From positions 1 through 38,446 of the forward strand of contig JAAVCU010000003.1 in the NCBI GenBank assembly GCA_014802175.1: a stretch of 38,446 bases of DNA. Reading direction: 5' to 3'. Numbering within the stretch: the stretch's first letter is position 1; each line of letters starts with the position of its first letter. The notes beneath the pieces were generated by a model. The model ran no database searches. It saw only the letters and a list, made by a program, of their open reading frames with translations, and was not told the DNA's origin. Made by a program: the position numbers and the translations under genes. The DNA comes from Bacteroides sp. (GTDB lineage Bacteria; Bacteroidota; Bacteroidia; Bacteroidales; Muribaculaceae). Below are positions 1-38,446 of the stretch, piece by piece.

Positions 1-350
1 AGTTCAACCATCGTCTTGATATAGACGTAAGTCTTACCTGTACCGGTCTCCATCTCAACATCAAGGTTGACAGCACCTAAACCGTCAATCTTGCTCAAGG
101 ATTGGGAAAGCGGCACACCGGCGGCAGTCTGAACGGAGTGCAAATTATCGAGGAGCTGTTTCGATGAAAGCTCAACATCCGCATTACGGTAGCCGTCATC
201 GTCTCCATCAAAGCGGATTAAGTCAGAGTTTCGCGTCCCGAGATCTCGACGATACTTCGAGGGGTCACGGTTGGGCTGACCTATGAATATGGCGGTTGTG
301 TTATCTACCGCCTCCGTCTGATAGCCCTGTATCTTAAACTTAAATTTCAT
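1..350 (-). CDS. Type III restriction enzyme, Res subunit (N-terminal part, gene runs off the window)
   Basis: Reverse-strand translation from ATG at 350: [17 protein letters not shown]...[29 protein letters not shown] is the Walker A-like helicase motif of type III Res subunits; mod lies in the same operon. Confidence 0.85.
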   Translation of the reverse strand, partial: [116 protein letters not shown]

Positions 351-362
351 CACTTAGAATGT

Positions 363-1430
363 TTAAATTGACGATGAAGCAAAAATTCTCCAACTGCCGT
401 CAGATTCACTTCGTTGAATATATCCTTTATTCAAAAGTTGACGCAATTGCTTATTTACCGCTGCTACTGAAATATCGGCAGCTGCTGCAAGCCCTTCAAT
501 TGTAATATCCGGGTTATATTGCATTGATTTCAATAACTTTGGAGTAGACGAACTTCTAAATACAATCTTTTGTCCGTCATACCACCATACGTTAGGTGAA
601 GTTTCTGCGATGAAATCAATATTATATTTCAATTCTTCTGTCACAAGGCTTTTGAAATATCTTAGAAAATGTCTGATTTGTTTTATATCAGCATTAGCAC
701 CGACTGATGGTAACAGACCAGTCTCAACGTCACTTTGATGTAAAGCTTCAATATATTTATGCTTATTCCGACTACGTACAACTATCATTGGCCAGTTATG
801 ACGAGCCAGAATATAGTTAACCATTAGTCGAGCAATTCTGCCGTTACCATCTTCAAACGGATGAATTCTGATATACCGGTAGTGAAACAATGCCGCTAAT
901 TCTATTGGAGTATATTTACCAGATTTTTCCGCATCATTGTACCAGTCAACCAATAATGTCATTAACGCCGGGGTCTCTTCCGGCGAAGCGTATTCAAAGC
1001 GATCTCCATATCGGGTGATTACACTATTGGGTCGATTCTTGTATTGACCTGCATGAACGGTGTAGCTCGTTGTAATACCTCCAGGTAATTGACGATAAAC
1101 TGTATAATCCTCTCGAAGTATAGTTTTATGAAGTTGTCTGATAAAATTTTGAGTTAGTGGCTGTTCTTTAAGATGCGCTTCTTCAGACATCATCTTTACT
1201 CCCACTTGGCTGGCCTTCATATCAACAAAATCCTTCAAATCACCTTCTCCCACAACTTTACCAAAAAGAAGCAATAATTCTGTCTGACCGTAAGTCAGAG
1301 TATTACCTTCAATATGATTGCTGTTGTAGTTATAGTCAACTGAAAAGCGCTGACTCAATAAATATTGCTTCCTTTCACTCAAAGGTTGCAACGATTGCCA
1401 TGTAGTATATAGATTCTGAAGTTTATCCAT
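363..1430 (-). CDS. Fic family protein with C-terminal winged-helix-like region
   Basis: HPFEDGNGRIAR matches the Fic motif HxFx(D/E)GNGRxxR; N-terminal SNHIEGN fits the (S/T)xxxE(G/N) inhibitory helix motif; C-terminus (ITIEGLAAAADISVAAVNKQLRQLLNKGYIQR) looks like wHTH. Confidence 0.93.
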   Translation of the reverse strand: MDKLQNLYTTWQSLQPLSERKQYLLSQRFSVDYNYNSNHIEGNTLTYGQTELLLLFGKVVGEGDLKDFVDMKASQVGVKMMSEEAHLKEQPLTQNFIRQLHKTILREDYTVYRQLPGGITTSYTVHAGQYKNRPNSVITRYGDRFEYASPEETPALMTLLVDWYNDAEKSGKYTPIELAALFHYRYIRIHPFEDGNGRIARLMVNYILARHNWPMIVVRSRNKHKYIEALHQSDVETGLLPSVGANADIKQIRHFLRYFKSLVTEELKYNIDFIAETSPNVWWYDGQKIVFRSSSTPKLLKSMQYNPDITIEGLAAAADISVAAVNKQLRQLLNKGYIQRSESDGSWRIFASSSI

Positions 1431-1442
1431 TTTATCAATTTT

Positions 1443-1479
1443 TACGTTTAAAGGTATATGCCATATACCTTTAAACGTA
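1443..1479. promoter_or_regulatory. 37-nt perfect palindrome (18-bp arms, 1-nt centre), candidate operator upstream of fic
   Basis: tacgtttaaaggtatatg-c-catatacctttaaacgta; 12 nt upstream of the fic start codon (minus strand), between mod and fic. Confidence 0.5.
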
Positions 1480-1570
1480 TTTTATTGTTCTTTTCTTGCA
1501 ACTATATCCATGTTTTTAATTTTACAGACGCGTCTGCAAAATTAGTCTGATCAATGATATCATTAATTCA

Positions 1571-3532
1571 CTACAGTACTTTGTGGATAGTGTCGGGAGA
1601 ATAATGCTTGAAAATCTGCTCGAAGTTATCGAGGACGTTATCGTTAGCGGCAGAAGCATCGCGCATTACGAAGTATTGAGGCTTCATCTTGGCGATTTCG
1701 GTAACGGTGGACTCGTTCACATCGGTGTCGAACGTAGCGACAAGATAAGTGCCGTCAACGAAGAACACCTTTTTGCCATTGACTTCTTTTTCTTCAATCT
1801 TTGCCGAAAGTTCAATACCAAGTTCCGGCATTACTTGGAAAAGTAAATCAAGCGGAGTTCGGTCGGACTTCACATTATCAACCGATTTGAATAGGTCACT
1901 TTCGTTAAAATCTTCGGGAGTGTAGAACACATCCTCCATATTCGACGAGTCAAGTTTGAGCACACGGAAACCGACGTCTGGTAGGGACGCGATTCTTCGC
2001 GTCCGCGCCGAATTATCGGAATCATCAAACAAATCCGACTGGTTGGTATTCTCCTTGTCTTCGCGGACGCGATTAATCGCGTCCCTACAGATCTGCTCCC
2101 CGGCACGGCGGATGCGCTCTTCTCCGATTTGGCAAATGTTCTCATAACCAGCCTTACGCGCTTCGCTCTTCTCATCTGTCACTTCGGGAAGCTGCACCAT
2201 AATGAATTTGCGTTTTCCTCCGTCCTCAGCATTGAGTTTCATGACGGCGTGTGCGGTTGTTGCACTCCCGCTGAAGAAGTCAAGAATCGTAGAAGATTGA
2301 GTGGATGCTATTTCAAGCATTTTAGCAACAAGCTCGTATGGTTTAGGAGTATCAAAAACCTGTATACCATCAAACAATTCCTTTATAACAGAGGCAGCTT
2401 GACGAGTCGTACCATATTTTTGTCCTTCCCAAAGATTTTCCGGAGTGCGTCCTTTTTGATCTGATAAATATATTTTTCTGATTATTCCTGTATTATCCTT
2501 CTTGAATATTATTTCACCAGACGCAATTTTTTCTGATACAGACTCTTCTGACCATCGCCATCCATTTGCAGGAGGAGGAATTATATTTCCATTAGGGGCA
2601 ACTATATTGAAACATAATGTTTTTCGATAATTTGGACTTCGTACATCACCACTTCTCCATAATCCTTTAGGATCGTTATCGGGATTTGAATAGTTAACAT
2701 TGTCCTCTTCGGTTCTTTGAAAATAAAATTCGTGAAGATTATTTTTATATTTCGAGAAGCACAATGTATGATTATATTGACGAGAAAAATGACGCTCGTC
2801 ATTTTTACTCTGCTGTGTATGCTTCCAAATTATATCTGAAATAAAGTTGTTCTCACCGAATATCTCCGAACATATTTTTTTTAAATTTTCGACTTCGTTA
2901 TCATCAATAGAAATGAAGATCACTCCATCATCAGAAAGTAAGTCGCGAGCGACTTTCAGTCGAGGATATATCATGTTGAGCCAGTCGGTATGAAAGCGAC
3001 CATTGCTCTCCGTGTTACGCTGCATGGGGTCAGCGGTAAGGTTACCTTCTTCATCGCGGACGCGATTAATCGCGTCCCTACGCCAGTCTGCATAATCCTG
3101 AGCGAAATCGTCGTTATAGACGAAGTCATTGCCTGTATTATAAGGAGGGTCAATATAGATCATCTTGATTTTACCAAGATAGTTCTCGCGGAGAACCTTA
3201 AGCACATCAAGATTGTCTCCCTCGATATAAAGATTTTCTGTATTCCAAAAATCCTTTGAGGCATCCACGTCAGGACGCAGTGTCATATCCGTAGGAGTAT
3301 TGGCAAGACGCGAAGCGGCACGCTTATCTGGCCACGTGAACTGATAACGCTCTTCAGAAGAATCAATAATTTCATCAGATAACTCTTCCTTAAGTTTATC
3401 AAAGTCGATTTTTAATCGGGGGGGGGTATTATATTTCCCTTTTACTTCAGTAACGCAATAGGGGAACAACGCGGCTATCTTTGCCACGTTTCCATCTACA
3501 GCACTGCGAGATGACATTCTGAGTTTATCCAT
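1571..3532 (-). CDS. mod: Type III restriction-modification system DNA methyltransferase (Mod)
   Basis: IDPPYNTGNDFVYNDDF (motif IV) precedes DFFSGSATTAHAVMKLN (motif I), beta-class order; GRFHTDWLNMIYPRLKVARDLL and GFRVLKLDSSN are typical of type III Mod. Confidence 0.93.
   Translation of the reverse strand: MDKLRMSSRSAVDGNVAKIAALFPYCVTEVKGKYNTPPRLKIDFDKLKEELSDEIIDSSEERYQFTWPDKRAASRLANTPTDMTLRPDVDASKDFWNTENLYIEGDNLDVLKVLRENYLGKIKMIYIDPPYNTGNDFVYNDDFAQDYADWRRDAINRVRDEEGNLTADPMQRNTESNGRFHTDWLNMIYPRLKVARDLLSDDGVIFISIDDNEVENLKKICSEIFGENNFISDIIWKHTQQSKNDERHFSRQYNHTLCFSKYKNNLHEFYFQRTEEDNVNYSNPDNDPKGLWRSGDVRSPNYRKTLCFNIVAPNGNIIPPPANGWRWSEESVSEKIASGEIIFKKDNTGIIRKIYLSDQKGRTPENLWEGQKYGTTRQAASVIKELFDGIQVFDTPKPYELVAKMLEIASTQSSTILDFFSGSATTAHAVMKLNAEDGGKRKFIMVQLPEVTDEKSEARKAGYENICQIGEERIRRAGEQICRDAINRVREDKENTNQSDLFDDSDNSARTRRIASLPDVGFRVLKLDSSNMEDVFYTPEDFNESDLFKSVDNVKSDRTPLDLLFQVMPELGIELSAKIEEKEVNGKKVFFVDGTYLVATFDTDVNESTVTEIAKMKPQYFVMRDASAANDNVLDNFEQIFKHYSPDTIHKVL
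1981..2004. repeat. REP-like palindrome copy 1 (inside mod)
   Basis: gtagggacgcgattcttcgcgtcc; 8-bp stem ggacgcga/tcgcgtcc with loop ttct; encodes TRRIASLP in Mod. Confidence 0.85.
2062..2088. repeat. REP-like palindrome copy 2 (inside mod), inverted relative to copy 1
   Basis: cgcggacgcgattaatcgcgtccctac; 20-nt perfect palindrome at 2065-2084; encodes RDAINRVR in Mod. Confidence 0.85.
3055..3081. repeat. REP-like palindrome copy 3 (inside mod)
   Basis: cgcggacgcgattaatcgcgtccctac; perfect palindrome at 3058-3077; identical to copy 2 over 27 nt; encodes RRDAINRVR in Mod. Confidence 0.85.
3418..3426. repeat. Homopolymer G9 (C9 on the coding strand) in the 5' part of mod
   Basis: aatcgggggggggtatt; coding strand aat acc ccc ccc cga (N T P P R). 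Confidence 0.95.
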
Positions 3533-3660
3533 ATTTAAAATTTAATTTGAAAAACAATCCTTAGTCCAATTTTCAACATTCGTATCAACATAATTCATAA
3601 TGTTGTCGAATGCCATCTGGTTACGAATTATATGTTCGTGATAACGCGATTGCCAGCACG

Positions 3661-3684
3661 GTAGGGACGCGATTCTTCGCGTCC
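3661..3684. repeat. REP-like palindrome copy 4 (inside RAYT)
   Basis: gtagggacgcgattcttcgcgtcc, identical to copy 1; encodes TRRIASLP in RAYT. Confidence 0.85.
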
Positions 3685-3802
3685 ACAGTGTCCTTGTGAC
3701 ACCGGCCTTGAATGATCCAATGATCGTTGCCAACCTGTTGTTGTGATGTTTATCGATGCATTCATCCCCATGTTCCGGCGACTTCAGACATCCGGTATTT
3801 AC

Positions 3803-3844
3803 CGACTGGTCCGTCGCCGCAGAATGCGACTGGTCGGTCGCGGC
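3803..3844. repeat. Short tandem duplication, 24-nt period, inside RAYT
   Basis: cgactggtccgtcgccgc-agaatg-cgactggtcggtcgcggc; two 18-nt units differing at 2 positions; encodes AATDQS-HS-AATDQS in the restored frame. Confidence 0.75.
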
Positions 3845-3867
3845 GGACGCGATAATCGCGTCCCTAC
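3845..3867. repeat. REP-like palindrome copy 5 (inside RAYT, one nt shorter at the centre)
   Basis: ggacgcga-taa-tcgcgtccctac; loop taa where copies 2 and 3 have ttaa. Confidence 0.85.
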
Positions 3868-3979
3868 AGAGATGACCATATGTATATGATTGGGCATCAC
3901 CACATGATTTAATAACTCGACATCCACATAATGTGAGGGAATGCTCTGTATGTTTTCTTCTACAATTTTGCCTGATTCT

Positions 3980-4002
3980 GACGCGATGAATCGCGTCCCA
4001 AC
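3980..4002. repeat. REP-like palindrome copy 6 (inside RAYT)
   Basis: gacgcgatgaatcgcgtcccaac; 8-bp stem gacgcgat/atcgcgtc; encodes VGTRFIAS in RAYT. Confidence 0.8.
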
Positions 4003-4099
4003 GATTCTTCCGAATAAATGTCGCTTCTCATGCGAACATATCGTCACGAAGTAGATACCACCGCTGTAGTCATGCCATTTGGCTCGGAATTGATGTCTG

Positions 4100-4396
4100 T
4101 CAGCCATTCAGTCCTCCTTTCAATCGTTTGAGTTCGATAAATAGTTCTCGCTTGCGGCGTGGCTGTTTGGTAGCGTTCATAAGACGTTTCAATGCAGCAA
4201 TCTGACGTTCAATTTTGGCGCGTTCTTCGTCAACCTTGATTTGTTCAGAAAGAGTTTTGTCCTCTTCGACTGAGAATTGTCCGATTGAGGATACATTGTT
4301 TTCCCAAACAGCATAAAGATTAAGACCTGACAGTCTTAAAGAGCTGCGCCTTTGGCTGCGTTTTTTAACCTCGGTTGATTGTGGCAGTCCTAACAT
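4100..4396 (-). CDS. Shortened DUF4391-like protein of the type III RM operon
   Basis: Starts MLGLPQSTEVKKR and ends with a Lys/Glu-rich coiled tail (KIERQIAALKRLMNATKQPRRKRELFIELKRLKGGL), as I recall for DUF4391 proteins near type III RM genes; only 98 aa. Confidence 0.5.
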   Translation of the reverse strand: MLGLPQSTEVKKRSQRRSSLRLSGLNLYAVWENNVSSIGQFSVEEDKTLSEQIKVDEERAKIERQIAALKRLMNATKQPRRKRELFIELKRLKGGLNG

Positions 4397-4412
4397 TGGT
4401 AGATTTCAGATT

Positions 4413-4781
4413 TCAGTGATTAGATTTCAGTTTATTGCTACTGGTTTTTGCAGTGGCAGTTAGAAGTTTAATCAATTCAGTACAGTCTTGTTCGATAGAA
4501 TCATATTCCGTTTTTGAGAGATAATCGGTTTCACATAGAAGATCTAACCAATATTTTGTCTCAGTACATTCTTTCAATGAAATGTAGATTTTTGAAGTAA
4601 AGTCCTTCATACTTATCCCACAAATAGCCTCAGCAAGATTCGCACCAATGGAAGTGCCACTCCGTAAAAGTTGCTTTGATAGCACAAATTCTCGCTTTTC
4701 TTCACTTAAATATTTGTACAGCCTTACAATCCTAATTGCAAACGCTTTAGCTTTTATGAATGTAATCGAATTCTGTGACAT
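4413..4781 (-). CDS. Four-helix bundle protein (23S rRNA intervening-sequence protein family)
   Basis: KAKAFAIRIVRLYKYLSEEKREFVLSKQLLRSGTSIGANLAEA...KIYISLKECTETKYWLDLL is characteristic of the family. Confidence 0.9.
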   Translation of the reverse strand: MSQNSITFIKAKAFAIRIVRLYKYLSEEKREFVLSKQLLRSGTSIGANLAEAICGISMKDFTSKIYISLKECTETKYWLDLLCETDYLSKTEYDSIEQDCTELIKLLTATAKTSSNKLKSNH

Positions 4782-5026
4782 ATCTAATATCTAAAATCTA
4801 CAATCTGCAATCTATTATCTAATTATTAAAAAGCAAATTAGCTCAAAATCGTCGAGACCTTTTACTTCATTGCCAAAGAGTGAGCCGCTGTCACCATCGA
4901 GATTTCCATTTACTATTCCAATTGCGTACAGATTGAGTTAAATGTCGGCCTATAGGTCTATCATGATTCAAGATGCGAATATACCAATTATTTTCAATCA
5001 TTGCAACTATTGCTCCGAAACATACG

Positions 5027-5074
5027 CAGAAATTCCGATTCTGAAGCACAAAGCAAACAGGATCGGAATTTCTG
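5027..5074. terminator. Long inverted repeat, possible terminator/boundary hairpin downstream of clpX
   Basis: cagaaattccgattctg (5027-5043) / caggatcggaatttctg (5058-5074), 16 of 17 pairs, 14-nt spacer; no clear T tract. Confidence 0.45.
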
Positions 5075-5148
5075 TATTGAAGTTGTTTAAATTAATTTTT
5101 ATTAAGATTTACGAGATATTTTTGAGAGGATCTCTAAAAATTGGCGTA

Positions 5149-6399
<1,251 letters not shown>

Positions 6400-6424
6400 T
6401 TTTTATGTTTGACTTTGAAGTTGA

Positions 6425-6448
6425 CGAAGTTGTTTTAAAACAACTTCG
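6425..6448. repeat. Perfect 24-nt palindrome between clpP and clpX
   Basis: cgaagttgttttaaaacaacttcg; related to the palindrome at 26288-26309. Confidence 0.7.
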
Positions 6449-6465
6449 ATTATACAACTTCCAAA

Positions 6466-7212
6466 TTATTTTGCTTCCTTACGCGGATTTACGAGCACCT
6501 TGTCGATCATGCCGTATTCCTTAGCCTCGCCGGCAATCATCCAGTAGTCGCGATCTGAATCCGCCTCTACTTTCTCGAAGGGCTGACCTGAATGCTCAGA
6601 GATAATCTTGTAAAGCTCCTCTTTCAATTTGAGGATCTCACGTGCAGTGATCTCGATATCAGATGCCTGTCCCTGAATGCCACCCATAGGCTGATGGATC
6701 ATGACACGTGAGTGAGGAAGTGCATAACGTTTGCCATGCTCACCTGCCACGAGCAACACTGCCGCCATCGACGCAGCCATACCTGTACAGATAGTTGACA
6801 CGTCAGAGCTGATATATTGCATTGTATCGTAGATACCCAGACCTGCATATACAGATCCGCCGGGTGAGTTGATATACAATGCTATATCCTTCTCAGGATC
6901 CACTGAGTCGAGATAAAGGAGCTGAGCCTGAATAATGTTGGCGCTCTGGTCTGAAACCTGTGTTCCGAGGAAGATGATGCGATCCATCATCAAACGTGAG
7001 AATACATCCATCTGAGTCACGTTAAGCTGACGCTCCTCAAGGATATAGGGGTTCATATAATCAGAAGTGGGCACCATCACACCACCTGCTGTCTTCTCCA
7101 TCTGGCGAGCGTATGAATCAAGAGTGTTTGAACTCATTCCAAGATGATTCACCGCGAAATTTCTAAAATCGTTTTTCATACTTTTATAAAATGACATATA
7201 TCTGCACGGCAT
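6466..7212 (-). CDS. clpP: ATP-dependent Clp protease proteolytic subunit (start may be at 7179, MKNDF...)
   Basis: [34 protein letters not shown] (catalytic Ser region), [10 protein letters not shown] (catalytic His). Confidence 0.96.
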
Positions 7213-7258
7213 GATCGTCGTGCAGATATACGTAAAACAAATATTGTGCCAATTCCGT

Positions 7259-8608
7259 TTAGTTGCGGAAGAGATCGTTGAACTCTTCTACGCTTACCTC
7301 TTTGTTTTCGAGGTTAACGAGTGCGCGCACGCCATTGAAGAGCTTGCTGTCTACTGTCTGGTTGTAGATCTGGTTACGTGCTTTCTGATCCTTGAGGATG
7401 TCGGAAGCGTAACGGTCGAGAGTGTCAGCGGGAACGCTGTTCATGCCGTACTGAGCGAACTGGCTCTGGGCGATGCGGCGTGCAGTGTTCATCAGATCCT
7501 CCTCCTCAACCTTGATATCGAGTTCAGAAGCGATAGCCTCTTTCTCAAGCTCCCACTGGAGTTCGGGAAGAAGACGGGTGTACTCCTCGTCAATGTTCTC
7601 GTCGTTGAGTGCCTCATTCTGGCTCTTCAAGAAGTCTTTAAGGATCTCTGTGGGGAGATTGAGCTCACCGATAGCATCCTGGATAGCCTTACGTGCATCG
7701 ATTGTGAAACGATAGTCAGAATCGTTTGCAAGACCCTCCTCAAGAGCCTTCTTAAGCTCTGCACGGAATTCCTCTTCGCTCTTCACCTTGTCGGGACCGA
7801 ACACCATATCGAAGAATTCCTGATTGTATTCTGCCGGTTTGAGAACGATGATCTCCTTGATATCAAAGTTGAAGTCGCCCTTGTGAGAGTCAACCTCACC
7901 TTTGTCGATATTAAGCATGGACGACATCTCAGTGGCGTTACCGTCGCAAGTTGCAGCGGGATTGAATTTAACAACATCACCTACTTTCTTGCCGAGGAAG
8001 AGATTACGCTGCTCCTCGCTCTTGAAATACTGCGGAGCTACGATAGCGCTCTCCACAACTACTCCACCCTCTTTGGGCTGACCATTCTCATCAAGCTCGG
8101 TGATAACACCTTTAACGAGTGCGGTTGCGTCAACCTCATCGCCGGGCTCCTGCTTGCCATAACGGCGTGTGAGCTGCTCGGCCTGATTGTTGATCATATC
8201 CTCTGTTACCTTGATTGTGTAGTAAGGCACGGTGAGGTCCTTGTTTACCTTTGTCTCAAATTCGGGTGCGATACCTACTTTGAATTTCAGAGTGAATTCG
8301 TTAGCGTTGATATCGAAGTCGTTGCCCTGCTGAGGAACGGGGTTACCGAGAACGTGAAGCTTGTTCTCCTTGATATAATCAAACACAGCGTTACCCACCT
8401 CTTTGTTGATGATATCATACTTGACAGCAGTGCCATATTTCTTCTGAATGAGGCCGGCAGGAACGTGCCCGGGACGGAATCCGGGCTCTGCATGGTTCTT
8501 ACCAATCTCTTTCAATTGTTTCTTTACTTTGTCTGCATAATCCTTTTCTTCGAGTGTGACGGTGATTTCGCCGTTCACATCGTCGATCTTGGCATAATCT
8601 ACTTTCAT
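7259..8608 (-). CDS. tig: Trigger factor
   Basis: [16 protein letters not shown] ribosome-proximal motif; three-domain length of 449 aa; adjacent to clpP-clpX. Confidence 0.92.
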
Positions 8609-8716
8609 TTCTATATATTAATTAATTTATTTTCCTTTCAAGCCACAAAATTACTAAATAATTACTTGCTTTCCAAATTGACGACTAAGGAAGTTGTACA
8701 AAGATCATCCGCAAGC

Positions 8717-10045
8717 TTACTTCTCGTAGAATTTCGTGAATACCTTAACGCTGTCTATGTAATCCGAAAGACCCGCCGTCTCACGAGCCGAGTGCATAGC
8801 CCAGATCGCCGCTCCCATATCCACACCACGGATATCAAACTGCGACGAGGAGATGTTTCCTAACGTGGAGCCACCTGCCACATCCGCATGATTTACGAAA
8901 TACTGGCACTCCACCCCCGCTTCCTTGCAAAGCTGCGAGAAAACGGCCGAGCCCTGAGCGTCTGTCATATATTTGCAGTTGGCATTTATCTTGATTACCG
9001 GTCCACCTCCAATCACTGGGTGATTCGTGGGGTCATATTTCTCGTTGTAATTAGGATGCCATGCGTGAGCATTGTCGGCTGAAATCATGAATGAATTGGC
9101 AATGGCGCGATAGATATTCTGCTCGTCACCTCCATCCATGATCTTTACAATCCTCTCCATTGCATCGCGAAGCACCGGTGAGGCTGCTCCCTGCTTGGTG
9201 CCGGAACCGGTCTCCTCATTGTCAAATATCGCCAGCACCCTTGTTGCATTCGATTTCTCCGTGGTAGCCAACAATGCCTCCAGTCCGGCAAATGCCATGG
9301 AAAGATCATCGATACGCGCCGACTGGAAATACTCCTCAGTGGCTCCTACCACTCCTGCCGGTTCTGCCGGATAAAGACACAATTCAGAATCCAATATCGT
9401 CCGGGGATCGATCTCAAGATGATAAGCCACTAAAGATCTCACCACTCCCCCCTGCTCTTTATATGCAGCAAGTTCTTCGGGCGAGAAATAACCGATCACG
9501 GGTTTCATATCTTTCTGCACCGACAACGGATTCCCTTCATTGACACCACGATTGAAATGAATGGCAAGGTGCGGGATTGTAGCCACAGGTCTCTTAAGAT
9601 CCACAAGCAATGTACGCGGATGAAGCGCATCCTCACCTGCCACCATCACTCTTCCGGAGATCGACAAGGGGCGATCGAACCATGTGTAAAGAATACCACC
9701 GCCATACTTCTCGACATTCAAGGAAACAACGCCTCCATCACCATATATCTCGGCATTGGGCTTTAATTTGAAACAAGGGCTGTCGCTGTGTGCGGATATG
9801 ATATGGAAACCGCCACTGACAACATCATCGCCAACGATGAATGCAAATATGGAGCTGTCGTTTTTCTTGAAATAATATTTGCCGCCGCACTCAAGCGACC
9901 ACACATTTTCCTGAAACAACTCAATGAAACCGTTTTCCAACAAACGAGTCTCGATCTCCGCCACCGCCATAAAATTGCAGGTGCTTTTGTCCAGGCTATC
10001 CAACAGACGCTTGCATAAAGCATTATCTGAATTTGTCTTGTTCAT
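8717..10045 (-). CDS. M18 family aminopeptidase
   Basis: SAHSDSPCFKLKP, FDNEETGSGTKQGA, ISADNAHAWHPNY motifs. Confidence 0.94.
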   Translation of the reverse strand: MNKTNSDNALCKRLLDSLDKSTCNFMAVAEIETRLLENGFIELFQENVWSLECGGKYYFKKNDSSIFAFIVGDDVVSGGFHIISAHSDSPCFKLKPNAEIYGDGGVVSLNVEKYGGGILYTWFDRPLSISGRVMVAGEDALHPRTLLVDLKRPVATIPHLAIHFNRGVNEGNPLSVQKDMKPVIGYFSPEELAAYKEQGGVVRSLVAYHLEIDPRTILDSELCLYPAEPAGVVGATEEYFQSARIDDLSMAFAGLEALLATTEKSNATRVLAIFDNEETGSGTKQGAASPVLRDAMERIVKIMDGGDEQNIYRAIANSFMISADNAHAWHPNYNEKYDPTNHPVIGGGPVIKINANCKYMTDAQGSAVFSQLCKEAGVECQYFVNHADVAGGSTLGNISSSQFDIRGVDMGAAIWAMHSARETAGLSDYIDSVKVFTKFYEK

Positions 10046-10557
10046 CCTTTATAACGTATATGATTTAAGGCGCGCATAACATTACACAATGTCTGCGACC
10101 AATATCCTTCAAAATTTTCCTTGCACTCGGCGAAAGCTCCGCCGGCATTCTCCCCTTCTGAATCTTTCACTACAGAGATGAAGTTGTATAACGGCTGGAA
10201 AATATCAGCCAACGACTCGGAGACGGATGCCGCCACCGGTGTGTCGCTGTACTTCATATCCTCCTCGAATGTCTCAAGGAAAGTGTCATTCTCCCCCATC
10301 AGTATCTCTACATTACGCCTCACACTCTCGTAGAAGTCCTCATCAACATAAGTGGGGAAATATTCGAATTCAAGCCCGGGTGCAACTTCCTCTGCCTCTA
10401 TATCTGAAAACTCAAGATATATCCGAGGAAGATAATCAAGCATCTCCTTCACGAATTCCTCTTGTTCGCTCTCCTGACAGTTCTCAACAGCAGCGCAATA
10501 TTTTGCACATAATGCTGTCAGATTCATCAAACGGGCATTTATCTCATTTTCTTTCAT
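10042..10557 (-). CDS. DUF5063 domain-containing protein
   Basis: Overall acidic sequence (KEMLDYLPRIYLEFSDIE) and position next to nadD; recalled family similarity only. Confidence 0.6.
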   Translation of the reverse strand: MKENEINARLMNLTALCAKYCAAVENCQESEQEEFVKEMLDYLPRIYLEFSDIEAEEVAPGLEFEYFPTYVDEDFYESVRRNVEILMGENDTFLETFEEDMKYSDTPVAASVSESLADIFQPLYNFISVVKDSEGENAGGAFAECKENFEGYWSQTLCNVMRALNHIRYKG

Positions 10558-10560
10558 TAC

Positions 10561-11136
10561 TTATTGATACAAATTGTTCCTATGAATATAATCATAAACC
10601 CCCGCAGGCACGAAAAAGTTGACATTTTTGCCTTCTTTAACCGATTGCCTTATGAATGTCGATGAGATCAGCGCCTGTGGAGCATTGCGCATCACCCTTA
10701 CAGTTCCGGGCAGCGATGAGTCATCGATTTCGTATCCGGGGCGCGGATAGATTAGTATCTCAAATTCAGCTGCAATTTCATCACAGTTGCGCCAGCGATC
10801 GAATTCTATCCAATTGTCAGATCCTATTATGAGAATAAAAGTGTGTTCGGGATATTTCTCCCTAAGCATTGTGAGCGTACGGTAAGTGTACGAGGGCTTG
10901 GGGAGGTGCTGCTCGAAACGGCTCACACGCACATTGCTGCACTCCGCTGCTACAATCTCCGCCATTTCGCACCTAACCTCCTCGGACGATAACGAACCGT
11001 CATCCTTAAACGGATTCTGCGGACTCACCATCAGCCACACCTCGTCGAGTGTTTCCCATTGCGAAGCATAGTTGGCTATCATGGCATGACCGGAATGTAT
11101 CGGATCGAAACTTCCTCCGAATATACCTATTCTCAT
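10561..11136 (-). CDS. nadD: Nicotinate-nucleotide adenylyltransferase
   Basis: IGIFGGSFDPIHSGH nucleotidyltransferase motif; ISSTFIRQSV. Confidence 0.94.
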   Translation of the reverse strand: MRIGIFGGSFDPIHSGHAMIANYASQWETLDEVWLMVSPQNPFKDDGSLSSEEVRCEMAEIVAAECSNVRVSRFEQHLPKPSYTYRTLTMLREKYPEHTFILIIGSDNWIEFDRWRNCDEIAAEFEILIYPRPGYEIDDSSLPGTVRVMRNAPQALISSTFIRQSVKEGKNVNFFVPAGVYDYIHRNNLYQ

Positions 11137-11172
11137 ATTGTCTCCAATTGCTTGGCGTAATTATCCGGAATA

Positions 11173-11745
11173 CTAATCAGCTATAGCCTTTTTTATCGCA
11201 GACTCAACCTCCTCTGTGGCAGTTGAGAGATCTTCATTCACCACGCGGGCATCGAACTGCGGAGCGAAACTCATCTCATACTCAGCTTTCTCCAGACGCT
11301 TGCGGATCGATTCTTCCGAATCTGTGGAGCGGACACGCAACCTACGCTCCAGTTCTTCCAACGACGGGGGTAATATGAAAAGCGACAGTGCTAACTGTCC
11401 GTAACGTTTCTTGACGTTCAACGCCCCTTTGACGTCTATGTCCATGATAAGATTATGACCGCTTTCTATCACGCGCTCAACTTCCGAAACCAGCGTGCCA
11501 TAACAGGTGCCGGCATAAACCTCCTCCCATTCCACGAATTCTCCATTATCCACTTTCTCCTTGAATTCTTCAGGCGTAAGGAAATAATACTCTTTCCCGT
11601 GAACTTCGCAACCGCGCGGTGCCCGACTCGTGGCTGAAACCGAAAAACCGAGTTTGAGCTCGGGTTTCTTCATCAGTTCGGCAATGATGGTTGACTTCCC
11701 TGTTCCAGACGGAGCTGACAAGATGATAATCTTTCCCTTCTTCAT
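11173..11745 (-). CDS. gmk: Guanylate kinase
   Basis: IILSAPSGTGKSTI, SVSATSRAPRGCEVHGKEYYFLT, IDVKGALNVKK. Confidence 0.96.
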   Translation of the reverse strand: MKKGKIIILSAPSGTGKSTIIAELMKKPELKLGFSVSATSRAPRGCEVHGKEYYFLTPEEFKEKVDNGEFVEWEEVYAGTCYGTLVSEVERVIESGHNLIMDIDVKGALNVKKRYGQLALSLFILPPSLEELERRLRVRSTDSEESIRKRLEKAEYEMSFAPQFDARVVNEDLSTATEEVESAIKKAIAD

Positions 11746-11746
11746 A

Positions 11747-12631
11747 TTACAATACGTTTAGAACCTGCTCCTTGATCTGCTCAAGATTATCTTTCATCCT
11801 GACCACAATTTTCTGCATCTCGGCATGATTGGATTTAGAACCGAGAGTATTAATCTCGCGTCCCATCTCCTGGGCGATAAATCCAAGTTTCTTACCTTGT
11901 CCCTCTTTTGCAAATTCCTCACCACCCATTGTTTCAAGGAAATAATTGAGATGCGCACGCAAACGAAGTTTCTCTTCATTCACATCAAGCTTCTCGATAT
12001 AGAAAATCATCTCCTGTTCGAGTCGGCCGGCATCATATTCAATCGAGGTCAGTCTCGACAACTGTTCTTCAAGTCGAGCCTTTATGCGCGGCACACGCTC
12101 CTCTTCAAACGGAGCAACCTGATCAAGCAGTTCTTCGATAGCCTTGATCTTGGAAACGAAGAAGTCATAAAGTTTCCTCCCCTCCTGCACCCGGAATTCA
12201 TCAAGATGCTTCACAGCCTCATGCAACGCATCTGTCAAAGCGTTCCGATCCGCTTCATCGGCAGTTGCAGCCTCAATTTTCATGGCATCCGGCATACGCA
12301 TAAGGAGTGAATACCAGTCGGCCGGATTCGGCAGATTCAACTCCGCACCCATCTTCTCGAACTGTTCTTTGTATACTGCCAGCAACGGAGTGTTGATTGT
12401 AGAAGTGGCCTGCACTCCGATATTCTCCACGTTTACTGACATCTCGATCTTTCCCCGCTCAAGTTTCCCTGCCACATAATTGCGCATTTCGATCTCAAAC
12501 TCACGGAAAGCTGACGGCACTCTTACCGACAGATCAAATTGCTTACTGTTAAGCGATTTCAGTTCTACTGTGATTTTCTTGGAAGAGGAAGAGGAACAAC
12601 CGCGGCCGAAGCCGGTCATTGACTTTATCAT
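11747..12631 (-). CDS. YicC family protein
   Basis: MIKSMTGFGRG N-terminus and IAQEMGREINTLGSKSNHAEM...EQIKEQVLNVL C-terminus. Confidence 0.94.
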   Translation of the reverse strand: MIKSMTGFGRGCSSSSSKKITVELKSLNSKQFDLSVRVPSAFREFEIEMRNYVAGKLERGKIEMSVNVENIGVQATSTINTPLLAVYKEQFEKMGAELNLPNPADWYSLLMRMPDAMKIEAATADEADRNALTDALHEAVKHLDEFRVQEGRKLYDFFVSKIKAIEELLDQVAPFEEERVPRIKARLEEQLSRLTSIEYDAGRLEQEMIFYIEKLDVNEEKLRLRAHLNYFLETMGGEEFAKEGQGKKLGFIAQEMGREINTLGSKSNHAEMQKIVVRMKDNLEQIKEQVLNVL

Positions 12632-12777
12632 ATATTATCCTTATTATCCTTTATTTACAAAAGATTCCGGGCATCAAGCATAGGAGCAGGCTTCACCCTG
12701 TGAAGTTATTTAACCAACTTCTATACTTGATATCGCAAATTTAACATTTTTTTCTTATAGAAAAAATAAATCAGCTT

Positions 12778-14316
12778 CTAAAACTTATAAGTTAGCATCG
12801 CAGAGAGCGACATTGTGGAAGATACGCGGTCGGGCCAGTCGCGATAATGGGTGGAACGCACTTTATTCACGTATGAGAGAGTGCCGTATAATTTCTTGTA
12901 AAGCTGATAATCGAATCGGACTTCTGTAACATTAAATGAAGCTACAGACTTATCCCCCATCACATTCAGCGTGTGAAAATCTTCCTCCGCGAGGTTTGTG
13001 CCCGGCTTGTACCCTTTCCATGTGAAAAGACGGTAGAATTCGTGGGACACAGAAAGCGACGATCTTTTCTTTCCCCACACGATGTTCGCTCCCCCTTTCA
13101 AAGAGAATCCGGAAGCGAAATTATAGTTGCGTTCATCGGTCCAGTAATGATCGCTAAGAATTGAGCCCAACAGGATGGCATTGGCGTGAGCATAGAAATC
13201 GAAGATGTAACGCTTGCGCTGCACATCGCGAAACAGAAAACCGACACCCACACTGGCCGGCACTCCTAATTTATACGGAACTTTGTCGATATTTGTTATC
13301 GTATCGCTGTCATAGAAATCGAAATGCTGGTAAAGACCGATACTTCCGGAAGAGTTTTTATGATCAAGCACCTCGCGTGAAAGCAATCGTCCTTTGATAT
13401 TCAGTTGTGAAAGTATAGGCTGATACTTCATACCCTGCAGTTTTGCACGAACCACAAAATAATCGTAAGGTTTGGTGGATTTAGCCTCGAACCTGTCGCC
13501 ATATTCAAGATCTAACTGCACCACACCTCCCGGATAAGGCGATCGCATACGCCCCTGGAATGTCATGACCTCAACACCTGCCGATACTTGCAACGCAATA
13601 TTTGGAGTTCCGAACATTCGGCCGGATGTAGGCCGGTGTTTCCATGCCTGACCGGTGATCAACCGGTTGATACCTCTCATCGGGGAAAGGATGAACACAG
13701 CCAGCTCTCTTTCGAAACGATCCGCGCCATGTGTTCGGTCATCTATCAGCGCATCTGATGCCCTGAACAGGGTCTCTCCTATTACCGCTCCTCCGATCGG
13801 AGTGGCTATAACATCGTTGGTCGACGGATATTCACATTCCATAAACAACTCCCACAACGCACTCCCCGATATTGCGAAGAGTTCCGATTGCCAATAGTTG
13901 AACCCATTGGCACGTCCTGCCGTATAGTAGAGACTTCCGTTGTAGGGATGAAGGAATGTGTTGGTGCCTAACTGATCGTTATCCCAGATGAAACCATGCT
14001 TGAAATTCTCTTTGATTGTCTTGAAACTGATATACGACCAATCTCCGTGCTGCACAAAGCGGTCGAAAGCCCAGAGTCCGGTATTGAAGCCGATCACCTC
14101 CGCCCCCGCGCGCCAGAAATGCTTCTTGCCATAATATGCCAGATCGGCGGAATCAGGCGGAAGCTGCTCTACCATACGGTATTTGATAGGCATCTGCGCG
14201 GTGATCGGGATGTCATTTATCAATAAAATTACACCGAACATCGCAAAAAACACGATTTTTCGGAATATGTCAGATAATAGTGGTCTCAAAATTTTATGTA
14301 TAAAACAGTAGAACAA
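12778..14316 (-). CDS. DUF3943 domain-containing putative outer-membrane protein
   Basis: FKHGFIWDNDQLGTNTFLHPYNGSLYYTAGRANGFNYWQSELFAISGSALWELFMECEYPSTNDVIATPIGGAVIGE; beta-barrel-like C-terminus. Confidence 0.8.
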   Translation of the reverse strand: MFYCFIHKILRPLLSDIFRKIVFFAMFGVILLINDIPITAQMPIKYRMVEQLPPDSADLAYYGKKHFWRAGAEVIGFNTGLWAFDRFVQHGDWSYISFKTIKENFKHGFIWDNDQLGTNTFLHPYNGSLYYTAGRANGFNYWQSELFAISGSALWELFMECEYPSTNDVIATPIGGAVIGETLFRASDALIDDRTHGADRFERELAVFILSPMRGINRLITGQAWKHRPTSGRMFGTPNIALQVSAGVEVMTFQGRMRSPYPGGVVQLDLEYGDRFEAKSTKPYDYFVVRAKLQGMKYQPILSQLNIKGRLLSREVLDHKNSSGSIGLYQHFDFYDSDTITNIDKVPYKLGVPASVGVGFLFRDVQRKRYIFDFYAHANAILLGSILSDHYWTDERNYNFASGFSLKGGANIVWGKKRSSLSVSHEFYRLFTWKGYKPGTNLAEEDFHTLNVMGDKSVASFNVTEVRFDYQLYKKLYGTLSYVNKVRSTHYRDWPDRVSSTMSLSAMLTYKF

Positions 14317-14366
14317 AGCAATACCTATGTTTGCTAAACGCCATAAGTAATTATTAAGTTCACTAT

Positions 14367-14420
14367 AAATACAATTAAGGCATCATTCTGCATGAGCGAA
14401 ATGATGCCTTAATTGTATTT
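14367..14420. terminator. Terminator-like perfect inverted repeat downstream of the phosphohexomutase gene
   Basis: aaatacaattaaggcatcatt / aatgatgccttaattgtattt, 21-bp arms, 12-nt loop. Confidence 0.85.
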
Positions 14421-14432
14421 ATGTAATATGTG

Positions 14433-16184
14433 TTACTTTACATTTAGATCGCTGAGCACCTGATCGATGTGTGCCTCGGCTTTCTTTACAGTAGCCTCGT
14501 AATCCTCTTTGCTCTTCATATCCTCACGAACCTCAACATAGAATTTGATCTTAGGTTCTGTGCCTGAAGGACGGATTGAAACCTTATCGCCCGCCTCGGT
14601 GAAGAACTGGAGCACGTTGGATGTTGTCGGGAAATCAAGCTTGGTGATTTCTCCGTTCTTGAGATCCTTGCAGTTGAGATCAAGATAATCCTTGATGCAG
14701 GTCACAGGACTTCCGGCCAACTCTTTGGGAGGATTCTCGCGGAAATTCTTCATCATGGCCTGAATCTCCTCTGCACCACTCTTTCCAGGACGAACCACAC
14801 TCACACCTCTTTCACGAGAGAAGCCGTAAGTAGCGTAGATGTCAACAAGAAGCTCATAGAGGTTCATACCCTTGTCGGCAGCCCAAGCGGCAGCCTCGGC
14901 GATAAGGGAGTTGGCTGAGATTGAATCCTTATCGCGAACAAATGTCTCGGCAAGGAAACCATAGCTCTCTTCACCACCTCCGATGTAACGGCCGGTAGCC
15001 TCCATGTTGCGCATTACGTCGGCGATCCATTTGAAACCGGTGTAGCAATCGAAGCATTTGATGCCGTTGGCATCTGCGATACGCTTAACGGTCTCTGTAG
15101 TTACGATTGTCTTAACGCAATATTCGTTGCCGTTGAGGAGTTTCTTCTCTACATTCTGAGTGATGATGTAATAGAGAAGAAGCATCACGAGCTGATTACC
15201 ATTTACGAGCTGATACTCACCTTTCTTATCGCGGACAACAAGACCGATGCGGTCTGCATCAGGATCGGAAGCGAGTACGAGATCAGCGCCGACCTCTTTT
15301 GCTTTGGCAACACCCATTGTCATAGCCTCGGGGTTCTCAGGGTTCGGAGATACAACTGTGGGGAAGTCTCCGCTCTGGATATCCTGCTCGGGAACGTGGA
15401 TAACGTTCTCGAAGCCCCAGAGTTTAAGAGAATCGAACATCAGACGTGAACCGGTTCCGTGAATCGGAGTGTAAACGATCTTCATGTCGCTGTGACGTTT
15501 GTCGGCCTCAGGATCAAGGCTGAGAGAATGAATGTCGGCAAGATACTGCTCATCGAGATCCTTACCTATTTCCTGAATGAGATCCTTGTTCGGCTCGAAC
15601 TTGATCTGATCTACGGATGTGATGGCGTTAACATATTCGATTGTTTTCACATCGTGGGGAGCAATCATCTGAGCGCCATCGCTCCAGTATGCCTTATAGC
15701 CGTTATACTCTTTCGGGTTGTGGCTTGCAGTGACCATAACACCGCTCTGGCAACCGAGTTTACGGATAGCGTAGGAAACCTCCGGTGTGGGGCAAGGACC
15801 ATCGAAAAGATAAACCTTGATGCCGTTTGCTGAGAATATGTCTGCTGTCAGTTCAGCAAACTTGCGTGAATTGTTACGCACGTCATGACCTACGGCAACT
15901 GCAATCTGTGGAAGATCCTTGAAACAGTCTTTCAGATAATTGGCAAGACCCTGGGTGGCAGCTCCTACAGTGTAGCGGTTCATACGGTTTGTGCCCGCGC
16001 CCATGATGCCACGCAAACCACCAGTACCAAATTCGAGATCCTTGTAGAAAGATTCGATGAGTTCTGTCTTATCGTCAGCATCCACCATCTTCTTGACCTC
16101 GACACGTGTCTCCTCGTCATATTGGGGACCCATCCACTTCTCGGCGCGCTCGGTAACGCTCTTGAGCAATTCTTCGTTATTCAT
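14433..16184 (-). CDS. Phospho-sugar mutase (phosphoglucomutase/phosphomannomutase family)
   Basis: GGLRGIMGAGTNRMN, VMVTASHNPKEYNGYK, ASDPDADRIG, GGGEESYGF, RPSGTEPKIKFYVEV. Confidence 0.95.
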   Translation of the reverse strand: MNNEELLKSVTERAEKWMGPQYDEETRVEVKKMVDADDKTELIESFYKDLEFGTGGLRGIMGAGTNRMNRYTVGAATQGLANYLKDCFKDLPQIAVAVGHDVRNNSRKFAELTADIFSANGIKVYLFDGPCPTPEVSYAIRKLGCQSGVMVTASHNPKEYNGYKAYWSDGAQMIAPHDVKTIEYVNAITSVDQIKFEPNKDLIQEIGKDLDEQYLADIHSLSLDPEADKRHSDMKIVYTPIHGTGSRLMFDSLKLWGFENVIHVPEQDIQSGDFPTVVSPNPENPEAMTMGVAKAKEVGADLVLASDPDADRIGLVVRDKKGEYQLVNGNQLVMLLLYYIITQNVEKKLLNGNEYCVKTIVTTETVKRIADANGIKCFDCYTGFKWIADVMRNMEATGRYIGGGEESYGFLAETFVRDKDSISANSLIAEAAAWAADKGMNLYELLVDIYATYGFSRERGVSVVRPGKSGAEEIQAMMKNFRENPPKELAGSPVTCIKDYLDLNCKDLKNGEITKLDFPTTSNVLQFFTEAGDKVSIRPSGTEPKIKFYVEVREDMKSKEDYEATVKKAEAHIDQVLSDLNVK

Positions 16185-16362
16185 ATCTTTTATACTTTTT
16201 TCTGCCGTGGCTGAACTTTGTTCAAGCCACAGTTCGGGTTATATAATTATGTTTCTATATATACAACGCAAAAATACAAAAAATTTCCTTACCTTTAACA
16301 CGTTTTATTTTTTCAATCGCTATTCTTACACTATTCTTAGCTAATCTATCGGAAATTATTAC

Positions 16363-16370
16363 TATTTTTG
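16363..16370 (+). promoter_or_regulatory. Candidate Bacteroidota -7 box (TAnnTTTG) upstream of the flavin reductase/PBP1A genes
   Basis: tatttttg; consensus match only, no good -33 box seen. Confidence 0.35.
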
Positions 16371-16419
16371 TAGACTGATAACGACTGTATTTTTGAAAGA
16401 CGCTAAAAAACGCGACAAT

Positions 16420-16989
16420 ATGGCAAAGACATCCTGGAGACCGGGAACAATGATATATCCGCTGCCGGCAGTGCTGGTAACTTGCGGAGCCTCGCCCGAG
16501 GAATGGAATATGCTCACTGTGGCTTGGACCGGAACGATCTGTTCCGATCCCGCTATGTGTTACATCTCCGTGCGCCCCGAACGCCACTCTTATCCGCTGA
16601 TCAAAAAGAATATGGAGTTCACCATAAATCTGACCACAGCCGATATGGCGCGCGCCACAGACTGGGCTGGCGTACGCTCCGGAGCGGACTACAACAAGTG
16701 GAAAGAGACCGGACTCACTCCCCTTCCCGGTGAGAAAGTGGCCTCGCCGACAATCGAGGAGTCACCGCTGTCGATCGAGTGCCGAGTGAAGCAGATTGTG
16801 GCTTTAGGAACTCACGATATGTTTATTGCCGAAGTGCTCAACGTGAGGGCTGACGAGCGCTACATCGATCCCGCGACAGGACGCTTCTCGCTTGAAAGTT
16901 CCGGCATAATGGCTTACAGCCACGGACACTACTTTGAACTTGGCAAACTAATCGGTAAATTTGGATTCTCAGTGCAGAAAAATAAATAA
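16420..16989 (+). CDS. Flavin reductase family protein
   Basis: MAKTSWRPGTMIYPLPAVLVTCG...NMLTVAWTGTICSDPAMCYISVRPERHSYPLIKK; ATG at 16420 preferred over the TTG at 16393. Confidence 0.88.
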   Translation: MAKTSWRPGTMIYPLPAVLVTCGASPEEWNMLTVAWTGTICSDPAMCYISVRPERHSYPLIKKNMEFTINLTTADMARATDWAGVRSGADYNKWKETGLTPLPGEKVASPTIEESPLSIECRVKQIVALGTHDMFIAEVLNVRADERYIDPATGRFSLESSGIMAYSHGHYFELGKLIGKFGFSVQKNK

Positions 16990-16991
16990 AT

Positions 16992-19460
16992 ATGGGAAAT
17001 ATAGATGATTACAATATGGATCAGGATAGCATTGATCCGAAACTTATAAAGAAGATACGAAGAAACCAGACCGTGGTCAAATGGCTGTGGGTATCCTTTC
17101 TTAGCCTCGGAGCATTCATTTTTCTGTTTCTGCTCCTGATATACAACGGTGTGATCGGTTATATGCCCCCGATCGAAGAGCTTGAGGATCCGCACGATAA
17201 ACTTGCATCGCTCGTTTTCGCCTCAGACGGCACAACCGAGTTGGGCCGCTACTATTTCGGAGCGGGCAACCGTGTTTATACCGACTATGATGCCGTGTCG
17301 CCATACGTGATCAATGCGCTCGTCGCAACCGAGGATGTCCGCTTCAACGAACATTCCGGTATAGACTTCAAAGCGCTCGGACGAACCATGATCAAGACCG
17401 TGCTTATGGGCGACAAATCTTCCGGTGGTGCATCAACCATCACTCAGCAGCTTGCAAAACAGCTTTATTCTCAGCCTACAGGCAATATTTTCAAGCGCGC
17501 AATCCAGAAACCTATCGAATGGATGATCGCTGTGAAGCTCGAAAGATTCTATACCAAAGATGAGATCATCAATATGTATCTCAACCGTTTCGACTTCCTG
17601 AATAATGCCGTGGGTATCAAAACAGCCGCAAATGTATACTTCGGCAAAGAGCCGGGTGATCTCAAGGCTGAAGAGGCTGCATTGCTTGTGGGAATGCTCA
17701 AGAACCCGAGCTACTACAATCCTCTGCGCCATGAGGAGCGCGCCACAAATCGCCGAAACACCGTGATTGACCAGATGGTGAAAGCCGATTTCCTCACAGA
17801 GGAGGAGGGTGATTCACTAAAAGCTCTCCCTTTGACACTTGATTATCACAAAGTGGATCATAAGGAGGGAGGAGCACCTTATCTGCGCGAGGAGATACGC
17901 CGACTGATGACTGCAAAAAAACCGGTGGCACCTAAGCGCTCCGATTATAAATCGCTGATGGCATACCGCATCGCATGGGGTAATTACAACAGCGATTCCA
18001 CACAATGGGAGGAGAACCCGCTTTATGGCTGGATACTTAAAAATCCTAAACCGGATGGATCATACTATGACCTCTACACCGACGGTTTGAGAATCTACAC
18101 CACCATCGACACCCGGATGCAAAGCTACGCCGAGGAAGCAATCTATCAACATCTCGGCGGGTACCTGCAACCGGCTTTCGAGAATGAGAAAAAAGGTCAG
18201 CGCACAGGTCCCTACACCTCCAATTCCTCCGAGTTGAGCTATGAGGGCGTGCAGAAACTTATCCGCAATGCCGTTAAACAGACCGAGCGCTACCGCCTGA
18301 TGAAGCAGGCCGGACAAAGCGAGGATGAGATCGACAAGGCTTTCCACACTCCATACGAAATGGATGTGTTCGCATATATTAAGGAGACACGAAAGGAGAA
18401 TGGCAAGAGCATGACCAAGATCGTGCCGGGCACGAAGACAGTAACTATGTCACCCTACGATTCACTCCTATATATGAAGACTGTGCTCCGCACCGGTCTT
18501 ATGAGCATGGATCCTGTCACCGGCAATGTGAAGGCATACGTAGGAGGTCCCGACTTCGCCCACTTCCAATACGATATGGTAAGCCGCGGTAAGCGACAGA
18601 TCGGTTCTACGGCGAAGCCCTTCCTCTACACATTGGCAATGGAGCAGGATTTCACACCATGTTCCATGCTTTCCAACACTCAGCCGGTATTCGGCAACTG
18701 GGCGCCGAGAAACTCCGGCAGTGCGCGTGTAGGTGAAATGGTAGACCTACGCTGGGCTCTCACCAACTCCAACAACTGGATTTCAGCCCGCCTCGTAAAT
18801 GCACTCACTCCGGTAAGCCTTGCCAACAAGATGCGTATGTTTGGTATCACCGGTTTTATCGACCCCACACTCCCACTGGCGCTGGGAACCGTGGATGTAC
18901 CGGTCGGACAGATGGTGGCAGCTTACACCACTTTCGCCAACAAAGGTATCCGCGTAGACCCCGTATTCGTTACCCGCATCGAGGATAATCAAGGTAACCT
19001 TATATATTCGGCAGTGCCCCACCGCACGGAGGTCACTTCAGAAGATGCCTACTATAAGATACTGTCAATGCTGCTTAATGTAGTCGACAGTGGAACGGGT
19101 GCCAGCCTGCGCTCACGCTATAACATCTCCGCGGAGATGGGTGGAAAGACAGGTACCACTAACTCCAACTCCGACTCCTGGTTCATGGGCTTCACACCGC
19201 AGCTTGTAACCGGAGTGTGGGTCGGCGGTGAAGAGCGCTACATCCACTTCAACTCTATGGCGTTCGGACAAGGTGCGAGAGCGGCATTGCCTATCTACGG
19301 ATTATATATGCAGAAAGTGTATGCAGATCCGAAACTCCCCTACCGTCAGGATGCCCGTTTCAAGTTCCCGGATGATTACAATGCCTGCGCCGGAGAGCTC
19401 TCCACATACTCCGGAGGAGAAACTGTGGAAGAGGAAGCAGTGGAAGGCATTTTTGAGTAA
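16992..19460 (+). CDS. Penicillin-binding protein 1A (transglycosylase/transpeptidase)
   Basis: ATEDVRFNEHSGID, GGASTITQQLAKQL (GT51), GSTAKPFLYTLAME (SxxK), SNN, GKTGTTNSNSDSWFMG (KTG). Confidence 0.95.
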   Translation: MGNIDDYNMDQDSIDPKLIKKIRRNQTVVKWLWVSFLSLGAFIFLFLLLIYNGVIGYMPPIEELEDPHDKLASLVFASDGTTELGRYYFGAGNRVYTDYDAVSPYVINALVATEDVRFNEHSGIDFKALGRTMIKTVLMGDKSSGGASTITQQLAKQLYSQPTGNIFKRAIQKPIEWMIAVKLERFYTKDEIINMYLNRFDFLNNAVGIKTAANVYFGKEPGDLKAEEAALLVGMLKNPSYYNPLRHEERATNRRNTVIDQMVKADFLTEEEGDSLKALPLTLDYHKVDHKEGGAPYLREEIRRLMTAKKPVAPKRSDYKSLMAYRIAWGNYNSDSTQWEENPLYGWILKNPKPDGSYYDLYTDGLRIYTTIDTRMQSYAEEAIYQHLGGYLQPAFENEKKGQRTGPYTSNSSELSYEGVQKLIRNAVKQTERYRLMKQAGQSEDEIDKAFHTPYEMDVFAYIKETRKENGKSMTKIVPGTKTVTMSPYDSLLYMKTVLRTGLMSMDPVTGNVKAYVGGPDFAHFQYDMVSRGKRQIGSTAKPFLYTLAMEQDFTPCSMLSNTQPVFGNWAPRNSGSARVGEMVDLRWALTNSNNWISARLVNALTPVSLANKMRMFGITGFIDPTLPLALGTVDVPVGQMVAAYTTFANKGIRVDPVFVTRIEDNQGNLIYSAVPHRTEVTSEDAYYKILSMLLNVVDSGTGASLRSRYNISAEMGGKTGTTNSNSDSWFMGFTPQLVTGVWVGGEERYIHFNSMAFGQGARAALPIYGLYMQKVYADPKLPYRQDARFKFPDDYNACAGELSTYSGGETVEEEAVEGIFE

Positions 19461-19587
19461 ATATCCCCTTCCGCAGGCTTAATCACGTCCAATTAAAGAA
19501 ATTTTTCATTATTCAGCGCAAAATATTTGTGCGAGATGAAATTTATATCTATATTTACCGCAAAATATAATCACAATATAATTTCAT

Positions 19588-19643
19588 AAGTAAGTGTTCA
19601 AAATTGTTTAATGCAAAAATCACTTAATTGGTAATACTTACTT
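19588..19643. promoter_or_regulatory. Inverted repeat upstream of oadA-like gene
   Basis: aagtaagtgtt (19588-19598) ... aatacttactt (19633-19643), 10 of 11 complementary. Confidence 0.3.
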
Positions 19644-19668
19644 AACGAAATTGTAAAACTTAACCACC

Positions 19669-21564
19669 ATGGCAAAGGTATTACAAATTAGAGATCTTAC
19701 CCTCCGCGACGGTCAGCAGTCGCTGTTCGCCACTCGTATGAAACAGGAGAATATCGACAAACTTCTCCCCCTCTACCGTGAGGCTAAATTTTATATTATG
19801 GAGGTCTGGGGCGGTGCCGTTCCCGACTCTGTGATGCGTTATCTCGGTGAATCACCCTGGGATCGTCTGCGTGCATGCTCAAAAGAGATGAAAGGTATCT
19901 CTCTTCTCTCTGCTCTCTCTCGCGGTCGTAACCTCTTCGGATATGTTCCTTATCCCGACTATGTGCTCGAAGGTTTCTATAAGAAAGCTATCGAAAACGG
20001 TCTTAACGTCATGCGTATATTCGACGCCCTGAATGATATCGACAACATCAAGGAGTCAGTGAAGATGATCAACGCACTCGACGGAATCGCCGATACTGCT
20101 GTCTGCTATACAGTAGACCCCAAAGACGAACCCGTTGAGGCTCCCAAGAAAAAAGGATTCTTCGCTAAACTTTTCGGAAGCAAGGAAACTCCCGTTGTTC
20201 ACGAGAAGATCTTTACAGATGAATATTTCGTGAATAAGGCCAAGGAGATGGAATCTTTAGGAGCCAAGATGATTACACTTAAAGATATGGCAGGTCTCGT
20301 AAACCCGTCACGCATCTTCTCTCTCATGCCCAAGCTGAAACAGGCGTTGAAAGTGCCTGTTGATTTCCACACCCATTGCACACCCGGTTACGGTCTTGCA
20401 TCGGTGCTCACTGCAATCATCAAGGGCGTTGACATCGTTGACACCAACATCTGGTGGTTCGGTGGTGGTTCTGCCGCTCCTGCAATTGAGCTTGTATGGA
20501 TCTTCTGCCAGAAACTCGGCATCGAGATGGCTGTGAATATGGACGCTGTTGCCAAGATCCGTAAGGAACTCGTTGAAGCCCGCAGAGCTTTGGCAGACTT
20601 CGACCTCAACAAAGATAAATGGCCGAACGATTTCGACGAGTATTATGCCAAGATGCCTGCAGAGATCAATGCAGAATTTGATCGTGCCATCGAAGCAGCA
20701 ACAGAGAACAACGAAGCGGCTCTTCTTGATGCTTGCCACAAGATCGAGGCATACTTCGGATTCCCGAAACCCAACGAACTCGTTAAGAATGCAGAGGTGC
20801 CCGGCGGTATGTACTCCAACATGGTTGCCAATCTCCGCGCTCTCAAGGCAGAGGACGTTCTCGACGAAGCAATGGCCCTTATCCCGAAGGTGCGTCGTGA
20901 TGCAGGTTTGGTGCCTCTGGTTACACCTACCAGCCAGATCGTAGGTTCTCAGGCAGTGGCTCTTGCCCTCGACCGTCGCAAAGGTGCGGCCGACTACTCA
21001 AACAAGAACAATCAGTTCATCTCACTCGTAAAGGGTGAATACGGTCACACACCGGTTGCGATCGACCCCGCATTCCGCGAGCAGATCACAGGAGTTGCTG
21101 AGGAGCGTCCTTACGACACATCTTCATTCCGCGAGCCCAACAATCCGGAACTTCCCGAATTCGGTGGAGTGAAATTGGCTCAGGACGAAGAAGAGTTCCT
21201 TCTCCTCGAACTTCTCCCCTCTGTGGCCAACACATTCCTCAAAAACAAGCGTAAAGCAGAATTCGAGGCTAAACAGGCAGCCAATAACCCTGCCGAAGCT
21301 GAGAAAGCACCCGAGGCCAAAGCTGAGGCTGCCCCCCAGGAAGAGATCACCGGTCGCGTGTTCTGCGCACCGATGGGTGGCACAATCATCGAACTTCTCG
21401 CCAAACCGGGTCAGACAGTCAAAATGGGCGATCTCCTTCTCGTTTACGAAGCAATGAAGATGGAAAATGACCTCGCAACCGACATCGAAGGCACCATCAA
21501 ACGCTTCCTCGTTAAAGAGGGCGACGTAATCGCTACAAACCAGCCCCTCGTAGAATTCGAGTAA
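19669..21564 (+). CDS. oadA: Oxaloacetate decarboxylase alpha / pyruvate carboxylase B-like biotin-dependent carboxyltransferase
   Basis: LRDGQQSLFATRM, VDFHTHCTPGYGLASVLTAIIKGVDIVDTNIWWFGGGSAAPA, biotinylation motif EAMKMEND. Confidence 0.92.
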   Translation: MAKVLQIRDLTLRDGQQSLFATRMKQENIDKLLPLYREAKFYIMEVWGGAVPDSVMRYLGESPWDRLRACSKEMKGISLLSALSRGRNLFGYVPYPDYVLEGFYKKAIENGLNVMRIFDALNDIDNIKESVKMINALDGIADTAVCYTVDPKDEPVEAPKKKGFFAKLFGSKETPVVHEKIFTDEYFVNKAKEMESLGAKMITLKDMAGLVNPSRIFSLMPKLKQALKVPVDFHTHCTPGYGLASVLTAIIKGVDIVDTNIWWFGGGSAAPAIELVWIFCQKLGIEMAVNMDAVAKIRKELVEARRALADFDLNKDKWPNDFDEYYAKMPAEINAEFDRAIEAATENNEAALLDACHKIEAYFGFPKPNELVKNAEVPGGMYSNMVANLRALKAEDVLDEAMALIPKVRRDAGLVPLVTPTSQIVGSQAVALALDRRKGAADYSNKNNQFISLVKGEYGHTPVAIDPAFREQITGVAEERPYDTSSFREPNNPELPEFGGVKLAQDEEEFLLLELLPSVANTFLKNKRKAEFEAKQAANNPAEAEKAPEAKAEAAPQEEITGRVFCAPMGGTIIELLAKPGQTVKMGDLLLVYEAMKMENDLATDIEGTIKRFLVKEGDVIATNQPLVEFE

Positions 21565-21590
21565 AAAAATACAGGGAATTACCCCTTACA

Positions 21591-21628
21591 GATAAAATGG
21601 AGTCGCTTCACAACGGCTCCATTTTATC
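21591..21628 (+). terminator. Intrinsic terminator after oadA-like gene
   Basis: gataaaatggagtcg / cggctccattttatc (one G-U type pair), 8-nt loop, followed by ttttc. Confidence 0.8.
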
Positions 21629-21635
21629 TTTTCAT

Positions 21636-21666
21636 TTTGTCATGTCGGAAAAAAGTGTTAACTTTG
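21636..21666 (+). promoter_or_regulatory. Bacteroidota-type promoter for rpmE2
   Basis: TTTG at 21636-21639, 19-nt spacing, TAACTTTG at 21659-21666; fits TTTG-N19-21-TAnnTTTG. Confidence 0.7.
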
Positions 21667-21734
21667 CAAGCCATTTGACGGGATCGCGACCTGTCAAGAA
21701 TAACTATTAACAAATTAACTGCAGTATTACTACA

Positions 21735-21989
21735 ATGAAAAAAGACATTCATCCCAAAGAATACCGCGAGGTAGTATTCAAAGATATGTCTAACGACGAG
21801 ATTTTCATCACCCGTTCTACGGTTGCATCTCGTGAGACTATCGAAATCGACGGCAAAGAGTATCCTCTTGTAAAACTTGAGATCACCAGTGCTTCTCACC
21901 CCTTCTTCACAGGAAAGCAGAAGCTCGTCGATACAGCTGGACGTGTGGACAAATTCCGCAACCGTTACGGCAACCGCACAAAGAAATAA
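21735..21989 (+). CDS. rpmE2: 50S ribosomal protein L31 type B
   Basis: [30 protein letters not shown]...[29 protein letters not shown]; lacks the CxxC of zinc-type L31. Confidence 0.96.
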
Positions 21990-21991
21990 TT

Positions 21992-22051
21992 CAACCGTGC
22001 ATAAAAAAAGAGTTCTGAATTTCTTCGGAACTCTTTTTTTATGCACGGTTG
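21992..22051. terminator. Bidirectional terminator between convergent rpmE2 and mdh
   Basis: caaccgtgcataaaaaaagagttc / gaactctttttttatgcacggttg, 24-bp perfect arms, 12-nt loop. Confidence 0.93.
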
Positions 22052-22074
22052 ATAAATTCAGGCTATTGATAATT

Positions 22075-23073
22075 TCAGAGATTGGGGTTAATCTCACTCC
22101 AATCTGAGATGGGAGGCATGATACCAAGCTCAATCACCTCATCGCGAAGTTCACAAAGATGTTTGTAGCTCTTATCCAACTCCCTCTCCTCTTCAGGAGT
22201 GCCGCTAACCGGCTGGACTGTGACTCCATTCTTGTCAATGGTTGTCTCCATAGCCATCATGATATGACTGAATCGGTCATTGTTCACGTATGTGCCCACT
22301 GGCCAACGGAACATCGGACCTCCCATGGCAGCCTCTATCATCTCTATCGAGAGATATGCCGGACTCTGGAATGAACTTCTGCCACGAAGCTCGATAATTC
22401 TCTTTCCACCCTGGATCACTCGCTGCTTAAGATCCTCCCAAGCCTCTTTGGTAAGTGGCTCAGTCCCGATAAAGTCTACCAGCGGTTTACCGTTTACCTT
22501 GGCCGTAGATGCAAACACAGCCATCTGCTCACCGTGACCGCCATACGTGCGGCAGTTAACTATATTATCCGGGTCAACATTTAGCTGCTTTGAAAGCTCA
22601 TTGCGCAGACGCGTACTGTCGAGCGCTGCAAGCGTAGAGACCTGACTCGGTTTCAGACCACTGTAAAGCAGAGTAATCAGACCAGTTATATCAGCCGGAT
22701 TGAATATCACCACGATATGCTTTACGTCGGGGCAATACTTCCTGACATTCTTACCGAACTCCTCGGCGATCTCTGCATTTCCTTTCAGAAGATCCTCGCG
22801 AGTCATACCGGCTTTACGCGCGGCACCTCCGGAATTGACAATGTATTTGGCATCCTTCAATGCCTCCGCTATGTCGGTGGTAAACGTAAGATTAAGGCCT
22901 TCAAAACCGCATTGTTTAAGCTCCTCAGCCACACCTTCCAGTCCGGGACCATAAGGGTCATACAGACAGATATTCGGAGTCAGACCCTTCATTATGGCAG
23001 TTTGCGCCATATTGCTACCGATCATGCCGGCAGCTCCAATAATGACAAGCTTGTCATTCGATAGGTAATTCAT
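22075..23073 (-). CDS. mdh: Malate dehydrogenase
   Basis: LVIIGAAGMIGSNMAQTA, YIVNSGGAARKAGMTREDLLKGNA, YGGHGEQM, LDSTRLRNELSK. Confidence 0.93.
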   Translation of the reverse strand: MNYLSNDKLVIIGAAGMIGSNMAQTAIMKGLTPNICLYDPYGPGLEGVAEELKQCGFEGLNLTFTTDIAEALKDAKYIVNSGGAARKAGMTREDLLKGNAEIAEEFGKNVRKYCPDVKHIVVIFNPADITGLITLLYSGLKPSQVSTLAALDSTRLRNELSKQLNVDPDNIVNCRTYGGHGEQMAVFASTAKVNGKPLVDFIGTEPLTKEAWEDLKQRVIQGGKRIIELRGRSSFQSPAYLSIEMIEAAMGGPMFRWPVGTYVNNDRFSHIMMAMETTIDKNGVTVQPVSGTPEEERELDKSYKHLCELRDEVIELGIMPPISDWSEINPNL

Positions 23074-23173
23074 AATATTAATAATTTAAATCTCTATTGC
23101 CTTACATCAAACTCTTACTCATCCCTCTCCTCCACTCTTAATATTCAACAAACTCCTAAACACCATAGTTCAA

Positions 23174-23217
23174 AAATTAATGTCCGCTAACCCAAACCGG
23201 ATAGCGGACATTAATTT
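23174..23217. terminator. Terminator-like inverted repeat downstream of tlpA-like gene
   Basis: aaattaatgtccgcta / tagcggacattaattt, 16-bp arms, 12-nt loop. Confidence 0.8.
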
Positions 23218-23278
23218 ATCAGAATTACCATATAAAGCCTGATAGAGAAAACTCCATTACAAGCTGAATTTCTCTCGA

Positions 23279-24373
23279 TTATTTCCCATTGATAAGTTTA
23301 GCGAGAGTATCGAAGAAAGAGGGATTCTCACCAACGGTAACATTCGCAATCTTACCCTCGGGGCTAACTATAACCTTTGTCGGGAAACCTGTCACACCAT
23401 AGTCTGCGAGGATATTGGTGCCTTCCGGATTGTATACATTCACCCACGGAAGCTGATATTTCTCAACACCCTTGCGCCAGTTTGCCTCCGGTTCGTTGCA
23501 ATCCACACCTATGATCTCAAGCTCAGGCTGATACTGCTCGTAAGCATCCTTGAGTTTAGGGAAACCTTTGATGCACCATCCGCACCAGCTTCCCCAGAAA
23601 TCAATGATGACCCATTTACCGCGATAATCGGAAAGTTTGATATCCTTACCTTCGAGATTCTTCAACGTGAAATCGGGCGCATCATAAGTGCCTGACTGCA
23701 TAGCCTCCAACTTACGTTCAGCAGCGAGCTCGCGCTCCACACTGTTTTTCTGCACCTCCACCATCGGATAAAGAATCGAAGACTTCAATGCTTCAGGAAT
23801 GGCATTATAAGCAGCTAAGAAATCATCGCCCTCAAGATTGAGCACAGCATACAGCGAAGCGGGATTGTCAGGGTTCGCCGCGATATAATTCTTGAACATC
23901 TCGGCATATTCGTTACGTTTAGCCTCCATGGCGCTCTGATTCACCGGCTGGGTGGTGGCGAGTGTGCGATATTCCTCTACTATGACATCGCCTCGGTTCT
24001 TAAGATCCGATATAGCTGTCATCAGCGGCGTTCCCGAAGCTGTATATTTCAATGGGTCGAGGGAGGTAACATCAACCTCCACGTTTTCGCCCGGTTGAGC
24101 ATAGACCAAAACAGCGCGACGCTCTACAGGGATAATAAACTGCACAGGCTCCTCGATCTTGAAATCGATATTCAATACACCGTTCACCAACTTCACTGAA
24201 TCTACTGCCGGTTTCGAACGTTCTGAAGCCGGTTTTGTCTGCTCATTGATAAGCTGACGATAAACGGTGTAATAACCATCCTGCGTACCGGCAGGCATCT
24301 TAACCGTAACATCAGCCATAGTCATGCCTGATGCTCCCAAAGCCACAAGTGTGGCAGCCAATATTCTTTTCAT
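23279..24373 (-). CDS. TlpA-family thiol:disulfide oxidoreductase with N-terminal DUF4369-like region
   Basis: DFTLKNLEGKDIKLSDYRGKWVIIDFWGSWCGWCIKGFPKL (thioredoxin-like CxxC); signal peptide; GFPTKVIVSPEGKI. Confidence 0.9.
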   Translation of the reverse strand: MKRILAATLVALGASGMTMADVTVKMPAGTQDGYYTVYRQLINEQTKPASERSKPAVDSVKLVNGVLNIDFKIEEPVQFIIPVERRAVLVYAQPGENVEVDVTSLDPLKYTASGTPLMTAISDLKNRGDVIVEEYRTLATTQPVNQSAMEAKRNEYAEMFKNYIAANPDNPASLYAVLNLEGDDFLAAYNAIPEALKSSILYPMVEVQKNSVERELAAERKLEAMQSGTYDAPDFTLKNLEGKDIKLSDYRGKWVIIDFWGSWCGWCIKGFPKLKDAYEQYQPELEIIGVDCNEPEANWRKGVEKYQLPWVNVYNPEGTNILADYGVTGFPTKVIVSPEGKIANVTVGENPSFFDTLAKLINGK

Positions 24374-24410
24374 TGTTATCTTATTTTATCTTATTTTATA
24401 CATTAGAATT

Positions 24411-25304
24411 CTATTCTTTAGACAATCTGGAGCGCAGAAGGTTTACAAACTCGTAATTCTTCATACCCCACTTCGGTGCGAGGACACGTGCCGGTGGAGA
24501 ACTTGCCAGAAAACGCTCTATCGCAATGTTACGTGGCACTAATTTAATAATTCTTATGCACAACTCAATGTAATCCTCAACATTAAACAGACTCACTGTC
24601 AATTCTCCGTCTGCCATCATTCGTGCCAACGGTGTGGAGCTCAACACCTGTAGATGGTGCAGCTTGATCGATTCAATCGGTAAGGCAACAGCCCTGCGCA
24701 CTGTGGTCAGCACCATCTCTTCATCCTCTCCGGGCAAACCGGCTATAAGATGTAAACCTACAGAGATACCTGCACTGTGCAATCGCTCCACCGCATCTTC
24801 TACATCTCGCCATTTATGCCCCCGGTTTATCACCTTCAGAGTTGAATCATGACTCGTTTCAGCCCCGATTTCCACAATCACCGGCTTCTCCCGATTAAGT
24901 CTTGACAACATCGAGACTACATCGTCGGGTAATGTATCCGGTCGCGTACCGATGATCAGTCCAACCACGCCATCTACACCCAATGCCTCGCGATACATTC
25001 GCTCCAGCTCCGACACAGGTCTGCCGAATGTATTACTGAAAGATTGAAAATAGGCAAGATACTTCATCTTTGGGTATTTCCTTGCAAAAAACCTCTTCCC
25101 CTCTTCCAATTGCGACACAATATCGCCGTGATTGAAACAATAACCGGGGGTGAACGATGTGTTGTCACAATAGATGCAACCCCCTCTACCGATTGTGCCA
25201 TCGCGATTCGGGCAAGAGAAACCGGCATTCACCGAAATCTTCTGCACCTTCTCACCGGGAAATTTTTCCCGCATATATTCCGCAAAATCCTTATACATTG
25301 TCAT
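24411..25304 (-). CDS. TIGR01212/YhcC-like radical SAM protein
   Basis: KISVNAGFSCPNRDGTIGRGGCIYCDNTSFTPGY, GIIGTRPDTLPDD-like, GLHLIAGLPGEDEEM. Confidence 0.92.
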   Translation of the reverse strand: MTMYKDFAEYMREKFPGEKVQKISVNAGFSCPNRDGTIGRGGCIYCDNTSFTPGYCFNHGDIVSQLEEGKRFFARKYPKMKYLAYFQSFSNTFGRPVSELERMYREALGVDGVVGLIIGTRPDTLPDDVVSMLSRLNREKPVIVEIGAETSHDSTLKVINRGHKWRDVEDAVERLHSAGISVGLHLIAGLPGEDEEMVLTTVRRAVALPIESIKLHHLQVLSSTPLARMMADGELTVSLFNVEDYIELCIRIIKLVPRNIAIERFLASSPPARVLAPKWGMKNYEFVNLLRSRLSKE

Positions 25305-26271
25305 GCCATTGAATGCGCATCAGATCAGCGACAGCTAATAAAGCCATCGCCTCCACTACTGCCACACCGCGCACCGCCACACAGGGATCATGACGCCCCT
25401 TTGGGTCAATCACCACCCTATCGCCGGCTGCATCGATTGTTTCAACCTGCTGCATCAACGTTGGTGTCGGCTTGAAGTAGACCTTAAAGTTAACAGGCAT
25501 ACCATTCGATATTCCTCCTTGAATGCCACCGGAATGATTCGCATTGAAACTCACCTTCCCGGTTGCCGCGTCAATAAAGGACACATCAAGGCTCTGACTA
25601 CCCAACATTTCAGCTGCTTTAGCACCATCGCCATACTCAAAAGCCTTGACAGCATTTATCGACATCATGGCAGCAGCCAATCGCGATGAGAGCTTATCGA
25701 ACACAGGCTCACCAACACCTACGGGCAACCCTTCTATCAATCCGCTTACAATCGCGCCGGTGCTGTCTCCTTTTGAAGCAGTGTCTGCAATATTATTTGT
25801 TTCGATCAACCCGGCGCTAACCTTGATCCCGAAAGTTTCGAGCCATTGACGGCATATTGCTCCCCCTACAACCCAGTTGACCGTTTCACGCGCACTGGCT
25901 CTCCCTCCTCCCCGGAAATCATGCACACCATATTTCTTATAATAAGTGTAATCAGCATGATTCGGACGGAACTTCTCCTGATAACCTGCATAATCTGCGG
26001 AATGTGCATCGCAATTGCGGATTATGAAACCGATCGGAGAACCCAATGTCAACCCCTCATCCGTTATACCCGACAAGATCTCAACCTTATCAGGCTCCCT
26101 GCGGGCGGAAGTGTTAGGCTGCCGCCCCGGAGCGCGACGGTCAAGCTCCTCCTGCACACGCTGCCGGTCTATCTGTACGCGCGAGGGCATTCCGTCAAGA
26201 ATGCCCCCCATCGCAGGCCCGTGACTTTCACCGAAAGTAGTAAGCCTTATATATTTTCCGAATGTGTTCAT
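25291..26271 (-). CDS. aroC: Chorismate synthase (shorter than typical)
   Basis: TTFGESHGPAMGGILDGMP, RPNHADYTYYKKYGVHDFRGGGRASARET, SINAVKAFEYGDG, KGRHDPCVAVR. Confidence 0.93.
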   Translation of the reverse strand: MNTFGKYIRLTTFGESHGPAMGGILDGMPSRVQIDRQRVQEELDRRAPGRQPNTSARREPDKVEILSGITDEGLTLGSPIGFIIRNCDAHSADYAGYQEKFRPNHADYTYYKKYGVHDFRGGGRASARETVNWVVGGAICRQWLETFGIKVSAGLIETNNIADTASKGDSTGAIVSGLIEGLPVGVGEPVFDKLSSRLAAAMMSINAVKAFEYGDGAKAAEMLGSQSLDVSFIDAATGKVSFNANHSGGIQGGISNGMPVNFKVYFKPTPTLMQQVETIDAAGDRVVIDPKGRHDPCVAVRGVAVVEAMALLAVADLMRIQWHDNV

Positions 26272-26287
26272 CAGAAATGTTATTCAT

Positions 26288-26309
26288 TGAAGTTGTTTAA
26301 ACAACTTCA
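26288..26309. repeat. Perfect 22-nt palindrome between rho and aroC
   Basis: tgaagttgtttaaacaacttca; same core as 6425-6448. Confidence 0.7.
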
Positions 26310-26339
26310 TTGTCTATCTGGAAATTCAGTCGCTACGAT

Positions 26340-28373
26340 TTATTTACCCATAGTCACCAAAAGCTCCTCATTATTACGCGTCATCTCCATCTGCTTCTTG
26401 ATAAACTCCATAGCCTCAAGTGAATTCATATCTGCAAGATAATTACGCAAGATCCACATGCGGTTGAGCGTTTCATTGTTAAGCAACAGATCGTCGCGAC
26501 GTGTGGAAGAAGAGATGATATCCACAGCCGGGAAGATGCGCTTGTTGGAGAGTTTGCGATCGAGCTGAAGCTCCATATTGCCGGTTCCTTTGAACTCCTC
26601 GAAGATAACCTCATCCATCTTTGATGAAGTCTCGGTGAGTGCGGTAGCAATAATTGTCAGTGAACCGCCATTCTCTATGTTACGCGCTGCTCCGAAGAAA
26701 CGTTTCGGCTTCTGGAGGGCATTAGCGTCAACACCACCCGAAAGAATCTTACCCGAAGCCGGGCTCACTGTGTTGTAGGCACGAGCAAGACGTGTGATCG
26801 AGTCAAGCATTATCACCACATCATGTCCGCTTTCCACCAGACGCTTCGCTTTCTCAAGCACGATACCCGCAATCTTCACATGACGCTCTGCCGGTTCATC
26901 GAAAGTAGAGGCGATCACCTCAGCATTCACGCTGCGGGCCATATCCGTTACCTCCTCCGGTCGCTCATCGATAAGGAGCATGATGATATAAGTTTCCGGA
27001 TGATTTGCAGCTATAGCGTTGGCAATATCTTTAAGGAGGATAGTCTTACCGGTTTTAGGGGGCGCTACAATCAAGGCACGCTGACCCTTACCGATAGGCG
27101 CGAACATATCCACCACACGGGTTGATATATTACCCGATCTGCCTCCTGTAAGATTGAATTTCTCATCGGGGAAGAGAGGCACGAGGTGCTCGAACGGCAC
27201 ACGATCGCGAATCACATCGGGAGAGAGACCATTGATAGTATCGATCTTGCAAAGCGGAAAATATTTCTCACCCTGACGGGGAGGACGTATCCCACCCTCT
27301 ACCACATCACCGGTCTTAAGACCAAAATCTTTGATCTGTTGCTGAGATACATAGATATCATCCGGACTGCCAAGATAGTTGTAGTCACTTGAACGGAGGA
27401 ATCCATAACCATCGGGCATAACTTCCAGCACTCCCATTGAAGTCAGAATACCGTTGAAGTCGAAGCTTGTTTCCGGTTGACGCTGCATATTCTGGTTCTG
27501 CTTTTCGAGCATACGCTGCTGCATGCGCTGCTTTTTGGTCAGATGCTTCTGTTGTTTTTGATTCAATGGTTTTACAGGTGCCGGATCAGCTATTATAATA
27601 GGTGCAACGGCGGCAGCCTTCTCTGCCTCCTCGATCTCGCGCTGGGAACGGGGCACAAAAGTCCGCTTTTTTGCAACGGAGAAGAAAGAATCGAGCGAAG
27701 GTTTCTCTTTCTTTACTGTCACCATCTTTTCCTCCTCTGCACTCTTTACTTCCTCAGGAGCAATCCCCTCTTCCTTAACATCATTCACCGGAGCTGCAGG
27801 TTTCTCTTCCTCAATCACTGCCGGAAGCATCTCCGGCTCCGCTGCCTCTGTTTTCACCTTAGGCTTGGGACCTCTGCGTTTAGGTTGCTCCTTAACTTCT
27901 GCGGCCGACGAGGGTTGCTCTGCTACCGGTTCGGCGTCAGATGCAACTTCCGGTGTAGGTTCTGCCGGAGCTACCGGCTCCTCGACTTTTACCTTCGGCT
28001 TACGACCGCGTTTCTTGGGAGCGGGTGCTTCTGCCTCTACGGGAGCGTTGTCTGTCTTAGCCGGAGCTTCATTTGCGGCTATATCCGCGCTCTTCTCTGA
28101 CTCCTGTGTTTCGGCAGATGGTGCTGCATCTGCTGTTTCAGGCTTCTGAGCCTTCTTTGCGCGAGGCTTCCTCTCCTTCGGTGCTTTTTCTTTTCTTGAT
28201 TTACCTGCGCCCTTTGCCACTGCTTCCTTGGCGTGAGCTTCCGACTCACTGTCAATAACATAATAAGCCATCTCCTGCTGGTCAGCGGAAGCGGTCTTTT
28301 TCATTCCCATGGATGATGCAAGCTCTCGCAATTGCTCAGGCGCCATGTTCATTAAATCGTCGTAACTATACAT
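26340..28373 (-). CDS. rho: Transcription termination factor Rho with long low-complexity N-terminal extension
   Basis: [71 protein letters not shown]; ~260 aa acidic/basic N-terminus. Confidence 0.96.
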
Positions 28374-28663
28374 AAGAATTTTATGTCCTGCTTTCCATTT
28401 CCATCAGACGCAAGGCACATAATATCGAAACTCACCCCGGAGTTCAACCTCACCGATAAATGGAAATATCATTTTTTATTGGAATTTATCCACTTCGCAC
28501 TATCTGAACCCTTCGCGGCGTGCTGCGGATATTTGATTATTTTAAAATGTTTAAGCTAAAATATAAACTCAATGATTTCTGTGCATTTATGCAGTTCCAT
28601 TGAGACTTAGCAATATGTTCAAAAATTCATGGGCTATAGTAGAGTGAGAACCCTTACTTTCTG

Positions 28664-28695
28664 CAAAGTTAAATAATACTTTTTTAATTTGCAAA
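28664..28695 (-). promoter_or_regulatory. Candidate promoter for rho (minus strand)
   Basis: On the minus strand TTTG (28692-28695), 20-nt spacing, TAACTTTG (28664-28671); would give a ~280-nt 5' leader. Confidence 0.55.
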
Positions 28696-29646
28696 AATTT
28701 GAGCACAATATTGCAGTCCTTTCATCGTAAACCGCAATCTTCCCTCTCCTGCCTTCCAACTTTTACCTACTATGGTCTGCGACCCGGCTTTTTTCTCATA
28801 CACGTCGGTGATCTCAACTGCAATATCCCGTGTGGCTCCATAACGCGATGAGAAGCGATAAATAATCCAGAAGGGATCGGGCGACAACGCGATAGTCTGC
28901 AATGGAAGAAAATCTTCGGCAGGTAATAACTCTTCAGCTGCCCATTCTAAAACGCGCTCCTCGCTCTGAAGGTTCACTATTGTTGTTGAAATCGCTTTTT
29001 TCACACCTTTCCACCTCTGTTCAATCGCTGGCAGAAGTTCATTGCGGATATAATTGCGGCGATAATCAGACGTAAGGTTTGATGAGTCTGTGATGTAATT
29101 CACCCCCACCTCTTCAAGATATTCCTCAATCTCTTTACGTGTGAAATCAAGCAACGGACGCATCACTCTGCCGTTATCCTTCAGCATCCCCTTCATACCT
29201 TTCACTCCTGACCCCCTAAAGAGATTGAGCAACAGGGTCTCCACATTGTCATCGGCATTGTGCCCTACGGCTACCCTATCGAAGCCGGATTCTGCAAGCA
29301 ACCTGAAGAAATACGCATAACGCAAGTCGCGACAGGCCATCTCCACCGAGACTCCCGGCTTGCCGCATTGAGCCTCCACATCAAAATCCACTACCGAAAA
29401 TGGAAGTCCCAACGACGAGCACAAAGCCTCGACATGACGCTGGTCGCGCATGCTCTCCTCTCTTCTGAGATGAAAATTACAGTGAACAACCTTCAACTGC
29501 AATCCCACACTATGCAGCGCATAAAGCAACGCACAACTGTCGGCGCCACCACTGACACCAACTATCACACGCCTAACATTCAGTTTGTTTACAATGCTCT
29601 TAACGCCCGCCTCAATCTTTGCGGAGATTTTCTGTTTTCTTTTCAC
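28684..29646 (-). CDS. tilS: tRNA(Ile)-lysidine synthetase (GTG start at 29646 preferred; ORF track extends to 29697)
   Basis: VIVGVSGGADSCALLYAL PP-loop, HCNFHLRREESMRDQRHVEAL, GHNADDNVETLLLNLFRGSG. Confidence 0.93.
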   Translation of the reverse strand: MKRKQKISAKIEAGVKSIVNKLNVRRVIVGVSGGADSCALLYALHSVGLQLKVVHCNFHLRREESMRDQRHVEALCSSLGLPFSVVDFDVEAQCGKPGVSVEMACRDLRYAYFFRLLAESGFDRVAVGHNADDNVETLLLNLFRGSGVKGMKGMLKDNGRVMRPLLDFTRKEIEEYLEEVGVNYITDSSNLTSDYRRNYIRNELLPAIEQRWKGVKKAISTTIVNLQSEERVLEWAAEELLPAEDFLPLQTIALSPDPFWIIYRFSSRYGATRDIAVEITDVYEKKAGSQTIVGKSWKAGEGRLRFTMKGLQYCAQIFAN

Positions 29647-29805
29647 GGATACAAAATTAACGAAAAGTGTTAAAAACATAAAACAAAATCGCCACAATGT
29701 TGTTTTAATGATAAACCCTTATTATGTTGATGAGATGCTAAGTCATAAAAAAGGGTGAATGATTAAAACAAACCTGAAATTTAACAATAAAAACACCAAA
29801 GAATC

Positions 29806-30357
29806 ATGGCAAAGAAATGGATTTGCACAGTATGTGGTTACATAGCTGAAGGTGAGGTAGCTCCCGAGAAATGCCCCCAGTGTAATGCTCCTCAGTCTAA
29901 ATTCAAAGAGATGAACGAGGACGAACTTCTCAACTTCGTTACAGAGCATGAGATCGGCGTTGCCAAAGGCACAGACGAAGAGATGATCAAAGATCTTAAC
30001 AATCATTTCCTCGGCGAATGCACAGAGGTTGGTATGTATCTGGCTATGTCACGTCAGGCTGACCGCGAAGGCTATCCTGAAATTGCAGACGCATTCAAAC
30101 GTTACGCTTGGGAAGAGGCTGAGCACGCAGCTAAGTTTGCAGAACTCCTCGGCGATATGGTTTGGGACACTAAGACAAACCTTGAGAAACGTATGCACGC
30201 TGAGGCAGGTGCTAACGCTGACAAGATGCGCATCGCCAAGAATGCTAAAGCTCAGAACCTTGACGCTATCCACGACACTGTTCACGAGATGGCTAAGGAT
30301 GAGGCTCGCCACGGTCGCGGCTTCGCAGGTCTTTACAAACGCTACTTCGAGAAATAA
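29806..30357 (+). CDS. Rubrerythrin-type protein with N-terminal rubredoxin domain
   Basis: [25 protein letters not shown] rubredoxin-like site at N-terminus, then ferritin-like [13 protein letters not shown] and DEARHGRGF. Confidence 0.93.
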
Positions 30358-30403
30358 AAAAAGAGCCGTGCATGGTGCTTTAACGCACATAGCAACAATA
30401 TCG

Positions 30404-30436
30404 GAAAGACTGTATCTCATAAAGATACGGTCTTTC
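30404..30436 (+). terminator. Intrinsic terminator after rubrerythrin gene
   Basis: gaaagactgtatct / agatacggtctttc (one wobble pair), 5-nt loop, followed by tctttttat. Confidence 0.85.
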
Positions 30437-30461
30437 TCTTTTTATACTCACTTATTTTTAT

Positions 30462-30469
30462 TAAATTTG
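30462..30469 (+). promoter_or_regulatory. Candidate -7 box (TAnnTTTG) 7 nt before ruvX start
   Basis: taaatttg then cagtgaaATG. Confidence 0.45.
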
Positions 30470-30476
30470 CAGTGAA

Positions 30477-30887
30477 ATGGGAAGAATATTAGCTATAGAT
30501 TACGGCAGGAAGCGCTGCGGCGTAGCCGTTACCGATCCACTGCAGATTATCGCAAATGGTCTGCCAACTGTGCCGACACATGAACTCATGAACTTTCTAA
30601 AGCGATATTGCGCTGAAGAGCAGGTGGAAACGATCATTGTCGGAGAGCCGCGACAGATGGACGGCACACCTTCCGAATCAGAAAGATATATAGCGCCGTT
30701 TCTCAGACAACTCAGTCGCGAGATGCCTGACATGAAGGTGATGCGCCGCGATGAACGATTCACCTCCGTCATAGCCCACCGCGAGATGCTCGCCGCAGGG
30801 TTCCGAAAGACGCAACGTCAGGAGAAAGGGCGTGCCGATGAAATGTCGGCCGTTATAATCCTCACCGAATATTTAGAAAACAAATAA
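30477..30887 (+). CDS. ruvX: Holliday junction resolvase RuvX (YqgF family)
   Basis: ILAIDYGRKRCGVAVTDP, IIVGEPRQMDGTPSE, DERFTSVIAHREM, KGRADEMSAVIILTEYL. Confidence 0.95.
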   Translation: MGRILAIDYGRKRCGVAVTDPLQIIANGLPTVPTHELMNFLKRYCAEEQVETIIVGEPRQMDGTPSESERYIAPFLRQLSREMPDMKVMRRDERFTSVIAHREMLAAGFRKTQRQEKGRADEMSAVIILTEYLENK

Positions 30888-30894
30888 AACATAT

Positions 30895-31455
30895 ATGGTA
30901 TTACCAGTATATCTCTACGGTCACCCCGTGCTCCGCAAAGAGGCGGAGGATATCGAGCCCGACTATCCCGGTCTCGAAAAACTCATCAAGGATATGTGGG
31001 AGACTATGTATTTCACCGAGGGTGTCGGACTGGCCGCACCCCAGATCGGTAAATCCATCAGTCTCATCGTCATTGATGGCTCTGTATTAGGAGAGGATTT
31101 CCCCGAATGCAAGGATTCCAAGATGTGCCTTATCAACCCCGAACTTGAGGTTATCGAAGACATGGAACCTGTGAGCCGCAATGAAGGTTGTCTATCATTG
31201 CCCGGAATGTCGGAAAATGTTAAGCGTATAGAGCACGTGCGCCTCAACTGGCTTGACGAAAATTTCGTAGAACACGAAAAAGAGTTTACCGGTTTCCTCG
31301 CCCGAATCATCCAGCATGAATTCGACCATCTGCTCGGCACGGTTTACACAGACCGCATCTCCCCCATCCGCAAACAGATGGTGCGCAACAAACTCAACAA
31401 CCTCGCCCGCGGAAAAGTGAAATGCGACTATCGCACAGTTTCCGCTAAAAAATAA
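30895..31455 (+). CDS. def: Peptide deformylase
   Basis: GVGLAAPQIGKS, EGCLSLPG, IIQHEFDHLLGTVYTD. Confidence 0.96.
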   Translation: MVLPVYLYGHPVLRKEAEDIEPDYPGLEKLIKDMWETMYFTEGVGLAAPQIGKSISLIVIDGSVLGEDFPECKDSKMCLINPELEVIEDMEPVSRNEGCLSLPGMSENVKRIEHVRLNWLDENFVEHEKEFTGFLARIIQHEFDHLLGTVYTDRISPIRKQMVRNKLNNLARGKVKCDYRTVSAKK

Positions 31456-31480
31456 ACTGATAACTGAAACCACAAAATAA

Positions 31481-33169
31481 ATGGCCGACGATAAAAAAAT
31501 CATATTCTCGATGGTAGGTGTGAGCAAAATCATACCCCCACAGCGACAGATTCTTAAAAACATATACCTTTCGTTCTTCTATGGTGCCAAGATCGGCATC
31601 ATAGGTCTTAACGGATCCGGTAAATCCACACTTCTGAAGATAATAGCCGGTCTCGACAAGAGCTACCAGGGAAACGTTGTGTTCTCTCCCGGTTACAGCG
31701 TGGGATACCTTGAGCAGGAGCCGAAACTTGATCCTGAAAAGACAGTGAAAGAGGTTGTGCAGGAAGGTGTGCAGCCAATTATGGATCTCCTCAAGGAATA
31801 CGACGAGGTCAACAACGCCTTTGCTGATCCCGCAGTTCTGGAAGATCCCGAGGCTATGGATAAACTCATTGCCCGTCAGGCTGAGATTCAGGATAAGCTT
31901 GATGCCACAGATGCCTGGAATATCGATAACAAGCTCGAACGCGCAATGGACGCCCTTCGCTGCCCGCCCGACGACAAGAAGATCGCCGTGCTTTCAGGAG
32001 GTGAACGCCGCCGCGTGGCATTGTGCCGCCTTCTGCTTCAGCAACCCGACATCCTGCTTCTTGACGAGCCTACCAACCACCTTGATGCAGAGTCTATCGA
32101 CTGGCTTGAACAGCATCTTCAGCAATATCCCGGGACCGTTATCGCCGTCACACACGACCGTTACTTCCTCGACCACGTTGCCGGCTGGATTCTTGAACTC
32201 GACCGCGGTGAAGGTATTCCATGGAAAGGTAACTATTCATCCTGGCTCGACCAGAAGACACAGCGAATGGCGCAAGAGGAGAAACAGGCAAGCAAACGTC
32301 GCAAAACCCTAGAGCGCGAGCTCGAATGGGTGCGCATGGCTCCCAAAGCTCGTCAGGCTAAAGGTAAGGCTCGTCTGTCGAGCTATGACCGCCTGATGAA
32401 TGAGGACCAGAAAGAGCGTGAGGAAAAACTCGAAATCTATATCCCGAACGGCCCGCGCTTGGGAAATAAGGTTATCGAAGCCAAGCATCTTGCCAAAGCT
32501 TACGACGACAAGGCTCTCTTCACTGATCTTAACTTCATGCTTCCGCCTAACGGTATTGTAGGCGTAATCGGACCTAACGGTGCCGGTAAGACAACTCTTT
32601 TCCGCCTGATCATGGGTCAGGAGAAGCAGGATGCCGGTGAATTTGAAGTGGGAGAAACAGTAAAAATAGCTTACGTAGACCAGAACCACAAGGACCTGTC
32701 GCCCGACAAGAGTGTGTATGAGGTTATCTCGCAAGGTGTTGAATCTTTCCGCATGGGAGGCAGAGACATGAATGCACGAGCATATCTCAGCAAATTCAAC
32801 TTCACGGGAGCTGACCAGGAGAAGAAGATCGGAGTACTCTCCGGCGGAGAGCGCAACCGTCTGCATCTGGCCATGGCATTGAAAGAGGAGGGAAACGTGC
32901 TGCTGCTCGATGAGCCAACGAATGATATCGACGTCAATACGCTCCGTGCGCTTGAAGAGGGTCTGGAGAACTTCGCCGGCTGTGCGGTGGTTGTAAGCCA
33001 CGACCGTTGGTTCCTCGACCGAATCGCAACCCATATCCTGGCGTTTGAAGGCGACAGTCAGGTTACATATTTTGAAGGTTCATACTCGGAATACGAAGAA
33101 TTCAAGAAGAAACGCGACGGCGGAGTGGAAACACCCCACCGCATCCGCTACAAAAAACTTACCAAATAA
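31481..33169 (+). CDS. ettA: Energy-dependent translational throttle protein EttA (ABC-F)
   Basis: Two ABC modules (GLNGSGKSTLLK, GPNGAGKTTLF; two LSGGER), LLLDEPTNHLDAESIDWLEQHL, PNGPRLGNKVIEAKHL. Confidence 0.95.
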   Translation: MADDKKIIFSMVGVSKIIPPQRQILKNIYLSFFYGAKIGIIGLNGSGKSTLLKIIAGLDKSYQGNVVFSPGYSVGYLEQEPKLDPEKTVKEVVQEGVQPIMDLLKEYDEVNNAFADPAVLEDPEAMDKLIARQAEIQDKLDATDAWNIDNKLERAMDALRCPPDDKKIAVLSGGERRRVALCRLLLQQPDILLLDEPTNHLDAESIDWLEQHLQQYPGTVIAVTHDRYFLDHVAGWILELDRGEGIPWKGNYSSWLDQKTQRMAQEEKQASKRRKTLERELEWVRMAPKARQAKGKARLSSYDRLMNEDQKEREEKLEIYIPNGPRLGNKVIEAKHLAKAYDDKALFTDLNFMLPPNGIVGVIGPNGAGKTTLFRLIMGQEKQDAGEFEVGETVKIAYVDQNHKDLSPDKSVYEVISQGVESFRMGGRDMNARAYLSKFNFTGADQEKKIGVLSGGERNRLHLAMALKEEGNVLLLDEPTNDIDVNTLRALEEGLENFAGCAVVVSHDRWFLDRIATHILAFEGDSQVTYFEGSYSEYEEFKKKRDGGVETPHRIRYKKLTK

Positions 33170-33170
33170 T

Positions 33171-34064
33171 ATGGAAAAGAAAAGAATTGCAATTGTCGGT
33201 TACGGCAATATCGGTCGCTTCACTCTTGAGGCAGTAGAAACTTCGCCGGATTTTGAGATTGCCGGTATTATCCGCCGTAATCCCGCCGATCGCGGTGACA
33301 TCCCTGCCGACATCCCGGTTGTGGGTTCTATCAAAGAACTTAAGGATGTTGATGTGGCAATCCTCGCCACTCCCACACGAAGCGTAGAAGAGCATGCCAA
33401 CGAAATACTCTCCATGGGTATCAACACCGTGGATTCATTCGATATTCACACTCAGATTCCTGCACTCCGTAAGCGTCTTGACGCTAAAGCGAAGGAAGGG
33501 AATGCAGTGTCGGTGCTTTCCGCCGGTTGGGATCCTGGCAGCGACTCGGTGGTACGCGCTCTTTTGGAGGCTATCGCCCCCAAAGGTATCACTTACACTA
33601 ACTTCGGTCCCGGAATGAGCATGGGTCACACCGTAGCCGTGAAATCCAAAGAGGGTGTCAAAGATGCGCTGTCCATGACCATTCCTTTGGGCACAGGCAT
33701 TCATCGCCGTATGGTGTATGTGGAGCTTCTTCCCGGATATGAGCTTGCAACAGTAGCTCAATCCATCAAGGAAGATCCCTATTTCGCTTCGGACGAGACT
33801 CACGTAATGGCTGTGGAAAGTGTAGACGCATTGAAAGATATGGGACACGGCGTAAACATGGTGCGTAAAGGTGTTTCCGGAAAGACTCACAGCCAGCGTT
33901 TTGAGTTTGACATGGCTATCAACAACCCCGCCCTCACCGCTCAGATCCTTGTGGCTTGCGCCCGCGCCACATTCCGTCTGCAACCCGGCTGCTACACCAT
34001 GATCGAGATTCCCGTCATCGACCTTCTGCCGGGCGATCGCGATTTATGGATTCACCTCGTCTAA
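33171..34064 (+). CDS. ddh: meso-Diaminopimelate dehydrogenase (ATG at 33171; longer ORF start at 33045 rejected)
   Basis: IAIVGYGNIGRFTLEAVE, SAGWDPGSDSVVRALLEAIAPKGITYTNFGPGMSMGHTVAVK. Confidence 0.94.
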   Translation: MEKKRIAIVGYGNIGRFTLEAVETSPDFEIAGIIRRNPADRGDIPADIPVVGSIKELKDVDVAILATPTRSVEEHANEILSMGINTVDSFDIHTQIPALRKRLDAKAKEGNAVSVLSAGWDPGSDSVVRALLEAIAPKGITYTNFGPGMSMGHTVAVKSKEGVKDALSMTIPLGTGIHRRMVYVELLPGYELATVAQSIKEDPYFASDETHVMAVESVDALKDMGHGVNMVRKGVSGKTHSQRFEFDMAINNPALTAQILVACARATFRLQPGCYTMIEIPVIDLLPGDRDLWIHLV

Positions 34065-34079
34065 GACTCATCCAAACTT

Positions 34080-34137
34080 ATATATAAGAAACAGACAGGG
34101 AGCGGTGATTGCCACTCCCTGTCTGTTTCTTATATAT
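34080..34137. terminator. Bidirectional terminator between convergent ddh and HAD genes
   Basis: atatataagaaacagacagggag / ctccctgtctgtttcttatatat, 23-bp perfect arms, 12-nt loop. Confidence 0.92.
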
Positions 34138-34162
34138 CTTATACGGATTACAAGACACGACC

Positions 34163-34795
34163 TTATTTTCCGTTCAGCTCCTCAAGTTTGACTGCAAGAA
34201 GTGGGCGCCAATCGGAATTTGAGGGCACATAAAGTCCATGTATGCCCACCGACTCAGCCCCTTCGATGTTTCGCTGACTGTCGTCTACAAACAATGTTTC
34301 CTCCGGGAGCATATTGTCACGACGCAATGCTTCAAGATAGATCTCTTTCCCAGGTTTATATAAGCCCATCTCATAACTCAGAAACAACGAATCGAAATAA
34401 TCCGAAATGGGCTTTTCGTCGGTGCTGAGTGCCGGACTGTCGGTCAATCCCATCATGAAAGGATTCGTGTTCGACAACAAACCAAGATGATACTGCTTTC
34501 TCAACTCTTCAAGAGCATGCAACTTGTAAACCGGAGTTTCTTTGAAAAAACCTCTCCAGCAATCTGCCGCCTCCTCGATCGGAACTGTGTCTCTTCCCGT
34601 CAGTTCCGCCATTTTACTACAGAACTCCTCTTTTGAAATATCTCCCTTCTCCAGTTCGAGGAAACATCCCTGCTGCTCATATTTACCCAGATAGCGGTCG
34701 GTGTCAACACCTGCCGCACGGAAACGTGCTATGGCCTGATCGGTATCCTGCGTGAATACCACACCTCCCATATCAAACAATATATTCTTAATCAT
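34163..34795 (-). CDS. HAD family hydrolase (HAD-IA type)
   Basis: ILFDMGGVVF, LGLLSNTNPFM, LFVDDSQRNIEGAESVGIHGLYV. Confidence 0.9.
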   Translation of the reverse strand: MIKNILFDMGGVVFTQDTDQAIARFRAAGVDTDRYLGKYEQQGCFLELEKGDISKEEFCSKMAELTGRDTVPIEEAADCWRGFFKETPVYKLHALEELRKQYHLGLLSNTNPFMMGLTDSPALSTDEKPISDYFDSLFLSYEMGLYKPGKEIYLEALRRDNMLPEETLFVDDSQRNIEGAESVGIHGLYVPSNSDWRPLLAVKLEELNGK

Positions 34796-34806
34796 ATAAT
34801 TTCTAC

Positions 34807-35466
34807 TTAAAACACGATCCTGCCCTTTTTAGCCTGCTCAAGCATCTTCTTACCGGGCACCAGATAAACCTCCAGCCGGCGGTTCTTCTCGCGGTTCTCA
34901 AGCGAATTATTCTCCTCTAACGGCATATCATCGCTGTATGCATACGAGAAAAGATAGCGCGTATCGCAACCTTCATCTACAAACCAATCAAAAAGTGCCG
35001 TGGAGCGCTCTTCCGTGATATGCTCGCGATATTTCTCCGAACCGGTGTTGTCCGTGTGCATCACAAGTAGCACGCGATACATATCCGGCTCTTTAAGGTA
35101 TCGCTTGAGAGGTGCGAGCAGATGCGCGGCATCCTTCCGCACCTCCACTTCGTTTGGCGCGAAAAGTTTTGATGCCGGAATCGTAACGAGTAAAACCTCC
35201 TTGTTACGATAAGTCTCCACCATTGAGGAATTGCGCGAATTATACTCCTTATTGTAAAGTCGCGTCCTACCCTCTTTCTCCTGAAACTTGCGGATTAGGT
35301 CGGCACTCTTGGCATCAAGCTCCACGCTATTGATCATCTCGCTGAACGACAACTCGTCGAGAGCATCAATGCGCGGCAATACAGATTGAGCCGCGCCTGC
35401 CTGCGAAACAGACAGCAATCCTGCCAACACACAACCCTTAAAAAATATCTTCAATCGATTCCTCAT
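34807..35466 (-). CDS. OmpA-family protein
   Basis: Signal peptide; VLLVMHTDNTGSEKYREHITEERSTALFDWFVDEG...NSLENREKNRRLEVYLVP OmpA-like peptidoglycan-binding pattern. Confidence 0.8.
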   Translation of the reverse strand: MRNRLKIFFKGCVLAGLLSVSQAGAAQSVLPRIDALDELSFSEMINSVELDAKSADLIRKFQEKEGRTRLYNKEYNSRNSSMVETYRNKEVLLVTIPASKLFAPNEVEVRKDAAHLLAPLKRYLKEPDMYRVLLVMHTDNTGSEKYREHITEERSTALFDWFVDEGCDTRYLFSYAYSDDMPLEENNSLENREKNRRLEVYLVPGKKMLEQAKKGRIVF

Positions 35467-35758
35467 ACTGCAATTCTCCTCTAACGATAAGGTCGATATC
35501 CTGCGGATCCATCAGAACCTCTCCATCTTTCTTGATCTCCTTAGCCACGAAAGCGGTAAGTTTCTCAACATCAAGTTCCTCTTCGTCCGTAACACCGGCA
35601 TCGATCTTAAGATAGCCATTACGCTCATACCAATCCCAGATGATATCAATAACATAAAGGATCTCATCATCTGAATATTTCTCGCTTACCTCCTGCGGAA
35701 GTGTTTCGCGGATGAATTTAATGGCGTCATCCTCGTCATATTTCATTAATTCACTCAT
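35438..35758 (-). CDS. Conserved acidic hypothetical protein
   Basis: 106-aa ORF in operon context; no domain recognised. Confidence 0.65.
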   Translation of the reverse strand: MSELMKYDEDDAIKFIRETLPQEVSEKYSDDEILYVIDIIWDWYERNGYLKIDAGVTDEEELDVEKLTAFVAKEIKKDGEVLMDPQDIDLIVRGELQYEESIEDIF

Positions 35759-35842
35759 TCCAAATAATTTTAAATTTCCTCAAGACTGTGTTGAGTACGA
35801 AAGCGCGAAATTTCAAAATCGCGAAAGCGCGAAGCCTCTTCA

Positions 35843-36382
35843 CTACTCTCCCTTCACATTCAGATCCACCAGTCCCTCGGGTAAGCTTGTATTTATAATT
35901 CCGTTCTCCTGATCTATATCCACGATGAAATCATCGACAATAGGAATATAAACCTCCTCATCGTCCGGAGTGCGAACCACAAACAACTCATTTTCCGTGC
36001 TGCTGTCGATTGACTCAAGCACTCCGATTTCACCGAGATCCTTATCCACTACGCGATAACCTTCAAGGTCATCGCCTAAAAGCAACTCCTCTCCCATATA
36101 ATCCTCTACATCCTTACGGGGCGCGAAAATCAGATTATTGACCAATTCATCGGCCTCCTCTACCGAATCCACCCCTTCGAGCTTAATCAGGTAAGATGAT
36201 GCACCTTTCGGACGTATTGATTCTGCATAGAAAGGAACCGGAATACCATCTGTCTCGATAATCAGCGGATTACCCTCCTCCACATATTCCGGATCTATAT
36301 TAAGCACGGCATTCAGCTCCCCCTTAAGCGCATGGGTCTTCTGGAACTTGCCGATCTCTATCAATTCTTTTTTCTCAATCAT
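35843..36382 (-). CDS. rimM: Ribosome maturation factor RimM
   Basis: IGKFQKTHALKGELNAVL N-terminus; PRC-barrel-like VDKDLGEIGVLESIDSSTENELFVV...EEVYIPIVDDFIVDID. Confidence 0.93.
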   Translation of the reverse strand: MIEKKELIEIGKFQKTHALKGELNAVLNIDPEYVEEGNPLIIETDGIPVPFYAESIRPKGASSYLIKLEGVDSVEEADELVNNLIFAPRKDVEDYMGEELLLGDDLEGYRVVDKDLGEIGVLESIDSSTENELFVVRTPDDEEVYIPIVDDFIVDIDQENGIINTSLPEGLVDLNVKGE

Positions 36383-36393
36383 AAATTCAACAT

Positions 36394-37707
36394 CTAATCA
36401 TCTATTCTAATGATTTTAGCACCCAAACGGTTCAAACGCTGGTCGATGTTTTCATATCCGCGATCTATCTGTCCGATATTCTGGATCTTGCTTGTGCCCT
36501 TAGCTCCCATAGCGGCGATCAGCATCGCGATACCCGCACGGATATCAGGGGAAACCATATCCGTAGCTTTTAATGAATTGAATTTCCCCGAGCCAATGAC
36601 CACCGCACGGTGAGGATCGCAAAGGATGATTCTGGCACCCATGTCAAGCAGCTTATCCACGAAGAAGAGTCTGCTCTCGAACATCTTCTGATGTATCAGC
36701 ACACTTCCCCTCGCCTGCGTGCAGACCACAAGGAATATACTGATAAGATCAGGGGAAAAACCGGGCCATGGTGCATCGGCAATCGTAAGTGTCGACCCAT
36801 CTATGAAATTCTCGATCTCATAAATCTCCTCCTGGTTGATGCGTATGTCGTCACCTTCGATTTCAAGGTGAATACCGATTCGTTCAAACATCTCGGGCAT
36901 CAGTCCGAGATCTTTGACACCTACATTCTTCAGCAACAGGTTTGAGCCGGTCATGGCAGCCATTCCGATGAAGCTGCCAACCTCAATCATGTCCGGGAGC
37001 AGCTTATGTTCCGCTCCTCCAAGCTCCTTGCAACCATGGATAGTCAATAGGTTGGAGCCGATGCCATCTATCTTCGCCCCCATGCGCACAAGCATACGGC
37101 ACAACTGCTGGATGTAAGGTTCACAGGCCGCATTGTAGATTGTGGTGGTTCCCTCGGCAAGCACAGCTGCCATTATGATGTTGGCTGTGCCCGTGATCGA
37201 AGCCTCATCAAGAAGCATATACTCACCCTTCAGACCGGCTGGTGCCGATATCTTATATAACCTTTCGTCTGACACATACTCGAAGGTTGCACCCAATTTC
37301 TGCAAACCGAGGAAATGAGTGTCAAGACGCCGACGTCCAATCTTATCTCCACCCGGCTTAGGAAGTACAGCCATTCCGAAACGTGCCACAAGCGGTCCGA
37401 GAATCATAACCGAACCGCGCAAAGATGCTGCTTTCTTACGATATTCCGGTGTGTTGATATAGTTGATATCTATATCATCTGCCTGAAATTCACATGTCGA
37501 CTCATCCAGATAATTCACCTTTACCCCTAACTCTGCCAACAGATTGATGAGATTGGTGACATCAAGGATTCGCGGGAGATTTGATATCACAACCTTCTCA
37601 GAAGTGAGTAATGTTGCACATATAACCTCCAGAGCCTCATTTTTAGCTCCGCGCGGACTTATCTCTCCGGTGAGACGATGCCCACCCTCTACAATGAAAC
37701 TGCTCAT
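36394..37707 (-). CDS. murA: UDP-N-acetylglucosamine 1-carboxyvinyltransferase
   Basis: GGHRLTGEISPRGAKNEALEVICATLLT, RKKAASLRGSVMILGPLVARFG, DIRAGIAMLIAAMGAKGTSKI. Confidence 0.95.
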   Translation of the reverse strand: MSSFIVEGGHRLTGEISPRGAKNEALEVICATLLTSEKVVISNLPRILDVTNLINLLAELGVKVNYLDESTCEFQADDIDINYINTPEYRKKAASLRGSVMILGPLVARFGMAVLPKPGGDKIGRRRLDTHFLGLQKLGATFEYVSDERLYKISAPAGLKGEYMLLDEASITGTANIIMAAVLAEGTTTIYNAACEPYIQQLCRMLVRMGAKIDGIGSNLLTIHGCKELGGAEHKLLPDMIEVGSFIGMAAMTGSNLLLKNVGVKDLGLMPEMFERIGIHLEIEGDDIRINQEEIYEIENFIDGSTLTIADAPWPGFSPDLISIFLVVCTQARGSVLIHQKMFESRLFFVDKLLDMGARIILCDPHRAVVIGSGKFNSLKATDMVSPDIRAGIAMLIAAMGAKGTSKIQNIGQIDRGYENIDQRLNRLGAKIIRIDD

Positions 37708-38303
37708 TTTTTCTTCTTTTTGCCCTTCGGCTGGTTAACGGGAGTTGCCTCTTTGAACTCATGCAGTAGATAAGTGGCGGGATCGAGGTCTATCCGCCCC
37801 TCTGAATATTCCCTGAGATCCTTTAAGATCTTGGCATCATCCACACCCTCTTTATTATGAATCAACATCAGTTTCTTCATGTGGTGCGCTATCATGGAAA
37901 TCAACAGATCTTTCTCCTCGCCCGGTTCCATATCAGCCACAACCTCAATCATGCGCTCTATGCTCTTACCGTAATGGCGATAACGCATCGGGCCGGCGGT
38001 GTAGGGAATCTTATAGGGCTTCGGATTCATACGTTCCTTAGTGATTACGTCACAAGGGAAATCTATGTCGAGCTGGAAATTTGAAATAATGTTCACCTGA
38101 TCCCATATCTGAGAATAATCATTCTTCTCTTTCACAAGTTCAGGGAAAAGGTTCGCCATTATCTCCACTACGCCGTAAGCGCATCTGGTGCGCTCTTCAC
38201 GATCCTCGATCGACAAACAATAGTCCACCATCTGCTGGACATTTCTACCGAATTCCGGCAAAACTATCGGTTTTAAATCCGTATTATATTGAATCATATA
38301 CAA
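37704..38303 (-). CDS. DUF4290 domain-containing protein
   Basis: IQYNTDLKPIVLPEFGRNVQQMVDYCLSIEDREERTRCAYGVVEIMANLFPEL; 4-nt overlap with murA. Confidence 0.88.
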   Translation of the reverse strand: MYMIQYNTDLKPIVLPEFGRNVQQMVDYCLSIEDREERTRCAYGVVEIMANLFPELVKEKNDYSQIWDQVNIISNFQLDIDFPCDVITKERMNPKPYKIPYTAGPMRYRHYGKSIERMIEVVADMEPGEEKDLLISMIAHHMKKLMLIHNKEGVDDAKILKDLREYSEGRIDLDPATYLLHEFKEATPVNQPKGKKKKK

Positions 38304-38336
38304 TCTATCTTTATCTTACAAAGATAATAAATATTT

Positions 38337-38446
38337 TTAGATTTTCGCTTTTGGAGTGGTGGTTTGATACTCCTTTAAATATTCGGGCACCGAATATGCG
38401 ATATCCAGAAAATCTCCCTCACGAAACGCCTTCTCCGATAATGCCA
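38337..38446 (-). CDS. tsaB: C-terminal fragment of probable TsaB (gene runs off the window)
   Basis: Reverse translation ALSEKAFREGDFLDIAYSVPEYLKEYQTTTPKAKI*, resembling the C-terminus of Bacteroidota TsaB; short fragment. Confidence 0.5.
   Translation of the reverse strand, partial: ALSEKAFREGDFLDIAYSVPEYLKEYQTTTPKAKI

Follow-up and report, generated by a model that had tools for sequence, protein, structure and literature searches.

GTAG-type REP palindromes inside the methylase and RAYT genes of a type III restriction-modification operon

The palindromes described here have close relatives in print. In the part of Quentin et al. (2018; PMC6006769) devoted to it, subclass 2.4 of the TnpAREP transposases is given as Bertels' group 4, is abundant in Cyanobacteria and Bacteroidetes, and carries REPs in frame in its own genes, generally between the HuH and Y motifs. 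GTAG REPs, often arranged in pairs or dimers, are reported inside ORFs of several species in the relevant sections of Di Nocera et al. (2013; PMC3733652), where a pair codes for 20-30 residues. The same sections describe the palindromic elements of Rickettsia conorii as ending in CGTC, and CGTC repeats as having no associated transposase. Because these accounts already describe REPs read in frame, both in RAYT genes and in ORFs of other kinds, the original prediction for our locus, a RAYT/REP system spreading as in-frame peptide insertions, is less novel than was claimed. The six palindromes of this locus are very probably GTAG-type REPs of a RAYT (TnpAREP) lineage resembling Quentin's subclass 2.4.

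The palindromes were found in the window, that is, the whole stretch of 38,446 nucleotides analysed, in an operon read on the minus strand. On that strand the genes run from a 23S rRNA IVP-type gene (4413-4781) through a shortened DUF4391 gene (4100-4396; PF14335), the gene for the REP-associated tyrosine transposase or RAYT (3548-4107), mod (1571-3532) and a Fic-family gene (363-1430) to the start of res (3-350). The mod gene is open and encodes a type III DNA methyltransferase of 653 residues that matches PF01555, the MTase_III profile (2e-215) and the type III Mod chains 6k0w and 4zcf. The res piece encodes the N-terminal part of the restriction subunit (REase_III, 4e-21). Both the Mod and Res profiles of a type III restriction-modification (RM) system are therefore present, Res being cut by the contig end and separated from Mod by the Fic gene. 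IVP-type genes recur near mod in three other genomes (G013, G106, G065). The DUF4391 gene, which overlaps the start of RAYT, has about 100 internal codons fewer than its relatives in the alignment and is still open; a REP was considered as the cause of this deletion and dropped, there being no REP trace at the junction. A run of nine C (sense strand, 3418-3426) lies near codon 36 of mod. The mod gene of G013 is frameshifted at about the same place (locus L045, about 4412-4437), beside a run of seven G. Homopolymer tracts can render a type III methylase phase-variable.

All six hairpins share the core GGACGCGA-N3/4-TCGCGTCC and fall within 1981-4002, three in the mod ORF and three in the RAYT region, as had been claimed. 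Five stand on a GTAG foot and the sixth on GTTG. The N4 form, GGACGCGA-N4-TCGCGTCC, occurs at five places in the window when up to three mismatches are allowed, against 0.08 expected from shuffled sequence, and the N3 form matches the sixth copy exactly (3845-3863). A looser hairpin scan recovered the same six, and neither it nor the pattern scans revealed a further copy in the rest of the window, again in line with the original prediction. In mod, the plus-strand copy at 1981-2004 (GTAG foot at 1981, loop TTCT; the right half in mod sense), which with its flanks encodes ARTRRIASLP, and the minus-strand copy at 2065-2088 (loop TTAA) make up a REPIN-like pair with feet outward. This pair covers 108 bp, or 36 codons, in a linker at about residues 482-518. 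The third mod copy (3058-3081, minus strand, loop TTAA) occupies what we call site A, about residues 152-160, and codes for RDAINRVR. In RAYT, the plus-strand copy at 3661-3684 (loop TTCT; site 2) directly precedes the WQ motif and codes for TRRIASLP; the minus-strand copy at 3845-3867 (three-base loop; site 1) directly follows the HuH motif; and a degenerate minus-strand copy at 3979-4002, with the GTTG foot and one stem mismatch, lies at the N-terminal site 0 and codes for VGTRFIAS.

Two sets, 1981-2088 in mod and 3661-3867 in RAYT, consist of two REPs in inverted orientation, each with its GTAG facing outward and a spacer between them, the arrangement that defines REPINs and that had been noted as head to head. 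The hairpins are read through in frame, and the peptides originally quoted for them are correct. The accompanying statement that the third frame is closed holds in one orientation only: in sense, the TAG of GTAG shuts one frame, whereas in antisense none need be closed, and relatives make use of each of the three (GRDVSRPY, RTRLIASLP, ADAPGCVPT). Closure thus depends on the orientation of the REP and on its loop.

The RAYT gene does lie in the same operon, between DUF4391 and mod, but it is frameshifted and not intact. The frame in use from 4107 gives way at the REP (3867-3845) to a different one that continues to 3548, and this REP has a loop one base short, three bases against four in the other copies. 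In a fragmented draft the frame change could alternatively be an assembly error. The two pieces are 71-73% identical to the intact RAYT of G034. Like the RAYTs of relatives, they match the NCBI model for REP-associated tyrosine transposases, NF047646, below its cut-off. A profile of the relatives' RAYTs finds 4er8, a TnpAREP with its REP hairpin; by fold, the same entry is the top match for a model of one of these proteins. The HuH motif (NHIH) and the W motif (WQ) fit subclass 2.4 (NH[IFV]H and WQ). The Y motif is YVDTNV in the window and YIDxNV, YIxNNV or in some cases YI..NP in relatives, against a subclass 2.4 consensus of YIxNNP. At the stem foot, where subclass 2.4 has three G-C pairs or a double foot, the window has two G-C pairs followed by A-T (GGA/TCC) and G080 has GGG/CCC; double-foot copies occur in G120, L151, L165, L169 and L198. 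The RAYT expected to accompany GTAG REPs is thus present but broken in the window, and it is intact, with the same stem, in G001, G034, G128, G119 and G022. Elsewhere in the host draft, PF01797 has matches on contigs C2, C21 and C26, the translation from C2 being another Y1-type protein.

RAYT matches were found in 24 of 111 genomes of the genus. Our motif comparison covers the 18 intact ORFs among them, with the broken RAYT of the window set apart; five genomes (G023, G036, G097, G105, G134) were left out for a fragment, an interruption or an uncertain start. A GTAG hairpin lies between HuH and WQ in 14 of the 18, two of them with 7-bp stems and one with a stem mismatch; two ORFs have it at the C-terminus only and two have none. 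Four RAYTs met in the REP pattern scan (L161, L169, L174, L223) are excluded from this count. In-frame REPs between HuH and Y, the mark of subclass 2.4, are therefore the rule among these intact ORFs, as judged over the HuH-WQ interval, and the window gene has such copies but is frameshifted. The copy directly after HuH is in sense in five cases out of five and the copy directly before WQ in antisense in seven out of seven, with an outward-footed pair in several genes. In a model of the G001 protein (mean pLDDT 76), site 1 forms the end of a strand and gives way to a run of residues with values under 50, and site 2 is found where a helix ends ahead of WQ. In our alignment (A1), roughly half the RAYTs share a segment, GCLKPPxHG...HHNS, between sites 1 and 2, which is absent from the shorter, REP-poor RAYTs; it may be a domesticated spacer.

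The copies inside RAYT genes vary in frame and in stem. At the pre-WQ site, G022 and G080 share one frame, and G001, G034, G128, G119 and G096 another. The stems are species-specific yet complementary: besides GGACGCGA there are GGACGCGC in G062, G121 and G016, GGTCGCGA in G132, GGACGCAC in G003 and GGGCGCAA in G080. Among the matches listed, all 20 genomic copies in G096 are the same 24-mer as the copy in its RAYT gene, and the stem is common to the RAYT gene and the dispersed copies in G003, G022, G034 (with one exception), G128, G001 and G119. For the most part, then, an internal copy agrees with the REPs found elsewhere in its genome, which points to behaviour as a DNA signal and not as a peptide. 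CGC-type REPs are present in 18 of the 24 genus genomes with a RAYT and in 26 of the 87 without (Fisher p 1e-4, ignoring relatedness), and the proposed tie between REPs and RAYT is supported. Counting against it are the RAYT-less genomes that also hold REPs and three discordant genomes: G080 has no dispersed copies and G062 has dispersed copies with other stems (among the matches listed), and the RAYT found in G112 is REP-free although that genome has 113 REP matches.

Relatives of mod were found in 33 of the 111 genus genomes and, across the order, in 56 of 393. Of the 60 mod ORFs in the fetched loci, three have a GTAG hairpin of eight or more paired bases, those of the window (three copies), G013 and G034 (one each, at site A), and 57 have none. 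Where the window has a 40-residue linker holding the REP pair, REP-free orthologues read GEKVKEEAGDKAKDLDVGFR or similar, over 14 residues. Such REP-free forms bear out the description of the palindromes as inserted, and judging from these alignments the hairpins in mod and RAYT are insertions or replacements, not family sequence. The opposite reading would make them old mod/RAYT family sequence, inherited by descent without any insertion; it could appeal to site A, common to three species with the same near flanks, and to RAYT sites 1 and 2, occupied in many species. Set against the hairpin-free majority of mod ORFs, the short linker of the REP-free orthologues and the differences in frame and stem between species at the same RAYT site, it is exceedingly improbable. 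Since the near flanks match in all three carriers, site A is most simply explained by a single event, followed by inheritance or by transfer together with the operon. Neither of the outcomes named in advance as fatal to the original prediction, namely family sequence shared at the same positions or random copies unrelated to RAYT, is what emerged.

Insertion alone does not account for the lengths involved. The net gain is 2 codons at site A, 26 codons where the 36-codon pair sits and about 0 for a REP in the DUF4391 gene of G013; because such figures are unlike those of clean insertions, native sequence must have been replaced or later lost. Recombination or gene conversion might accordingly have pasted REPs over native codons without RAYT transposition, which would explain why the length changes fall far below element size. 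The linker of G013 mod (L045) is relevant here: between RIRRAG and DVGFR it carries another inverted repeat (AATGCAAAATGCACAATGCATAATT ... GAATTGTGCATTAAGAATTGCGCATT; AATGCAAAATGCACAATG type) round a related spacer, at the same two points as the REPs of the window. The spacer of the window pair, which resembles this linker, may be native mod sequence. However, insertion followed by loss of flanking codons would look identical, and the N-terminal RAYT copy of G128, with its 7 extra codons, is close to a plain insertion. We therefore regard pasting by recombination as rather unlikely and prefer insertion by a RAYT. In a model of the window's Mod protein (mean pLDDT 77), residues 132-180, where site A lies, are of low confidence; the linker pair lengthens the helix at 466-495 and runs through a weakly predicted stretch.

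Codon positions give an indication of the level at which the copies are conserved. In the site-A block of the three mod carriers, whose column range includes 8 flank bases beside the REP, none of the 8 third codon positions differ, against 50, 52 and 61 of 127 around it (39-48%); the loop does show differences at first and second positions. For ten pairs of the pre-WQ RAYT copy, 0-1 of 8 third positions differ, against 45-60% in the core; the blocks are short and the pairs non-independent. Such freezing of third positions is the opposite of the pattern produced by protein-level conservation. Together with the variation in frame at one site and the stems that differ yet remain complementary, the frozen synonymous sites indicate that the REPs behave as DNA elements and not as peptides. 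One could envision that the mod hairpins are kept because they act at the level of the operon's DNA or its mRNA, for example by tuning methylase expression or serving as RAYT binding sites. Synonymous positions frozen amid 39-60% divergence would agree with this, as would the existence of two species in which RAYT is a tightly packed operon gene with matching junctions. But recent spread, or copying between REPs, could equally freeze synonymous sites; hairpins are rare among mod ORFs, RAYT is rarely beside mod, and the RAYT of the window is broken. Retention for such a role is thus very unlikely.

The two species in question are the host (G000) and G080, in which RAYT sits between DUF4391 and mod with its start overlapping the end of DUF4391. 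Their junctions match: ATTGAAAGGAGG shortly before the RAYT start, GGATTGTTTTTCAAA at the RAYT end and ATGGATAAACT at the start of mod. No other case of RAYT beside mod was seen within the fetched flanks of the 59 mod loci scanned. Upstream of the G128 RAYT is a DUF4391 remnant with a REP-like palindrome, as if this RAYT derived from a slot of the DUF4391-mod type. Three separable events (site A, the linker pair and the DUF4391 copy) in one operon type, against one elsewhere, would fit insertion near a resident RAYT, the sample being small. It is tempting to go further and to regard RAYT and REPs as a lasting module of the type III RM operon. There would have been one entry of RAYT into the DUF4391-mod slot, the internal REPs would have changed stem together in two lineages (GGACGCGA, GGGCGCAA), and the hairpins in mod and DUF4391 would be RAYT targets, or RNA signals tying the transposase to methylase expression or reshuffling. 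Were this distinctly unlikely scheme true, the methylase linker would be a landing pad for several palindrome families.

How far the elements have spread differs between the host and its relatives. The host draft genome (2.15 Mb in 42 contigs, 77% complete) has the exact N4 core five times in this operon and once elsewhere, without a foot (C8:61945). The footed half-site GTAGGGACGCGA, with at most one mismatch, occurs at nine places, six of them in this operon; a reversed-pattern control also gives nine matches, so that the three places outside are at chance level. The claim that the palindromes are confined to this operon is therefore right for the draft at its present completeness, all footed copies lying in two genes. 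The host does not show the distribution typical of GTAG REPs, mostly extragenic and with many copies per genome. In the genus, most of the copies examined lie outside any recognised gene, and the highest number of exact copies, 94, is that of G112. We define a recognised gene by RAYT, mod, DUF4391 or UpxY-like homology, or as a long ORF read by eye. By this definition, 15 of 47 exact copies from nine genomes are genic (RAYT 8, mod 5, DUF4391 1 and one UpxY-like protein, in its C-terminal tail), a sixteenth is in a RAYT gene fragment, and the others are in no recognised gene. To say that the system spreads as in-frame peptide insertions hence overreaches.

On a wider scale, exact matches to the footed core, whatever its 4-base loop, were found in at least 118 genome stretches. 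Those among the matches listed are mainly from Bacteroidales, with others from Chloroflexi, Peregrinibacteria, WOR-1, Flavobacteriales and Halopseudomonas. The same matches comprise 157 REP places in 118 stretches, 40 of them within ORFs of at least 150 residues; many of these 36 ORFs look spurious, and 14 were scanned with Pfam. That REPs enter only mod and RAYT was rejected, since other genomes carry in-frame copies in recognisable genes: TilS, where Pfam domains flank the copy (L245), a Por_Secre_tail domain (L175), an alpha-2-macroglobulin (L237) and, as a REP-derived array, a protein with PG_1098 ferredoxin-like and THUMP-like domains (L176). In L176 (2704-4110) and L237 (3419-7999), REP-derived peptides (IYRVRNSDT..., DAMNRNS...) form in-frame tandem arrays in proteins with recognised domains.

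A likely mechanism can be outlined. The RAYT, an HuH/Y1 single-strand nuclease, would likely recognise the GTAG-footed hairpin on single-stranded DNA, probably including the copies within its own gene, and would join REP ends to new sites. REPs of this kind would thus be mobile, those of the window having presumably been transposed by the RAYT beside them. A copy landing in a gene would persist only if it left the frame open and fell in a tolerant loop or linker of the protein. Given that the RAYT of the window is broken, the copies in the host are probably stranded now.

The locus can be placed among the known systems as follows. With subclass 2.4, as that part of Quentin et al. presents it (PMC6006769), it shares GTAG-footed REPs (possibly of the long type), in-frame copies inside the RAYT gene and a Bacteroidetes host; it departs from that account in having a broken RAYT, a Y motif ending in NV and not NP, a position inside a type III RM operon and REPs in mod as well. 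It is like the intragenic REPs in the sections of Di Nocera et al. cited above (PMC3733652) in that single REPs and inverted pairs are read through in ORFs of known proteins. The species and genes given there are others, however, many of them concerned with DNA repair, Bacteroidetes are named there for CGTC repeats, and in the window it is the RAYT's own operon that is targeted. The 108-bp pair in mod, two inverted REPs and a spacer, resembles REPINs and BIMEs as outlined by Bertels and Rainey (2011; PMC3116915), but the host genome is without the dispersed population that goes with them in that outline. The original prediction also drew a parallel with Rickettsia palindromic elements. It stands as regards palindromes tolerated in frame in ORFs and fails as regards foot and transposase: membership in that family was rejected, as the window has a GTAG foot and a RAYT where the account in PMC3733652 gives CGTC and no dedicated transposase.

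Our literature search turned up neither a RAYT placed within a type III RM operon nor REPs located in mod, which does not prove that no such report exists. What appears new is the RAYT tightly packed into such an operon (DUF4391-RAYT-mod) in two species, the REPs in mod and DUF4391, and the evidence for REPs acting as DNA elements and not peptides. The locus is a natural experiment, compact in scale, on the persistence of REPs within genes. The varied frames at one site, the frozen synonymous sites and the complementary, species-specific stems argue for selection or copying on the DNA, not the peptide, and a RAYT packed into a type III RM operon makes it practical to test for REP insertion near a resident RAYT. 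Taken as a whole, the locus clearly adds a new case to a class of selfish repeats known from related bacteria.

Follow-up and report, generated by a model that had tools for sequence, protein, structure and literature searches.

The RAYTs of E. coli and Stenotrophomonas are known to bind hairpins as single strands and to cut next to them. TnpA-REP subclass 2.4, which is RAYT group 4, is common in Bacteroidetes, and its genes carry REP insertions that leave the frame undisrupted and generally lie between HUH and Y (Quentin et al. 2018; PMC6006769). REPs are also found inside many other genes (PMC3733652). Here we analyze a RAYT gene in a 38,446-nt stretch of DNA from a gut bacterium, referred to as the window, that has lost its reading frame inside one of its own REPs. 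Judged by motifs, taxon and REP placement, the gene appears to fit subclass 2.4, and we file it as a putative broken member of that RAYT/TnpA-REP group.

The likeness to subclass 2.4 (PMC6006769) extends to NH[IFV]H, WQ and YIxNNP-like motifs, a variable region between HUH and Tyr, in-frame REPs within tnpAREP, and a GT[AG]G tag. Orthologues of the window gene carry GTAG-tagged REPs in frame within tnpAREP, whereas site 2 of the window copy is broken. The window RAYT also differs in residing in a type III restriction-modification (R-M) operon and in having a REP (site 1) before the HUH motif, while published insertions generally lie between HUH and Y. REPs within RAYT genes were considered as a novelty in themselves and dropped as already published (PMC6006769); what the window adds is limited to the broken copy, a REP ahead of the HUH motif, and the repeated location in type III R-M operons together with the REPs in mod.

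Other described systems are more distant. Intragenic GTAG REPs (PMC3733652) are similarly tagged palindromes and dimers in ORFs of unrelated genes, several of them DNA-handling, but the host gene in the window is a type III mod beside a RAYT. E. coli TnpA-REP (4er8), with its REPtron, shares the fold, the HUH and Tyr motifs and a GTAG-tagged hairpin; sequence similarity is nevertheless very weak, the window palindrome is perfect and lacks the E. coli bulge, and the REPs lie inside the gene. Rickettsia palindromic elements (RPE) are likewise translated in frame within proteins, a likeness of arrangement, whereas the window elements go with a RAYT and, at RAYT site 1, substitute residues with little change in length.

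The RAYT gene is split at the centre of a palindrome

Translation of the minus strand revealed a RAYT/TnpA-REP gene split into two reading frames, with the following features.

3542 to 4107, minus strand: RAYT/TnpA-REP gene (IS200-like HUH-Y1 family) in two frames, from translation, one-frame orthologues, the match of orthologues to NF047646 below cut-off, and the resemblance of the L036 fold to 4er8
3799 to 4107, minus strand: N-terminal half ORF of 102 aa with the HUH motif (NHIH), from the ORF list and translation
3542 to 3733, minus strand: C-terminal half with WQ..YHEHIIRN and the catalytic-Tyr region MNYVDTN, the ORF being listed from TTG and aligned via L036 with WQPRFWEHAIRN..YIYINP of 4er8
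3978 to 3998, minus strand: REP site 1, in frame (VGTRFIAS), tag GTTG and not GTAG, from palindrome search and orthologue alignment
3845 to 3867, minus strand: REP site 2, GTAG plus GGACGCGA-TTA-TCGCGTCC on the coding strand, 3-nt centre, place of the frame break, from palindrome and frame analysis and genus counts
3661 to 3684, plus strand: REP site 3, oriented oppositely and read as WTRRIASLP in the frame of the C half, from palindrome search and orthologue alignment
3803 to 3847, minus strand: 24-nt tandem duplication (SAATDQSH/SAATDQSV) in the variable linker beside REP site 2, from repeat search and translation

The N-half ORF runs from 4107 to 3799 and ends ...NHIHMVISVGTRLSRPPRPTSRILRRRTSR*, with its stop codon at 3801-3799. 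The C-half frame (offset 2), which bears WQSRYHEHIIRN...MNYVDTN, is open on the minus strand from 4030 to a stop at 3544-3542 and contains no further stop or frame break in the C half. NHIH, of the form NH[IFV]H, is present in the N half; WQ and MNYVDTN are encoded in the window DNA but not in the HUH frame, whereas in orthologues all are in one protein. In the ORF list, no interruption is apparent in any other long gene of the window.

The window contains six copies of the palindrome GGACGCGA-N-TCGCGTCC, one-sided variants included (1985, 2065, 3058, 3665, 3845 and 3979). The centre is 4 nt in five of the six and 3 nt only at 3845, where the plus strand reads GGACGCGA-TAA-TCGCGTCC (3845-3863) followed by CTAC (3864-3867), the GTAG of the coding strand. 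Translation of the left half of this palindrome falls in the N frame (VGTRL) and that of the right half in the C frame, so that the frame step is localized to the palindrome centre. The original prediction, that the frame is broken at a palindrome centre by one missing base, is thus borne out. It had missed that sites 1 and 3 of the same gene are also in-frame palindromes, a feature of the family.

Controls with reversed patterns gave no matches in the genome itself and almost none across the genus; thus, the palindromes are not due to chance. Among 111 genomes of the same genus, exact palindromes with a 4-nt centre numbered 245 (the sum of per-search counts) and those with a 3-nt centre two, one being the window copy and the other (G044:C175:5699) lying outside any long ORF. 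With 3-nt centres at 2 of 247, loss of a centre base is rare rather than an inherent feature of the repeat. If single-base losses fell evenly, the naive chance of one hitting the centre of any of the gene's three palindromes would be about 2% (12 of 566 bases). The proposal that these REPs are mainly intragenic was dropped, as in 20 sampled regions of same-genus genomes most copies lie outside long ORFs, a further difference from the intragenic REPs of PMC3733652. One genome of the genus (G059) holds about 99 exact palindrome copies, versus 0-20 in other members, and this copy number looks like a recent expansion.

Intact relatives carry palindromes in frame

Searches with the N half recovered RAYT relatives from Muribaculaceae and other Bacteroidales. 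All 13 close Bacteroidales relatives with a readable gene have a single open frame of roughly 170-245 codons across the break point (the RAYT of L042 is cut by a contig end). The two halves are therefore not naturally separate genes, and the claim that the HUH and Tyr halves constitute one gene stands; naturally paired genes, the outcome against which orthologues were to be checked, were not seen among the close relatives examined, which are single genes. The HUH, WQ and Tyr motifs are all present in the orthologue alignment, and the HUH histidines are invariant in a 44-row alignment. Two orthologues match NCBIfam NF047646 (REP_Tyr_transpos) at 1e-14 to 1e-15, below the curated 80-bit cut-off. 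The predicted structure of the intact orthologue L036 (pLDDT 85.7) had as its best Foldseek match 4er8, the REP-bound E. coli RAYT (E=7.4e-7), with IS200/IS605 transposases also among the top PDB matches, as expected of a predicted Y1 HUH nuclease fold. Motifs, orthologues and fold together uphold the RAYT identity first assigned to the gene. Two further RAYT copies in the same genus are damaged: that of G037 is decayed, with stops and frame changes, and that of G139 breaks off a little beyond REP site 1.

REP-coded peptides occur at shared places in most close relatives: VGTRFIAS/VGTRFFAS at about residue 36, VGTRxIAS immediately behind the HUH strand, and RTRRIASLP ahead of WQ. In-frame internal REPs were found in the intact genes of L034, L036, L037, L039, L044 and others, while those of L043, L045 and L047 were without such a palindrome by the pattern used. 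An internal palindrome is therefore normal for the gene, as already published, and does not in itself constitute the lesion. All copies of sites 1 and 2 that bear a GTAG/CTAC tag are in sense orientation and all tagged copies of site 3 in antisense, and 17 of 20 internal REPs of RAYT genes share a common codon phase. In the L036 model, site 1 encodes a portion of a beta hairpin, site 2 coincides with the beginning of a low-confidence linker that leads from the HUH strand to the next helix, and site 3 lies between a helix and the strand that follows. At site 1, the orthologue alignment has the REP swapping residues with little change in length. Codon phase at the site-2 REP differs between the closely related L034 and L035, yet both genes are open throughout, indicating that indels do occur at this site. 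Tandem duplications are present in the RAYT linkers of L041 (4240-4350) and L043 (2016-2747) as IASTSAQGN repeats and QNIAEMPSHGRA repeats; they look like repeated pieces of REP plus flank.

Cause and age of the break

A recent one-base loss in the site-2 hairpin likely inactivated the RAYT enzyme. An intact RAYT would bind GTAG-tagged hairpins as single strands and cut alongside them, and the protein would tolerate the loop or linker peptides encoded by the REPs in its own gene. The site-2 hairpin is predicted to have lost one base from its tip, most likely through a replication slip there. The frame would then shift just after the HUH strand, parting HUH from the catalytic tyrosine, and consequently no active enzyme would be made. 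The palindrome with its lost base would still be able to fold as a REP; the DNA hairpin energy is -9.9 kcal/mol with a 3-nt and a 4-nt loop alike. The case illustrates how a RAYT bearing its own palindromes in frame can be killed by them, as a hairpin indel shifts the frame between the two catalytic motifs and the DNA hairpin stays foldable despite the frame-killing indel.

The main rival to a recent inactivating indel is an error of assembly or consensus, with the palindrome centre misread or collapsed and the gene intact in the organism. The window derives from a 77%-complete draft in 42 contigs, near-identical REPs lie nearby in the same locus, and the C half is otherwise free of lesions, all of which suit such an error. 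Against it, the other five palindrome copies of the window have normal centres, as do 245 of 247 across the genus; no other long window gene looks frame-broken in the ORF list; and the palindrome centre is not a homopolymer. We consider an error of this kind unlikely, but far from negligible. A programmed or reversible (phase-variable) frameshift at the hairpin, controlling RAYT activity, would accord with a break at the tip of a stable hairpin, with the long open overlap of the two frames, and with the indels evident at site 2 from L034 and L035. However, the N-half reading frame contains no X-XXY-YYZ slippery heptamer and the window RAYT gene no homopolymer longer than 5, no close orthologue requires a shift, and 3-nt centres are rare, making such control highly improbable. 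That the halves are made separately and act together as a split enzyme is scarcely credible: motifs are kept in both halves and a TTG start is available for the C half, but the stretch from the N-half stop to the conserved C region has no other listed start, orthologues are single genes, and the split would be new to the window copy alone.

Of the three causes offered by the original prediction, a recent inactivating mutation thus fits best, assembly error is possible, and a programmed or reversible frameshift is unsupported. Also in favour of mutation are a further lesion in the operon, the internally deleted DUF4391 gene, and the damaged RAYT copies of G037 and G139. The observation itself is confirmed and its explanation is ordinary, being a known kind of gene in a broken state or a slip of assembly. 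If the assembly is right, the window RAYT is probably a freshly dead copy. The dN/dS of the C half against relatives (0.07-0.23) resembles that of intact gene pairs; because saturation at synonymous sites is common and each half is short, this says only that the break is not old, and the suggestion that it is recent draws on few codons. No other copy of the locus was found in viral contigs, plasmids or phages, the genome collections being limited to one genome per species.

RAYT genes recur beside type III mod

The RAYT sits between DUF4391 and mod in a type III R-M operon whose order in the window is S23 protein, DUF4391, RAYT, mod, Fic and, at the contig edge, the beginning of res.

4413 to 4781, minus strand: S23/23S rRNA-intervening-sequence protein (PF05635)
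4100 to 4396, minus strand: DUF4391 gene, internally deleted, 98 aa versus about 200 aa in relatives, with an 8-nt overlap with the RAYT start, from domain search and comparison
1571 to 3532, minus strand: type III R-M methyltransferase (Mod) of 653 aa with three in-frame REPs (N6_N4_Mtase, E=3.7e-36; orthologue alignment)
3058 to 3081, minus strand: REP in mod (RRDAINRVR), adding 2 aa relative to most orthologues and common to G013 and G034, from orthologue alignment
1981 to 2088, no strand assigned: inverted, REPIN-like pair of in-frame REPs in mod, within a linker that most orthologues have about 30 aa shorter, from orthologue alignment
363 to 1430, minus strand: Fic/DOC family protein with a winged-helix domain, between mod and the res fragment, from domain search
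3 to 356, minus strand: type III res gene, of which the contig end leaves only the start, with 80% identity to the G113 res protein

An amino-methyltransferase mod and a res gene identify the operon as type III R-M. A fuller operon is found in G113 (L154), with the order SNF2-type helicase, DUF1016, DUF4391, RAYT, mod, zeta-like kinase and res, the res protein matching NF012027 below its cut-off. The window DUF4391 gene constitutes a second lesion in the same operon: its start and end are kept, but relative to G113 and G031 about 100 internal residues are missing. In G031, mod comes straight after DUF4391 with no RAYT (an empty DUF4391-mod junction), and in G013 an S23 gene takes the place of RAYT between the two. 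In five loci a RAYT sits immediately upstream of mod: the window, L038, L039, L046 and L045, the last being the G113/L154 locus. The tree does not group these mod-adjacent RAYTs as one clade, and a single origin is neither shown nor excluded. Their recurrent placement beside type III mod, together with REPs in mod, offers a modest clue to how such elements and restriction systems come together. A long shot is that the site-2 hairpin acts as a mutable switch whose tip loses and regains bases, turning the REP transposase off and on within a population; the RAYT lineage concerned would reside in type III R-M operons and insert REPs in frame into mod.

An 8-nt overlap of the RAYT start with the upstream gene was observed in the window (4100-4107), L034, L035, L038, L040 and L045, with ATGNNTGA or ATGAATAA providing the stop of the upstream gene. 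That gene differs, being a riboflavin kinase in L034 and a DUF4391-type gene in L045, and recurrence of the overlap despite this suggests translational coupling or a preferred insertion place. The mod of G013 (L146) has other inserted peptides (QNAKCTMHNS and LCIKNCA) at the linker that holds the inverted REP pair in the window, possibly from another palindromic repeat family.
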